DNA of 64,000 bases, taken from positions 1-64,000 of the forward strand of contig CAJXSK010000001.1 in NCBI GenBank assembly GCA_913061075.1, in the 5' to 3' direction. The DNA comes from an uncultured Piscirickettsiaceae bacterium (lineage in GTDB: Bacteria; Pseudomonadota; Gammaproteobacteria; Methylococcales; Cycloclasticaceae). The notes under the pieces are model-generated. The model saw only the letters and a program-made list of their open reading frames with translations, searched no databases and was not told where the DNA came from. Of this stretch, positions 1 to 64,000 are shown piece after piece (position 1 is the first letter of the stretch; each line of letters opens with the position of its first letter). Both the position numbers and the translations under genes were made by a program.

Positions 1-11
1 GATAGGAGTCC

Positions 12-45
12 GTCTCGTGGGCTCGGAGATGTGTATAAGAGACAG
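12..45 (+). other. Nextera/Tn5 sequencing adapter left in the assembly
   Basis: Bases 12-45 match, as I remember it, the Illumina Nextera read-2 transposase adapter. The last 19 bases (27-45) are the Tn5 mosaic end AGATGTGTATAAGAGACAG. Bases 1-11 are probably index or primer remnant. Genomic sequence begins at about 46. This is library-construction sequence, not biology, and it marks this side of the window as a contig end. Confidence 0.96.
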
Positions 46-46
46 A

Positions 47-814
47 TTCATGCAAGGTGGATTTTTTATCGGTTAGCCAGCGCTCTGCCAAAATTTCACG
101 ACTACGTTCATCTAACGTTTGTAGTGCGGTATGTAGTTTAGTGGTGCTATCTGTTTTTTCGTTATGCGCTTCAACGACGACAGCAGGGTCAGTCTCTTGT
201 TGGGACAAGAAAGATGCAGGCGTATGGGTTAGTTCTTCTGAGTCGGCTGAATCATCTTGGTGGCCATCGAAAGCCATATCATGACTGCTAAGGCGTTTTT
301 CCATTTCGTACACAGCAGACTTATCTACACCTAGGTCATTAGCAACAGCTTCGGCTTCTGTTTCATTGAGCCATGAGAGGTTCTTTTTGTTTTTTCTGAG
401 ATTAAAAAATAGCTTGCGTTGAGCTTTGGTAGTGGCGACTTTAACAATGCGCCAGTTTTTAATCACGTATTCGTGTATTTCGGACTTTATCCAATGCACG
501 GCATAAGAAACTAGGCGTACGCCAACTTCAGGATCGAAACGTTTAACCGCTTTCATTAAGCCAACGCTGCCTTCTTGAATTAAATCGGGCAGAGCAAGTC
601 CGTAACCCATGTAGCTACGGGCAATGTGTACAACATAACGCATATGAGATAACACTAAGGTACGCGCAGCTTCTAGGTCATTTTCATCACGCAAGCGATA
701 CGCTAACGCTTTTTCTTGTTCAGCGCTAAGAGCGGGCATTGTTGATAAGGATGATATATAGGCATCCAAAGAGCCGGCTGTTAATGTATTTGGTAGTATC
801 ATTGTTTGTGTCAT
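47..814 (-). CDS. rpoH: RNA polymerase heat-shock sigma factor RpoH (sigma-32), C-terminus missing
   Basis: This is the N-terminal 256 residues of sigma-32, which directs RNA polymerase to heat-shock promoters. The start is MTQTMILPN. Region 2 is clear (SHMRYVVHIARSYMGYGL, DLIQEGSVGLMKAVKRFDP), followed by the sigma-32 stretch with LVSYAVHWIKSEIHEYVI and region 4 starting LDERSREILAERWLTDKKSTLHE. The frame then runs into the adapter, so roughly the last 28 residues, including the helix-turn-helix, are absent; the family is about 284 residues. The loss is an assembly edge, not a mutation. The ATG at 814 has a good ribosome binding site (AAGGAGAG). The gene follows ftsX, as in other gammaproteobacteria, but about 240 bases lie between them and carry a promoter and a CIRCE-like operator. 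Confidence 0.95.
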
Positions 815-818
815 ATAA

Positions 819-849
819 CTCTCCTTTGAGAGCTTTTTACGAAAGCTCT
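819..849 (-). promoter_or_regulatory. Two mutually exclusive hairpins over the rpoH ribosome binding site
   Basis: Read on the minus strand, a perfect 8-bp stem AGAGCTTT/AAAGCTCT with a 5-base loop (829-849) shares four bases (CTCT) with a second 5-bp stem, CTCTC-AAAG-GAGAG (819-832), that folds over the Shine-Dalgarno AAGGAG. If the first stem forms, the ribosome binding site is open; if the second forms, it is partly closed. This could be a temperature-sensitive or other RNA switch for sigma-32 translation. The pairing is visible; the function is inferred. Confidence 0.45.
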
Positions 850-889
850 TTTGCTGTCATACGGCGTTAAAAAAGTGCTCAATCGGTCA

Positions 890-903
890 TTTACTCCAGT
901 AAA
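890..903. repeat. Small inverted repeat in the rpoH leader
   Basis: TTTACT-CC-AGTAAA forms a 6-bp inverted repeat in the long untranslated leader of rpoH. It has no T-run and is not a terminator. No function can be assigned. Confidence 0.3.
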
Positions 904-985
904 CTCCCTCTTTCCGCGCTTTTTTGCCTTGTCTGAAAACAAAATCTTCTTCCGTACAAAACTCTCTTAGTGATTAAGTTGCTAT

Positions 986-1012
986 TTAGCAGTCACCCTA
1001 TAAGAGTGCTAA
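986..1012 (-). promoter_or_regulatory. CIRCE-like HrcA operator in front of rpoH
   Basis: The plus strand reads TTAGCAGTC, nine bases, then GAGTGCTAA. The CIRCE consensus is TTAGCACTC-N9-GAGTGCTAA, so one arm is perfect, the other has one mismatch and the 9-base spacer is exact. It lies immediately downstream of, and abuts, an extended -10 box on the minus strand, where it would cover the transcription start. CIRCE is the binding site of HrcA, the repressor of groE and dnaK operons. No hrcA gene is visible in this window. Confidence 0.8.
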
Positions 1013-1020
1013 TTATAGCA
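1012..1020 (-). promoter_or_regulatory. rpoH promoter, extended -10
   Basis: On the minus strand the bases read TGCTATAAT, a consensus -10 box (TATAAT, 1012-1017) preceded by the TGn extension. The -35 is poor, near TTACCT about 18 bases upstream, as often seen with extended -10 promoters. Transcription would start inside the CIRCE-like element, giving a leader of about 190 bases before rpoH. Confidence 0.6.
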
Positions 1021-1052
1021 AAAGTTCCTATTTAAGGTAAGGATGTGACAAT

Positions 1053-2012
1053 TTACTGCTCTAAATCATTCAAATGGCGTGTGACAACGATCCAGGAGCC
1101 AACAATACCTAGTGTGACAGACAGTGCCAGCCAAAACATGATGCTGCCGAATGACATGTAGCTAATGCTAAAAGAGCTGCTGTATAAGCTCGAGAGAGCG
1201 TTTGTTGGGCCATCGAGTAGCCAAAGGGATAACGTGACTAATAAACAGGCGCCTATGCCGCCTAATAAGCCATACCAAAAGCCACTGTAAATAAACGGGC
1301 GTTTAATAAAGGCATGGGTTGCGCCAACTAGGCGTGTGATATCTATTTCGGCACGGCGGTTTTGTAATTCAAGGCGGATGGTGTTGCTAATAATCAGTAA
1401 CACGGCAATACCTAACAAAATAGTGATTAGCGTGACGCCACGTTGTGCAATATGGAGGAGGGCATTGAGTCGTTCTAGCCATGACATGTCCATTTGTACC
1501 AATTTGATTTCTGGGTGCTGCTTAAGCTCGATAACCAATGATTTAAGTGCTGCAGGGTTATTAAAGCTGATGACAGGTGATACTTGGATAACATGGGGTA
1601 AGGGGTTCTCGCCCAAGGAACTCAATGCAGAGCCAAAGCCACTATATTGGCGGAACTCTTCCAACGCAGTTTGTTTATCAATAAGGATTGTTTGCGCTAC
1701 TTTGTTGTTGCTTTCAATGTTTTTTGCTAGTGCTTTTGCTTTATCTAAATTAACAGTGTGGTTAAGGAAAATAGAAAGGTTGTGTGTTAAATCTATTTGA
1801 CCACTGACGGCTTTAAGGTTTTCGATAGACACTAACATGCCAGCCGGTAAAGACAAGGTGATGGCAATAACACCCACCGTCATCATAAAATTAAAAGGAG
1901 CGCGCGCTAACCGGCCCAAGCTTGAGAAAAAGCTATGTAAGTGAATATGGACGTATAGTTTAAGGTTAAACGGTTGCCCTGGACGTTGGATATTTTGACG
2001 ACGACTAGCCAT
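1053..2012 (-). CDS. ftsX: Cell division protein FtsX, permease-like subunit of FtsEX
   Basis: 319 residues. FtsX is the membrane subunit of FtsEX, which links ATP hydrolysis at the septum to activation of peptidoglycan hydrolases during division. A first membrane segment lies near residues 42-65, then a periplasmic loop with the conserved VSP stretch, then three membrane segments near 195-215, 245-270 and 290-312, the four-helix FtsX layout. The ATG overlaps the end of ftsE by 8 bases, so the two are translationally coupled in an ftsY-ftsE-ftsX operon on the minus strand. Confidence 0.96.
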   Translation of the reverse strand: MASRRQNIQRPGQPFNLKLYVHIHLHSFFSSLGRLARAPFNFMMTVGVIAITLSLPAGMLVSIENLKAVSGQIDLTHNLSIFLNHTVNLDKAKALAKNIESNNKVAQTILIDKQTALEEFRQYSGFGSALSSLGENPLPHVIQVSPVISFNNPAALKSLVIELKQHPEIKLVQMDMSWLERLNALLHIAQRGVTLITILLGIAVLLIISNTIRLELQNRRAEIDITRLVGATHAFIKRPFIYSGFWYGLLGGIGACLLVTLSLWLLDGPTNALSSLYSSSFSISYMSFGSIMFWLALSVTLGIVGSWIVVTRHLNDLEQ

Positions 2013-2670
2013 TGGACGTCACCATTTCACCGTTTGCTAAGGTCAGTTGTCGGTAGCCCATTCTGCTTATAAGCGCCAAATCGTGGCTAGCGATAAGCAC
2101 GGTTACGCCCACTTGGTTGAATTGTTCGAATAATTGCATAATTTCTGCGGATAGTTCGGGGTCTAAGTTGCCAGTTGGTTCGTCGGCTAGAATCATTGGC
2201 GGTTTGTTAACAACAGCACGGGCAATACCAACACGTTGTTGTTCGCCACCAGACAGTGAAATAGGTAAGCGTTGTTCTTTGCCCAGTAGGCCGACTTTGT
2301 CTAAGGCGGCGCGCACACGGCGGTGTATTTCTTGATGTCTGTGCCCCGAAATAATTAAAGGCAACGCAACGTTATCAAAGACGCTGCGGTCGTGTAATAG
2401 TCGATGATCTTGGAAAATCATACCAATTTTACGGCGTATGTAAGGCACGTGTCGTTTTGCAACGCGGCCAATGTTTTGGTTATCTAGCATCACTTGGCCT
2501 TGTGTGCTGCGTTCTAATAATGCGATGAGTTTTAGCAAGGTGCTTTTGCCAGCGCCCGAATGCCCCGTTAAAAAGGCCATTTCGCCTTGGCCCAACTCAA
2601 AATTAACGTTTTTTAGGGCATCTGCACCACCGGCGGGGTATCGTTTGCTGACATTAATGAATTGGAGCAT
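2005..2670 (-). CDS. ftsE: Cell division ATP-binding protein FtsE
   Basis: 221 residues, the cytoplasmic ATPase of FtsEX. Walker A is GHSGAGKST (about 36-44), the ABC signature is LSGGEQQR (about 138-145), and Walker B runs into the D-loop as [12 protein letters not shown] (about 159-170), followed by the switch histidine in IASHD. The length is normal. It lies 5 bases after ftsY and overlaps ftsX by 8 bases. Confidence 0.97.
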
Positions 2671-2675
2671 AGCCT

Positions 2676-3665
2676 TTAACTCGTTTTTTCTTCTTGTTCA
2701 AATAATGCTTGGGTGAATTGCTGTGCATCGAATTCACGTAGGTCATCGATACCTTCGCCAATGCCTATAAAGCGAATGGGTAAGTTAAATTGGTTGGCAA
2801 TGGCAAAAATAATGCCGCCTTTCGCTGTGCCATCGAGCTTAGTAAGCGTTAGCCCGGTAAGAGGGGTCGCTTCATTGAAATGTTTTGTTTGTGCCAGGGC
2901 GTTTTGGCCAACACCTGCATCTAGAACCAGCATCACCTCGTGAGGTGCCTTATCATCTAGTTTTTTGATAACGCGATTAATTTTACTGAGTTCGTTCATC
3001 AAGTTAGTTTGTGTGTGCAAGCGACCAGCGGTATCTGCGATGAGCACGTCGACCTTTCGAGCACGCGCTTTTTCAAAGGCATCATAAATAACAGAGGCTG
3101 AATCAGCGCCTGTATGTTGAGCGACGACATCTATATTATTTCTAGTGCCCCAGGTTTGTAGTTGTTCAATAGCGGCTGCTCTAAAGGTGTCTCCGGCGGC
3201 CAACATAACGCTTTTGCCCTCTGACTGTAGACGTTTAGCTAATTTGCCAATCGTGGTGGTTTTCCCCATACCATTAACGCCAACCACCAAAATAACGAAG
3301 GGTGTTTCACTGTCAGGAATGGTGAGTGTTTGTTGATTCACTTCGAGTATGGCCAGCATTTCATCCTGTAATGCCGCGGTTAACGCCTGAGGGTCAGACA
3401 GCTGCTTTCTGGCTACACGTTGTGTCAGGTTTCCTATAATTTGCTGTGTTGCTTCAATACCAACATCGGCACTGAGTAGAATCATTTCTAATTCTTCAAA
3501 TAGATCATCGTCTATTTGTTTTTTGCCTAGAAATAAATTACCTAGCCCACCGGTTAAATGACTGCGTGTTTTTGATAGTTGGTTTTTTAAGCGACCAAGA
3601 AGGCCGTCGCTTTGTTTATCGTCTGTAATGTTTTCTGATTTTTTTTTCTTACCGAATCCAAACAT
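2676..3665 (-). CDS. ftsY: Signal recognition particle receptor FtsY
   Basis: 329 residues, the SRP receptor GTPase that delivers ribosomes with nascent membrane proteins to the translocon. After a short charged N-terminus (MFGFGKKKKSENITDDK) come the helical N domain and the G domain: G1 GVNGMGKTT (about 129-137), DTAGR for G3 and TKLDG for G4, with the family C-terminal GIGEGIDDLREF. The long acidic A domain of E. coli FtsY is nearly absent, as in many bacteria. The ATG at 3665 has AAAGG upstream and opens an operon divergent from the M16 peptidase genes. Confidence 0.97.
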   Translation of the reverse strand: MFGFGKKKKSENITDDKQSDGLLGRLKNQLSKTRSHLTGGLGNLFLGKKQIDDDLFEELEMILLSADVGIEATQQIIGNLTQRVARKQLSDPQALTAALQDEMLAILEVNQQTLTIPDSETPFVILVVGVNGMGKTTTIGKLAKRLQSEGKSVMLAAGDTFRAAAIEQLQTWGTRNNIDVVAQHTGADSASVIYDAFEKARARKVDVLIADTAGRLHTQTNLMNELSKINRVIKKLDDKAPHEVMLVLDAGVGQNALAQTKHFNEATPLTGLTLTKLDGTAKGGIIFAIANQFNLPIRFIGIGEGIDDLREFDAQQFTQALFEQEEKTS

Positions 3666-3737
3666 GATACTGTGCCTTTTAAGGGCTTCTATCGTAGAAT
3701 GCCCATTTTATTATGGTTAAGGTTAACTAGAAACAAA

Positions 3738-5111
3738 ATGAGAAAATTATCAGCAATCGTTTTAATTCTGAGCTTTATTTATTCACTGAGTGGGTTTGCT
3801 TCTGAACCGCGTAACGCCAATATGGTACACGAAAAGGTACTTAAAAATGGTTTAAAAGTGCTAGTAAAAGAAGATAACCGTGCCCCCGTGATGGTGTCCC
3901 AAGTTTGGTATAAAGTAGGGGCTAGCTATGAGCATGATGGCATCACTGGATTGTCTCATGTGTTGGAGCATATGATGTTTCAAGGCACGGACAATCTTGA
4001 GCCGGGTGAGTTTTCTAAAATAATCGCCGCCAACGGTGGGCGTGAAAACGCATTTACTGGCGCGGACTACACGGCTTATTTCCAAACGATGGAAGCCTCT
4101 AGGCTTGAAGTGAGTATGCGGCTTGAGTCTGAGCGGATGCAGCACTTGAAGTTACAAGAAAAAGAGTTTGTAAAAGAGTTGCAAGTGGTGATGGAAGAGC
4201 GGCGGATGCGAACAGAAGATAAACCACAATCTCAAACGTATGAATACTTTAAGGCATTGGCCTATACCAGTAGCCCCTATCGCAACCCCATTATTGGATG
4301 GATGCAAGACCTCGAAGACATGAAACTCGATGATTTGGCTGACTGGTATAAGCAGTGGTATGCGCCAAACAATGCAACGTTGGTAGTTGTTGGTGATGTA
4401 AAAGCAGAGAACGTATTTGCCTTGGCTGAAAAATATTTTGGTCCGATACCTAATGTAAAGTTTAAGCCCGTTAAACAACGTGAAGAAGTGCCACAATTAG
4501 GTGTTCGTAGGGCGGTTGTTAAACAAGAAGCCAAAGTTCCGTATTTATTAATGGGGTATAAGGTGCCGGTATTAAATTCGGCGGATAAGGAAGATGATGT
4601 GTATGCGTTGGAAGTCTTATCCGGTATTTTAAGTGGTGGTAGCAGTGCTCGGCTGCCATCAAACTTGGTAAGAGGGCAACAGGTGGCAAGTTCCGTTAGT
4701 GCAGGCTATGACTTAAACGCGCGTCTTGAAACGTTATTCCTATTTGATGGTATGCCTACCAAACAACATACGGTTGATGATCTTGAAAAAGCGATTAAAA
4801 CTGAAATAGAATCACTTAAAAAAACACTTATTACAGCCAAAGAATTAGAAAAAATTAAAGCACAGGTCATCGCATCATCTGTGTATGAAAAAGACTCAAG
4901 TTTCTATCAAGCTATGCAATTGGGCATGTTGGAAACGGTGGGCGTCGGTTGGCAAAAAGAAGCGAGCTATGTAGATAAGGTAAAAGCAGTAACGGCGGTT
5001 CAAATACGAGTGGTTGCCCAAAAATACCTGATTGATGATCACTTAACCGTGGTTCATATGCAACCTCAAACAACAGTAACGAATGCGAAGGAGAACCAGC
5101 ATGCTGAATAA
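3738..5111 (+). CDS. M16-family zinc peptidase, catalytic subunit
   Basis: A pitrilysin/insulinase-type zinc metallopeptidase. From the ATG at 3738 it is 457 residues with a signal peptide (MRKLSAIVLILSFIYSLSGFASE), so it is periplasmic. The inverted zinc motif HxxEH is present as HVLEH with the downstream glutamates of the ELQVVMEERRMRTEDKP helix. An in-frame start at 3672 would put a charged extension before the signal peptide and is less likely. It overlaps the next gene, a paralogue without the zinc motif, by 11 bases; such active/inactive pairs form heterodimeric proteases. The substrate is unknown. Confidence 0.88.
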   Translation: MRKLSAIVLILSFIYSLSGFASEPRNANMVHEKVLKNGLKVLVKEDNRAPVMVSQVWYKVGASYEHDGITGLSHVLEHMMFQGTDNLEPGEFSKIIAANGGRENAFTGADYTAYFQTMEASRLEVSMRLESERMQHLKLQEKEFVKELQVVMEERRMRTEDKPQSQTYEYFKALAYTSSPYRNPIIGWMQDLEDMKLDDLADWYKQWYAPNNATLVVVGDVKAENVFALAEKYFGPIPNVKFKPVKQREEVPQLGVRRAVVKQEAKVPYLLMGYKVPVLNSADKEDDVYALEVLSGILSGGSSARLPSNLVRGQQVASSVSAGYDLNARLETLFLFDGMPTKQHTVDDLEKAIKTEIESLKKTLITAKELEKIKAQVIASSVYEKDSSFYQAMQLGMLETVGVGWQKEASYVDKVKAVTAVQIRVVAQKYLIDDHLTVVHMQPQTTVTNAKENQHAE

Positions 5112-6417
5112 GTTAAAAGGTATGGTGGGTTTATTGGCGATGCTAATGAGTTGCACTGGTTTTGCGTTGCCAAATGTTGAGCACTGGCAGCTAAGTAATG
5201 GTGCTAATGTTTATTTTGTACCGACGACGGGGTTACCTATTTTAGATGTGCAATTGATGTTTGATGCGGGTAGCGCACATGATGGCAGTCAGTTGGGCCA
5301 AGCGGCTTTAACAAGTGCGTTGTTGGACGAAAGTGCAGGTGGATTAACAGCCCAACAAGTTGCTGAAAATATTGAAAGTGTCGGTGCTCAATTGTCGACA
5401 TCGGCATCGAGAGATTTTTCATCAATTACCTACCGAAGTTTAACCGATGAGAAGGTGTTGGCAACAGCTTGGCCGGTGTTTATAAATGTAGTGAATTCGC
5501 CTGACTTTTCATCGACTGATTTTAATCGTTTAAAGCAACGAATATTGTTAAGTATAAAACAACGGGAAGAATCCCCCGGTACGTTAGCTCAGTTGGCTTT
5601 ATATGAGCAAATTTATGAAGGACATCCGTATAAGAACCCTATTCAAGGAACGGAAAAAACCGTTACTGAACTTAATGTTGAAGATGTTCGTCGTTATTAT
5701 CAGCAGTACTACGTTGGCAAAAACTTAACGGTTGTGATGGTCGGTGGGGTTACACGGCAGGCAGCAGAAAAACTGGTAAATGATTTGGTTGGCAAGTTGA
5801 AAACGGGTGTTAAAGCGGCTCAAATCCCCGCTGTTTTAGATAGATCTGAAGCGCTTCAGCTTCATAAGGATTACCCATCACAACAAACGCATTTGTTATA
5901 TGCAACGCCGGTGTTAAAACATAATGATCCCGATTACTTTGCGTTGCACGTAGGTAATCATATTTTGGGTGGAAGTGGCTTTAGTTCTCGCATTGTTAAA
6001 GAAATACGTGAGGAAAGGGGGCTGGCTTACAGTGCGTACAGTTATTTTAATGCAATGCGGCAAAAGGGGCCTTTTTTATTAGGTTTACAGACTAAAAACG
6101 AACGTGTTGCTGAAGCATCAACGGCGCTTAAGGAAACATTAAAGACATTTATCACGGAAGGACCAACGGAAGAAGAGCTGTTGGCATCAAAGAAAAACAT
6201 TCGCGGTGGTTTTGCATTAAAGTTAGACAGTAATAAAAAATTAATGAGTGTTATTTCTGGCATTGTGGTGAGTGGCAGGTCATTAGACTATTTGAATAAT
6301 TACCTACAAAACATCAATGACGTCACCCTTGCCAGTATCAAGGACGCATTTCAGCGCCGCGTTGATATGGAAAAAATGGTGATGGTGACGGTCGGAAACT
6401 CAGATATCAAAAAATAA
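5101..6417 (+). CDS. M16-family peptidase, non-catalytic partner subunit
   Basis: 438 residues from the ATG at 5101, chosen because AAGGAG sits 6 bases upstream and a signal peptide (MLNKLKGMVGLLAMLMSCTGFA) follows. The fold matches M16, but HxxEH is replaced by a sequence around LTSALLDES, so it cannot bind zinc. It keeps the C-terminal motif ERGLAYSAYSYF typical of the partner subunit that completes the active site. It overlaps the catalytic subunit upstream and rsmD downstream (TAATG). Confidence 0.88.
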   Translation: MLNKLKGMVGLLAMLMSCTGFALPNVEHWQLSNGANVYFVPTTGLPILDVQLMFDAGSAHDGSQLGQAALTSALLDESAGGLTAQQVAENIESVGAQLSTSASRDFSSITYRSLTDEKVLATAWPVFINVVNSPDFSSTDFNRLKQRILLSIKQREESPGTLAQLALYEQIYEGHPYKNPIQGTEKTVTELNVEDVRRYYQQYYVGKNLTVVMVGGVTRQAAEKLVNDLVGKLKTGVKAAQIPAVLDRSEALQLHKDYPSQQTHLLYATPVLKHNDPDYFALHVGNHILGGSGFSSRIVKEIREERGLAYSAYSYFNAMRQKGPFLLGLQTKNERVAEASTALKETLKTFITEGPTEEELLASKKNIRGGFALKLDSNKKLMSVISGIVVSGRSLDYLNNYLQNINDVTLASIKDAFQRRVDMEKMVMVTVGNSDIKK

Positions 6418-6989
6418 TGGCGAATAAAACAAACCGGGTACGAATAATTGCTGGTAACTGGCGCGGTAGAAAAATTGAATTCCCAAGTGTTGAAGGCTTG
6501 CGCCCAACTACAGACCCTATTCGTGAAACACTGTTTAATTGGCTTCAGCCGTATTTATCTCAAGCCCATTGTTTGGACTTATATGCGGGAAGTGGAGCGC
6601 TAGGGTTTGAAGCGGCATCGCGTGGGGCAAGCCATGTGTTGATGATTGAAAAAGATGTTCGTATTATGAAATGTTTACGGACTAATAAAGACCTGTTAAC
6701 AGCTGATAACGTACAATTAATGCATCGCAGTGCGTTGGATTTTATGAAAACTAAGCGTAAAGAAGGCGATATGATCTTTGATGTGGTGTTTTTAGATCCG
6801 CCGTTTAGACAAGGTGAGCTGGAAGAATGCAGCAAGAATCTTGAAGCGAGTGGATGTTTGTCGGATGATGCCGTTATCTACTTAGAGTGCGAACGCAAAT
6901 TGGATTTAGATTTTTTGCCAAGCAACTGGGCACAACGCCGCAGTAAAACAGCTGGGCAAGTGTCATATTATTTATACCATAGAGAATAA
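6417..6989 (+). CDS. rsmD: 16S rRNA (guanine-966 N2)-methyltransferase RsmD
   Basis: 190 residues. It methylates G966 of 16S rRNA in the small subunit. The RVRIIAGNWRGRKI opening, RPTTDPIRETLFNWL, the SAM-binding motif CLDLYAGSGALGFEAASRGA and the catalytic FLDPPF are all present. Its ATG shares a base with the stop of the M16 gene, and coaD follows after 2 bases, the usual rsmD-coaD pairing. Confidence 0.96.
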   Translation: MANKTNRVRIIAGNWRGRKIEFPSVEGLRPTTDPIRETLFNWLQPYLSQAHCLDLYAGSGALGFEAASRGASHVLMIEKDVRIMKCLRTNKDLLTADNVQLMHRSALDFMKTKRKEGDMIFDVVFLDPPFRQGELEECSKNLEASGCLSDDAVIYLECERKLDLDFLPSNWAQRRSKTAGQVSYYLYHRE

Positions 6990-6991
6990 AC

Positions 6992-9395
<2,404 letters not shown>

Positions 9396-10898
9396 TTAGT
9401 TTTTAGAGCTGTTTTTTTGCTCTACCATTTCATCCATATGACGCATAACGTTTGAACTTGCAGACTCAAAGTTTTTAATACTATCGATTAATTCTTTACG
9501 AATACTAGCGTCGCTCACCCAATCTTGTTGGATGAGGTCAATTGATCGTTGAACTTGAGCATGAACATCAGCATGGGGAGTTTCTAAAGCCTTATAGGCT
9601 GATGTGTTAGTAAACTCTTGCTTGCCAAGCCCTTCGTAATACCATTTTCCAAGCCGACAATCGTGTGATGAAACTTGAACGGCTTGTTTTTCAGGACACT
9701 TTTTGCCATCGCTATCAATAGCGATATAACCATTTTGCTTGAATACAATATGATCAACTTTGGTTAGTAGGCCAAACGTTTTATCTTTTGCGTAAGAAAG
9801 GTGGTCAATTGTTTCATTAGCAGATTTAGATAACGCGTTAAACTGCCCTTCAAATTGACTGACCGTTTCATTAACAGAGCTGGCTAAGGTTGAGGCGCGG
9901 CCAGACTCGGTCATCATATCTTTAACGCGATGATTAAAGTCTTTAAGTGTGTTTTCAACGTCTTCAGCTGCTTTCTTAGTATGGTGCGAGAGGCTTTTTA
10001 CTTCATCAGCCACCACGGCGAAACCGCGACCGTGTTCGCCGGCTCTTGCGGCTTCAATAGACGCGTTTAGAGCAAGTAAGTTGGTTTGATCAGCAATATC
10101 GGTGATAACAGATAATGACTCAGTGACCATTTCGCTATTTTCATTCAGTGCTTGAATGACCTCAGTCACCGCTTGTATGCTTTTATCAAGATTGAGCAGT
10201 GCTTGGGTTATTTCTGATACAGCTAGCACGCTAACTTTTGCATTGTCACCATTAGTGATGGCAATATCAGTGACTATCTGCATTTGTTCGCTAATATTAA
10301 CTAAATCAGATTGATTGTTTTTTAAGTTTACAATTAAATTACTTGAGTTTAATTTGTACAGCTCAGACGCTAGAGAGTTATGGGCCATTAACACGCTGTT
10401 ATCCCTCATTGCTTCAACCGACCGGTTGATGGACATTAATGAGCGTTTAAACTGACCGGGTAAGCCTAATGGCAGGGTTTCTCGTTCAAAGTCACCCGTG
10501 GCGATAGCATTGAAACAAGTACCAACCTCTTTGAAATAACATTCAACGCGGTCTAAGAACCTATTTAATTCCCACGCGACAATGCCTACTTCGCCCATGC
10601 CTTTCGTGTTTGAAATTCGGTGATAAAGTTCGCCGGCGGTATTTTTTTCTAGAACACTGCCGATTTGAGCAATCAGTTTGAGTTGTCTGTTTACCGTAAT
10701 CCAATGGTATAGAGCGTTAATGCCCATTAAAACAAAGCCAACCCAAACTATAATGCTTACTTGATAGTTCAGGCTAATGAAAACGGCCAGTGCAAAAACC
10801 ACCAATAGATTAAAAACAGAGAATATTAGTTGCTGTGTTTTAATGAAAGGCACTTTAGCGCTGGTTTTTTTAGTACTACTTGTGTGCTTATTAGACAT
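9396..10898 (-). CDS. Methyl-accepting chemotaxis protein with CZB zinc domain (Aer signalling half)
   Basis: 500 residues. Two closely spaced membrane helices lie near residues 25-45 and 48-66 with almost no periplasmic loop, as in aerotaxis receptors. A helical stretch follows, then the signalling hairpin with [28 protein letters not shown] (split near residue 285). The C-terminus is a CZB domain: a histidine in KVDHIVFK, the DCRLGKWY motif near 413 and histidines near 440 and 485. It has no sensor domain of its own; the gene 5 bases upstream encodes an Aer-like PAS domain, so the two look like a receptor split over two genes. It probably signals to CheA; no che genes are visible here. Confidence 0.9.
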
Positions 10899-10903
10899 GC
10901 TAC

Positions 10904-11416
10904 TTACCCACCTTTATAAAGCTTGAGCATTAAGTTACGGTAACTAAGGTTTTGTGAGGCGACCCATGATTCGAGATGCTCTAAAGAATTTTCTGTGCTG
11001 GAAGCGGTGTTTTGCATTTCTATAGCTAACATTTCTTGGTAAATAGGGACCAATGTATTTATGGCGCTTTCGGGGGCTTTGCGTCTTATGGAATGGTAGC
11101 CATGCTGTTGACCGTTGACATCATTGTCTACGGTGATGTTTTCAAAGACCCAGTAAAAATCACCATTTGCAGATAGGTTTTTAATGAAACCAAAAAACTA
11201 TTTTTTTTGTTGAATTGTATTCCACAAATATTTGAATAAGCCCTTCGGCATATCGGGGTGGCGAACTATATTTTGAGAAGCTCCACACAGCTTAGTAAAT
11301 GGGTACTGTGAAATACTCATAAATGAACGATTGGCATAAGTAATCAATCCTTGATTATCAGTTTTTGTGATTAGAAAATCATCAATTTCAAGCTTGTGCT
11401 CGTTAGTATTTGTCAT
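10904..11416 (-). pseudogene. Aer-like PAS sensor gene interrupted by an in-frame TAG
   Basis: The frame from the ATG at 11416 to the TAA at 10904-10906 is 171 codons, with one internal stop, TAG, at 11198-11200 (codon 73). Both sides match one PAS domain in the same frame: ITYANRSFMSISQYPF and RHPDMPKGLFKYLWNTI before the stop, FFGFIKN and NGDFYWVFENIT then GYHSIRRKAP after it. The E. coli Aer PAS domain has the same order (RHPDMPK, VKN, NGD, YWV, GYMSIR). The stop falls where Aer has the proline of GEPW. A substitution, not an indel, is needed, so it is a nonsense mutation, a sequencing error or a read-through site. Aer PAS domains bind FAD and sense redox state. The CZB chemoreceptor follows after 5 bases. 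Confidence 0.8.
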
Positions 11417-11566
11417 CGTTTGTATCTCATAAACAATCCAGTTTAGTTATGAGTGGGCAGGGGTATTAGGTTTAAGCCGCACGACTTTAGTATAGTTAAT
11501 GGATTTTATTTCACAGCAGTAATGTGGTTTTTTTCTAAAAAAAAGGGATTACAGAGCAAGGCGAGT

Positions 11567-11959
11567 TTAGTTTGATTTTTTTTGCTCTATTTCTAGCAAC
11601 CAACCATCCGTGCCTTGGCAGGAATTGGTCGTTGTTCCTGAAAAGTCGATCCTTACATATTTTCTTTTTATGGCATCAGGCAACTTTCCACTAACAACGA
11701 ATCCATCATTTGTTTTTTTGACGTCGATTTCTACGGGTATTTTATTCGCAATAACACGAATGCTATGCGGTAATGTGGCGGCGGATGTATGGAATGAAAT
11801 GTTAGACTCATGAGGAACAGTTGCCAAATGTTCTGGTGATACATTAGTAAATGTTGGTTTTTTACATTTCTTTTTACTACTAGAAGAACCGCCGTACGCT
11901 AACAGTTGGCTGCTAAATATGGCGAGTATTAAAAAAACAAGTATATTAATTGCCTTCAT
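11567..11959 (-). CDS. Small secreted protein of unknown function
   Basis: 130 residues with a clear signal peptide (MKAINILVFLILAIFSSQLLA) and a mature start YGGSSSSKKKCKKP. Two cysteines remain (about 32 and 114) and could form one disulfide. The rest has the alternating pattern of a beta-sandwich (IRVIANKIPVEIDVKK, YVRIDFSG). I do not recognise the family. It sits 75 bases after the CBS-domain gene at the end of the DUF1538 operon and may or may not be co-transcribed. Confidence 0.7.
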   Translation of the reverse strand: MKAINILVFLILAIFSSQLLAYGGSSSSKKKCKKPTFTNVSPEHLATVPHESNISFHTSAATLPHSIRVIANKIPVEIDVKKTNDGFVVSGKLPDAIKRKYVRIDFSGTTTNSCQGTDGWLLEIEQKKSN

Positions 11960-12034
11960 TATTGACCTCTGATCGTTATCTAATTAATTAATAACTTATG
12001 TTATTCTTAAAAAACAAGTAAAGCTTACGGTTAA

Positions 12035-12451
12035 TCAGGATATACCTGATAGTTCACATAAACCATCCAAAACAAGCTGTATGGGGCTGACAACACCAAT
12101 AATTTCACCATTCTCCATTACGGGTGCTCGCATCAAGCCATAGCGTGCAAACAAGCGTGAACAGTAACGAATGTCCATATCAGGTGTGACAGAAATCATT
12201 GGCTTTTCATTGATTTCGTAGACATTAACGCGGTCTGCAGCACGGTCTTTCGCCAAAACCAATTTTGCGATAATGCCGGCATTTAAAACCCCGTATTCAT
12301 CATCGGCATGGAATTTGTTTACAAATAACATGGATGTGCGATGCTGTTTCATGATTCTAATAGCCTCAGTAATAGTTGCCTTTCCATCAATCATATGAAA
12401 GTTGGTTTTCATTACATCACGTACTCTAATTATTTTTTTATCTTCGCTCAT
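12035..12451 (-). CDS. CBS-domain pair protein
   Basis: 138 residues containing two CBS motifs: VRDVMKTNFHMIDGKATITEAIRIM at the start and ENGEIIGVVSPIQLVLDGL at the end. CBS pairs usually bind adenine nucleotides and regulate enzymes or transporters. The start overlaps the PII-like gene by 4 bases, and the two follow two membrane-protein genes. This suggests it senses nucleotide state for that transport system; the ligand is not known. Confidence 0.85.
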   Translation of the reverse strand: MSEDKKIIRVRDVMKTNFHMIDGKATITEAIRIMKQHRTSMLFVNKFHADDEYGVLNAGIIAKLVLAKDRAADRVNVYEINEKPMISVTPDMDIRYCSRLFARYGLMRAPVMENGEIIGVVSPIQLVLDGLCELSGIS

Positions 12452-12798
12452 AATTCTTCCTCAATCACTTGTGTAATTTCTTTAGCTTGGTGCAGAACAC
12501 CTATCGCATCCTCAACGTCAATTTTTATGGCAATACCACTGCCAGGTTCGTCATCAAATTTTCCGGCTTTTGCAATTTCTTCCAAAATGTTACGACTCAT
12601 GTGTTCTTCTACAAGGAACAATAAAACATCTCGTTGAGTTTCTAAATTAAGCCCTAGAAATGTTTTCTTTTGATTAATACCTTCACCACGCGCATTATTG
12701 ATAATGGTTGCACCTGTCGCACCGACGTCCCTAGCCGCTTTGAGTACATCGTCTGTCTTGTTGTCATCAACAAAAACTAAAATAAGTTTAAAATGCAT
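12448..12798 (-). CDS. PII-like signalling protein
   Basis: 116 residues resembling the nitrogen-regulatory PII fold: a first strand FKLILVFVDDNKTDDVLKAARDVGATGATII, a glycine-rich turn NARGEG, then FLVEEHMSRNILEEI and a C-terminal strand with IAIKIDVEDAIGVL. The T-loop tyrosine of classical GlnB/GlnK is not present, so it is a PII-like protein, not GlnB. PII and PII-like proteins bind nucleotides and often gate the transporter encoded next to them. Here the neighbours are two DUF1538 membrane proteins 9 bases upstream and a CBS protein overlapping downstream. Confidence 0.8.
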   Translation of the reverse strand: MHFKLILVFVDDNKTDDVLKAARDVGATGATIINNARGEGINQKKTFLGLNLETQRDVLLFLVEEHMSRNILEEIAKAGKFDDEPGSGIAIKIDVEDAIGVLHQAKEITQVIEEEL

Positions 12799-12807
12799 AG
12801 TATGCTC

Positions 12808-13590
12808 CTATCGTTTATTTATTTGGTTTACACGGCGATTAATCCACTCTGCAATTTGAGCGTAACCAAGGACCGACATTATAGGGAAGAGGCTGGCAAA
12901 GGCAATCAGCCCAAAACCATCTAACAAAGGGTTTCTGCCAGGAATAGCAGTGGCCAATCCAATGCCCAGAGCAGTGACCAACGGAACAGTGACTGTTGAT
13001 GTGGTGACGCCACCAGAATCATAGGCAAGCCCAATGATGAGTTTGGGTGAAATAAGCGTTTGGATCATGACAATGACATAGCCGGTGATAATAAATAGGT
13101 GCAAGTCAATGCCAGTGACAATGCGGTAAGCGCCTAGCGAAATACCAAAGGCAACGCCAACGGACACAGCTAATCGTAGATACAATGCTTTGATGCTTCC
13201 ACCAGAGTTTTGTTCAGCTTTAATACCAACAGCAATTAAGGCTGGCTCTGCAAGCGTTGTAGCAAACCCTATGCAGGCTGCAAAAATGTAAACCCATAGG
13301 TAGTCTTGCCAAACAACATCCGTTGGTGAGTTGCCGCTGTGGTTTATGAATTGTGGGCTAGTTAACTGTTCAGCCATTAATGAGCCTAAGGGGAACAACG
13401 CTTTTTCTAAGCCAAGCAGAAAAAAACTCATACCCAAAATAATATAAATAACACCAATGAGTAAATCATTTGCCTTTTTAAAAGGGCGTCGAATAATCAC
13501 GAGTTGAAAGAAGATAATGATGCCTGCTATGGGCAGAATATCTCGAGAAGTAGACAGTAAAATAGCAAAAAAATCGTTAATAAGGCCCAT
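12808..13590 (-). CDS. DUF1538 membrane protein, second copy
   Basis: 260 residues, about six to seven hydrophobic segments. It shares with the upstream gene a conserved core: GxExxLFPxG (GLEKALFPLG), FAxSxGFxTTxAEPALIAV (FATTLAEPALIAVGI), IGLAYDSGGVTTSTVTVPLVTALGIGLA and PGRNPLLDGFGLIAFASLFPI. These are signatures of the uncharacterised DUF1538 family. The two genes are tandem duplicates overlapping by one base (TAATG) and probably form a heterodimer. The acidic and glycine-rich repeats inside the membrane suggest an ion or small-molecule carrier, but no substrate is known to me. Confidence 0.85.
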   Translation of the reverse strand: MGLINDFFAILLSTSRDILPIAGIIIFFQLVIIRRPFKKANDLLIGVIYIILGMSFFLLGLEKALFPLGSLMAEQLTSPQFINHSGNSPTDVVWQDYLWVYIFAACIGFATTLAEPALIAVGIKAEQNSGGSIKALYLRLAVSVGVAFGISLGAYRIVTGIDLHLFIITGYVIVMIQTLISPKLIIGLAYDSGGVTTSTVTVPLVTALGIGLATAIPGRNPLLDGFGLIAFASLFPIMSVLGYAQIAEWINRRVNQINKR

Positions 13591-14324
13591 TAGATAATCA
13601 TTCCATAGGCCATGACAAAAATAATAGGTGTTAGCGCAGCAAAGGCAATAAGGCCAAAGCCATCAGTCATTGGGTTGCGCCCTTTAATGGCGGATGCAAG
13701 GCCAACACCCAGTGCGGTGATGAGCGGAACGTTAATTGTTGAGGTGGCCACGCCACCAGAATCAAAAGCAATACCTATGATGGTATCGGGTGCTAGAGCA
13801 GTCATAATCACCACGCCCATATAGCCAGGAATGATGAGGTATTGTACGGGCCAGCCTCTAATAATTCTTAATACGCCAAACAATATGGCAAACCCAACAG
13901 CAAAGGCAACGGTATACCGTAAACCAGTCGCATAAGCCAGTTGAGCTTCTAGGGTATCTGCTACTAAACCACCTTCTGAAGCGATACGAGCAGCTTCGTC
14001 CGCAACAGCAATCAAGGCGGGCTCTGCAGCGGTTGTGCCGAAGCCCAGCGAAAAGGCGAAGACTAAAAGCCAGGGTAAGCTGCCTTTTCTAGCAAATGCA
14101 TTGGCTAAGTTCTCGCCAATAGGAAATAAACTTTTTTCTAAGCCTTGAATAAAGAGCGTGAGCCCTAAAACGACAAAGCAAGTGCCGATGGCTATTTCCC
14201 CAATGTTTGGCACGGGCTGCTTTAAGATAAAGACTTGAAAGATAAAGATAACCACAAAAATAGGCATCAAGTCCATTGAGCTGCCAATTAATTGCTTAAT
14301 AAATTTATTTTTAATATTGAACAA
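13590..14324 (-). CDS. DUF1538 membrane protein, first copy
   Basis: 244 residues with the same signatures as its downstream paralogue: GLEKSLFPIG, GTTAAEPALIAVADEAARIA, IGIAFDSGGVATSTINVPLITALGVGLASA and KGRNPMTDGFGLIAF. The start appears to be TTG at 14324 with AAAGGG about 8 bases upstream. Alternatively translation could begin at an ATG 16 codons later, which would lose a charged N-terminus. First gene of a four-gene operon: two DUF1538 proteins, PII-like, CBS pair. All junctions are 9 bases or less, or overlap. Confidence 0.85.
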   Translation of the reverse strand: MFNIKNKFIKQLIGSSMDLMPIFVVIFIFQVFILKQPVPNIGEIAIGTCFVVLGLTLFIQGLEKSLFPIGENLANAFARKGSLPWLLVFAFSLGFGTTAAEPALIAVADEAARIASEGGLVADTLEAQLAYATGLRYTVAFAVGFAILFGVLRIIRGWPVQYLIIPGYMGVVIMTALAPDTIIGIAFDSGGVATSTINVPLITALGVGLASAIKGRNPMTDGFGLIAFAALTPIIFVMAYGMII

Positions 14325-14435
14325 TCAAATCCCTTTAAAGTCACAGCGCTATCAATAGAGTTTAGCTGATAGTCATCAATATAGATTCGTTTTTCTTGCT
14401 ACACCCTATAGGAATTTCTAAGGCATTTCCAGTGA

Positions 14436-15251
14436 CTAATGCTGGCAGCTAGGGCAATAAAACGTTGACCGTTGGCCAATGGTTATTTGTTTGATCGGCG
14501 TTGAGCAGACGGTACATGGTTTGTTCTTGCGTCCATAAACATTAAGAGTCTGTTGGAAATAGCCTGGCTTGCCATCGCTGTTTACAAAATCTTTTAATGT
14601 AGTGCCGCCTTGTTCGATGGATTTATTTAAGATTGACTTAATGGATTGAATTAATACGCCGAACCGTTTTTTAGAAATGTTATTACTGGCACGTTTGGGG
14701 TGTATTTTGCTTAGAAATAATGATTCGCTTGCATAGATGTTTCCTACACCAACGACCATATGCGCATCCATGATGAAGCTTTTTATGGGTAATGAACGTA
14801 ATCGTGATTTATTGTAAAAGTCGTCAAGATTAAATGCCTCAGTTAAGGGTTCAGGGCCAAGTTTGCTGATTAATTTATGGCCGTTAATCGGCTCATTTGT
14901 CCACAGGTAGGCACCAAAGCGTCTTGGGTCGTGATAACGCAAACACGTGCCATCCTTGAACTGGATGTCAATATGGTCGTGTTTTCTTTCGGCTTCATCT
15001 GTTTTTATAATACGTAAACTGCCCGACATGCCAAGATGAATCATCAGTGTGCCAACAGCGGTTTCCAGCAGCAAGTATTTGGCTCGGCGTTTAACGTCGA
15101 TAATCTTTTGACCGGGCAGTAGCTGGCTAATTTCTGGGCTTACCGGCCACCTTAATTGGTTTTTACGTACGATGACGTGCGTGACGATTTTGTTTTTTAT
15201 ATGTGGGGAAATACCACGCTTAGTTGTTTCAACTTCTGGTAATTCAGGCAT
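14436..15251 (-). CDS. mutM: Formamidopyrimidine-DNA glycosylase
   Basis: 271 residues, normal length. It excises 8-oxoguanine and other oxidised purines and nicks the strand. The catalytic N-terminus PELPEVETTKRGI is intact (Pro2, Glu3 after Met removal), VKRRAKYLL carries the conserved lysine, the H2TH region contains VGVGNIYASE, and the C-terminal zinc finger is CTVC...CPSC. Its start overlaps the DUF4340 gene by 8 bases, so it may be co-transcribed with the ABC exporter genes upstream. Confidence 0.97.
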   Translation of the reverse strand: MPELPEVETTKRGISPHIKNKIVTHVIVRKNQLRWPVSPEISQLLPGQKIIDVKRRAKYLLLETAVGTLMIHLGMSGSLRIIKTDEAERKHDHIDIQFKDGTCLRYHDPRRFGAYLWTNEPINGHKLISKLGPEPLTEAFNLDDFYNKSRLRSLPIKSFIMDAHMVVGVGNIYASESLFLSKIHPKRASNNISKKRFGVLIQSIKSILNKSIEQGGTTLKDFVNSDGKPGYFQQTLNVYGRKNKPCTVCSTPIKQITIGQRSTFYCPSCQH

Positions 15252-16098
15252 CTGGCAAGCTTTTGAGTTCAGTCATGCTTTTGTATTTTTCGGCACTAAA
15301 GTGGTAGTTTAATTGATTGTCAGTTGGCGTTAAGGTAACGCCATTGGGTGTCTTGGTAAGCGTGAATATATATTGACTCCCATTGTTTAGCGTGACAACA
15401 ACATTAGGTTTGTTATGGGAGCTTTCTTTTGTATTAACTTTTATGGCGCGGGCAAAACGCCATTCATCCAGTAAGGTTTGAACGGCATCCGCAGATAGTG
15501 GTTCTAATGAATTAACAGGGTGTGTTTGCCACGTATTATCTGGTTGGCGACGTAAGTGTAGCGTAGGGGTTTTGAGTTCTGTTATTTGTATGTCGTCGGA
15601 AAATAACCGCGTGTCTATGTACTGGCTAATCGGTGCGGATAGGTGGTGGGTGAACGTATCATCAACCAAAAATAGCGACGTGGTGTTGGCGACATAGCGC
15701 CGATGTTGAACAGGTTCGGTATTGCCGATAGACAACATCGTGTTGTTGAAACTAACCTTAATATTTGGCCGGATAAGATTAAACTTTTCTAACGATTGGC
15801 TTTCAAGCGGGTATTCAGTTGTTACGTTAATCTGCGAAATCTTCAGTAAACGTTCAACTTTACTGGGCAGTGCAGGTGCTTGAATGGGGCTGGTTATTTT
15901 CCATTGGTCGCCGTCAAGGGACATGACAATGTTGTTGGCGTTTTTTCGTTGAATGGATATGGTGTGAATGGCTGATGGATCAATGTTAGTGAGCTTAATA
16001 GCAGTCTCTTGTTGTTGCCCAGGCTTAAGCCAGACGATTAATGCAAGGCCGCAAAGGAAAGCTATTAGTAGTACGTTGATACCTAACCGCTTATTCAT
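15244..16098 (-). CDS. DUF4340 protein, partner of the Gld-type ABC system
   Basis: 284 residues: one N-terminal membrane anchor (GINVLLIAFLCGLALIVWL) and an extracytoplasmic part of repeated beta units, e.g. IDPSAIHTISIQRKNANNIVMSLDGDQWKIT and PTLHLRRQPDNTWQTHPV. This repeat pattern is that of DUF4340, found next to GldF/GldG-type ABC genes. It begins one base after the GldG-like gene. The molecular role is not established. Confidence 0.8.
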   Translation of the reverse strand: MNKRLGINVLLIAFLCGLALIVWLKPGQQQETAIKLTNIDPSAIHTISIQRKNANNIVMSLDGDQWKITSPIQAPALPSKVERLLKISQINVTTEYPLESQSLEKFNLIRPNIKVSFNNTMLSIGNTEPVQHRRYVANTTSLFLVDDTFTHHLSAPISQYIDTRLFSDDIQITELKTPTLHLRRQPDNTWQTHPVNSLEPLSADAVQTLLDEWRFARAIKVNTKESSHNKPNVVVTLNNGSQYIFTLTKTPNGVTLTPTDNQLNYHFSAEKYKSMTELKSLPDA

Positions 16099-16099
16099 G

Positions 16100-17464
16100 C
16101 TATCTTTTTTTGCGTTTTAACCAAATGATAATACCGGTCGCAATGAACACGAGTGGTAGTACGATTAGGAAGCCGAGACCAAAAATCAATGTCCATAGCT
16201 GGCTTACATTAAGTGAGGTATCGACGGCTGTTTTCGCTGGAATATCAATTAGATTGTCGTCTTGATTTAGCCACTGAACGAGGTTTAAGCCTAAGTCTAA
16301 ATTAGCGCCGTTGCCCAAAAAGGCATTAGATAAAAAGTCTGCATCACCAATAATGGCGATACGTTGATTTGTTTCGCTAAGTTGGCCGTCAACAGTTACT
16401 TTACGTGTTAATTCATAGCCTATATTAATGGGCCCTTGAGTTTCATCCGAGTCGTTATCAAATTGAATATCACCACTGATGTCGCCTATTTCGGTCCAGG
16501 AACGTTCTAACGTCGAGAGGATGGGAGAGGTAGTGAAGCTTGCGTTATCATTGCTTTTTAGCCCAGCGGCGCCTGGGAACAGGCTCATGGCTTGAAGTTG
16601 TTGAGTAACAGGGTGATTAGGGTATTCAGTCACTAAGGCATAGGTTGGGTCGTTTATTCCAAACATTTGTGTCGTCGCATCCACGACAATGCCTTGCAAA
16701 GCTGATATGCCAAATAGGTCGTTGAGGATGTTTTTATTATGGGTTGAGCCAGGCTCTGTTAACCAGAGTAGAGGCTTGCCTGATGTTACATATTGTTTAA
16801 TGATGCTGATTTCACCGGGTAGTAATGCTGATTTAGGGTCAGCTATCACCAGTAACGATGTATTTTTCGGAATAGTAGGCGACTCAATTAAATTAATAGG
16901 TTGGTTGTTGATACCTTTGCGTTTTAATTCGTCACTAAACAGGCTTAGATCAAAATTGGCATCATTATTGGCTGAGCGTTCACCATGACCAGTAAGAAAA
17001 ACGACCCATCGTTGTTCACTCGTGGTGAGTCGTTGTAACGCATTGGTGAATGATTGCTCGTCTAGCGCGGTTAACGACTCGCGGCGATTGTTGTAGTGAA
17101 TTATTAACTCACCATCGGTTGTAATACCTTCTTCACGCGCAACATCTGGACGGGTATCAGGGTTGATGAACGTTAATGAGGTATCAGCTTTATGGTGTTG
17201 ATATTTCTTGATTAATTCAGATATCCGTTGCCGAATAACGTCATTTTCGGTGGCATACGCCGTTATCTCAACAGGTGTTGATAGCTTTTTTAGTAATTCA
17301 ATACTGGGTGAAGATAACGAGTTACGGTTGTTAACAGTCCAATCGGATTGAATAGTATATTGAGTGCTTAACCACGCAAGTACACCCATTACGCTGCAAA
17401 AAAGCAGGGTAAAAATGATATTTTGAATGCGAACGGCTTGGTGTGTTTTACGAGTAACTTTCAT
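16100..17464 (-). CDS. GldG-like ABC transporter auxiliary protein
   Basis: 454 residues. An N-terminal membrane segment (about 14-36) is followed by a large extracytoplasmic domain and a C-terminal membrane helix (about 425-450, ending in KRKKR). Features of the GldG/YbbC-like family are TPVEITAYATENDVIRQRISELIKKY, VVFLTGHGERS and LLVIADPKSALLPGEI, which resemble an intracellular-transport-type beta domain. The start overlaps the permease by 4 bases. In Bacteroidetes GldAFG is tied to gliding; here a general export role is more likely. Confidence 0.83.
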   Translation of the reverse strand: MKVTRKTHQAVRIQNIIFTLLFCSVMGVLAWLSTQYTIQSDWTVNNRNSLSSPSIELLKKLSTPVEITAYATENDVIRQRISELIKKYQHHKADTSLTFINPDTRPDVAREEGITTDGELIIHYNNRRESLTALDEQSFTNALQRLTTSEQRWVVFLTGHGERSANNDANFDLSLFSDELKRKGINNQPINLIESPTIPKNTSLLVIADPKSALLPGEISIIKQYVTSGKPLLWLTEPGSTHNKNILNDLFGISALQGIVVDATTQMFGINDPTYALVTEYPNHPVTQQLQAMSLFPGAAGLKSNDNASFTTSPILSTLERSWTEIGDISGDIQFDNDSDETQGPINIGYELTRKVTVDGQLSETNQRIAIIGDADFLSNAFLGNGANLDLGLNLVQWLNQDDNLIDIPAKTAVDTSLNVSQLWTLIFGLGFLIVLPLVFIATGIIIWLKRKKR

Positions 17465-18216
17465 TTTTGTAGGCGGTCATTGTCTAACCGGCGGACACTC
17501 AAAATAAGGAATCCAGCAATAAATAAAACAAAATAGAGTACATCGGTTGAATGAACGAGGCCACGTAACAAACTTTCGAAATGGCGCATCATAGAAATAT
17601 ATTCGAATAAGGGGCTCGCATTTCCACTGTTACTACCGGCCCAATCGATAATCCAAAGTAATAGTAGAGCGCCAAAGCTACACACGGCAGCAACCGTGGC
17701 TTGAGAGGCAATGGTAGACATATAAAGGCCTAAAGCATCAAAAGCAGCGAGTAATAACACCATAGCCAACAAGCACGCGGACAGTTTGCCGAAATCTATT
17801 GTAGCAATGGGGGTTAATGATAATGGCATTAGCGTGATGGAAAAAAGCATGATGAGTAGAAAAATAAATGTCGCTAAAAACTTACCTAAAATAATGTCCG
17901 TCATAGAAATTGGGGCAGAAAACAATAGGCTGATGGTTTTGTTGCGCCGTTCGTCACTGATCAGTCGCATGGTAATGAGTGGCGTAATCAGTAAAAAAAT
18001 GACGGCGGCATTTCCATACAATGGGGCGATGACCAAGTCGGTAATACCCGGTGCGTTAGCTAACCCAACCAGCTTGGGCTGTATGGTTAAGTAAAAATCA
18101 ATTTGTGTTAGAAACATATAAGCAAGAATTAATTGGCTAATACCCAACATGGTCCATGCCAATGGAGACAAAAATAAACTGCGCAGCTCGCGCCCAGCAA
18201 TAGTAAGGCTATTCAT
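17461..18216 (-). CDS. ABC-2 type permease, GldF-like
   Basis: 251 residues, six membrane segments (near 16-36, 60-80, 100-130, 140-165, 175-195 and 220-240). The N-terminus IAGRELRSLFLSPLAW and the RLISDERRNKTISLLFSAPISMTDIILGKF loop are typical of the ABC-2 export permeases with GldF. It overlaps the ATPase by 8 bases and the GldG-like gene by 4 bases, so the set is expressed as a unit. Confidence 0.87.
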   Translation of the reverse strand: MNSLTIAGRELRSLFLSPLAWTMLGISQLILAYMFLTQIDFYLTIQPKLVGLANAPGITDLVIAPLYGNAAVIFLLITPLITMRLISDERRNKTISLLFSAPISMTDIILGKFLATFIFLLIMLFSITLMPLSLTPIATIDFGKLSACLLAMVLLLAAFDALGLYMSTIASQATVAAVCSFGALLLLWIIDWAGSNSGNASPLFEYISMMRHFESLLRGLVHSTDVLYFVLFIAGFLILSVRRLDNDRLQK

Positions 18217-19141
18217 CGTGAGGCTCGGCTTGCGTTAGAGATAAGAATATTTGCTCCATATTGTGTGTCTCGGGTGTTAACTCAAGTAGCCCCCAGTTTT
18301 CGTTAACCGCTAGGTTGGCGATAGTTTCTGCAGGGTTTTTGTGTTGGCCATGCTGAATGCGAAATTGATTATCACTTGTTTCGGTAATGTCAGTTATGTC
18401 TGATAGGGATTTAAGCATTGATATGTCCACAGGGCGCTTGAACTTGACCAATAAACTGGATGAACTCATGCGGTTATTTAAAGAATCTATGCTTTCGTTT
18501 AAAACCAACTTCCCATGATGAATGATTTGCACGCGACTACATGACTGCTGAACCTCTGGCAAGATATGTGTCGATAAGATGACGCTGTGTTTCTGACCTA
18601 GTTGACGAATTAGTTGACGAATTTCTAATATTTGGATGGGGTCTAGCCCAACAGTTGGCTCATCTAAAATAATCACTGATGGTTTATGCAAAATGGCTTG
18701 AGCAATGCCCACGCGTTGTTGATAACCTTTGGATAAATTGGCAATGAGTCGGTGGCCCATATCTGCCAAGCCGCAGTTGTCTTTCCCTTCGGTGACAGAT
18801 GTCGTAATAGCACCTGCCTTCAAGCCACGTAATTTAGCGCAATATTGTAAGTATTCATCAACGGTTAAATCGGTATAAAGCGGTGGGGTGTCGGCTAAAA
18901 ACCCTAATTCAGCTTTGGCCAGTTTGGGCTGTTCTAAGATGTCGTAACCGTGGATTTTAATTTCACCAACCGACGGGGCTAAATTCCCACAAATCATTTT
19001 CATAGTGGTTGATTTGCCTGCACCATTAGGCCCAAGAAAACCTAATATCTCGCTTTGGTTGAGAGAAAAGCTAACGTCATCAACTGCGCAATGCTCACCG
19101 AAATGGCGCGATACATTATTGACTTCAATCAGAGAGCTCAT
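18209..19141 (-). CDS. ABC transporter ATPase, GldA-like
   Basis: Energises the GldF-type permease next to it. Walker A GPNGAGKST, Q-loop region FLADTPPLYTDLTVDEYL, signature LSKGYQQRVGIAQA, Walker B VIILDEPTVGLDP and the H-switch LSTHIL are all present, followed by a C-terminal accessory domain. I take the ATG at 19141 (MSSLIEVNNVSRHFG) because homologues start here; an in-frame TTG at 19162 with a weak AGG upstream is an alternative. First gene of a minus-strand operon: ATPase, permease, GldG-like, DUF4340, mutM. Confidence 0.9.
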   Translation of the reverse strand: MSSLIEVNNVSRHFGEHCAVDDVSFSLNQSEILGFLGPNGAGKSTTMKMICGNLAPSVGEIKIHGYDILEQPKLAKAELGFLADTPPLYTDLTVDEYLQYCAKLRGLKAGAITTSVTEGKDNCGLADMGHRLIANLSKGYQQRVGIAQAILHKPSVIILDEPTVGLDPIQILEIRQLIRQLGQKHSVILSTHILPEVQQSCSRVQIIHHGKLVLNESIDSLNNRMSSSSLLVKFKRPVDISMLKSLSDITDITETSDNQFRIQHGQHKNPAETIANLAVNENWGLLELTPETHNMEQIFLSLTQAEPHDE

Positions 19142-19188
19142 TCTAGAATTGGTTTGTTTCAAAAAAAGCCTACCTTAGCATTCAATTT

Positions 19189-19217
19189 TTGTACTGTCAG
19201 CTAACGAGTCGTGTAAA
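19189..19217 (+). promoter_or_regulatory. Candidate promoter of the hydantoinase gene
   Basis: TTGTAC (19189-19194), a 17-base spacer and TGTAAA (19212-19217) form a moderate sigma-70 promoter ending about 16 bases before the hyuA-like start, in the short gap divergent from the ABC operon. Match to consensus is four of six in each box. Confidence 0.4.
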
Positions 19218-19233
19218 AATACGATAAAGAAAA

Positions 19234-21201
19234 ATGAGATTTAAAACGATGTTATTAGGTGTTGATACGGGGGGTACATTTACCGACTTTGTTTTTATTG
19301 GTAACAACGGTGTGCAAACGCATAAGGTGTTATCGACACCCGATGCGCCAGAAAAAGCTATATTGCAGGGAATTAAGGAACTGGATGTTGATGAATCCAG
19401 TTTATTAATCGTGCATGGCTCAACTGTTGCTACGAATGCAGTGCTTGAAGGTAAGGGCGTTCGATGCTGCTTTATAACAAATACTGGCATGGCGGATATT
19501 CTAACTATTGGTCGGCAGGCACGAAAAGAGTTATACCATTTAAACCCAGCAGTTAAAGTGCCACCCGTACCAAAAGAGCTTTGTTTGGAAGTATCGGGTC
19601 GATTGTCTGCAAAAGGCGAACGAGTAGAAAGTCTCAATGAAGATGACTTGCTGTCTCTTCATAAAACGTTAAAAGAAATTGCACCGCAAGCAGTTGCTAT
19701 TAATTGTTTGTTTTCTTTTCTAGATGATGAAGATGAGTGCCGTATTGAAGGGGCTGTACCTAACGGCATAATGGTGTCTCGTTCATCACGGGTATTACCA
19801 GAATATAAGGAGTATGAACGAGGCATGGCGACGTGGTTGAATGCTTATGTTGGGCCGTTGGTGAAGGGGTATTTGGATAGATTAACGTCATCAGTCAATA
19901 CAAGGTCGGTGTCAGTTATGCAAAGTTCAGCGGGCACAATTGCAGCTAGTCAGGCGGGTGATCAAGCGGTTCGAATGCTACTGTCTGGCCCTGCTGGCGG
20001 GTTGATGGGGGCGTTGCATATTGGTAAGTTGGCTGGTTATGAGCGCCTGTTAACCTTGGATATGGGAGGCACATCTACTGACGTCTCGCTATTAAATGGT
20101 GAAATCTCACTGACCAGTGAAGGTGAAATAGCAGGGTATCCTGTTGCTGTCCCGATGGTTGATATGCACACCATCGGTGCGGGTGGTGGATCGATAGCGC
20201 GCGTTGATAAGGGTGGTTTGTTGTGCGTGGGGCCTGAATCAGCCGGTGCACATCCTGGGCCTGCATGTTATGGGCAGGGTGGTGTTGCTGTAACGGTAAC
20301 CGATGCGAATTTGTATTTAGGGCGTATCAGTGCCGACCATTTTTTAGGTGGTGCGATGTCGCTAGATATAAATGCTTGTAATATAGCCGTTGAGCAATTG
20401 GCGAACGCGCTTGACTGCTCGCCTAAACAAGCTGCTGAAGGCGTCATTGAATTGGCTAACGAGCATATGGCTAGAGCGTTACGTGTTATTTCAATACAAA
20501 GAGGAATAGATCCTGCCCCGTACGCATTAATGACATTTGGTGGTGCTGGCAGTTTACATGTTTGTGCTTTGGCTGATGCGTTGCAGATAAAAACGGCAGT
20601 TGTGCCAGTGAACTCTGGCGTCTTGTCAGCCTTTGGGATGTTGGCAGCACCTAAATCACGTGAATTATCTAAAAGTTTAGTGGGCGAACTTGCATCAATC
20701 TCTTTAGCGTTAATGCAGAAAAACTTTCTTGAGATGATTGACCGCGGAACAGTAGAGTTGCTAGAAGAAGGCGTTCCGCAACATAAAACAAAGGTTAATC
20801 ACCTGGTTGATTTAAGGTATGTAGGTCAGTCATATACGCTACGCGTGCCTTGGGTTACAAAGCAGCAAGCAACGGAAGAATTTCATCAGTTACATGAAAA
20901 ACGCTATGGGCACCAATTAGAATTGCCTGTTGAGTTAGTTAACCTAAGGATGAGTATAACTGCAGAGGTCAATGCGCCTGCGATGGACACATTAACTGAA
21001 CGAAAACAGGGCGAAATGCATCAGCAGAGCGTCAGTGAGGAGGGTGACAATATACGTGTTATTCAGCGGCAACAATTGCACGCCAATGACGAGATTGTGG
21101 GTGAATCATTGATAGTTGAAACAGTTGCGACTACCTACCTTGCACCAGGGTGGCGATGCAAGGTGGATAGTTTAGGCAACTTAATGTTGACGAAAGCTTA
21201 A
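19234..21201 (+). CDS. Hydantoinase A / oxoprolinase family protein
   Basis: 655 residues. The ATP-binding hydantoinase/oxoprolinase N-terminal domain opens with LLGVDTGGTFTDFVFI, followed by ILTIGRQARKELYHL, LLTLDMGGTSTDVSLL (second phosphate motif), VDMHTIGAGGGSIARVD and MTFGGAGSLHVCALAD. Members open cyclic amides such as hydantoins or 5-oxoproline with ATP, or act in acetone carboxylases. Usually a HyuB subunit is encoded next to it or fused; none is seen here, so the substrate is open. Starts at 19234 or, less likely, at the ATG at 19249. Convergent with a DUF1269 gene. Confidence 0.85.
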   Translation: MRFKTMLLGVDTGGTFTDFVFIGNNGVQTHKVLSTPDAPEKAILQGIKELDVDESSLLIVHGSTVATNAVLEGKGVRCCFITNTGMADILTIGRQARKELYHLNPAVKVPPVPKELCLEVSGRLSAKGERVESLNEDDLLSLHKTLKEIAPQAVAINCLFSFLDDEDECRIEGAVPNGIMVSRSSRVLPEYKEYERGMATWLNAYVGPLVKGYLDRLTSSVNTRSVSVMQSSAGTIAASQAGDQAVRMLLSGPAGGLMGALHIGKLAGYERLLTLDMGGTSTDVSLLNGEISLTSEGEIAGYPVAVPMVDMHTIGAGGGSIARVDKGGLLCVGPESAGAHPGPACYGQGGVAVTVTDANLYLGRISADHFLGGAMSLDINACNIAVEQLANALDCSPKQAAEGVIELANEHMARALRVISIQRGIDPAPYALMTFGGAGSLHVCALADALQIKTAVVPVNSGVLSAFGMLAAPKSRELSKSLVGELASISLALMQKNFLEMIDRGTVELLEEGVPQHKTKVNHLVDLRYVGQSYTLRVPWVTKQQATEEFHQLHEKRYGHQLELPVELVNLRMSITAEVNAPAMDTLTERKQGEMHQQSVSEEGDNIRVIQRQQLHANDEIVGESLIVETVATTYLAPGWRCKVDSLGNLMLTKA

Positions 21202-21206
21202 AGCGA

Positions 21207-21728
21207 TTAAGAAATGCCCGCTAATGGGTGGCTGGGTATATCTGTATCGTGAACTTCAGCTTCAGGGTGAAGCTCTTTAACGCTTTTACTGATGGCTTCA
21301 ACCTTGCTGATGGGTGCATCTACCATCATTAAGTATTGACCGCTTTCAACCGCTTTTTCGAAAGCCTTAAGCCTTGAATTTGGCGCGCTAATACCAATCA
21401 TTGCAGAGCCCCAAGAGCCAACGCCAGCACCGGCTAGTGCAATACCGAGTACAGCGCCACCGCCCAGTACTAATCCTGCAGGTGGGAATGTCATAGCAGC
21501 AATACCGGCTAAAATGCCAGTTACCCCACCAACAGCAGCGCCCGTTTCAACACTGTGAATAAAATCGCTGGACTGGAGTAGATTGGCTTCTGGCAAGTCT
21601 TTCATGTCAGAGCCATCTTTCGCTAGAATGTGGATATTAGATTCGGTGATGCGAGCCAACAACATCTCGTTTACAACTTGTTCAGAAGTGTCGTGATCAG
21701 GTAATAAAAAATACAAACGTCTTTTCAT
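21207..21728 (-). CDS. DUF1269-type protein with glycine-rich membrane segment
   Basis: 173 residues. The N-terminal domain (RRLYFLLPDHDTSEQVVNEM, then ITESNIHILAKDG) and C-terminal domain (YLMMVDAPISKVEAISKSVKELHPEAEV) look like a divided ferredoxin-like fold, separated by a Gly/Ala-rich hydrophobic insertion (about 62-115) that may be a membrane hairpin. This matches DUF1269-like proteins of unknown function. Single gene on the minus strand, convergent with the hydantoinase gene. Confidence 0.7.
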   Translation of the reverse strand: MKRRLYFLLPDHDTSEQVVNEMLLARITESNIHILAKDGSDMKDLPEANLLQSSDFIHSVETGAAVGGVTGILAGIAAMTFPPAGLVLGGGAVLGIALAGAGVGSWGSAMIGISAPNSRLKAFEKAVESGQYLMMVDAPISKVEAISKSVKELHPEAEVHDTDIPSHPLAGIS

Positions 21729-21900
21729 TATATATACCTCCCATAGGGTTATGGAAATACAAAGCTATCATATATTTAGGTTGTAAGGTTGGGTTTTAGT
21801 TCAATTGTTGATGATAAATGCTATGTGGTTGGGATAGGCGTTTCACAAATCAAGTTTGAACACGTAGAATAACGCTAACAATAATAAATGAGGATAAAAC

Positions 21901-22353
21901 ATGTTTGATTTTTTAGATTGGGGTAGCAACATGGCTATCACGACGAATGAATTGGCGGGCGTAAACCCATTTATGGGTACGGGGGCGGGTATATCTTTTA
22001 TAATAGCTGCTCTGTTGGGAATTTATATGTTCATTCGCGTGATTAAGAAAAAAGAAAATGATGTGTTGGTAACATTATTACATTTTGTTGCTGGCGCAGG
22101 CGTGTTCGCAATGATGATGATGCAACTAGTAGCGGGTAGTGCCAGTGGTGACCCAATGTATCCAGAAGAGTCGGGTTCGTTGCCACAAGCACTGTTGATG
22201 TCAGCTGTTATGTTGGCGCTAGGTGGGTTTATTTGGCGGCAACGTTTACGAAAAAACCGGTCTGTAAGGTTAATTTATGCGCATGTTGTTTTTGGGTTAT
22301 TGACGGGCGCAGTACTATGGATATCGATATTCCAGATGTATGAAATGCATTAG
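21901..22353 (+). CDS. Small four-helix membrane protein, unknown
   Basis: 150 residues with hydrophobic segments near 30-48, 58-80, 98-112 and 124-143 and short loops. GAGG lies 8 bases before the ATG. The GDPMYPEESGS loop between helices two and three is the only polar stretch of note. No family recognised. It precedes the Fe-S carrier gene by 85 bases. Confidence 0.7.
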   Translation: MFDFLDWGSNMAITTNELAGVNPFMGTGAGISFIIAALLGIYMFIRVIKKKENDVLVTLLHFVAGAGVFAMMMMQLVAGSASGDPMYPEESGSLPQALLMSAVMLALGGFIWRQRLRKNRSVRLIYAHVVFGLLTGAVLWISIFQMYEMH

Positions 22354-22438
22354 GCCTATTGATTGCCGATGAGTATATAATGGAACTAAGTTTCTTAGAT
22401 ATTGCTCTAAGGAGAATAATTGAATTTAAAGGATAGAT

Positions 22439-22768
22439 ATGTCTGTTACACTCACTGAAAGTGCTGCTGTTCAAGTACAGGACCAATTAGCTAAACGCGG
22501 AAAAGGCTTAGGTTTACGCTTGGGCGTGCGTGAGTCGGGCTGTTCTGGTTACGCTTATGTTATTGATTTTGCAGATAAGGTGGATGATTCGGATACGGTT
22601 TTTAGTGAACATGGGGTTAAGGTCATTGTTAATGAAGACTCATTAAGTTTTTTAGATGGCTTGGAGCTTGATTTTGCTAGAGAAGGTATAAATTCAGCAT
22701 TTAAGTTTAATAATCCAAATGTGAAAGACGCGTGTGGTTGTGGTGAAAGTTTTACCGTAGAGCCATAA
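22439..22768 (+). CDS. A-type iron-sulfur carrier, IscA/SufA-like
   Basis: 109 residues. It carries the three conserved cysteines of A-type carriers: [10 protein letters not shown] near 34 and CGCGESF at the C-terminus. These proteins bind an iron or [Fe-S] cluster and hand it to apoproteins. No isc or suf genes are next to it, so IscA, SufA and ErpA cannot be told apart; the free-standing position suits an ErpA-like or IscA-like role. Confidence 0.88.
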
Positions 22769-22824
22769 GTATTCAATAATAAGAGAGCCATTCGGTTTCT
22801 TCAGTATCAAATCAATATTACTTG

Positions 22825-22850
22825 ATTGCTAGTAACGCCTGAAATCTGTA
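22825..22850 (+). promoter_or_regulatory. Candidate ndk promoter
   Basis: TTGCTA, a 17-base spacer and TAAACT just before the structured ndk leader resemble a sigma-70 promoter (four of six in each box). It would start transcription near 22858, so both hairpins of the leader would be in the transcript. Confidence 0.35.
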
Positions 22851-22864
22851 AACTACGCACGTTA

Positions 22865-22880
22865 TAACAGTTAGCTGTTA
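22865..22880 (+). other. Leader hairpin upstream of ndk
   Basis: TAACAG-TTAG-CTGTTA forms a 6-bp stem with a 4-base loop directly after the candidate promoter start, followed by the palindrome GGTAACC. Together with the terminator-like hairpin downstream it gives the ndk leader an attenuator-like look. Confidence 0.35.
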
Positions 22881-22892
22881 GGTAACCTAATG

Positions 22893-22914
22893 CCGTGAAT
22901 TTACACGGTTTTTT
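22893..22914 (+). terminator. Intrinsic terminator or attenuator in front of ndk
   Basis: CCGTG-AATTTA-CACGG (22893-22908) followed by six T (22909-22914). The form is that of a short intrinsic terminator. It lies 32 bases before the ndk start: it could end transcription from the Fe-S carrier gene or attenuate ndk. Confidence 0.5.
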
Positions 22915-22945
22915 AAAAAATTAATTTTATTGTTGGAGTAATACT

Positions 22946-23377
22946 ATGGCGCTTGAGCGTACTTTTTCTATTGTAAAACCTGATGCAGTTGCAAAAAATG
23001 TAATTGGACAAATTTATGCACGTTTTGAACAAGCCGGTTTAAAGGTTGTGGCCTCTAAAATGTTGCAACTATCTCGTGAGCAAGCTGAAGGCTTCTATGC
23101 GGTTCACAAAGAACGTCCTTTTTACAACGACTTGGTTAGTTTCATGATGTCTGGCCCAGTCATGGTTCAAGTGCTTGAAGGTGAAAATGCAATTCTTAAA
23201 AACCGTGAAGTGATGGGCGCAACAAATCCAGCTGAAGCGGATGCAGGCACAATTCGTAAAGATTTTGCTGACAGTATCGATGAAAATGCTGTGCATGGTT
23301 CAGATGCACCTGAAACAGCCGCTGAAGAAATTAAGTTCTTCTTTAGTGATGCGGAACTTTGTGAGCGTCTTCGCTAG
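22946..23377 (+). CDS. ndk: Nucleoside diphosphate kinase
   Basis: 143 residues, normal length. It transfers the gamma-phosphate of ATP to other nucleoside diphosphates through a phosphohistidine. [18 protein letters not shown] opens the protein and the catalytic histidine lies in [16 protein letters not shown] (about 118). GGAG lies 8 bases before the ATG. First gene of the ndk-rlmN-pilF-hisS-yfgM-bamB-der block. Confidence 0.98.
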
Positions 23378-23384
23378 TTAACTA

Positions 23385-24464
23385 ATGACTGCGAAACAAA
23401 ACTTGCTGAATTTAGACCGAGAGGGTCTAGAGTCGTTTTTTGCTGATATGGGTGAAAAGCCATTTCGTGCGACGCAAGTTTTAAAGTGGATTCACCAAAT
23501 GGGTGTGTCTGACTTTGAGAAAATGACAAATCTCAGCAAGGCGTTAAGACTACGCCTTGCTGATATTGCTGAAGTGAAGTTGCCCGAGATAGTGTTAGAG
23601 CAAAAATCTGATGATGGAACCTATAAATGGGTTCTAGAACTGGATGGGCAAAATAGAATCGAAACCGTTTTTATTCCAGAAGATAACCGCGGCACGTTGT
23701 GTGTGTCATCACAAGTTGGCTGTGCATTGGAATGTACGTTTTGTTCAACGGCCCAACAAGGTTTTAATCGGAACTTATCAGTAGCCGAGATTATAGGCCA
23801 AGTTTGGGTAGCTGCTAGAGCATTAGAAGGTAAGGCCAGGCTGACAAATGTAGTGATGATGGGGATGGGCGAGCCATTACTTAACTTCACCAGTACGGTT
23901 AAATCGCTTAATTTAATGATGGATGATTACGCATACGGCTTAGCGAAACGCCGTGTCACGGTTAGTACATCTGGTGTGGTGCCAGCAATGTATCGCTTGG
24001 CAGATCTTAGTGATGCTAGTTTGGCCGTGTCGCTACATGCGCCAGATGATGAGCTAAGAGATGAGCTTGTGCCAATCAATAAAAAATACCCTATTGCGGA
24101 ACTGCTCGATGCGTGTAGAAATTACATCAAAGATGATAAGCGCAGAAAAATTACGTTTGAATACGTCATGCTACAGGGTGTTAATGATTCGGTTGAACAG
24201 GCACATAAATTAAAGGACTTGCTAGAAGGCATTCCATCGAAGGTGAATTTGATTCCTTTTAATCCGTTTCCAGATACAAAATATAAACGGTCCAGCAATA
24301 ATGCGATTCACCGTTTTACGGATGTCCTAAAAGAAGGCGGCCTGATTACAACAACGCGAAAAACACGTGGAGATGATATTGATGCCGCTTGTGGTCAATT
24401 AGTGGGCAAAGTTAAAGACAAAACCAAACGGCAATTAAAGGCTCAGAGGGTTGCAATATCATGA
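23385..24464 (+). CDS. rlmN: 23S rRNA (adenine-2503 C2)/tRNA (adenine-37 C2) methyltransferase
   Basis: 359 residues, a radical SAM enzyme that methylates C2 of A2503 in 23S rRNA and A37 in some tRNAs. The radical SAM cluster motif is CALECTFC (CxxxCxxC, about 109-116), followed by [26 protein letters not shown] and [22 protein letters not shown] late cysteine, in [10 protein letters not shown], serves as the methyl carrier. Its stop overlaps pilF by 4 bases. Confidence 0.97.
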
Positions 24465-25249
24465 AAAAATTACTAGTGCTTTTTGTTTCATTAATGGCTG
24501 TTCTGATAAATGGGTGCGAAACTCAACAAGTTCGCCCTCAACAAGAAAGCAATATTCATACACAAAAAGACAGCCCCGCAGATGTTTATGTTTCTCTCGG
24601 TGTGGAATACATGAACCGTGGCTTGAACGATGTGGCGCTAGAAAAGCTTAAAAGAGCGATTCAGGTGGACCCGCGTTCAAGTGATGCAAATAACGTAATA
24701 GCTGTGCTATATGATCGCCTTGGTGAGAGTTCACTAGCCGGTGTCCATTACAAAAGAGCGGTTCAGTTAGAGCCTAATAATTCTAGCGCTCAAAACAACT
24801 ATGCACGTTATTTATGTGGTGTGAAAGACTATGAAAGTGCTGATAGGCATTTTTTACAAGCATTAAAAAATCCATTATATAAATCGCCACTGTTAGCGCT
24901 CACCAATGCAGGTACTTGTGCGACTAAAGCAGGTAAATACGACGATGCTGATAAGTATTTTCGAACGGCGCTGCAAAGAAATAAACGGTTTTCTCCGGCA
25001 TTATTTCAAATGGCAAAGCTTAAGTACGAGCAAAAAAACTATTTATCCGTAAGAGCTTATTTACAACGTTTTACACTGGCGCAAAAAATTACGCCGGCAT
25101 CTCTGTGGTTATCTATTCAAACGGAAGATAAGCTGGGTGATAAAAATGCCGTCGCAAGCTCAGTGTTGAAGTTGCAACAACTTTTTCCTGACTCACATGA
25201 GACAAGCTTGTTAGAAAAGAGCAAGTTCAGCTACAACATTTCAAGATAA
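24461..25249 (+). CDS. pilF: Type IV pilus assembly lipoprotein PilF/PilW
   Basis: 262 residues with a lipoprotein signal (VLINGCETQ, cysteine near 19) and about six TPR units ([55 protein letters not shown]). PilF/PilW is the outer-membrane pilotin that assembles the PilQ secretin. The rlmN-pilF order is conserved in gammaproteobacteria. The rodZ and ispG genes often found between pilF and hisS are absent here. Confidence 0.9.
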
Positions 25250-25259
25250 TAGTTAAGTC

Positions 25260-26528
25260 ATGAGTAAACGCTTACAAGCCATACGTGGCATGCATGATAT
25301 TTTGCCTGATCAGACGCCAGTTTGGCAGGGATTGGAAAAAACCGTATCGGATGTTTGTAAACAATATGGCTATGCTGAAATACGTATGCCGTTGGTAGAA
25401 AGTACCGATTTGTTCTGCCGTTCAATTGGTGAAGTGACGGATATTGTTGAAAAGGAAATGTATACGTTTGAAGACCGAAATGGGGATTCGCTAAGTCTAC
25501 GGCCTGAAGGGACAGCCAGTTGTGTGCGTGCCGGTCTTGAGCACAGTTTGTTTTATAACCAAGTTCAGCGCCTCTGGTACCAAGGGCCCATGTTTCGGCA
25601 TGAGCGCCCACAAAAAGGCCGTTATAGGCAGTTTCAACAAGTCGGCGTTGAGTGTTTTGGTATGTCGGGTGCTGAGATTGAAGCTGAACTCATTATCATG
25701 TCCCATCGGATATGGAAGGCATTAGGTATTAGCGATGTGGTGGCGCTTGAAATAAACTCGCTAGGAACAAGTGAAGAAAGGGAAAGCTACAGAAGCGTTT
25801 TGGTTGATTACTTCGAGGGTCATATAGATCAGCTTGATGAAGACAGTAAGCGACGTTTACAGTCAAACCCTTTGCGTATTCTCGACAGTAAAAACCCAGA
25901 TTTGCAAACATTAATAGAACAAGCGCCACAACTGCTCGACTCATTGGGAGGCGCATCAATAGCGCACTTTGAGTCGTTACAAGGTTATCTGCAGAATGCA
26001 GGCATTGATTTTAAAGTAAACCAACGCCTTGTTAGAGGGCTGGATTACTATTCACATACGGTGTTTGAGTGGGTGACGAGCGCATTGGGCTCCCAAGGAA
26101 CAGTATGTGCCGGTGGCCGGTATGACGGCTTGGTTGAACAGTTGGGCGGCAAACCCACTCCAGCTGTGGGCTTTGCGATGGGTGTGGAGCGACTCATCCT
26201 TTTATTAGAGCAAGATCACTTTGAACTTAAAAAGCCGATAGCGTACATTGTGCATCAAGGTGATGAGGCGACGAAAGCAGCCATACAATTAGCAGAAACA
26301 TTACGTGATGAAATGCCGGACCAATGTGTTGTGTTGCATTGCGGAGAAGGTGGCTTAAAAAGTCAGTTTAAAAAAGCAGATAAGTTGGGTGCTAAATTCG
26401 CGCTAGTGTTAGGCGATGATGAGGTATCTGCTGGCGAGGTTAGTGTAAAATTTTTGCGTGAACGCCAAGAGCAGCAACGTGTGAAGCAAGTAGAAATAGC
26501 AAATTATATCAAATCACAAAACAGTTAA
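25260..26528 (+). CDS. hisS: Histidyl-tRNA synthetase
   Basis: 422 residues, class II synthetase. Motif 1 surrounds [11 protein letters not shown] near residue 10, motif 2 is [21 protein letters not shown] (about 107-127, split), the histidine-A motif is [15 protein letters not shown] and motif 3 is [14 protein letters not shown]-terminal anticodon-binding domain follows. It starts 10 bases after pilF. Confidence 0.98.
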
Positions 26529-26539
26529 CTTTAACTGTT
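26520..26539 (+). terminator. Hairpin across the hisS stop codon
   Basis: AACAGTTA-ACTT-TAACTGTT makes an 8-bp stem spanning the hisS stop, followed by T-rich sequence. It may reduce read-through to yfgM or protect the hisS message. A second stem, TGCCC-AGAT-GGGCA, lies at 26553-26566 just before the yfgM ribosome binding site. Confidence 0.4.
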
Positions 26540-26593
26540 TTAATTTAAATAGTGCCCAGATGGGCATGAATAACTAAATAACGGAAAGTAACG

Positions 26594-27292
26594 ATGGATG
26601 TTAATCAGACTGAAGAAGAACAAGTTGAAAGTTTAAAAAAATGGTGGGCTGAAAACTCACGGTCTATTATTTTTGGTGTTGGCATAGGGCTGTTCGCTAT
26701 ATTTGGCTGGCAAAGTTGGAAAAATCACACGAGAACCCAAGCGATTGAAGCATCAGACTTGTATCAACAAATGGTAACGGCGGTTAAAAATAATAACCCT
26801 GAAGCGGCTGTTGAGTTTTCGAATGAAATTACTAAAACATATGGTGATACACCCTATGTCGGATTAGCTGGTTTGCAAAAAGCAAAAATACAATTGCAAC
26901 AAGGGCAGCGAAAAGAAGCTGTTGCCTCTCTTATGCTAACGAGTGAGCAGGCTGACAACAATTCAATCCAACATGTGGCACGTTTGCGCGCATTTAGAAT
27001 TCGTATAGGTGATGGTGAAATGAAAGAAGTCATCCAAGATATTGATGATGTAATGGCTGAAAAAAATGGCGTTAACCCAGGTGAATTTATTGGCCAATAC
27101 GAAGCGTTAAGAGGCGATGCATATCGTTTGTTAGGTGATATAACAAAAGCAAGAAATAGTTATATCGCAGCGATGCGTAACGCAACGTTGGATAAAAGAA
27201 TAATTCAATTAAAACTTGATGATCTGGGCCCCCCACCAAAAAGCGATGCAGTAAAAGCAGGCGCCTTGAAGGTTAAAGAGACAGCAAAATGA
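26594..27292 (+). CDS. yfgM: YfgM-type ancillary SecYEG/periplasmic chaperone network protein
   Basis: 232 residues. A cytoplasmic N-terminus (TEEEQVESLKKWWAENS), one membrane helix (about 23-40) and a periplasmic TPR-like domain. YfgM interacts with the SecYEG translocon and helps hand proteins to periplasmic chaperones. It lies between hisS and bamB as in E. coli, and overlaps bamB by 4 bases. Confidence 0.92.
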   Translation: MDVNQTEEEQVESLKKWWAENSRSIIFGVGIGLFAIFGWQSWKNHTRTQAIEASDLYQQMVTAVKNNNPEAAVEFSNEITKTYGDTPYVGLAGLQKAKIQLQQGQRKEAVASLMLTSEQADNNSIQHVARLRAFRIRIGDGEMKEVIQDIDDVMAEKNGVNPGEFIGQYEALRGDAYRLLGDITKARNSYIAAMRNATLDKRIIQLKLDDLGPPPKSDAVKAGALKVKETAK

Positions 27293-28530
27293 AACGGATT
27301 GTTGTTTGTGCAGGACTACTAGTGCTGTTGTCAGCTTGTGCAAGCGTTGTTGAAAGTACAAAAACAGCAGGTAAGAGTTTAGAGAAAAGTGTTATCGATA
27401 TGATGACATACGATGGTGAAGACGAGACGAGGCCGCCTCGGGCGTTAGAAGATATCGTGCCGGAGCTTTTGCTTGACCCTGTATGGCAAGGAGATTTTAC
27501 CGAAGGCCATGGCAATAACTTCCTGAAATTAGAAATGACGGAAGCGGATGGCTTCTTGTATGTGGCAGACCATGAAGGTGTCATTGTTTCTATTGAACGG
27601 GAAACTGGCGAAAAAGTTTGGGAAGTTGAAACAAAATTACCGATATCTGGTGGAATAGGTGTCAGCGATAATGCGTTGTTTGTTGGTACAACTGACGCTG
27701 AAATCGTTGCGCTTAAGCTGGAAGATGGCGATACACTCTGGACTCATCATGTATCTAGTGAGGTGTTATCAATTCCACGTTATTCAGATAATACCGTGAT
27801 TGCACGTACAGTTGATGGTGCTGTGACAGCGCTTGATGCCGAAAATGGCGAAGAAAAATGGTCGTTTGTGCGGGACGTTCCGGCGCTGAGTTTAAGAGGA
27901 ACAAGCTCACCGGTATTAAAAAGTGGTGGTGTTATCACGGGTTATGCAAATGGTAACTTAGTGGTATTACGGTTAACCGACGGTATGCAAATCTGGGAGT
28001 CCAGTATAGCCGTGCCGAGAGGGCGAGGTGCTTTAGACCGTATGGTGGATGTGGATGCAGACCCATATGCAGGTGATCGTTTTGTATTTGCAGCAACGTT
28101 TAATGGTGGTTTGGTCGCAACGGATGTTCGTTCAGGCGAAATAAGCTGGAGACGTTCAGAAATATCATCATTTAAGCGGATGGCAGCCGACTGGACTGCT
28201 TTGTTTGTTATTGATGTGAATAATCATATCTGGTCAGCAGATCAGACAACGGGGGCGGTCAATTGGCAACAAGACTTGCTTGAAAATCGCCAGCTGACGG
28301 ATCTTGTATTGGAAGGTGAGTATCTATTCACGGCTGATTATGAAGGTTACTTGCATGTACTATCTTCGGTAGACGGCCGTTTAATTGGGCGTGTTAAAGT
28401 GAGTGATAAGCCGATTGTCTCTGCGCCTATTGTTAAAGATGAGTTTGTCTATCTACAAGACAGTGAAGGTGAAATCACAGCATTGCAGTTTACTTCTATA
28501 ACAGCTGCTGAAACAGACATAGACGAATAG
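27289..28530 (+). CDS. bamB: Outer membrane assembly lipoprotein BamB
   Basis: 413 residues. Lipobox LLSAC at 17-21, then a beta-propeller of PQQ-like repeats such as [55 protein letters not shown] and [17 protein letters not shown]. BamB is part of the BAM complex that inserts outer-membrane barrels. The upstream overlap with yfgM and the 2-base gap to der show a continuous operon. Confidence 0.96.
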
Positions 28531-28532
28531 TT

Positions 28533-29942
28533 ATGTTGCCAGTTATTGCCTTAGTCGGCCGGCCAAATGTTGGCAAATCAACCTTGTTTAATTATTTAAC
28601 GCGTACGCGCGATGCGTTAGTGGCAGATTATCCGGGGCTCACAAGAGACAGGCAGTACGGTTTAGTGCGCCGTGGTGATTTGAAATCACTGGTTGTTGAT
28701 ACGGGCGGAGTGACTGCGACGTCTGAAGGGATAGATGGCGTTGCTATCGAGCAAGTAGAGCGCGCTTTAGAAGAAGCTGACGTCGTTCTTTTCATGGTGG
28801 ATACACGGCATGGAATGCACCCTATCGATGAAGAAATTGCCTTAAATTTACGTAAACTTGATAAGCAAGTGGTATTGGTCGCCAATAAGGTCGATGGGCT
28901 AGATGCGAATTCTTATATTGCCGAGTTTAACAAAATGGGTTTTGAAAAACCTTGGCCGATTGCTGCAACACACGGGCGTGGTGTCGTTGAATTGCTAAAA
29001 CATGTGTTCACTATACTCCCCACGGTGGATTCATTTTCTGAAGCGCTGCCTGGTGATGGTATTCGGGTGGCAGTAATAGGTAGGCCGAATGTTGGGAAAT
29101 CAACGTTAATCAATAGGATCTTAGGTGAAGAGCGTGTGGTGGTGTTTGATGAACCCGGCACTACACGCGATAGTGTATTTATACCGTTTGAACGCTCAGG
29201 TAAGAAATACACATTGATTGATACGGCCGGTGTGCGTAGGCGTTCTAAGGTCTCAGAAGTAGTAGAAAAGTTCAGTATCGTAAAAACATTAAGGGCGATT
29301 GAGGACACGCATGTCGTTATTTATTTGATAGATGCGAGTGAGGGTGTTACCGACCAAGATGCGAGTTTGCTTGGCATGGTGCTGGAAACAGGGCGTGCAT
29401 TGGTAATTGGTTTTAATAAATGGGACGGCTTATCCGAAGACCAGCGAGATAAAGTAAAGCGTCAAATTGATGTTAAATTAAGTTTTTTAGAATACGCGGA
29501 GCAATATTTTATCTCTGCATTACACGGTAGTGGCGTCGGTAAATTGTTTGACTCGATTGGTGCGTTATACCGTTCTGCAATGGTTGAAATGTCAACGCCT
29601 CGATTAACAGAGATCTTAGGGTATGCGCTTAAAGCCCATCAACCTCCGTTAGTAGGCGGTAGAAGAATTAAATTAAAATTTGCGCATCAAGGTGGGCAAA
29701 ATCCACCAGTTGTCGTAATTCATGGAAATCAAACAAAATCTGTACCGGGAAGTTATAAACGCTATCTGATGAATACGTTTAGACAAAAGCTAGACTTAGT
29801 TGGAACACCGATTCGTATAGAATTTAAGTCGCCAGATAATCCTTATCAAAAAGAAACTAGAAAATCAGCAACGAATATTAGCAAAGGTAAAGATGGTAAA
29901 TCGTTAGGTAAAAAGAAATTTAAGCTTAAAAAACACCGCTAA
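28533..29942 (+). CDS. der: Ribosome assembly GTPase Der (EngA)
   Basis: 469 residues with two tandem GTPase domains, needed for 50S subunit maturation. First domain: [12 protein letters not shown] (about 8-19), DTGGV, NKVDG. Second domain: [12 protein letters not shown] (about 183-194), [19 protein letters not shown]-like C-terminal domain ends in a basic tail ([10 protein letters not shown]). Last gene of the block; the next gene converges after 3 bases. Confidence 0.98.
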
Positions 29943-29945
29943 AGA

Positions 29946-30218
29946 TTACTTACAACCGCCTTTTTTTGGCTCATCTGCTCTTTCTACTAATTTAACAAAG
30001 TCACCTGCATATTTAAGTTCCTGGAGTTCAGGGTACTTTTTAGTGCGTTTCTTTAGGCTGTGGCGAATTGAACGAATCATAAACCGAGTGTTAGTGTCCC
30101 ATGGCATTTCAAAGCTGTTCTTGCAATGGGTGCAAGTAAACGTTGCTGCTTTACCATCGTGTTCAATCATTGTGATAGTCCAACAATCACAATTCGTGCA
30201 TAAATCTTTAATTTGCAT
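29946..30218 (-). CDS. Small zinc-ribbon-like protein, unknown
   Basis: 90 residues. An N-terminal cluster CTNCDC and a second pair CTHC (about 31-34) could bind zinc. A basic helix (RFMIRSIRHSLKKRTKKYPEL) and a C-terminal GGCK follow. I do not recognise the family. It lies 7 bases downstream of the M23 peptidase on the same strand and probably shares its transcript. Confidence 0.7.
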   Translation of the reverse strand: MQIKDLCTNCDCWTITMIEHDGKAATFTCTHCKNSFEMPWDTNTRFMIRSIRHSLKKRTKKYPELQELKYAGDFVKLVERADEPKKGGCK

Positions 30219-30225
30219 ATGTGTT

Positions 30226-31068
30226 CTACTTTTTACTTGTCAGTTGATGTATATGGTCGCTAATAAAATAGGCGGGGTCAACTTTGGTTTTATTTAAATA
30301 AACATTCCAGTGTAAATGTGGGCCTGTCACTCGACCTGTTGCACCAATATCTGCGATATGTTGGCCTTGAAGTACAGCATCTCCAATGTTTACCAAGGTT
30401 TTATTCAGGTGAAAATAACCACTAATTAAACCTTGTCCGTGATCGAGCAAAACGGTATTTCCATTAAAAAAATAATCTCCAACATCAATGACTGTTGCAT
30501 TGGCGGGCGCCACAACGGGGGCACCTTTTGGTGCGGCAATATCTAATCCACTATGGGGCCGTCTCGGCTGATTATTGAAGAAACGCTTCAAGCCGAAGGG
30601 GCTGCTGAGTCTCCCCGTGGCAGGTAAAATAAAGTCCACATTTGCGGGCGTTTTGGACCACGTTGATAATGCTTTAGACAGTGTGACTTTCTCTTTTCCT
30701 ATACGATCCATATCCAGTTTGTTTGGATTAATCATGCGTTTGTTTTTAGGTGTTTTCTTTAACGTTATATGCTGGGCAGGGTAGTCTTTATCCGCTACAT
30801 TAAATGGTATAGATGCGGCTAATGTTGTATTAGTTAACGTATGCTTTCCTGGTTTGGCAGATAATGGAATGCCCACAATGGCATACCAATGGTTATTATG
30901 CTGAACCGTAAGAACCTTACGACCGTTGTAGAGTACGTTAGGAGCTGTTTCGTTTGTTAATTTAATAACAGCTACCCCGCCTGGTACAAGATTCTGTTGG
31001 GGAAGTGCTATTGCCAAGCTGCAAAAAGCCATCCCAAATAGCAAAGTAAAAACGTTAATTTTCTTCAT
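30226..31068 (-). CDS. M23 family (LytM-type) metallopeptidase
   Basis: 280 residues with a signal peptide (NVFTLLFGMAFCSLAIALP). The C-terminal LytM domain has the zinc ligands in HSGLDIAAPKGAPV (H and D) and GPHLHWNVYLN (HLH). This is a periplasmic peptidoglycan endopeptidase or, less likely, an amidase activator; the intact ligands argue for activity. The ATG lies inside the end of xseA (14-base overlap). Confidence 0.9.
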   Translation of the reverse strand: MKKINVFTLLFGMAFCSLAIALPQQNLVPGGVAVIKLTNETAPNVLYNGRKVLTVQHNNHWYAIVGIPLSAKPGKHTLTNTTLAASIPFNVADKDYPAQHITLKKTPKNKRMINPNKLDMDRIGKEKVTLSKALSTWSKTPANVDFILPATGRLSSPFGLKRFFNNQPRRPHSGLDIAAPKGAPVVAPANATVIDVGDYFFNGNTVLLDHGQGLISGYFHLNKTLVNIGDAVLQGQHIADIGATGRVTGPHLHWNVYLNKTKVDPAYFISDHIHQLTSKK

Positions 31069-32401
31069 AAATATTGTCGACCGTTGTGCTTAGTGAGCCA
31101 TCAGCTAATTGGATGTGCAGTTTATCATTAAGTAAAACGTGTTTAACGCTATTAACAATCGAGTTGTCAGTTTTATTCTTTGTGATGCTGTAGCCTCTGG
31201 ACAGCGTATTTAACGGACTAAAAGCATGTAGCCCCGTATTGCACTGTTCGAACCGAAGCCGTGACCGTTGCAATTTACGTTGAACATTCGTTGGCAACTG
31301 GTGCTTTAAGGTGCTAAGCCTTTGCTGGTAGGCATCAACTTTCTTTAAAGGACTCGTGCTAAGCAATTGTGCTTTTAAACCAGATAAACGTAAAAAATAA
31401 TGTTGTAAGACAGCTTTTGGCGATTGCGCTAATCGCGCCTGGCAATCATCCAGTCGTTGAGCATGTAATTGCAGCTGGGTCCCTGGGTGAGTGCGTTGTA
31501 GGCGATGTTGAATGTGCCCCAGCTGTTGGGTTCTATTTAAAATTTGTCGCGATAATTGCTCAGTCAGTTGTTTGGCTAAATACTGTAAGTGGCTAAACCA
31601 TTGTTCTTGGTCTGGGCTGATCAGCTCTGCAGCCGCAGAGGGTGTTGGTGCGCGATGGTCGGCAACAAAGTCTGCAATGGTATAGTCAACCTCGTGACCT
31701 ATGGCGCTAATTATGGGAATAGTGGATTGGTAGATGGCCCTTGCGACGATTTCTTCATTGAATGACCATAAGTCTTCCAGAGAGCCTCCGCCTCGAGCAA
31801 GTATTAATACATCACATTCGTTACGCTTGTTGGCGCGTGCAATAGCGTCAGTTATTTCTTGTTTCGCGGTGCCACCTTGCACCGTTACGGGGTAAATTAA
31901 TACGGGTAACAGCGGGAACCGGTTTCTAAGAACTTTTAAAATATCATGAACGGCAGCACCACTTTTGGAGGTGATGATGCCAATCTTTGTTGCTAATGCT
32001 GGTAATGGTTTCTTATGTATTTCATCAAAAAGCTCTTCGCTTGATAGTTTATTCTTGAGAGCTTCAAATTGCTGACGGAGTACGCCTTCTCCCGCAGCTT
32101 CCATATGTTCAGCGATGAGCTGAAAATTACCACGTGCTTCATATAGACTTACTCTGGCTTTTAAAAGGACCTGCATGCCACTCTCTGGTTTAAAGCCAAT
32201 TTTACGAAGTTGGGGGCGAAACATGGCGCATTGAACCTGAGCTTTACTGTCTTTTAATGTGAAATAAATGTGCCCAGAGGCGGGGCGAGCCACGTTAGAT
32301 AGCTCGCCTTCGATGGTAATCGTTAAAAAGTGACCTTCTAACGTTAACCGCGTTTCACGACAAAGTTGGGAAACGGTATAGGTTTGTTGGTTATCTAGCA
32401 T
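31055..32401 (-). CDS. xseA: Exodeoxyribonuclease VII large subunit
   Basis: 448 residues. OB-fold N-terminus (LEGHFLTITIEGELSNVARPASGHIYFTLKD), then the catalytic domain with IGIITSKSGAAVHDIL, LILARGGGSLEDLWSFNEE and ISAIGHEVDYTIADFVADHRAPTPSAAAE, then a long helical region. The small subunit XseB is not adjacent. Divergent from guaB, the common arrangement in gammaproteobacteria. Confidence 0.97.
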   Translation of the reverse strand: MLDNQQTYTVSQLCRETRLTLEGHFLTITIEGELSNVARPASGHIYFTLKDSKAQVQCAMFRPQLRKIGFKPESGMQVLLKARVSLYEARGNFQLIAEHMEAAGEGVLRQQFEALKNKLSSEELFDEIHKKPLPALATKIGIITSKSGAAVHDILKVLRNRFPLLPVLIYPVTVQGGTAKQEITDAIARANKRNECDVLILARGGGSLEDLWSFNEEIVARAIYQSTIPIISAIGHEVDYTIADFVADHRAPTPSAAAELISPDQEQWFSHLQYLAKQLTEQLSRQILNRTQQLGHIQHRLQRTHPGTQLQLHAQRLDDCQARLAQSPKAVLQHYFLRLSGLKAQLLSTSPLKKVDAYQQRLSTLKHQLPTNVQRKLQRSRLRFEQCNTGLHAFSPLNTLSRGYSITKNKTDNSIVNSVKHVLLNDKLHIQLADGSLSTTVDNIYEEN

Positions 32402-32446
32402 AAAGAGTTAGAAAATTATCTATTAGATGATAAAAAGTTGAGCATA

Positions 32447-33954
<1,508 letters not shown>

Positions 33955-33968
33955 CAACGAGGTTTAGA

Positions 33969-35558
33969 TTGAAAACACAGCAGCACGAAGATATTCATTC
34001 TCATAAGATACTTATTATAGATTTCGGTTCTCAATACACGCAACTGATCGCAAGACGTGTACGTGAAATTGGCGTGTATTGCGAAATTTACCCATATGAT
34101 GTGGAGCATCAAGCAATAAACGATTTTAAAGCCAGCGGCATCATATTATCTGGTGGGCCTGAAACTGTGACAGAAGGCAACGCACCTAAAGCGCCTCCAA
34201 TGGTTTTTGAGTTGGGTGTTCCCGTATTAGGTATTTGCTATGGTATGCAAACCATGGCGGCCCAGATGGGGGGTAGAGTTGAAGCGTCAGATCACAAAGA
34301 ATTTGGTTATGCGAGTATTCGCGCGCGTGGACACACAGAATTGCTCAGAGATATAGAAGATCACACAACGCCAGAAGGTTATGGGATGTTGGACGTATGG
34401 ATGAGCCATGGCGACAAAGTGGTTGAGTTGCCAACGGGCTTTAAACTGATGGCGAGTACCGACAGTGCGCCTATTGCCGGTATGGCAAATGAAGATAAAC
34501 ATTTTTATGGCTTACAGTTTCACCCAGAAGTAACCCACACTAAACAGGGTGGCCGCATTTTAAGGCGTTTTGTTTTAGATATTTGTGGTTGCGAAGCATT
34601 GTGGACATCAAAAAACATCATTGATACCAGTATTGCGGCAGTACAAGAGCAGGTAGGAACGGATCAAGTGATTTTGGGTTTGTCTGGCGGTGTTGACTCC
34701 TCTGTTGTGGCGGCTTTATTGCACAAAGCGATTGGCAAACAATTGACCTGTGTTTTTGTTGATACGGGTTTGCTTCGCTTAAACGAAGGTGATCAAGTGA
34801 TGGCAATGTTCGCTGAACATATGGGTGTTAAAGTGATTAGAGTTAATGCTGAACAGCGCTACTTAGATGCGCTTAAGGGTGTGTCAGATCCTGAAAAAAA
34901 ACGCAAAGTCATTGGTAATTTGTTTATTGAAATCTTTGATGAAGAGGCGGCGAAGCTATCAGATGCAAAGTGGTTAGCGCAGGGCACGATTTACCCCGAT
35001 GTTATTGAATCAGCGGGTTCTAAAACTGGGAAGGCGCATTTAATTAAGTCACACCATAATGTTGGTGGTTTACCAAAAGACATGAAGCTGAAGCTCGTTG
35101 AGCCACTACGTGAGTTATTTAAAGATGAAGTCCGCAAGATGGGCGTTGAGCTGGGACTGCCTGTTGATATGGTTTATAGACACCCATTTCCTGGCCCTGG
35201 GTTAGGTGTTCGAATTTTGGGCGAAGTTAAAAAAGAATATGCCGATTTATTACGTTTGGCGGATGATATTTTTATCAGTGAGTTGTATAAGCATGACCTA
35301 TATCAAAAAACCAGCCAAGCGTTTGCGGTATTTTTACCGATTAAGTCTGTTGGAGTAACGGGTGATGGCCGCCGTTATGAATATGTTATTGCACTGCGTG
35401 CAGTAGAAACAATTGATTTTATGACAGCTCGTTGGGCGCACCTGCCGTATGCATTTTTAGGACATGTGTCTAACCGTATTATTAATGAAATATCCGGTAT
35501 CTCCCGAGTGACGTACGATATTTCAGGTAAACCGCCGGCCACCATTGAATGGGAATAA
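33969..35558 (+). CDS. guaA: GMP synthase, glutamine-hydrolysing
   Basis: 529 residues. It aminates XMP to GMP. The glutaminase domain has [19 protein letters not shown] and the nucleophile in GICYGMQ, with HPEVTHT later. The ATP pyrophosphatase domain has the P-loop [11 protein letters not shown], and the C-terminal dimerisation domain ends in PATIEWE. The start is TTG at 33969 with GAGG upstream; no in-frame ATG precedes the conserved N-terminus, so the weak start codon seems genuine. Confidence 0.97.
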
Positions 35559-35567
35559 CACAGCTAA

Positions 35568-36014
35568 ATGGATGATGAAGTTTGGATGCGCGAAGCCATT
35601 GCTTTAGCGCGAAAAGCGGAAGAAGTTGGTGAGGTGCCTGTTGGGGCAATTATCGTCAAAAATAACGAATGTATTGCCGAAGGCTATAACCTACCCATAA
35701 AAAATAACGACCCAACAGCGCATGCTGAAATCGTTGCCATTCGAGCGGCGAGTAAAAAAATTGAGAATTACCGTTTAGTTGATACTACACTCTACGTTAC
35801 CCTTGAACCTTGCGTCATGTGCATGGGAGCCATACAACACGCTCGCATTAAGCGCATTGTATTTGCCGCGGTTGATGAGAAAAGAGGGGCTATTTGTAGT
35901 GCGCTTTCGTTAACGCAAGCGGGCTACACTAATCATCATGTCGAATGGACGGGTGGTGTGCTAGCAGATGAATGTTCACAGTTATTAACGTCATTTTTTA
36001 GAAAAAGGCGATAG
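35568..36014 (+). CDS. tadA: tRNA-specific adenosine-34 deaminase
   Basis: 148 residues. It converts A34 to inosine in tRNA-Arg(ACG). The zinc deaminase motifs are THxE-type PTAHAEIVAIRA and PCVMCMGAIQHARI (PCxxC). The GEVPVGAIIV stretch is also conserved. No clear ribosome binding site precedes the ATG; it follows guaA by 9 bases and is probably translated from the same transcript. Confidence 0.96.
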   Translation: MDDEVWMREAIALARKAEEVGEVPVGAIIVKNNECIAEGYNLPIKNNDPTAHAEIVAIRAASKKIENYRLVDTTLYVTLEPCVMCMGAIQHARIKRIVFAAVDEKRGAICSALSLTQAGYTNHHVEWTGGVLADECSQLLTSFFRKRR

Positions 36015-36026
36015 TTCTCAGTGATG

Positions 36027-36064
36027 TCTAATTATTCATGCTAATGTTTGTTTAAATAATTAGA
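36027..36064. repeat. 10-bp inverted repeat between tadA and the lipase gene
   Basis: TCTAATTATT (36027-36036) and AATAATTAGA (36055-36064) are perfect complements separated by 18 bases. The sequence after it is A-rich, so it is not a plus-strand terminator. It may be an operator or an mRNA stem before the hydrolase gene. Confidence 0.4.
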
Positions 36065-36079
36065 AAAAACATCTCGAGA

Positions 36080-36922
36080 ATGTTGACGCAAAACGAAACA
36101 CAATGGATTGCCTGTGATGGTACGCCAATGCATGCCGTACGTTGGGTGCCCAATGTTGAGCCTAAAATGGTTGTTTGTATCATCCATGGGTTAGGTGAAC
36201 ATAGCGGCCGCTATGAACATCTAGCTCAATATTTTGTTTCGCATGGCATTGAGGTGGTTTCGTTTGACTTGCGCGGACACGGTAAATCAGATGGCCAACG
36301 AGGGCACACGCCTGAGTTGCAACAAATGATTCGAGATATTGACAGATTCTTAAATCATGCGTCAAAAATTGACCTGACAAAACCGCACTTTATTTATGGG
36401 CACAGTTTAGGTGCAACCTTAACGCTTAAATACACGTTATCTCACCCAGGTGAATACAACGGCGTGATTTTAAGTGCCCCTATGTTAAAGCCGGCATTTG
36501 AACCGCCTAGCTGGAAGGTGTTCTTAGGTGCGAAGTTGCAGCAGGTATGGCCAAGTTTGTCGCTATGCAGTGGGGTTGATATTAAAACGTTATCAAGAGA
36601 CGCGGCTGTATTGCAGCAGCATAAAAATGATCCGTTAAATCATGATCGAATTTCTGCAAAGTTGGGCACTCAATTATTACAAGCAGGTGAGCAGTTACTG
36701 GCAGATGCATCGTTAGTAGATTTTCCTTTATTAATGATGCATGGTGATGCGGATAAATTAACGTGCCATAAAGCGAGCACAATTTTTTCTGAACACGCGG
36801 GCGATTTATGTACGTTGAAAATTTGGGAAGACTTTTATCATGAATTACATCACGAGCCTGAAAAAGAAGATGTCTATGACTATTGCATAGAATGGATGAA
36901 GCGACAATTAGCGCCTGCGTAG
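36080..36922 (+). CDS. Monoacylglycerol-lipase-like alpha/beta hydrolase
   Basis: 280 residues, no signal peptide. The family N-terminus IIHGLGEHSGRYEHLAQYF, the nucleophile elbow GHSLGATL (about residue 110), the acid in MHGDADKLT and the histidine near DFYHELHHEP complete the catalytic triad. It likely cleaves monoacylglycerols or lysophospholipids. The position between tadA and mltF is not diagnostic. Confidence 0.88.
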   Translation: MLTQNETQWIACDGTPMHAVRWVPNVEPKMVVCIIHGLGEHSGRYEHLAQYFVSHGIEVVSFDLRGHGKSDGQRGHTPELQQMIRDIDRFLNHASKIDLTKPHFIYGHSLGATLTLKYTLSHPGEYNGVILSAPMLKPAFEPPSWKVFLGAKLQQVWPSLSLCSGVDIKTLSRDAAVLQQHKNDPLNHDRISAKLGTQLLQAGEQLLADASLVDFPLLMMHGDADKLTCHKASTIFSEHAGDLCTLKIWEDFYHELHHEPEKEDVYDYCIEWMKRQLAPA

Positions 36923-36926
36923 AGAG

Positions 36927-38348
36927 TTATAAAGCAGGTAGCTGGATATGCTGAGCTTCATGTTTGCGGGCAGGCAGTTCAGGTGCATTATTTAACGCAT
37001 CAGACTTGTTCAGTAGGTCGTAATATTGACGTACATTCTCAATATAGGTGACAGGCTCTTTTCCTCTGGCATAACCATGCTTGGTTTGTTTATACCATTT
37101 CTTTTGAGTTAACAGGGGTAGGTATTGTTTTACATCAATCCACCTATCAGGGTCGCCGCCTTGCTGTTGTGTCAGTATTCTCGCGTCTTCTAAGTGGCCA
37201 AACCCAATATTGTATGAAGCTAAAGCCATCCAGGTTTTATCAGGTTCATTTATCCGTTCGGGGATTTTCTTTAGCCGAGTAGCTAAATATTTAGCGCCGC
37301 CATCAATGCTTTGTTCGGGGTCAAGGCGGTTCAGGATTTTCATTTGTTTGGCAGTTGCTTTTGTTAGCATCATGATGCCTCTGACCCCAGTGGGGGAAAT
37401 TGCTTTTGGATTCCAATGAGACTCTTGATACGCTACAGCGGCAAGTAGTTTCCAATCAATGTTGTATTTTTCAGAAGCAGCTAGAAAGTAGTTATGTAAT
37501 TTAGGTAGCCTGCTTTTAACATGCCGCCTGAAAGTGCAAATATTGATGTAATTAAGATTTTTGGTGTAGCCAAAGTGCTTATCTTGCAATTGCTTTAATA
37601 CACCGGATAGTTTTATTTCATTAAGAAAACTAACAGCTTCATCATAAAGGGTGCTGTCGTTACTGAGTGGAAATGCCCAGGCAATCTGTTCTGGTTTGGA
37701 TATGTTAAATGCTGAGCTTAATTGTGGAAACTGACCACGGTATGTTTGGAATTGGTTTGAATCAGCAATGGTGTAATCAAGCAGGCCATTGTTTACCATC
37801 TCAATCAATTCAAAAACATTTGTATTACTTGCCTCAACCCAAGACAAATAAGACTGAGACGTTTTCAGCTTTCGTAAGTTTTCAGCATGGCTTGAGCCGG
37901 CAAGCACTTCAAAGAAAGAGTCTTTAAGGTATTTTGTAGAACGTGGTCGTCTTGAACGATAATGATAAATTAGTTGTTGGGTAACTTCATAATAGGGTGG
38001 TGTAAAACGCAGTAGGTGTTGGCGTTGTGGTGTAATACTTAAGCCGGCAGCTGCAAAGTCAGCTTCGTGCTCGCCAGTAAGTTTTAAAATATCATGGAAA
38101 TTATTGGGTAAAATAAATCGTGCACGTACGCCAAGCTTTTCGGCGAACAGGTTTGCTAGCTCAAACTCAAAACCACTTTGTTCGCCGGCATTAAGTTGAT
38201 AAGTAGTGGGGTCTAGCCGTGTTAAAACAACCAGCTCACCTTTATTAAGAACAGCGTTTAGAGCCGTCGTGGGTGTTTTTGAGCAACCAGATAATGCTAA
38301 CAGAGTAGAAGCTAAGAGAATAAGTGTGAAAACATAATGATTACTCAT
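36927..38348 (-). CDS. mltF: Membrane-bound lytic murein transglycosylase F
   Basis: 473 residues. Lipobox LALSGC (cysteine near 22), an extracellular solute-binding-like domain (about 35-265) and a C-terminal SLT domain with the catalytic glutamate in AAVAYQESHWNPKAISPTGVRGIMMLT (split near WNPKA). It cleaves peptidoglycan glycan strands at the outer membrane. Its order next to tadA is conserved in gammaproteobacteria. Convergent with the hydrolase gene. Confidence 0.96.
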   Translation of the reverse strand: MSNHYVFTLILLASTLLALSGCSKTPTTALNAVLNKGELVVLTRLDPTTYQLNAGEQSGFEFELANLFAEKLGVRARFILPNNFHDILKLTGEHEADFAAAGLSITPQRQHLLRFTPPYYEVTQQLIYHYRSRRPRSTKYLKDSFFEVLAGSSHAENLRKLKTSQSYLSWVEASNTNVFELIEMVNNGLLDYTIADSNQFQTYRGQFPQLSSAFNISKPEQIAWAFPLSNDSTLYDEAVSFLNEIKLSGVLKQLQDKHFGYTKNLNYINICTFRRHVKSRLPKLHNYFLAASEKYNIDWKLLAAVAYQESHWNPKAISPTGVRGIMMLTKATAKQMKILNRLDPEQSIDGGAKYLATRLKKIPERINEPDKTWMALASYNIGFGHLEDARILTQQQGGDPDRWIDVKQYLPLLTQKKWYKQTKHGYARGKEPVTYIENVRQYYDLLNKSDALNNAPELPARKHEAQHIQLPAL

Positions 38349-38409
38349 AAGTATTAGATTAGTTCACATTTTAATTCCGGTGTAAAACATTTTGTTATAT
38401 TGTGCGATC

Positions 38410-38415
38410 ATTATA
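38410..38415 (-). promoter_or_regulatory. Candidate -10 box for mltF
   Basis: A minus-strand TATAAT about 60 bases upstream of mltF. A -35 of moderate quality (TTATTC-like, 18 bases away) may go with it. This is the best promoter-like signal for mltF. Confidence 0.35.
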
Positions 38416-38612
38416 GAGCGATATGTTTTGTCAGAATAAAGCACATATGCAATTAAGTTATAAAAGCTTTAAGTGTTATAGAAATTAAAAGTGAATTAAA
38501 TTGAACTTAAAAGCGATAGAGGGAACTAATAATCAAGCTCAGTGAGCTGTTATGCAAGCGGGGCTTGTTGGATTCAATGAAAAAGAGTAATATCTGGCTC
38601 GTTGGAAACAAC

Positions 38613-38630
38613 ACTTTTTTGCAAAAAAGT
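38613..38630. repeat. Perfect 18-bp palindrome upstream of pmoC
   Basis: ACTTTTTTGCAAAAAAGT is its own reverse complement and ends 31 bases before the pmoC start. It could be a regulator site on DNA or a stem in the leader RNA. No known operator is recognised. Confidence 0.5.
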
Positions 38631-38661
38631 AATTTTAATTAAATAATAAAGAGGAAATATT

Positions 38662-39462
38662 ATGAGTACACCTTCAGAAGCAATGAGTGGCGATATCTCA
38701 AAAGGCCTAATTGGCGGAAAGAGAATAGCTATTATATTCTTTGCAGTATTAGCTGTAATGATGGCATGGCGTGTTTACCAGCAGTTATTTGCTTGGGACA
38801 TGGGTATGGATTCGTTTGAACCAGAATTTCAAACATACTGGATGAATCTTTTATATGGTCAGTGGATCGTAGAATTTGTATTAGCTGCGGTTATTTGGGG
38901 CTACCTTCTAAAAACACGTGATAAAGATGTTTTCAATATCACGCCGCAAGAAGAGCTAAAACGTATGTTTACATTACTAGCTTGGTTGTTCTGCTATGTA
39001 TGGATTGTATATTGGGCTGCTAGCTTCTTCGCAGAGCAAGATGCATCTTGGCACCAAGTAACAGTACGTGATACTGACTTTACACCAAGCCACATTGTAT
39101 TGTTCTACGGCACAATGCCTGCGTATATTTTAGCTGGTGTTGGCGCATTCTTGTACGCTCGTACACGTTTGCCTCAGTTCGCTGAAAACATCTCAATTCC
39201 ATTCTTAGTAGCAGTGGTTGGTCCTTTCATGATTCTTCCAAATGTTGGCTTGAACGAATGGGGTCACACTTTCTGGTTTATGGAAGAATTGTTTACAGCA
39301 CCATTACATTGGGGCTTTGTAGTCTTAGGTTGGACAGCGTTAGGATTAGGTGGTTTATTAATCCAAGTTGTACTTCGTATGATTACACTTACTCAGTTAG
39401 ACGGTGAAGTGCTTGTAACAGAGCACATGAATGACGAAGATGGTAGTAAATCTGGTTACTAA
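38662..39462 (+). CDS. pmoC: Particulate methane/hydrocarbon monooxygenase subunit C
   Basis: 266 residues, integral membrane subunit of the copper monooxygenase that hydroxylates methane or short alkanes. About six membrane segments. The Cu(C) ligands Asp156, His160, His173 of Methylococcus capsulatus correspond by spacing to Asp127 (AEQD), His131 (SWH) and His144 (PSH). The Cu(D) ligands Asn227, His231, His245 correspond to Asn198, His202 (NEWGH) and His216 (APLHWG). All are kept, so the protein should be active. GAGGAAA lies 8 bases before the ATG. First gene of pmoCAB, with a strong terminator after it. Confidence 0.97.
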   Translation: MSTPSEAMSGDISKGLIGGKRIAIIFFAVLAVMMAWRVYQQLFAWDMGMDSFEPEFQTYWMNLLYGQWIVEFVLAAVIWGYLLKTRDKDVFNITPQEELKRMFTLLAWLFCYVWIVYWAASFFAEQDASWHQVTVRDTDFTPSHIVLFYGTMPAYILAGVGAFLYARTRLPQFAENISIPFLVAVVGPFMILPNVGLNEWGHTFWFMEELFTAPLHWGFVVLGWTALGLGGLLIQVVLRMITLTQLDGEVLVTEHMNDEDGSKSGY

Positions 39463-39491
39463 AAGCTAGATGTTATAGTAATTTATAACGG

Positions 39492-39524
39492 AAAAAGGGG
39501 TGCTTCGGCACCCCTTTTTTTGTG
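39492..39524 (+). terminator. Intrinsic terminator between pmoC and pmoA
   Basis: A 12-bp perfect stem AAAAAGGGGTGC/GCACCCCTTTTT with a TTCG tetraloop (39504-39507) and a run of T after it. It should end a large part of transcripts after pmoC. The pmoA start is about 150 bases downstream, so pmoAB needs read-through or its own promoter. Confidence 0.9.
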
Positions 39525-39600
39525 CGTGGAAAAATAGAATAAAACAGCCTTGTAAGGCGCAAAGTTTTATTGATTTTTTATGTAATAAAGAATAGCATGG

Positions 39601-39630
39601 TTGTATCAGCATTTTAGCGCTAGCTGTTAT
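39601..39630 (+). promoter_or_regulatory. Possible internal promoter for pmoAB
   Basis: TTGTAT (39601-39606), an 18-base spacer and TGTTAT (39625-39630) lie between the pmoC terminator and the pmoA ribosome binding site. The match is moderate, and the idea rests mainly on the terminator upstream. Confidence 0.3.
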
Positions 39631-39675
39631 GGGGAAAAAAGAAGTATTTTAATAATATTTATTGAGGAGGTCAGG

Positions 39676-40419
39676 ATGAGCGCAGTACACACTGCTATTA
39701 CAACTGCTGAGCAACAGCATAGAATTTATAAAGCATTTGATTGGATTATTATTCCAATCGTAGTATTGGTAATTATTGGTGCAAACCATATTCATGCCAT
39801 GTTAACTATGGGCGATTGGGATTTTTGGATTGATTGGAAAGACAGACGTTGGTGGGTGACTGTAACGCCTATCGCGCTTATCTTTTTTCCGGCAGCATTG
39901 CATTATATTTTATGGAACAATTTTAGGCTTCCATTTGGTGCAACACTAGCCACAGCTGGTTTGTTAATTGGTGAATGGGCAAACAGGATTGCAAACTTTG
40001 TTGGTTGGGCTTATTTCCCACTTAATATGGTTGTTCCTGCTGAAATTATTCCAATGGCATTATGTTTAGATGCAATACTTTTAATAAGTAGAAGTCTAAC
40101 AATGACAGGTGTTCTTGGGGCGATGCTTTGGGGTATTATTTTCTATCCAGCAAACTGGGTAATTATTGCACCTTTCCATGTTCCAATTGAATACAACGGC
40201 ACTATGATGTCATTAGCTGATTTAATTGGTTATAACTATGTAAGAACTGGTACACCTGAATACATCCGTATTATTGAAGAAGGTACGTTACGTACGTTTG
40301 GTGAAGATGTAACGCCTGTATCCGCATTCTTCGCGGGCTTTATATCAGTAGGTGCTTACTTTTTATGGTTAGGTATTGGTAAATGGTTCGGTTTAACAAC
40401 TTGGATGAAACGAGTTTAA
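39676..40419 (+). CDS. pmoA: Particulate methane/hydrocarbon monooxygenase subunit A
   Basis: 247 residues from the ATG at 39676, which has GAGGAGGTCAGG just upstream; a longer frame from 39601 lacks a binding site. The protein is membrane-embedded with the conserved GDWDFWIDWKDRRWW stretch, the binding site of the common A189 pmoA/amoA primer. The C-terminal half keeps EYNG, NYVRTGTPEYI and EGTLRTFGEDVTPVSAFF, close in form to gammaproteobacterial PmoA. From motifs alone I cannot separate a methane enzyme from the ethane/propane enzymes of hydrocarbon oxidisers. It precedes pmoB by 76 bases with a hairpin between. Confidence 0.97.
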   Translation: MSAVHTAITTAEQQHRIYKAFDWIIIPIVVLVIIGANHIHAMLTMGDWDFWIDWKDRRWWVTVTPIALIFFPAALHYILWNNFRLPFGATLATAGLLIGEWANRIANFVGWAYFPLNMVVPAEIIPMALCLDAILLISRSLTMTGVLGAMLWGIIFYPANWVIIAPFHVPIEYNGTMMSLADLIGYNYVRTGTPEYIRIIEEGTLRTFGEDVTPVSAFFAGFISVGAYFLWLGIGKWFGLTTWMKRV

Positions 40420-40425
40420 TTTATA

Positions 40426-40453
40426 TTTACCCGCTAGTTAGCTAGCGGGTAAA
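40426..40453 (+). other. Strong hairpin between pmoA and pmoB
   Basis: TTTACCCGCTAG-TTAG-CTAGCGGGTAAA, a perfect 12-bp stem with a 4-base loop, directly after the pmoA stop. No T-run follows, so it is more likely an mRNA processing or stabilising element than a terminator. It would set the ratio of pmoA to pmoB message. Confidence 0.75.
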
Positions 40454-40495
40454 CTAAATTCATTACATTTAAAATAATAAAGATTGAGGAAGAAT

Positions 40496-41731
40496 ATGTT
40501 TAATATTAAAAAAACAGTATTAATGCTAATGGCCATTATGGTTGGTTGTATCGCATTATATGCAGCACCTGCACTAGCGCATGGTGAGAAATCACAAGCT
40601 GCTTACTTAAGAATGCGTACATTGCTTTGGTATGATGTTGAAGTGTCAACAACAAAACTTCAAGTTAATGACGAAATGACAATGACGGGTAAATTTTATT
40701 GGTTTTATGATTGGCCAAGTAATATTGCGAAACCTGAAGTTGCCTTTTTGAACATTGGTATTCCAGGACCAGTTTTCATAAGAAAAGCGTCATATATTAA
40801 TGGTGTAAGTGGTACTAACTCAACACGTTTTGAGATTGGTGAAACGTATGAGTTTAAAGTAATTCTAAAAGCACGTCGTGCGGCTAGAGTTCACATGCAT
40901 GCATTAATGAATGTTAAAGAAGCGGGTCCATTAATTGGTCCAGGTCGTTGGGTTGAAGTAACTGGCGACATGGCTGACTTTACAAACGAAGTAACAACAT
41001 TAACTGGTGAAACGGTTGATCTTGAAACGTATGGTTTGGCTAATGCGGTTAAATGGCACATTTTCTGGGGCGTAATTGCTGCAGCATGGTTGCTATATTG
41101 GATCTTCCAAGGCCCAATCTTAATTCCACGTTACAAGAAAGTTAAGCTATTAAATGAAGATGCTGATGACATAATTACGCCGGCGAACCGTATGGTTGGT
41201 CTAGTCTTATTAATTGGTACAATGGCTGTTGTTACATGGAGTTATTACCATGCGCATTCACAATATCCTGTAACAATTCCATTACAAAGTGGACAAATTA
41301 CGATACCAGCGCTTCCAGATGCTGCTCGTGGTGTTAACGTTGAGATGGTAGATGCTAGATATCGTGTGCCAGGTCGTTCATTAGAATTTACTATTAAAGT
41401 AACTAATAATACGAATTCACCGATTAGACCAGGAGAATTTACATCAGCTAATGTTCGTTGGATGAACCCTGATGTTTCTAAAGCAGAACCTGCTGATAGT
41501 CATGATCCTGTTGCATCGAATGGTATGACATATGAAGGTGGAGCTGTTATGCCGGGTCAAACTAAACTTCTTAAAGTGGCATGTACTGATGCTGCTTGGG
41601 AAACATATAGATTAGCTAAGCTGATTTATGATCCTGATAGCCGTTTTGGTGGATTGTTATTCTTCTTTGATGAAGAAGGTAATCGCTCAGTAGTTGCACT
41701 TGGTGGACCTTTATTACCAGTATTTATCTAA
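40496..41731 (+). CDS. pmoB: Particulate methane/hydrocarbon monooxygenase subunit B
   Basis: 411 residues from the ATG at 40496 (GAGGAAG upstream). A signal peptide ends in APALA, leaving His29 as the mature N-terminal residue; with His133 and His135 (RVHMH) it makes the Cu(B) site, and the 104-residue spacing equals His33 to His137 of M. capsulatus. Two periplasmic cupredoxin domains flank two membrane helices (about 190-212 and 232-250). It follows pmoA and ends the operon at a terminator. No pmoD or methanol dehydrogenase gene is nearby. Confidence 0.97.
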   Translation: MFNIKKTVLMLMAIMVGCIALYAAPALAHGEKSQAAYLRMRTLLWYDVEVSTTKLQVNDEMTMTGKFYWFYDWPSNIAKPEVAFLNIGIPGPVFIRKASYINGVSGTNSTRFEIGETYEFKVILKARRAARVHMHALMNVKEAGPLIGPGRWVEVTGDMADFTNEVTTLTGETVDLETYGLANAVKWHIFWGVIAAAWLLYWIFQGPILIPRYKKVKLLNEDADDIITPANRMVGLVLLIGTMAVVTWSYYHAHSQYPVTIPLQSGQITIPALPDAARGVNVEMVDARYRVPGRSLEFTIKVTNNTNSPIRPGEFTSANVRWMNPDVSKAEPADSHDPVASNGMTYEGGAVMPGQTKLLKVACTDAAWETYRLAKLIYDPDSRFGGLLFFFDEEGNRSVVALGGPLLPVFI

Positions 41732-41753
41732 ATACATACAGGTAAGGTAGTTT

Positions 41754-41782
41754 AAAAAGCCCCGTTTACGGGGCTTTTTTTT
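41754..41782 (+). terminator. Intrinsic terminator after pmoB
   Basis: AAAAAGCCCCG-TTTA-CGGGGCTTTTT, an 11-bp stem with a 4-base loop and a T-run. It closes the pmoCAB operon and isolates it from mlaF. Confidence 0.92.
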
Positions 41783-41841
41783 ATCTAATTATTAGAGTAA
41801 ATTAAATTGCGAAAGGTTAAATATGATTGACCTTTAGTGTA

Positions 41842-41869
41842 TTGCCTAGGACAATATGGAATATATAAA
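41842..41869 (+). promoter_or_regulatory. Candidate promoter of mlaF
   Basis: TTGCCT (41842-41847), a 16-base spacer and TATAAA (41864-41869), 24 bases before the mlaF start. Good -10, fair -35. It lies between the pmoB terminator and mlaF, consistent with separate transcription of the mla-murA-his genes. Confidence 0.5.
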
Positions 41870-41893
41870 ACCCACGCCCCATATATGTTGTAA

Positions 41894-42706
41894 ATGAACG
41901 AATTAATAGAAGATTCAATACTAATAAAAGTGCGTGATGTACATTTTTCACGTGGCAGCAAGTTAATATTTGATGGTGTGGATATGGATATCCAGAGAGG
42001 GAAAGTTACCGCAATTATGGGCCCTAGCGGTACTGGAAAAACGACATTATTGAAAATAATTGGTGGGCAATTACGGCCTAGTCAAGGTTCTGTAGAGGTT
42101 GATGGCTCCAATATCCATGCGATTAGACATAAAGAGCTTTATCAATTAAGAAAGAAGATGGGCATGCTGTTCCAGAGTGGTGCGCTGCTTACTGACATAA
42201 CTGTGTTTGATAATGTGGCTTTCCCGCTGCGGGAACATACTAACTTGCCTGAGTCTATGATTCGAAGTTTGGTATTAATGAAGTTACAAGCCGTCGGATT
42301 ACGTGGTGCGTTCAACTTAATGCCTTCTGAATTATCGGGTGGTATGGCAAGGCGCGTAGCGCTTGCAAGGGCGATTTCTTTAGACCCGATGATGATTATG
42401 TACGATGAACCATTTACAGGCCAGGATCCCATTTCTATGGGTGTTTTGGTACAGCTGATTAGATTGTTAAATGATGCGCTTTCATTAACAAGTATTGTCG
42501 TATCACATGATGTACGTGAGACGTGTGCAATAGCTGATTTCGTTTATCTTGTTTCTGATGGTAAAGTTGTTGGGAGCGGTACACCAGAGGAGCTGGCAGA
42601 GTCTGACTCAGAATGGGCGCAACAATTTCTGCTTGGTATGCCAGATGGTCCAGTACCATTTCACTATTCTGCTAAACCATACGTTCAAGATTTAATTGAA
42701 CACTAA
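41894..42706 (+). CDS. mlaF: Phospholipid ABC transporter ATPase MlaF
   Basis: 270 residues. Cytoplasmic ATPase of the Mla system that moves phospholipids between the inner and outer membranes to keep outer-leaflet lipid asymmetry. Walker A GPSGTGKTT, signature LSGGMARRVALARA, Walker B MIMYDEPFTGQDP and a switch histidine in VVSHDVRET. MlaE follows after 19 bases. Confidence 0.96.
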   Translation: MNELIEDSILIKVRDVHFSRGSKLIFDGVDMDIQRGKVTAIMGPSGTGKTTLLKIIGGQLRPSQGSVEVDGSNIHAIRHKELYQLRKKMGMLFQSGALLTDITVFDNVAFPLREHTNLPESMIRSLVLMKLQAVGLRGAFNLMPSELSGGMARRVALARAISLDPMMIMYDEPFTGQDPISMGVLVQLIRLLNDALSLTSIVVSHDVRETCAIADFVYLVSDGKVVGSGTPEELAESDSEWAQQFLLGMPDGPVPFHYSAKPYVQDLIEH

Positions 42707-42725
42707 ATATTAGTAGGATTAATTA

Positions 42726-43508
42726 ATGTTAAATTACTTTCAACGTTTGGGTGCCAGTACGCTAAGTGTTTTAGAACGCTTGGGAAGGGCTAGTATCTTT
42801 TTTGCCAATATACTATTAAGCATCCCTAGTGTTTTAATTAGGCCACGTTTGTTGTTTTCTCAGATGTATTCAGTGGGTGTTCTTAGTTTTTCACTAATAG
42901 TGATCTCTGGTTTATTCGTTGGCATGGTTCTCGCCTTACAAGGGTTTTATACTTTATCTGATTTTGGTGCTGAGGGTATGTTAGGTGTTATGGTGGCTGC
43001 TTCTTTAGTTCGAGAATTAGGCCCAGTTGTTGCAGCGCTATTATTTGCTGGCCGTGCTGGTTCTGCTTTGACGGCAGAAATTGGGTTAATGAAAGCGACT
43101 GAGCAACTATCAGGCATGGAAATGATGGCTGTAGATCCTGTTGCAAGAATTGTTGCGCCGCGATTTTTAGCCGGTTTAATATCTATGCCCATTTTAGCCA
43201 CGATATTTAGTGCCGTTGGTATCATGGGTGGGTATTTTATTGGTGTAGGGCTGCTTGGCATAGATGAAGGTGGTTATTGGTCGCAAATGCAGGCAAAGAT
43301 TGATTTTAATATAGATATAATTAACGGCTTAATTAAAAGTGTTGTGTTTGGTTGGGTTGTAACATGGATTGCTGTTTTTGAAGGGCATGATGCAATACCG
43401 ACTTCTGATGGTGTTAGTCGGGCAACAACACGAACGGTTGTTCATTCTGCTTTTGCTATTTTGGCATTAGATTTTATTTTAACTGCGCTGATGTTTGGAG
43501 ATATCTAG
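42726..43508 (+). CDS. mlaE: Phospholipid ABC transporter permease MlaE
   Basis: 260 residues, five to six membrane segments. Family motifs: [56 protein letters not shown] (split near GRAGS) and [21 protein letters not shown]. It pairs with MlaF and MlaD in the inner membrane. Confidence 0.96.
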
Positions 43509-43509
43509 T

Positions 43510-43974
43510 ATGTACGTATCAAGATCGATTGAAATTATTGTTGGGTTATTCGTTGCTATAGGGTTTTTAGCCATGTTTTTCCTTACTATGCAAGTAAGTA
43601 ATTTAAGCGGTTTTAATAAAGAAACGGGTTATGATATTAAAGCTGGCTTCGAAAATATCGGTAGTTTAAAAGTCATGGCACCTGTGTCTATTGCTGGCGT
43701 TAAAATCGGTAGAGTCACTGGGATAGATTTTGATTCAGAATCTTTCGAAGCTATTGTGACAATGAGTATTGATTCAAAATTCAACGAATTGCCTTCGGAT
43801 AGTAGTGCTAGTATTCTTACGGCAGGTTTGTTGGGTGAACAGTATATCGGCCTTGAAGCAGGGGGTGAAGAAGAATTTCTAGTTGAAGGCAGTAAGCTCG
43901 AGTTAACTCAATCTGCACTCGTGTTAGAACAAATTATTGGGCAGTTTTTGTTTAGTAAAGATGGCGCAGATTAA
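43510..43974 (+). CDS. mlaD: Phospholipid-binding MCE protein MlaD
   Basis: 154 residues from the ATG at 43510 (GGAG 10 bases upstream, inside the end of mlaE). One N-terminal membrane helix (about 8-28) and an MCE domain: AGFENIGSLKVMAPVSIAGVKIGRVTGI and TAGLLGEQYIGLEAGG. It forms the hexameric ring that shuttles lipid from the permease. It is short at the C-terminus compared with E. coli MlaD. It overlaps the MlaB gene by about 14 bases. Confidence 0.93.
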   Translation: MYVSRSIEIIVGLFVAIGFLAMFFLTMQVSNLSGFNKETGYDIKAGFENIGSLKVMAPVSIAGVKIGRVTGIDFDSESFEAIVTMSIDSKFNELPSDSSASILTAGLLGEQYIGLEAGGEEEFLVEGSKLELTQSALVLEQIIGQFLFSKDGAD

Positions 43975-44293
43975 TTCACATCAAATTGAAAGTATGATCA
44001 ATACAGAGATTAAACAAATTGCTCCAGGTGAGTTCGCCGTTTTAGGCGAGCTTGTTTTTAAAGAAGTGGTCGGTCTGTTAAATGACTCCAAGCGGTTGTT
44101 TGATGGCAAGTCGAATCTGTTCTTTAGTTTACAAGGTGTTGATAAAACAGACAGTGCTGGCTTGGCCTTGCTTGTTGAATGGACAAGGATGGCTAATAAA
44201 AAAAATCAAAATATTTACTTCTCTGATATCCCTAAACAGTTATTAGATATTGCTCGGGTTAGCGGCTTAGATGACTTGTTACCGATTACTTAA
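43961..44293 (+). CDS. mlaB: STAS-domain protein MlaB
   Basis: About 110 residues. A STAS domain with FFSLQGVDKTDSAGLALLVEWTRMA and DLLPIT at the end; MlaB binds MlaF and stabilises the complex. The start at 43961 overlaps mlaD; an ATG at 43994 is an alternative. In most gammaproteobacteria MlaC, a periplasmic lipid carrier, lies between mlaD and mlaB; it is absent here. Confidence 0.9.
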   Translation: MAQINSHQIESMINTEIKQIAPGEFAVLGELVFKEVVGLLNDSKRLFDGKSNLFFSLQGVDKTDSAGLALLVEWTRMANKKNQNIYFSDIPKQLLDIARVSGLDDLLPIT

Positions 44294-44297
44294 TTAA

Positions 44298-45587
<1,290 letters not shown>

Positions 45588-45589
45588 TT

Positions 45590-46219
45590 ATGTTAACGAT
45601 TGCAATTTCAAAAGGTAGAATCTTAAAAGACACGTTGCCATTACTGGCATCAGTGGGTATTGTGCCGTCAGAAGATCTTTCAGTTACTCGTAAATTGATT
45701 ATTCCAAGCGTTGATGGACATGTTAATTTGGTTATTATACGTGCTACTGACGTGCCTACCTTCGTTGAATATGGTGCTGCTGATGTAGGTATTGCTGGAA
45801 AAGATGTTCTGGTTGAACATAATAGTGATAATTTATATGAACCGCTAGATTTAAATATTGCGCGTTGTAAGCTGATGACTGCAGTTATTAAAGGCCAAGG
45901 CATGCCGGCAGGGAAAATCCGCGTCGCTACTAAGTATGTTTCATTGGCTCAACAGTATTTTGCTCAATTGGGTCGACAAGTTGAAATAATTAAGCTGTAC
46001 GGGTCAATGGAGCTGGCTCCAATTGTTGGGTTGGCTGATTGTATTGTTGATTTGGTTGATACGGGAAATACGCTTAAAGCCAATAATATGGAACCACTTG
46101 ATGAAATTATGCAAATAAGTTCCAGGTTGGTTGTTAATAAAGCGTCAATGAAAATGAAACACGCTGAAATTAAACGGCTTATTGATCAATTAGAACGTGT
46201 GGTTACAGAAAGGCGCTAA
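45590..46219 (+). CDS. hisG: ATP phosphoribosyltransferase, short form HisG
   Basis: 209 residues. It starts histidine synthesis from ATP and PRPP. The sequence has [14 protein letters not shown], the [25 protein letters not shown] region (here IRATD) and the PRPP loop [14 protein letters not shown]. It lacks the C-terminal regulatory domain, so it is the short form that needs the HisRS-like partner HisZ; hisZ is not in this window. The 2-base gaps to murA and hisD show one operon. Confidence 0.96.
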
Positions 46220-46221
46220 TA

Positions 46222-47517
46222 ATGAAAATGCGGTTTTTGGACGCGAGTAGTGATGGTTTTAAGAAAGACCTCGAGCATTTGTTAAGCTGGGACGCTGATG
46301 ATGACGTGTCTATCTTAGACACAGTAGACAACATCATTGGTAATATTCAAAGCCGTGGTGATGAGGCGTTGTTCTCATTTACTCAACAGTTTGATCATTG
46401 GGATATTTCAACGGACAATTGCTTGGTTGAAAATGAGGCCCTACATTCCGCATGGCTTTCGTTAGCCACAGAACAAGCGGAAGCGCTTCAATTAGCCGCA
46501 GAACGTATTCGTCACTATGCTAAGCATCAGCTGTTAACGCCGTGGAGTTTTACCGATGAGTTAGGTAATACGCTTGGGCAAAAAATTACGCCACTCAGTT
46601 CAGTGGGGGTATATGTGCCAGGTGGTAAGGCGGCCTATCCATCGTCAGTATTAATGAATATTATTCCTGCAAAAGTAGCGGGTGTTTCTCAAATAACCAT
46701 GGTATCACCTACCCCCAATGGCGAAGATAATCCAATGGTATTAGCAGCAGCTTGGCTAGCTGGTGCGGACAAGGTGTTTCGTGTGGGCGGGGCGCAAGCA
46801 ATAGCTGCACTTGCTTATGGCACAGAAAGTATTGAACCGGTTGATAAGATCGTGGGCCCGGGTAATATTTTTGTTGCTACTGCTAAGAAAAAAGTTTTTG
46901 GTAAAGTTGGAATTGATATGGTGGCTGGGCCATCTGAAATACTGATTATTTGCGATGGTGACACTAATCCAGATTGGATTGCAATGGACTTGTTCTCACA
47001 GGCTGAACATGATGAGAATGCGCAGTCTGTTTTAATTTCGCCTGATCAGTCGTTTTTAGACAAGGTTGAAGCGAGTATCAATCAATTAATTGATGATATG
47101 GAACGCAAAGCAGTTATAACAGCATCATTGCAAAAACGTGGGGCGTTTATTAAGGTTGATTCATTGGATCAAGCTATTGATGTTGTGAATGTTATTGCGC
47201 CTGAACACCTTGAATTATCTGTAGCTGACGCGCAAAAGTGGGCCTCTAAAGTAGAACATGCTGGCGCTATTTTTATGGGGCGTTACACGCCTGAGGCGTT
47301 AGGTGACTATTGTGCTGGGCCTAATCATGTGCTGCCAACATCTGGAACGGCAAGGTTCTCTTCACCTCTTGGTGTCTATGATTTTCAAAAACGCAGCAGC
47401 ATTATAGACTGTACGAAAGAAGGTGCTTCTGTACTTGCGGGCTATGCTTCAATACTAGCAGAAGGTGAAGCGCTTACCGCTCATGCACAATCCGCCAATT
47501 ATCGAAAATTAAATTAG
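46222..47517 (+). CDS. hisD: Histidinol dehydrogenase
   Basis: 431 residues. Two-step NAD-dependent oxidation of histidinol to histidine. [50 protein letters not shown] and the zinc-site [16 protein letters not shown], with [22 protein letters not shown]. Part of murA-hisG-hisD-hisC. Confidence 0.97.
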
Positions 47518-47522
47518 TAACC

Positions 47523-48605
47523 GTGAGTAATTCAACAGATCAATTTTTATCGTTAATTAGACCCGATATTCAAGCAATGAATGCATATAAAGTGGCTGAT
47601 GCCACGGGTATGGTTAAATTGGATGCGATGGAGAACCCGTATGGTTGGCCAGAGCAAATGAAGTCTGAATGGCTAGACTTGATGGCGAATGTTGATATTA
47701 ATCGTTACCCTGATCCCTCTGCTAGTGAGTTGGTGAAAAAACTAAGAGCAACGTCTGATATTGCTGATAAGGCGGGCGTTGTATTAGGTAATGGCTCGGA
47801 TGAATTAATACAGCTTATTTTAATGAGTTTGAAGCCCGGTTCATCGGTGTTGGTGCCAGACCCAACTTTTGTTATGTACAAGCAGATTTCAACGTCCTTA
47901 GGGCTGGTTTGTGAAGGCGTTCCTCTCCATAAAGATTTCAGTTTAAATTTACCTGAGATGCTAAAGGCTATTAAAGATCTTAATCCAGCGGTTATTTTTT
48001 TGGCCTATCCAAATAACCCAACAGCTAATTTGTTTGATGAGGCTGATATTATGCAGATAATTGAAGCGTCAGGTGGTTTGGTTGTTATTGATGAGGCATA
48101 CCAACCGTTCGCAGGAAAGACTTTTCTACAAAAGTTGAGCGTTAATCATCCACAGCTATTGGTGATGCGTACAGTGTCTAAGCTTGGTTTGGCTGGGCTT
48201 AGGTTGGGTTATTTGGTTGGTGATAAGACAATTTTAGAACAGTTTGAAAAAGTTCGATTGCCTTACAATATTAACGTTTTCACACAAATTACAGCAGCAT
48301 TTGCATTTGATCATATTGATGAATTAGATAAGCAAGCTGAATTAATTTGCCAACAGCGTGAATTTTTAAATGATGAGTTGTCTAAATTGGCTGGTCTTTT
48401 GGTTTACCCAAGTAACGCAAACTTCATTCTTTTCTCCTTGTTAAATGAAACAGCCGAACATGTTTTTAATGAGCTAAAAAAACGAGCTATTCTTATAAAG
48501 TTAATGGGGAGTGCGCGAGGCCTTCCTGAGCAATGCTTACGTGTAACCGTTGGGACTAAAGAACAAAATGTTCAATTTATAAGCGCCTTAAAAGCTATTA
48601 TTTAA
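47523..48605 (+). CDS. hisC: Histidinol-phosphate aminotransferase
   Basis: 360 residues, PLP aminotransferase of histidine synthesis. KLDAMENPYGWPE, LGNGSDELIQLI, YPNNPTANLF and the PLP lysine in RTVSKLGLAGLRLGYLVG (about 230). Start is GTG at 47523, 5 bases after hisD. It ends the operon at a hairpin. Confidence 0.96.
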   Translation: MSNSTDQFLSLIRPDIQAMNAYKVADATGMVKLDAMENPYGWPEQMKSEWLDLMANVDINRYPDPSASELVKKLRATSDIADKAGVVLGNGSDELIQLILMSLKPGSSVLVPDPTFVMYKQISTSLGLVCEGVPLHKDFSLNLPEMLKAIKDLNPAVIFLAYPNNPTANLFDEADIMQIIEASGGLVVIDEAYQPFAGKTFLQKLSVNHPQLLVMRTVSKLGLAGLRLGYLVGDKTILEQFEKVRLPYNINVFTQITAAFAFDHIDELDKQAELICQQREFLNDELSKLAGLLVYPSNANFILFSLLNETAEHVFNELKKRAILIKLMGSARGLPEQCLRVTVGTKEQNVQFISALKAII

Positions 48606-48628
48606 AAATAGTAAACTGTTTATTTTGT

Positions 48629-48662
48629 CGTGACTCAATATGTTTTATTGAGTCTTGTCACG
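48629..48662 (+). terminator. Hairpin after hisC
   Basis: GACTCAATA (48632-48640) pairs perfectly with TATTGAGTC (48646-48654) over a 5-base loop; an outer CGTGAC/GTCACG pair (48629-48634, 48657-48662) offers a competing fold. No long T-run follows, so termination strength is uncertain. Confidence 0.55.
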
Positions 48663-48681
48663 AAGAATTATTAACTGAATA

Positions 48682-48690
48682 TGCTATAAT
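48682..48690 (+). promoter_or_regulatory. Extended -10 promoter of petABC
   Basis: TGCTATAAT: a consensus -10 (48685-48690) with the TGn extension, 75 bases before petA. The -35 is weak, as expected for this class. The same extended -10 sequence precedes rpoH. Confidence 0.55.
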
Positions 48691-48765
48691 TCCGCAGATA
48701 AGTTTGGGAATGGGGGGAGCGCTTTTGTGTTTCACCTTTAGAATTCAAGAATAATGGAGTGTTTG

Positions 48766-49359
48766 ATGAGCGAAGAAGTTCAGGATAAGCGCAGGCGGCT
48801 TTTTTTAACAGCTGCAGCTACAGCGGTAACTGGGGTTGGTGCAGCATATGTGGCAGTACCTTTTTTAGCATCTATGAACCCTAGTGACCGTGCTAAAGCT
48901 GCTGGAGCACCAGTTGAAGCGGACATTTCTAAATTAGAAGTTGGACAACTAATCCGTGTTGAATGGCGTGGCAAACCAGTTTGGGTGTTGAAGCGGACAG
49001 AAGATACACTAACTGAACTAGCTACTAAAATTGATAAACTTCGTGACCCTGACTCTAATGAGTCTGAACAGCCAGAGTCGTGTAAAAATAGTGCTCGATC
49101 TATTAAACCAGATGTGTTTTTAGCGGTAGGGATATGTACCCACCTTGGGTGTTCACCCACCTATAGACCCGAAGTTGCACCTGAAGATTTAGGTCCAGAC
49201 TGGAAAGGCGGGTTCTTTTGTCCATGTCATGGTTCTTTATTTGACTTGTCTGGGCGAGTTTATGCCGGTGTACCTGCGCCACTTAATTTAGATATCCCAC
49301 CTCATGAATATATTACAGATACTAGAATATTGATTGGCTCAAGCGGAGGGCAAGCATAA
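48766..49359 (+). CDS. petA: Ubiquinol-cytochrome c reductase Rieske iron-sulfur subunit
   Basis: 197 residues from the ATG at 48766; an ATG 4 codons upstream overlaps its GGAG. A Tat-like N-terminus (KRRRLFLTAAATAVTG) and membrane helix anchor the [2Fe-2S] domain, with ligands in CTHLGC (about 125-130) and CPCHGS (about 153-158). It passes electrons from ubiquinol to cytochrome c1. It overlaps petB by one base. Confidence 0.96.
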   Translation: MSEEVQDKRRRLFLTAAATAVTGVGAAYVAVPFLASMNPSDRAKAAGAPVEADISKLEVGQLIRVEWRGKPVWVLKRTEDTLTELATKIDKLRDPDSNESEQPESCKNSARSIKPDVFLAVGICTHLGCSPTYRPEVAPEDLGPDWKGGFFCPCHGSLFDLSGRVYAGVPAPLNLDIPPHEYITDTRILIGSSGGQA

Positions 49360-50585
49360 TGAGTGGCATGTTAAAAAATGCATTAGGTTGGGTTGATGAT
49401 AGATTCCCACTAACTAAAGTGTGGAATGAGCATTTAGCTGAATACTATGCGCCTAAAAACTTTAACTGGATGTATTACTTTGGTTCGTTAGCGATTTTAG
49501 TATTAGTTAACCAAATTATTACAGGCATATTCTTAACCATTCACTATAAGCCAGATGCAAAATTAGCGTTCGACTCTGTTGAATACATTATGCGTGATGT
49601 TGATTGGGGCTGGTTAATCAGATATATGCATTCAACGGGTGCATCAGCATTCTTTATCGTTGTGTACATTCATATGTTCCGTGGCCTAATATATGGCTCA
49701 TTCAAAAAACCGCGTGAGTTGGTTTGGATATTTGGGATGATTATTTATGTGGCACTTATGGCAGAAGCATTTATGGGTTATTTACTGCCTTGGGGGCAAA
49801 TGTCCTATTGGGGGGCACAAGTGATTGTGTCACTATTTGGCGCTATTCCGTATGTTGGAGAAGATTTAGCAATTTGGCTTCGTGGTGATTATGTCATTTC
49901 AGATGCGACCCTAAATAGATTCTTTGCTTTCCATGTTATTGCTATTCCATTAGTACTGGTTGTATTGGTATTTATGCACATTGTTGCATTACATGCAGTG
50001 GGTTCTAACAACCCGGAAGGTATTGAAATTAAAAAACAAAAAGATGAAAAGGGTATTCCATTAGACGGCATACCATTTCACCCATACTATTCTGTAAAAG
50101 ATTTAGTTGGTGTGGCTGTATTCCTTTTCGTTTTTGCGTTAATTATCTTTTACATGCCGGAGATGGGCGGGTACTTTTTAGAGCACGCGAACTTTATCCC
50201 AGCGGATCCTTTGAAAACGCCTGATCACATTGCACCCGTTTGGTACTTTACGCCATTTTATGCGGTGTTAAGAGCTGTCCCTGATAAGTTTGGAGGTGTG
50301 CTAGCAATGGCTGGAGCTATTTTTGTATTGTTCTTATTACCTTGGTTAGACAGAGGTGTGAATAAGTCGATTAGATATAGAGGCCCTGTTTTTAAAGCAG
50401 CTATCGTGGCATTTGTTATTAGTTTTGTAGCATTAGGCTACTTTGGAATGCAACCAGTAACAACGGCAGGAACTTGGTTCTCAAGGTTCTTTACGTTAGT
50501 TTATTTTGCTTTTTTCCTATTAATGCCGTTTTATTCAAACATGGGTCAGGATAAGTATGTCCCTGAGAGGATTGAGGACAAATGA
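49359..50585 (+). CDS. petB: Ubiquinol-cytochrome c reductase cytochrome b
   Basis: 408 residues, eight membrane helices. Heme histidines are in RYMHSTGASAFFIVVYIHMF and FHVIAIPLVLVVLVFMHIVALH; Qo-site elements are LPWGQMSYWGAQV and APVWYFTPFYAVLRAVPDK. The PEWY motif of mitochondria and alphaproteobacteria is PVWY here, a variant that I believe is common in beta- and gammaproteobacteria. It overlaps petC by 4 bases. Confidence 0.97.
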   Translation: MSGMLKNALGWVDDRFPLTKVWNEHLAEYYAPKNFNWMYYFGSLAILVLVNQIITGIFLTIHYKPDAKLAFDSVEYIMRDVDWGWLIRYMHSTGASAFFIVVYIHMFRGLIYGSFKKPRELVWIFGMIIYVALMAEAFMGYLLPWGQMSYWGAQVIVSLFGAIPYVGEDLAIWLRGDYVISDATLNRFFAFHVIAIPLVLVVLVFMHIVALHAVGSNNPEGIEIKKQKDEKGIPLDGIPFHPYYSVKDLVGVAVFLFVFALIIFYMPEMGGYFLEHANFIPADPLKTPDHIAPVWYFTPFYAVLRAVPDKFGGVLAMAGAIFVLFLLPWLDRGVNKSIRYRGPVFKAAIVAFVISFVALGYFGMQPVTTAGTWFSRFFTLVYFAFFLLMPFYSNMGQDKYVPERIEDK

Positions 50586-51319
50586 AAACATTATTAGGGC
50601 TTATTATTGTACTGTTGTCGTCACAAACAATGGCGGCTTCAAGTCAACATAAATTAGAATCAGCGACTATAGATTTGGGCAATAAACCGTCTTTGCAAAG
50701 AGGCGCTAAGTATTTTGTTAACTACTGTCTAAGTTGTCATTCTGCTAAACAGTTACGGTATTCACGAATGGCGAAGGATTTAGAAATTCCATCCGAACTA
50801 GTAGAGTTAAACTTAATGTTTACTGGTGAGAAAATCTTTGATGGTATGGATATATCTATGCGTGCTAAGGATGCGGAAAAATGGTTTGGTGTGAACCCGC
50901 CGGATTTATCCCTTATAGCAAGGTCGCGAGGAGCGGACTGGCTTTATACGTATTTAAAAAGTTTCTATGTCGATGTTAGTCGTCCATTTGGGGTTAATAA
51001 TACATTGTTCCCTATGGTTGGCATGCCGCATGTATTATCTGACTTACAAGGCTTGCAAGAACCTGTTTATATTGATGTAAAAAGGGAAGATGGCAGTGTA
51101 AAGCAAGTAATCGAAAAACTTGAAATTGTTCAACCGGGTAAAATGACACCTCGTGAATATGATCAAGCAATGAATGACTTGGTTAACTTTATGGTCTATA
51201 TGGGTGAACCTGCGCAAATGGAGCGTAAGGCAATGGGCTGGAAAGTGTTGGCGTTTATATTGTTAATGATCGTCATTTTTTACTACCTTAAAAAAGAGTA
51301 CTGGAAAGATATTCACTAA
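50582..51319 (+). CDS. petC: Ubiquinol-cytochrome c reductase cytochrome c1
   Basis: 245 residues. Signal peptide (TLLGLIIVLLSSQTMAA), heme site CLSCH (about 49-53), axial methionine near FPMVGMPHVL, and a C-terminal membrane anchor (VLAFILLMIVIFYYLKKEYW). It passes electrons to a soluble cytochrome c. The bc1 operon is closed by the terminator at 51342-51374. Confidence 0.97.
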   Translation: MKTLLGLIIVLLSSQTMAASSQHKLESATIDLGNKPSLQRGAKYFVNYCLSCHSAKQLRYSRMAKDLEIPSELVELNLMFTGEKIFDGMDISMRAKDAEKWFGVNPPDLSLIARSRGADWLYTYLKSFYVDVSRPFGVNNTLFPMVGMPHVLSDLQGLQEPVYIDVKREDGSVKQVIEKLEIVQPGKMTPREYDQAMNDLVNFMVYMGEPAQMERKAMGWKVLAFILLMIVIFYYLKKEYWKDIH

Positions 51320-51341
51320 GCAATATTTGTGAAAAATATAT

Positions 51342-51374
51342 AAGAGCCATGTGTTCATTCGCGTGGCTCTTTTT
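51342..51374 (+). terminator. Intrinsic terminator after petC
   Basis: AAGAGCCA (51342-51349) pairs with TGGCTCTT (51364-51371), followed by TTT; inner G-T pairs extend it. It ends petABC before sspA. Confidence 0.8.
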
Positions 51375-51396
51375 CTAATTTAAAAAAAGGCTAATT

Positions 51397-52044
51397 ATGT
51401 TAAATGCATTAAATCGAAAATCAATCATGACGTTATTCGCAGACCCTCTCTGTCATTATAGTCATCGTACTCGTTTTGTTATGAGTGAAAAGAATGCATC
51501 TGCCGAAATAGAATTTATAGAAGCTAAAGACTTTCCAGAAGACTTACATGAATTAAACCCATATGGCACATTACCAATTCTTATTGATAGAGACCTGTCT
51601 TTATTTAATTCAAGAATTATTATGGAATACTTAGATGAGCGTTTTCCTCATCCTCCGTTGTATCCAATTGACCCTGTTTCTAGAGCCAGATCACGCTTAT
51701 TAATTCATAGAATCGACCAAGATTGGTACACATTAATGGACGATATAATTAATGCAGGTGAAAAGAAAGCCGCAAAAGCTCGTAAACTATTACGTGAAAA
51801 CCTAATTGCGGCTATTCCTTTGTTTACAGCAAATAAGTATTTTCTTAGCGATGAATTTTCATTAGTTGATGCAGTCTTAGCCCCATTATTATGGCGTTTA
51901 CCTATGTACGGTATTGATTTGCCGCCTGAAGCTAAAGCAGTGTTGGATTACACAAAACTAGTAACTTCTCGTGAAATGTTCCAAGAAAGCATGAGTGATG
52001 CTGAGCGTGATTTATACGAAAGCCATTCGTTACTAACTGCGTAG
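51397..52044 (+). CDS. sspA: Stringent starvation protein A
   Basis: 215 residues, a glutathione-S-transferase fold protein that binds RNA polymerase and alters transcription in stationary phase and acid stress. MTLFADPLCHYSHRTRFVMSEKN, NPYGTLPILIDRDLSLFNSRIIMEYLDERFPHPPL (split near DLSL). AAGG lies before the ATG at 51397; an ATG 10 codons later is closer to family starts. The pet-sspA-sspB order is typical of gamma- and betaproteobacteria. Confidence 0.95.
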   Translation: MLNALNRKSIMTLFADPLCHYSHRTRFVMSEKNASAEIEFIEAKDFPEDLHELNPYGTLPILIDRDLSLFNSRIIMEYLDERFPHPPLYPIDPVSRARSRLLIHRIDQDWYTLMDDIINAGEKKAAKARKLLRENLIAAIPLFTANKYFLSDEFSLVDAVLAPLLWRLPMYGIDLPPEAKAVLDYTKLVTSREMFQESMSDAERDLYESHSLLTA

Positions 52045-52049
52045 GTTAA

Positions 52050-52439
52050 GTGACACCTCTTAAGCCATATTTGGTTCGCGCACTTCATGAGTGGATTCTA
52101 GAAAATGGCTATACGCCTTATATTCTAGTTGATACGACTATAGAGGGTGTAACTGTACCTAAAGACTATATATCAGATAATAAAATCATCCTAAATGCGC
52201 ACCCAGATGCTATAAAGAATTGGTATTTGGAAAATGACGCGCTGTCGTTTTCAGCCAGGTTTTCTGGAAAAGAAGAAAACATATTTGTTCCAATTAATGC
52301 AGTTTTAGCAACGTATGCAAAAGAAAATGGTAAAGGGATGATATTTGATGAACACTTTGAAGATGACCTTCCTCCAGAACCATCAGATGTTATAACGCCA
52401 ACTAAAAGTAAAAGACCAACATTGAAGGTTGTTAAATAA
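52050..52439 (+). CDS. sspB: ClpXP protease specificity-enhancing factor SspB
   Basis: 129 residues. It tethers ssrA-tagged proteins to ClpXP. KPYLVRALHEWILENGYTPYILVD opens the SspB fold; a flexible linker leads to the ClpX-binding tail RPTLKVVK. Start is GTG at 52050 with AGG upstream, 5 bases after sspA. Confidence 0.95.
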   Translation: MTPLKPYLVRALHEWILENGYTPYILVDTTIEGVTVPKDYISDNKIILNAHPDAIKNWYLENDALSFSARFSGKEENIFVPINAVLATYAKENGKGMIFDEHFEDDLPPEPSDVITPTKSKRPTLKVVK

Positions 52440-52452
52440 GCACCTATTTAAT

Positions 52453-52469
52453 GTTCAAAATGAACTTTT
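52453..52469 (+). terminator. Weak terminator after sspB
   Basis: GTTCA-AAA-TGAAC followed by four T. Short and AT-rich, so low strength. Confidence 0.4.
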
Positions 52470-52527
52470 AGCGCTTAATAGCATCCTACTTTTAACTATA
52501 AATATAAATGTACCTTTTTAAAATAAA

Positions 52528-52905
52528 ATGACAAAAGAAAAAAAATACGTAATAGCCTTTTTCTCACTTTTTTTTATATCATGTTTGTTTTTTTTCGATG
52601 TGGTTCGAATTGATATGGAAGACAAATCTAGACTGTTCCCAGTGTATGAATCTGGACAACCAGCCGAGATGGGAACTATTGAAGAAAAATTAGGTACAGT
52701 TCAAGTGGCACTTTGCAGTAGCTCTAAATTGGGTACAAAAGCGGTGAAAGCTCATGGGCTAATAATGCTTAGAAAACAAGCAGATAATATGGGTGGTAAT
52801 GGCATTATTGAAGTTACTACAGATTATGGGCCACACAAAGATATAGATGAAAATTGTGAGTATGGCGTTTTTGTTAGTGGAAATGCGGTTGTTTTTTCTG
52901 AATAG
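52528..52905 (+). CDS. Small anchored protein, RcsF-like in pattern
   Basis: 125 residues. One N-terminal hydrophobic segment (about 8-27, with a cysteine) and a domain with LGTVQVALCSS, a helix HGLIMLRKQADNMGGNGII and a later cysteine in DENCEYGVFVSG. The layout, two cysteines around a helix ending in GGNGII, recalls RcsF and related envelope-stress sensors, but sequence support is thin. It is followed after 12 bases by a DUF523 gene. Confidence 0.55.
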   Translation: MTKEKKYVIAFFSLFFISCLFFFDVVRIDMEDKSRLFPVYESGQPAEMGTIEEKLGTVQVALCSSSKLGTKAVKAHGLIMLRKQADNMGGNGIIEVTTDYGPHKDIDENCEYGVFVSGNAVVFSE

Positions 52906-52917
52906 TATTCAATAAAT

Positions 52918-53610
52918 TTGTTGCCAATAAGCATAGGGTTAAGTCGGTGTTTATTAGGTGATGCAGTACGGTACGATGGTAAAGGTAAATATTCTGAAAC
53001 ATGCTCTGACTTATTTAATAAAACCTTTTCGTTATACCCCATATGCCCTGAAGTAGAAGCCGGGTTTTCAATTCCAAGACCCGCCATAGAGCTTGTCCAG
53101 CATGCCAGTGGAATTAAAATCATTGGTAGAGATGATAAACAGCTTGATGTTACTGAGCAACTAAATAACTATTGCGATAATAAGGTTTTATCACTGGGTT
53201 TTTTATCAGGCTATATTTTTACACCGCGCTCACCTAGCTGTGGTTTTGCCTCTACGCCAATAAAATCTATTGATGGTGAAACTGTATTTCACCATTCTGG
53301 TGTTTTTGCTCAAGCGCTTCTTAATAAATACCCAACGTTACCTGTGATAGAGGAGCCGAATTTATCTAGTCTTTTGGCTATGTTACGTTTTCAATTACAG
53401 GTAATAAGTTATTACGTAATCCATCATTCAAAAGCACCGCAACCTAGCGCAGATTTAGTTGAAGGAAATGTAACGCTAGATTTAATTCTTCAAAATGAGA
53501 TGTCTATGGAGAATAAAATGTCTGAAGTTAATGAGTTATTCCGTAAGATGAATGCTAAACAATTACACGAACAATTAATGAAATTAAAGACTCAGTTAAA
53601 TGATAAGTAG
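52918..53610 (+). CDS. DUF523 family protein
   Basis: 230 residues. IGLSRCLLGDAVRYDG, YPICPEVEAGFSIPRPAIEL and FTPRSPSCGFASTPI are the three cysteine-containing signatures of DUF523 (YbbK-like), which may bind metal; function unknown. DUF1722, often fused to it, is absent; a short helical tail (MSEVNELFRKMNAKQLHEQL) is present instead. The start appears to be TTG at 52918 or 52921, with no ribosome binding site seen. It overlaps the acyl-CoA synthetase gene by 11 bases. Confidence 0.8.
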   Translation: MLPISIGLSRCLLGDAVRYDGKGKYSETCSDLFNKTFSLYPICPEVEAGFSIPRPAIELVQHASGIKIIGRDDKQLDVTEQLNNYCDNKVLSLGFLSGYIFTPRSPSCGFASTPIKSIDGETVFHHSGVFAQALLNKYPTLPVIEEPNLSSLLAMLRFQLQVISYYVIHHSKAPQPSADLVEGNVTLDLILQNEMSMENKMSEVNELFRKMNAKQLHEQLMKLKTQLNDK

Positions 53611-55141
53611 CGAATCACTCATTGATGTATTTAATAAGACTGCAAAAACATATGCTGATGATGTTGCAGTAATAAATGAAGGTAGGCGTTATACATTTGC
53701 TGATATGAAAATATTATCTGATAATGTAGCTGTTCACTTGGTGTCAAAAGGTATTGATAAAGGCGATAGAATTGCACTGTACTGTATTAATAGTGTTAAT
53801 TTTGCTATTGCTTACATGGCTATAGTGAAAGCAGGGGCGGTGGTCGTGCCGCTAAATCTATTACAAAAACCATCTGAGATAGCTTATGTTTTAAACAACG
53901 CTGCAGTGTCTGGTTTACTTTATCACGAGTTATTTCAAGAAAATGTCGATGAGCTGTCTACTTTAATGACGGCTGATATCTTCGATATTTGTATCGGCAG
54001 TCATGCCGGGATGTCTTCCGTATGGAATAGTGTGCTAGAAACGCCGGGATCAACAGTAAATATAGACATTGATGCCGTTAACGATTTGGCAGCCATTTTA
54101 TATACCTCTGGTACAACTGGTAAACCCAAGGGTGCGATGCTATCCCATCAAAACCTCGTGACCAATACAGCCAGTGTGTTTGAAGCGATGAAGTGGCAAG
54201 CGGGTAAAGAAGTTGTTGCACTTGTATTGCCTATGTTTCATGCGTTTGCAGCTACGGTGGGTATGCTGACGCCATTAACACATGGTTGTTGTTTTGTACC
54301 GATACCAAAGTTTGAGCCAGACAACTTACTCAATATCATTGAGCAATCACAATCGACTGTTTTTTTGGCCGTTCCAAGCATGTACAACGTTTTGTTGAAT
54401 ACAAAAGATGAAAAGGCGACTAGATTCTCATCCATCAAACTTTGCGTGTCTGGCGGGGCCTCTATGCCTATAGATGTGATGAACCGTTTTGAAGAGAAAT
54501 TTGGATTGCCTATCTATGAAGGTGATGGGCCAACAGAGTGTTCGCCCGTGACCTGCGTAAACCCAATTGGTGGTGTTAGAAAAGTTGGAACGGTCGGTTT
54601 ACCAGTGCCCAATGTAGAAATGAAAATATTAGGTGAAGAAGGAACAGAGTTACCACTCGGGGAGATAGGTGAAATCGCTGTGCGTGGCGCGAGCGTGATG
54701 AAAGGTTATTGGGGATTAAGTGAAGAAACCAAAACGTCATTTTATAAAGACTGGTTTTTAACAGGTGATTTGGGTAATGAGGATGAAGACGGTTATTTCA
54801 GTATTCTGGATCGTAAAAAAGACATGGTTATTGTCAATGGCATGAATGTGTATCCACGAATTATTGAAGAAGTATTATACCGTTATGATGCCGTTTTAGA
54901 GGCTGCGGTGATAGGGCATGTTGATAAAACCCATGGTGAAATACCTGTGGCGTATATTGTTTTAAAGGATGGCAGTGAAGCGGATTCTGCTGACATACGT
55001 TCTTGGTGTCGCCAGCATTTGGGTAATTATGAAGTGCCACGAAAGGTTATATTCTTAAATGAACTGCCCAAAAATGCAGCAGGTAAAATTGTTAAGCGGG
55101 TACTTAATAAACAAGGTGAAGTTGAACGAGGCATCACTTAA
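53600..55141 (+). CDS. Acyl-CoA synthetase (AMP-forming)
   Basis: 513 residues, ANL superfamily. P-loop-like AILYTSGTTGKPKGAMLSH (about 165-183), YEGDGPTECSPVTC, GDLGNEDEDGYFSILDRKKDMVIVNG and the catalytic lysine in PKNAAGKIVKRVL. It activates a carboxylic acid as an acyl-AMP and makes the CoA thioester. Similar to medium/long-chain fatty acid ligases; the chain length is not readable. In a hydrocarbon oxidiser it could activate acids formed from alkanes. Confidence 0.9.
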   Translation: MISSESLIDVFNKTAKTYADDVAVINEGRRYTFADMKILSDNVAVHLVSKGIDKGDRIALYCINSVNFAIAYMAIVKAGAVVVPLNLLQKPSEIAYVLNNAAVSGLLYHELFQENVDELSTLMTADIFDICIGSHAGMSSVWNSVLETPGSTVNIDIDAVNDLAAILYTSGTTGKPKGAMLSHQNLVTNTASVFEAMKWQAGKEVVALVLPMFHAFAATVGMLTPLTHGCCFVPIPKFEPDNLLNIIEQSQSTVFLAVPSMYNVLLNTKDEKATRFSSIKLCVSGGASMPIDVMNRFEEKFGLPIYEGDGPTECSPVTCVNPIGGVRKVGTVGLPVPNVEMKILGEEGTELPLGEIGEIAVRGASVMKGYWGLSEETKTSFYKDWFLTGDLGNEDEDGYFSILDRKKDMVIVNGMNVYPRIIEEVLYRYDAVLEAAVIGHVDKTHGEIPVAYIVLKDGSEADSADIRSWCRQHLGNYEVPRKVIFLNELPKNAAGKIVKRVLNKQGEVERGIT

Positions 55142-55146
55142 CCAGT

Positions 55147-55479
55147 ATGTTGCTTGAGCCTATTGATAAAGAATATTGGTGCGATGTTGATGTGCTAACC
55201 GTTTGGCAAGCAGCTTTTGCCATGTGCAATATTGAACCGTGGGACGAGCCGATATCAAGTAATGCAAAGCCACCTCAGCAAATAGAAAAAATGCGTGCGA
55301 ATTTATTGGGGCATATTCCTCATTACAAAACAAATCAGGTGTTTTCACAAAGTGGCTGGTCGTGTAAAACTCAACGGCCCGCACAATTATCAGGGCTTTA
55401 CTTTAGTCATGCTTCATTATTAAATTGGGCGAAAGTTAGCTTTTCTAAAAATGAAATCCCCATTTTTTTAACCATCTAA
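55147..55479 (+). CDS. Hypothetical protein
   Basis: 110 residues. No signal peptide or membrane segment. Features: LEPIDKEYWCDVDVLTVWQAAFAMCNIEPWDE, and a WSCKTQRPAQLSGLYF stretch. No family recognised. Start 5 bases after the acyl-CoA synthetase; the first part (VLTVWQAAFAMCNIEP) resembles the start of proteins with a small helical DNA- or protein-binding domain, but this is weak. Confidence 0.55.
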   Translation: MLLEPIDKEYWCDVDVLTVWQAAFAMCNIEPWDEPISSNAKPPQQIEKMRANLLGHIPHYKTNQVFSQSGWSCKTQRPAQLSGLYFSHASLLNWAKVSFSKNEIPIFLTI

Positions 55480-55489
55480 ACTAGACTGC

Positions 55490-57664
55490 TTAACCTGGCA
55501 TTTGCAAGGTAACTTTTTGTTTTCGAGCTTGCTTATTAGCCACCATTACAGGTGCGCATTGGTGCTCATCGTTATAAATAACAAGGCATTCTAAGCACTG
55601 AATACATTCGCTGTAATCGACAGCACCTGATTTAGGTATCGCTTTAATTTCACAACGTACCGTACACACCTGACAAGGCTTACCGCAGTCATTACGACGA
55701 TCTAACCATTTAAATATATGGAAACGCCCGAGTATGGCCAACCCAGCACCTAGTGGGCAGACGTAGCGGCAGTAAAACTTATGAACAAACATGCCTAGTA
55801 GCAGCAGGCCAACTGCAAAGGCAACGAAATACCATTCGCGGTCGAACACTAACGTGATGCTCGTTTTAAATGGCTCAATTTCCGACAGGGTTTGCGCTAA
55901 TCCTAAATCATAGAAACAAAGAATAGATAGGCCTGCAACGACTAGGTATTTTAATTTTTGTAAAACACGATGAGCAGGTTCTTTTATTTTTATTTGTGGG
56001 AACCTTAAAAGTTTTCCAAACCATGCCAATATTTCTTGAAGTGCGCCAAATGGGCATAGCCATCCGCAGAACACACCGCGCCCCCAAATAAACAAGGTAA
56101 CGAAGGTGTACGACCAAATTATAAAGAGCACGGGGTCGAGTAGGAATACATCAAATTTAAAACCATCGCGTAACGATAAAAGAACCGTATAGATGTTTAC
56201 CACCGATAGCTGACCTTGTGCGTAAAAGCCAATAAAAAATACGGTAAAGAACATAAATACCCAACGGCCATATTTAATGACCTTGGGGTATTTTGATAAA
56301 GCACGCTGCTTAACAAAAATTAAAGTTAATAGAGCTAATGAAAGCAAGGTTATAGAAATTTCCATAACACGGGATTTCCACAAACGCTTCCATATGGGAA
56401 TGCGTTTTTCTTCAATGATTTCAGGTTTGTAAAATAATTCAGCAGGGAATTTGTGCGAACTTTTTTGGTTGATGTTGTCGCCTAACAAATGGTTTTGTCG
56501 TAAATCAAAGTTAAGTTGAATGGTCAGCTCTTGGGCTGGGTCGTAGCCAGCATTACCTTTGATTTTTAGCAGTCTCAAATTAGGTAAGTCTGGCACAGTA
56601 CTTGGTGGGTTTTTATCGAAAAATCTAAAAAATGCCATGTCACGGATTAATAAAGGTAATTCGTTTTGATACAACGACATTCTTGTGGGTATTTTTCCTG
56701 GCCTAAAATCATCTTCTAAGAAGCTATAAGGGCCCTCAGACATCACCCCAACAATGTGTTCTCCCGGTTTGAGTGATGCCATGAGGCGGTCATAGTCTTG
56801 TTCACCTAGTACGTTTTTGCCGATCATCGGTGCGTTTAAATAGGCGTAATAGATATCTGATATCACTTCAATATTGGTGTCATCAAAACCATAACCTGGA
56901 TAATCAGTTAGTTCTCTATCTAAGGCTGTTTCGAGTTGTGTACGTGTGATTTTCCAGCGCCCCACCAACTTTTTATCTAATAGTTCATTCCATTCTAAAG
57001 GCTCATACAGGTCCATTTTTGGTAAGGAGGACGTTGTTTGAACAAACTTGCCTAACACTTTGCGGGCAACTTCTAAAGAAGCCGTTAATAAAGTGTCATT
57101 AGCAGCAATGACAGATACGGTGGCTTTAGTAACACCATCAAAAATAGCACTTCCTTCACCACCTGAGGATGTGGAGCGGGAACGGCTGCTATCCACAATA
57201 ATGCGATCTGCAACACTGTGCCCTGGGTATTGTTCAAGAAATTTATCAAGGGCTCCAGACCCAAGGCCATGCATAAAAATAGGTTCATGTTGAAATAACA
57301 CGCGAACACCCATTATTTTACCGTCATTATCAATGCCAATTAATAGGTTGATGATATCGCCAGCGAAACCTTGAATACGAATAAAATCTTTACTTTCAAA
57401 AGCATAGCCAACATGGTCTACCGTCGAATATACCGGCCATACATTTGTGTCGAGGTTTTTTTTATCAATACGTGTTGCGGCGGTGAAAATACTTTTAATG
57501 GCTTTTTCTGCTACTTCATCCGTAATGAATTCATCAGCAAAGGGGTTAACGCCAGTATCAGCGAGTTGCTTGGCGACAACTAACGAGGGAAAGCTGCTAA
57601 CAAAGCAAAAGAGGAGAATAATGAAAAAGTTATAATTATTGTTATAAAACATACTGGCATACAT
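55490..57664 (-). CDS. NosR/NirI family flavo-iron-sulfur membrane protein
   Basis: 724 residues. Signal segment (about 11-31), a periplasmic FMN-binding domain (about 85-205) with the flavinylation-type motif DGVTKATVS (Thr182 the likely FMN site), a linker, then five to six membrane helices from about 430. Two CxxxCP-type motifs (CGWLCPFG, CRYVCPLG) lie between helices. The C-terminus has two iron-sulfur clusters: CGKPCQVCTVRCEI and CIQCLECLVI. NosR feeds electrons to nitrous oxide reductase NosZ and affects its expression. No nos genes are here, so its partner is unknown. Confidence 0.88.
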   Translation of the reverse strand: MYASMFYNNNYNFFIILLFCFVSSFPSLVVAKQLADTGVNPFADEFITDEVAEKAIKSIFTAATRIDKKNLDTNVWPVYSTVDHVGYAFESKDFIRIQGFAGDIINLLIGIDNDGKIMGVRVLFQHEPIFMHGLGSGALDKFLEQYPGHSVADRIIVDSSRSRSTSSGGEGSAIFDGVTKATVSVIAANDTLLTASLEVARKVLGKFVQTTSSLPKMDLYEPLEWNELLDKKLVGRWKITRTQLETALDRELTDYPGYGFDDTNIEVISDIYYAYLNAPMIGKNVLGEQDYDRLMASLKPGEHIVGVMSEGPYSFLEDDFRPGKIPTRMSLYQNELPLLIRDMAFFRFFDKNPPSTVPDLPNLRLLKIKGNAGYDPAQELTIQLNFDLRQNHLLGDNINQKSSHKFPAELFYKPEIIEEKRIPIWKRLWKSRVMEISITLLSLALLTLIFVKQRALSKYPKVIKYGRWVFMFFTVFFIGFYAQGQLSVVNIYTVLLSLRDGFKFDVFLLDPVLFIIWSYTFVTLFIWGRGVFCGWLCPFGALQEILAWFGKLLRFPQIKIKEPAHRVLQKLKYLVVAGLSILCFYDLGLAQTLSEIEPFKTSITLVFDREWYFVAFAVGLLLLGMFVHKFYCRYVCPLGAGLAILGRFHIFKWLDRRNDCGKPCQVCTVRCEIKAIPKSGAVDYSECIQCLECLVIYNDEHQCAPVMVANKQARKQKVTLQMPG

Positions 57665-57676
57665 TCAATGTTGGTG

Positions 57677-57707
57677 GGCTAATGTTAGCCAATCTAACGG
57701 GTATAAT
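57677..57707. promoter_or_regulatory. Divergent promoter region with an inverted repeat
   Basis: GGCTAA-TG-TTAGCC (57677-57690) is a perfect 6-bp-arm inverted repeat, next to a plus-strand consensus -10 TATAAT (57702-57707) ahead of the thioesterase gene. The arrangement suggests an operator between the NosR-like gene and the thioesterase. No regulator is nearby. Confidence 0.4.
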
Positions 57708-57733
57708 AACAAAGTAGTCAAAATAATACTTTA

Positions 57734-58180
57734 ATGGAATACCGTATGATTAAACAAGATTTTACCCACATAACGACTGTGCCAGTACGTTGGGGCGATG
57801 CAGATATTTTTGGACATATTAATAATGTTCAATATATCCGATATTTAGAATCAGCCCGCGTTACATATTGTGAAGATGTATTAGATTTGCCCTTAACAGC
57901 AGACATGAAAGTCGGGTGGTTGTTAGCCGATATTCAATGTGCTTTTCTTCAACAAGTGCATTATCCAGAAAACTTAACGGTAATGACTCGGATAAGTAAC
58001 GTTGGGAATAAGAGTGCAACCGTTCTGGCGGAAATTTATCGTGAAGGTGAAGATAAGCCCGTTATAACAAGCCATGGGGTCATGGTTTGGTTCGACTTCG
58101 AACGTCAACAAACTGCGCCAATTCCAGATGTTATAAAATCAAAAGTGGCATCCTATGAAAAATCAGTCGAAGGACTATAA
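57734..58180 (+). CDS. Acyl-CoA thioesterase, 4HBT hotdog fold
   Basis: 148 residues. The hotdog signature VRWGDADIFGHINNVQYIRYLESAR (Asp in GDADIFGHINN) identifies the 4-hydroxybenzoyl-CoA thioesterase/YbgC group. It hydrolyses acyl-CoA esters. The start is the ATG at 57734 or 57746; neither has a clear ribosome binding site. It precedes the DUF71 gene by 5 bases. Confidence 0.88.
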   Translation: MEYRMIKQDFTHITTVPVRWGDADIFGHINNVQYIRYLESARVTYCEDVLDLPLTADMKVGWLLADIQCAFLQQVHYPENLTVMTRISNVGNKSATVLAEIYREGEDKPVITSHGVMVWFDFERQQTAPIPDVIKSKVASYEKSVEGL

Positions 58181-58185
58181 GCACC

Positions 58186-58866
58186 ATGCCTAAAAAACGC
58201 GTATTGTTATCTTGGAGTAGCGGAAAAGACAGCGCTTGGACACTTTATCAGCTTCAGCAAGACAATGATGTTGAGCTGGTGGGTCTGGTTACAACGGTTA
58301 ATGAAACACACCAGCGCGTTGCTATGCATGCAGTGCGTGTGGAGCTATTAAAACAACAAGCACAAACGGCTGGTTTGTCATTACACATTATTCCAATTCC
58401 ACACCCTTGTAGTAATGAGTTATACAACCAAGCGATGACAAACTTTTTTGTTTCTATTGAAGGACAAGGTATAACACACATGGCATTTGGTGATTTGTAC
58501 TTGGAAGATATCCGCCAATATCGCGTACAAAATCTAAAAAACACAGGGTTAGAGCCATTATTTCCATTGTGGTTAAAACCGACTGAACAACTTGCGAAAA
58601 CGATGTTAGACGCTGGTTTAAAAACGCGCATCACTTGCGTAGACCCGAAACAATTACCCGCGAGTTTTTGTGGGCGAGAATTTAATCAACAATTTCTAAA
58701 TGATTTACCTGACGGTGTTGACCCTTGCGGTGAGAACGGTGAATTTCATAGCTTCGCTTATGCAGGACCGATGTTTAAACATGCTATTGGCATTACTTCT
58801 GGTGACGTCGTGGAACGTGATGGCTTTGTATTTACAGATCTACTACCAACAGGTGAAACAACGTGA
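58186..58866 (+). CDS. Diphthine-ammonia-ligase-like ATP pyrophosphatase (DUF71)
   Basis: 226 residues. LLSWSSGKDSAWTLYQL contains the PP-loop SGKDS; THMAFGDLYLEDIRQYR and PLFPLWLKPTEQL are family signatures; GVDPCGENGEFHSFAY lies near the C-terminus. Eukaryotic Dph6 amidates diphthine, a modification bacteria lack, so the bacterial role must differ. Its stop overlaps the SelO start. Confidence 0.9.
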   Translation: MPKKRVLLSWSSGKDSAWTLYQLQQDNDVELVGLVTTVNETHQRVAMHAVRVELLKQQAQTAGLSLHIIPIPHPCSNELYNQAMTNFFVSIEGQGITHMAFGDLYLEDIRQYRVQNLKNTGLEPLFPLWLKPTEQLAKTMLDAGLKTRITCVDPKQLPASFCGREFNQQFLNDLPDGVDPCGENGEFHSFAYAGPMFKHAIGITSGDVVERDGFVFTDLLPTGETT

Positions 58867-60452
58867 ACACATTCAATTTTGATAATCAATTTGTTCAACA
58901 GCTTCCAGCGGATAAGGTTACTGAGAATTACCCTCGCCAAGTACAAGGCGCATGTTACTCTTGGGTAACGCCTAAACCAATGCAATCACCTTTATTAGTG
59001 GCGTACTCTGCAGAAGCCGCGGCACTTATTGACTTGTCGGCTGCCGATTGCGAATCAGCAAACTTCACTGCCACCTTTTCGGGAAATAATGCAGTAGAAG
59101 GCATGCAGCCATACGCCACCTGTTACGGCGGCCACCAATTTGGCAATTGGGCCGGTCAGTTGGGTGATGGTCGTGCCATCAACTTAGGTGAGGTTATTAA
59201 TCTACAAGGCGAGCGTTGGGCGTTACAACTTAAAGGTGCAGGACCAACGCCATATTCCAGAACAGCAGACGGGCTAGCTGTATTGCGTTCATCTGTCCGC
59301 GAGTTTTTGTGTAGTGAGGCAATGTACCATCTTGGTGTGCCAACAACACGGGCCTTAAGCTTAATGACGACCGGTGAAAACGTTTTGCGAGATGTTATGT
59401 ACGATGGCAATCCAGCGCCAGAACCAGGCGCTGTGGTGTGTCGCTTAGCGCCGTCATTTACCCGTTTTGGGCACTTTCAATATTATGCGCAACAAGAAGG
59501 CGATTTGTTAAAAAAATTCGTCGACTACACCATCACAACAGACTTTCCACACCTTTTTAACGAAGAAACAGGTCTGGGTAAAGAAATATACCTTAAGTGG
59601 TTTGAAGAAGTTTGCACATCAACATGTGACATGGTGGTTGAATGGATGCGTGTTGGTTTCGTGCACGGTGTAATGAATACCGATAACATGTCGATTCTTG
59701 GTCTAACGATTGATTATGGACCTTACGGCTGGCTGGAATCATACGATACCGATTGGACGCCCAACACGACTGATTCGCAACACCATCGCTACGCGTTTGG
59801 GCAGCAAGCGCAAATAGCTCATTGGAACTTATATCAACTAGCCAATGCAATTTACCCGTTAATAGACGAAGTAACGCCGCTTGAAAAAATCCTAAATAAC
59901 TATGCTGATCGTTATGCCAAGAAATGGTTGATGATGATGACGAAAAAGCTGGGTTTTTCAAGCGTTAAAAAAGAAACAGATACTGACCTTGTAAAACAAC
60001 TACTCGCGTTCTTTTCGCAGAGCGAAACCGATATGACAATATTCTTTAGGCAACTCGCAAAGATAGAGAGTCTTGAGGAGTCGCTTAATATCGAGCTAGC
60101 TATGGGGTTTTTAACACCCTCTTTTTACGTTGATGAGTTATCAGCTGAAGCAAAAAAACTTCTGACTGAATGGTTAACAAGCTATTGGCAACGTCGTCAA
60201 CAAGACCCCGTAACAGCAGAGCAACGTACAATGCTAATGAATAGGGTTAATCCAAAATACGTGCTTCGTAATTACCTTTCACAACTGGCGATAGATAAGT
60301 CTGAACAGGGTGACCATAGCGGCGTTAACGAATTGTTAGAGGTATTAAGAACCCCTTACGATGAACAACCCGAGAAAGAACACTTGAACGAAAAAAGACC
60401 AGATTGGGCAAAACATAAAGTGGGATGCTCTATGTTGTCGTGTAGTTCTTAA
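58863..60452 (+). CDS. selO: Protein adenylyltransferase SelO (YdiU)
   Basis: 529 residues, a pseudokinase-fold enzyme that transfers AMP to protein hydroxyls, linked to redox stress. YGGHQFGNWAGQLGDGRAINLGEV, LQLKGAGPTPYSRTADGLAVLRSSVREFLCSEAMYHLG (split near GLAV), VHGVMNTDNMSILGLTIDYGPYGWLE and NPKYVLRNYL are all present. The C-terminus ends CSMLSCSS, where some members have selenocysteine; here only cysteine codons. Start GTG overlaps the DUF71 stop. Confidence 0.96.
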   Translation: MNTFNFDNQFVQQLPADKVTENYPRQVQGACYSWVTPKPMQSPLLVAYSAEAAALIDLSAADCESANFTATFSGNNAVEGMQPYATCYGGHQFGNWAGQLGDGRAINLGEVINLQGERWALQLKGAGPTPYSRTADGLAVLRSSVREFLCSEAMYHLGVPTTRALSLMTTGENVLRDVMYDGNPAPEPGAVVCRLAPSFTRFGHFQYYAQQEGDLLKKFVDYTITTDFPHLFNEETGLGKEIYLKWFEEVCTSTCDMVVEWMRVGFVHGVMNTDNMSILGLTIDYGPYGWLESYDTDWTPNTTDSQHHRYAFGQQAQIAHWNLYQLANAIYPLIDEVTPLEKILNNYADRYAKKWLMMMTKKLGFSSVKKETDTDLVKQLLAFFSQSETDMTIFFRQLAKIESLEESLNIELAMGFLTPSFYVDELSAEAKKLLTEWLTSYWQRRQQDPVTAEQRTMLMNRVNPKYVLRNYLSQLAIDKSEQGDHSGVNELLEVLRTPYDEQPEKEHLNEKRPDWAKHKVGCSMLSCSS

Positions 60453-60467
60453 GTAAGAAGTAATTTT

Positions 60468-60995
60468 ATGGCAATTAGTTCAACAATCAATAAGGTCTCT
60501 TTAAATATTTCCAATATGGATACGCATTATTATGCGAACCATGAGCTGACGGTTGCGCAGCACCCGTCGGAAAATAATTTTCGTTTTATGATTCGCCTTA
60601 TTGCGTTTATGGCCAATGCTGATGAACGTTTGACGTTTACTAAAGGGTTGTCGACAGACGATGAGCCAGAGCTTTGGCAAAAATCACTCACTAATGAAAT
60701 TGAATTATGGGTTGATTTGGGGCAGCCCGATGAGAAACGCATTCGTAAGGCCTGTGGGCGTGCAAAACAGGTGATTATTTATACATATCATGAAGGCAAG
60801 GCAAGTGTTTGGTGGCAACAGCACCGCGAGAAAATGGCACGATTTAAAAACCTAAAAATTGTCCACATTACAGCCATTGGAGTGGAAGCGATGACAAAAA
60901 GAACCATGGTGTTACAGTGTAGTATTCAAGACGGTGAGATGTATTTGAGTGATGACGAGTTGAACCAATTGGTTTTACTTCAACCATATGAATAG
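60468..60995 (+). CDS. yaeQ: YaeQ family protein
   Basis: 175 residues. NKVSLNISNMDTHYYANHELTVAQHPSENNFRFMIRLIAFMANADERLTFTKGL (split) and LTNEIELWVDLGQPDEKRIRKACGRAKQV match YaeQ, a PD-(D/E)xK-like fold protein whose biochemical role is not settled. It follows SelO by 15 bases. Confidence 0.93.
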   Translation: MAISSTINKVSLNISNMDTHYYANHELTVAQHPSENNFRFMIRLIAFMANADERLTFTKGLSTDDEPELWQKSLTNEIELWVDLGQPDEKRIRKACGRAKQVIIYTYHEGKASVWWQQHREKMARFKNLKIVHITAIGVEAMTKRTMVLQCSIQDGEMYLSDDELNQLVLLQPYE

Positions 60996-61053
60996 TCGTT
61001 AACAACGCCCATTTATTTTTTTATTAGGTGGGCAGGCCTGAAACAGTCGTTAT

Positions 61054-62031
61054 TTAATCATCATGAATAATAGAGGAACGTCTATATTCATCATCAGGAA
61101 AAACCCTGCCTGATATTAAGCAAGAAAAAATGTGCTCGAATACTTTACCTTGAACGTTCTTTTTTGTTCCGGTTAAAAAGTAAGAATGTCCTTTTGGAAA
61201 ATCGTATTGGTTATTCACATCATCACAATCCACTTGGTATACATTACGAGGGGCTTTATCAATATTTTCTACCCCACTGTGGCCCAATCGGCGTGAGGCA
61301 ATTTTGTTTTTAAGATTGGAGGCCTTGCTTGCTCTTAACGCTAGATCGTCCGATGCATGGTAGACAATAACGTTGCGGGAAGCATGACAAATTAACTCGC
61401 CATCTTCGCCTTCATGAAGTGATTCGTTGACGACGTCAGCTGCTACAAGAAATGTGTTTCTAAATACCATGGGCAAGCCATTGGGTAGGTCATATTTATT
61501 CCAAACATTAAATGTTTCACGCAGAACTCTATTGCCCATGGAGTGAGCTAGTATATTAATTCTTTTTAAACAAGGAGCATCCACTGTTTGATGTTGACTT
61601 GAACTTCTCCAAGCTAAAAACTTTTCGAGAACGCGGGCAAAAGAATAAGCGCTTTGGTCGGCCGCTTTTTGATCATCCCAGTAATCTTTAACAATGCCTA
61701 GGTCATTGTCACAAGGCCAAATCAAGGGGATGACTAATACTTCGTTTTTTTTGGATTTATCGCAAAGCGTTTGTAATGTTTGAGTGGATTTAAAAACACT
61801 TTCTGGCAAGTTAGAAAACCCATGAATATAAATCAATATCTGTTTGAATTTACAATCTTTTAATCTATTTAAGAACTCTATACTTCCAATTTCAATATGT
61901 TCATTAGTATTCTTATGCTCGCAAAAAAAGACAGAATTACTCGATGCATTATTGTGTAGGTCAAACGTGAATTTTCTACCAATACGAGTGCGAATACTTT
62001 GGTCGGGAAAACGGTTAGTTATAAAAATCAT
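61054..62031 (-). CDS. DUF900-type alpha/beta hydrolase
   Basis: 325 residues from the ATG at 62031, chosen because GAAGGAG precedes it by 8 bases; an in-frame start 11 codons upstream has none. The core is KQILIYIHGFSNLPESV, NEVLVIPLIWPCDND and the nucleophile elbow ILAHSMGNRVLRETF (GxSxG-like AHSMG), as in DUF900 hydrolases. An aspartate in NVIVYHASDDLALRASK and a histidine near the end could complete the triad. No signal peptide. Confidence 0.8.
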   Translation of the reverse strand: MIFITNRFPDQSIRTRIGRKFTFDLHNNASSNSVFFCEHKNTNEHIEIGSIEFLNRLKDCKFKQILIYIHGFSNLPESVFKSTQTLQTLCDKSKKNEVLVIPLIWPCDNDLGIVKDYWDDQKAADQSAYSFARVLEKFLAWRSSSQHQTVDAPCLKRINILAHSMGNRVLRETFNVWNKYDLPNGLPMVFRNTFLVAADVVNESLHEGEDGELICHASRNVIVYHASDDLALRASKASNLKNKIASRRLGHSGVENIDKAPRNVYQVDCDDVNNQYDFPKGHSYFLTGTKKNVQGKVFEHIFSCLISGRVFPDDEYRRSSIIHDD

Positions 62032-62077
62032 CTGTGACTCCTTCACTAATGGTTTAGATTGCATTCAGTAATAAATG

Positions 62078-62731
62078 TTAGCGTTGTTCTAGGCTTTGTT
62101 CCTTTAAAAAACCTCGTGCTGTATAGAACAATAACATAATTGCGATAGCCATTAACAAGTGATATATCACGTTATGGTCAAGCCAAACGGGGTGGATGCT
62201 GATACCTAATTGTTGAATTGCCGACGCTATAAATGTTACTAGCATGCCATTAATACCAAAAAATATATACCAACGTCGTTTTTTTAAAAATACCCATACT
62301 AGCGCTAATAACATTGACGCTGAAGCGGGTATGTAGAATGCAATTGCTACAAGGAATTGATTGTTTACGAAGATAATGACGAAACAATAAATAACGTAAG
62401 CAGCAATAACAAAGAAACCTATACGCTTACTGTTGGCTTCACCTGCCACAAGAATACTTGCAATCATATAAGCGGCGACGCCGACAGCACCCAGCGTAAT
62501 TAACGTAGCGTTCCATACTAAAGTATATAAGGCACTTGATTCATCATAAAAAAAACCATGGCTTGTTCCACCTACGAAAGAGGCTAAACCAAGCGCACAA
62601 AAAAACACCACAAACCAGCGATATAGCCGGTTAACAACGCCTCGTTGTTTCAATAGTAGATAAGTAAAATAAATACACTCAGTGGTTAATCCGTAATCAG
62701 TTAGCGTAACGCCCGGTTCGTAGATGGTCAT
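62078..62731 (-). CDS. Seven-helix membrane protein (DUF6962-like)
   Basis: 217 residues, with segments near 15-30, 38-56, 72-95, 105-122, 130-150, 155-175 and 190-208. The loop FVGGTSHGFFYDESSALYTLVW resembles the Gly-His region of DUF6962/TMEM-like proteins. Function unknown. Minus strand, downstream of nothing on that strand, divergent from trhO. Confidence 0.65.
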   Translation of the reverse strand: MTIYEPGVTLTDYGLTTECIYFTYLLLKQRGVVNRLYRWFVVFFCALGLASFVGGTSHGFFYDESSALYTLVWNATLITLGAVGVAAYMIASILVAGEANSKRIGFFVIAAYVIYCFVIIFVNNQFLVAIAFYIPASASMLLALVWVFLKKRRWYIFFGINGMLVTFIASAIQQLGISIHPVWLDHNVIYHLLMAIAIMLLFYTARGFLKEQSLEQR

Positions 62732-62881
62732 TCATGATGTATCAATTAATTAGATACCGAACATGATAAACCTAACAGCACATCAGGACTAACACTTGTA
62801 TTTAATAGGAAGACTAGCCTTGTTATAATAAATTCTTAAGGCACTGGATTTACGTTCCAGCGAGCTAACATAAGGAAAAGT

Positions 62882-63874
62882 ATGGAAGATCAAGAATACG
62901 TTGTTTGTGCGCTTTATCATTTTGTTCGATTAGATAATCACGGCGATCTAAAACAACCCCTCCTCAAATTAATGAATCACCACGGTGTTAAAGGCACTTT
63001 GCTACTGGCTGCTGAGGGCATCAACGGCACGATTGCGGGTAAGCGCAAAGCGGTTGATCATTTATTGCAGTGGTTACGAAACAAAGATGATTTTAAGAGC
63101 TTGGTGCATAAAGAATCGTATGTGGACGCGCAGCCGTTTAATCGTACTAAGGTGAAGCTTAAAAAAGAAATTGTGACAATGGGTGTGGAAGATATTGACC
63201 CTAATGACATTGTGGGTACCTACGTTAAACCGAAAAATTGGAATGCGCTGATTACCGACCCCGATGTTTTGTTGGTGGATACGAGAAACGATTACGAGGT
63301 GGCCATTGGTACGTTTAAAGGGGCGCTAAACCCCAATACTGAAACGTTCCGTGAGTTTCCTGACTACGTTAAAGATAATCTTGATAAGGCAAAACATAAA
63401 AAAGTGGCGATGTTTTGTACGGGCGGTATTCGTTGTGAAAAGTCTACAGCGTATTTAAAACAACAAGGCTTTGATGAGGTCTATCACTTAGAGGGCGGTA
63501 TATTGAAATACCTAGAAGACGTGCCGCAAGATGAGACACAGTGGGAAGGCGAGTGCTTTGTATTTGATAACCGTGTGTCAGTTGACCACGACTTAGATAA
63601 AGGTCAATACGATCAATGTTACGGATGCAGAATGCCGATTACTGAAGGTGACAAACAGCACGTTCATTATCAACAGGGTATTAGCTGTCACCATTGCTTT
63701 GATAAGACGGACGATGAACAAAAGGCGCGTTATATCGAACGGCAACATCAAATTGAATTAGCGAAAAAACGGGGCGAAGAACATATTGGCGGCGAAATGG
63801 TTGATTTAATTGAACAACATAGAAAAGAAAAACTAAAAAAGAAAAAGGCAGACCAAGAACGAGAAGGTAGTTAA
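62882..63874 (+). CDS. trhO: tRNA uridine(34) hydroxylase TrhO (YceA), rhodanese-type
   Basis: 330 residues. It uses oxygen to hydroxylate U34 on the way to 5-methoxyuridine or cmo5U in some tRNAs. An N-terminal acylphosphatase-like domain ([13 protein letters not shown]), a rhodanese domain with the active cysteine in [16 protein letters not shown] and a cysteine-rich C-terminal domain (CYGC, CHHC). GGAAAAG lies before the ATG. It follows a weakly structured leader. Confidence 0.95.
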
Positions 63875-63878
63875 CATT

Positions 63879-64000
63879 ATGTTAATTGAAAAAGGCAATG
63901 ACCCTATTGGCTTAGCGCTAAAAAGCTACCTAGAAACTGATGACGATACGCCCATTCAAGTGGATATGGACATCACAGACGTTGATACATTGCCGCCAAG
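63879..64000 (+). CDS. Start of a gene, possibly a class I SAM methyltransferase
   Basis: The first 40 codons run off the window end. Residues NDPIGLALKSYLETDDDTPIQVDMDITDVDTLPP recall the N-terminus of a SAM-dependent methyltransferase family starting with DPIG and an acidic stretch, but the SAM motif is not in view. Start ATG at 63879, 4 bases after trhO. Confidence 0.5.
   Translation, partial: MLIEKGNDPIGLALKSYLETDDDTPIQVDMDITDVDTLPP

Follow-up and report, generated by a model that had tools for sequence, protein, structure and literature searches.

On the sequence evidence set out here, the repressor HrcA probably controls a heat-shock sigma factor gene: we put at roughly three in four the probability that HrcA represses rpoH, coding for sigma-32, through a CIRCE operator at positions 986-1012 of the window (the whole stretch of DNA that was analysed, 64 kb in length), and that it does so at a promoter that includes a sigma-E element. 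The genome carries the site together with hrcA and rpoE, the site is conserved upstream of rpoH across the class, and it is lost together with hrcA. In the textbook view, sigma-32 and HrcA/CIRCE are parallel heat-shock systems. An earlier note on this DNA had proposed that HrcA controls rpoH, and this proposal is well supported by the presence of hrcA, by conservation and by co-loss, with binding itself predicted from sequence; three points call for correction, namely the promoter type, the impression that the arrangement is exceptional and the CIRCE site expected at dnaK/grpE.

The operator at 986-1012 (no strand assigned) reads TTAGCAGTC-N9-GAGTGCTAA where the consensus is TTAGCACTC-N9-GAGTGCTAA, that is, one mismatch in 18 positions and a spacer of exactly 9 bp, as had been described before. 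The mismatch, a G-to-C change, is located in the right arm (in the direction of rpoH), and the same change is seen again in other rpoH operators of genomes with hrcA. The site is the only CIRCE match with up to three mismatches in the 64-kb window, and dinucleotide shuffles of the window gave such a match in 0 of 100 cases; on these shuffles and the conservation described below, a chance match was rejected. Its assignment as a CIRCE operator is based on the 9-N9-9 repeat, on hrcA in the genome and on the conservation of orthologous sites and their loss with hrcA.

The start codon of rpoH is an ATG at 814 on the minus strand, downstream of the operator, and is preceded by a likely ribosome-binding site, AAGGAGAG at 819-826 on the same strand, assigned from the sequence. 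The gene spans 46-814 (minus strand; TIGR02392, 338.8 bits against a cut-off of 323.1) and has lost its 3' end at the contig end. Positions 12-45 of the window carry GTCTCGTGGGCTCGGAGATGTGTATAAGAGACAG, which we take to be the Illumina Nextera adapter; since the contig begins with uncut adapter, the rpoH frame beyond about residue 255 is an artefact, and the contig holds an incomplete rpoH. Its upstream neighbour is ftsX (1053-2012, minus strand; TIGR00439), in the gene order ftsY-ftsE-ftsX-rpoH, and E. coli likewise has ftsE-ftsX-rpoH. The nearest named neighbours of this RpoH are from Cycloclasticus MAGs, at 75-84% identity, which places the source in or near Cycloclasticus.

The hrcA gene on which the earlier proposal depended is present elsewhere in the genome as one intact copy inside an hrcA-grpE-dnaK operon (PF01628, E 1.5e-66, a frame without stops). 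Scanning the whole genome for CIRCE with up to three mismatches returned two sites, one at rpoH and the other at groESL, where a perfect CIRCE lies 113 bp upstream of groES. Operators had been expected at both groES and dnaK/grpE, but only the former was found: the surroundings of hrcA-grpE-dnaK, scanned to five mismatches, showed no CIRCE. Because only groESL and rpoH carry the operator and hrcA-grpE-dnaK does not, the HrcA regulon of this genome is predicted to consist of groESL and rpoH.

For the class, 281 genomes (GTDB Gammaproteobacteria) were searched for hrcA and rpoH, and about 450 bp upstream of 130 rpoH genes, a non-random subset from the genomes that ranked highest for RpoH score, were scored for CIRCE with a cut-off of three mismatches. 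The operator was present upstream of rpoH in 104 of 113 genomes with hrcA versus 3 of 17 without it (Fisher p 2e-10, uncorrected for relatedness), and when one genome per family was counted these figures became 52/55 and 2/6. Shuffles reached the cut-off in 0 of 2000 cases, and of 40 rpoH genes from the phylum's other classes, one had a CIRCE within the cut-off. Given these counts, the wiring of rpoH to CIRCE is typical of hrcA-bearing Gammaproteobacteria in the GTDB sense and, within the phylum, is largely confined to them; far from being an oddity, the arrangement is the rule in the sampled hrcA-bearing members of the class. Nine of the 113 class genomes with hrcA have no CIRCE at rpoH. In family f128, all three sampled members (G230, G318 and G385) have hrcA and none has CIRCE at rpoH; this lineage has kept hrcA, but its rpoH seems to have slipped out of HrcA control.

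Within the genus, the operator is kept with 0-2 mismatches in all ten hrcA-bearing genomes with rpoH, a tally in which G017, with an hrcA broken across two contig ends, was counted as hrcA-bearing. None of the six genomes without hrcA keeps it; the same position now shows 4, 4, 6, 6, 7 and 8 mismatches, and the -10 region is kept at the position of the decayed operator. The palindrome is therefore conserved in relatives, as the earlier note had held that it should be, and it co-varies with hrcA. At groES, the operators divide in the same way, with 0-1 mismatches in genomes with hrcA versus 3-9 in those without. On a tree of RpoH and FtsX, hrcA changed state at least four times and the operator followed each change, but only two of the independent pairs on this tree are well supported, which leaves a formal test with low power.

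A similar pattern is seen beyond the genus. Of 80 named rpoH loci, nearly all from Methylococcales, most have a CIRCE of 0-2 mismatches located 24-55 bp ahead of the start codon, Methylobacter and Methylomicrobium isolates among them. In the 50 genomes of this set that were searched for hrcA, the gene was found in 35 and was not detectable in 15. A CIRCE with no more than two mismatches precedes rpoH in 34 of the 35; among the 15, the site is missing from nine, has 3-4 mismatches in two and 2 mismatches in another two, and is perfect in the last two, which means that 4/15 retain the operator. The two genomes with perfect sites are assemblies of 1.0 and 2.3 Mb that are probably incomplete. One genome, G002, has two different rpoH loci, L142 (G002:C161) and L155 (G002:C200), each with its own CIRCE; this probably reflects a mixed bin (73% complete, 5% contamination) and not a true duplication.

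From Cycloclasticus alone, the conserved promoter at the operator could be taken for a sigma-70 promoter, a reading that was discarded when the class consensus showed GGAACTT at fixed spacing. In the window, a predicted sigma-E -35 element, GGAACTT at 1028-1022, and a predicted sigma-E -10 element, TCTTA at 1005-1001, both on the minus strand, are separated by 16 bp, which fits a sigma-E promoter; the TC of the latter is the end of the left CIRCE arm (in the direction of rpoH). GGAACTT-N16-TCTnA matches the sigma-E motif in the literature (PMC4336711), for which a GGAACTT -35, a spacer of 16 or 17 bp and a TCnnA -10 were required here. Sigma-E is known to act on rpoH in Shewanella (PMC4336711) and Salmonella (PMC4577112), with sigma-E-dependent promoters of the form GAACTT-N16-TCTnA as here. 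When the class sites were aligned on CIRCE, their consensus was gGAACtt-N9-TTaGCACTCt.A. GAAC lies 15 bp before CIRCE, the same offset as in the window, in 71 of 107 class sites versus 1 of 107 shuffled flanks and 0 of 9 groES sites, it lies 16 bp before CIRCE in 11 further sites, and the third base of the spacer is A in 85/107. An rpoE gene is present in the source genome (G000:C1:299679-300239; TIGR02939, above cut-off). The GAAC motif is absent from most Methylococcaceae (found in 15/69), so the sigma-E part is not universal, and those without GAAC have probably replaced the sigma-E input.

The extended -10 box that the earlier note had placed next to the operator, a predicted sigma-70 element, is present here as TGCTATAAT at 1020-1012 (minus strand); its final T is the first base of CIRCE, and the stretch 986-1020 includes this -10 region. 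The box is present in the genus and rare elsewhere in the class (4 of 107 sites), where the conserved promoter is instead of the sigma-E kind. A sigma-70 promoter scan found no -35 match to go with it and no complete promoter. Neither the sigma-E promoter nor a 139-bp repeat between CIRCE and the ATG had appeared in that note. Further evidence on the promoter comes from five Cycloclasticus genomes without hrcA that could be aligned. In 5/5 of them the bases at arm positions 6 and 7 have changed, while the TC of the -10 (arm positions 8 and 9) and the TTA after it are kept in 5/5. The sequence is GGTCTTA in every case, which is similar to the GGTCTGA found in E. coli. In these alignments the two predicted functions of the arm are therefore separable: the HrcA-specific bases drift and the sigma-E bases stay. 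The sixth Cycloclasticus genome without hrcA, G009, has also lost the GAAC motif.

HrcA might instead repress rpoH via the sigma-70 extended -10 at 1020-1012 alone, with GGAACTT and TCTTA being incidental here. The near-perfect TGCTATAAT, kept across the genus and in most relatives without hrcA, fits this reading, as does the presence of CIRCE without GAAC in most Methylococcaceae. However, it leaves unexplained why GAAC recurs at the exact spacing in so many class operators, together with an A at spacer position 3, and is absent at groES sites, and why TC and TTA are kept in relatives without hrcA despite changes in adjacent arm bases; as no sigma-70 -35 was found in the scan either, we consider it unlikely. 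Another reading is that the palindrome works at the RNA level, as a hairpin in the leader of rpoH that affects translation or the stability of the mRNA, and has no role as an operator on the DNA; it draws on the palindromic form of CIRCE and on its transcription into the leader in other bacteria. The predicted starts (about 1005 and about 994) lie inside the site, leaving the left arm mostly untranscribed, and a hairpin does not predict strong co-loss with a DNA-binding HrcA; on both grounds this reading was rejected as barely credible.

The distance from CIRCE to the ATG is 171 bp in this genome versus 20-40 bp in the genus, and between them lies a 139-bp MITE-like repeat (828-966, minus strand) with imperfect terminal inverted repeats of about 18 bp. 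Further copies are found in the source genome (G000:C13:8572-8705 and G000:C17:15048-15160) and in relatives, with many in G011; the relatives' end reads GAGACCTTTGCACGGAAG. The insertion, together with the one mismatch in one arm, could suggest that the site is a relic here and that rpoH has been uncoupled from HrcA. This is highly improbable, since the insertion sits on the downstream side of the operator and promoter without disrupting either, the hrcA gene is intact, and decay is far stronger in relatives without hrcA (4-8 mismatches). Because of its position the insertion need not affect repression, but it may alter how the rpoH message is translated or how stable it is, and by lengthening the leader it could have changed rpoH expression in other ways. 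Folded as RNA, the rpoH leader forms a long hairpin (z -5.4); an Rfam scan of 700-1100 gave no match.

Repression of rpoH by HrcA at a promoter including sigma-E would, as we infer its parts from binding and steric block to start sites, GroEL signal and use of sigma-E, work as follows. In unstressed cells, active HrcA would bind 986-1012 and sterically block RNA polymerase at two overlapping start elements, the sigma-E promoter (1028-1022 and 1005-1001) and the sigma-70 extended -10 (1020-1012). HrcA is kept active by GroEL in other bacteria. When heat or misfolded protein occupies GroEL, HrcA would be released and rpoH and groESL derepressed together, and envelope stress would contribute sigma-E-driven transcription of rpoH. 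Sigma-32 would then activate the remaining heat-shock genes, probably including dnaK, which has no CIRCE here.

In Bacillus and many other bacteria, HrcA/CIRCE acts at groESL and hrcA-grpE-dnaK; the 9-N9-9 operator and the repressor family are the same as here and groESL is a shared target, but here the other target is the gene of the heat-shock sigma factor and the dnaK operon has no CIRCE. A report by Permina and Gelfand from 2003 (J Mol Microbiol Biotechnol 6:174) is said to deal with HrcA/CIRCE in beta- and gammaproteobacteria and may list rpoH in some species, and there is reportedly a 2007 study on G. sulfurreducens RpoH. CIRCE at rpoH has already been predicted in one deltaproteobacterium, Geobacter sulfurreducens, as a perfect site 51 bp upstream of the gene (Rodionov et al. 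2004, PMC545781, Table 8). That prediction concerns a single genome outside the class, with no overlap with sigma-E reported, whereas here conservation and co-loss were tested in Gammaproteobacteria. In the literature consulted, mostly at the level of titles, abstracts and search matches, we found neither this spread through the class described, nor an overlap of CIRCE with the sigma-E -10, nor operator decay after loss of hrcA.

E. coli rpoH is under the control of sigma-E, sigma-70 and an RNA thermosensor. Its P3 promoter has the same geometry as the one described here, GAACTT-N16-TCTGA 120 bp before rpoH, but there is no CIRCE over P3 (best match 7 mismatches) and no hrcA, whereas in relatives with hrcA the -10 is partly a CIRCE arm. 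The ancestral gammaproteobacterial rpoH promoter may have been composite, with the HrcA operator within the sigma-E -10, so that GroEL availability gates envelope-stress input; E. coli P3 would then be derived after loss of hrcA, and Cycloclasticus genomes without hrcA would have moved toward GGTCTnA. We regard this scenario as evenly poised between right and wrong. Should the survey be borne out, sigma-32 is under HrcA in most Gammaproteobacteria that have hrcA. Heat induction would then be layered, from GroEL through HrcA to sigma-32, with a derived remnant of this circuit in E. coli; this would account for species that hold both systems, and it predicts derepression of rpoH when hrcA is mutated. 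The lineages in which hrcA was lost, on repeated occasions, provide natural comparisons. At hrcA itself, a CIRCE-like site with 1-3 mismatches lies beside the gene in some Cycloclasticus relatives (L128 in G008, L133 in G015 and L131 in G005) and not in the source genome; autoregulation of hrcA may therefore vary within the genus.
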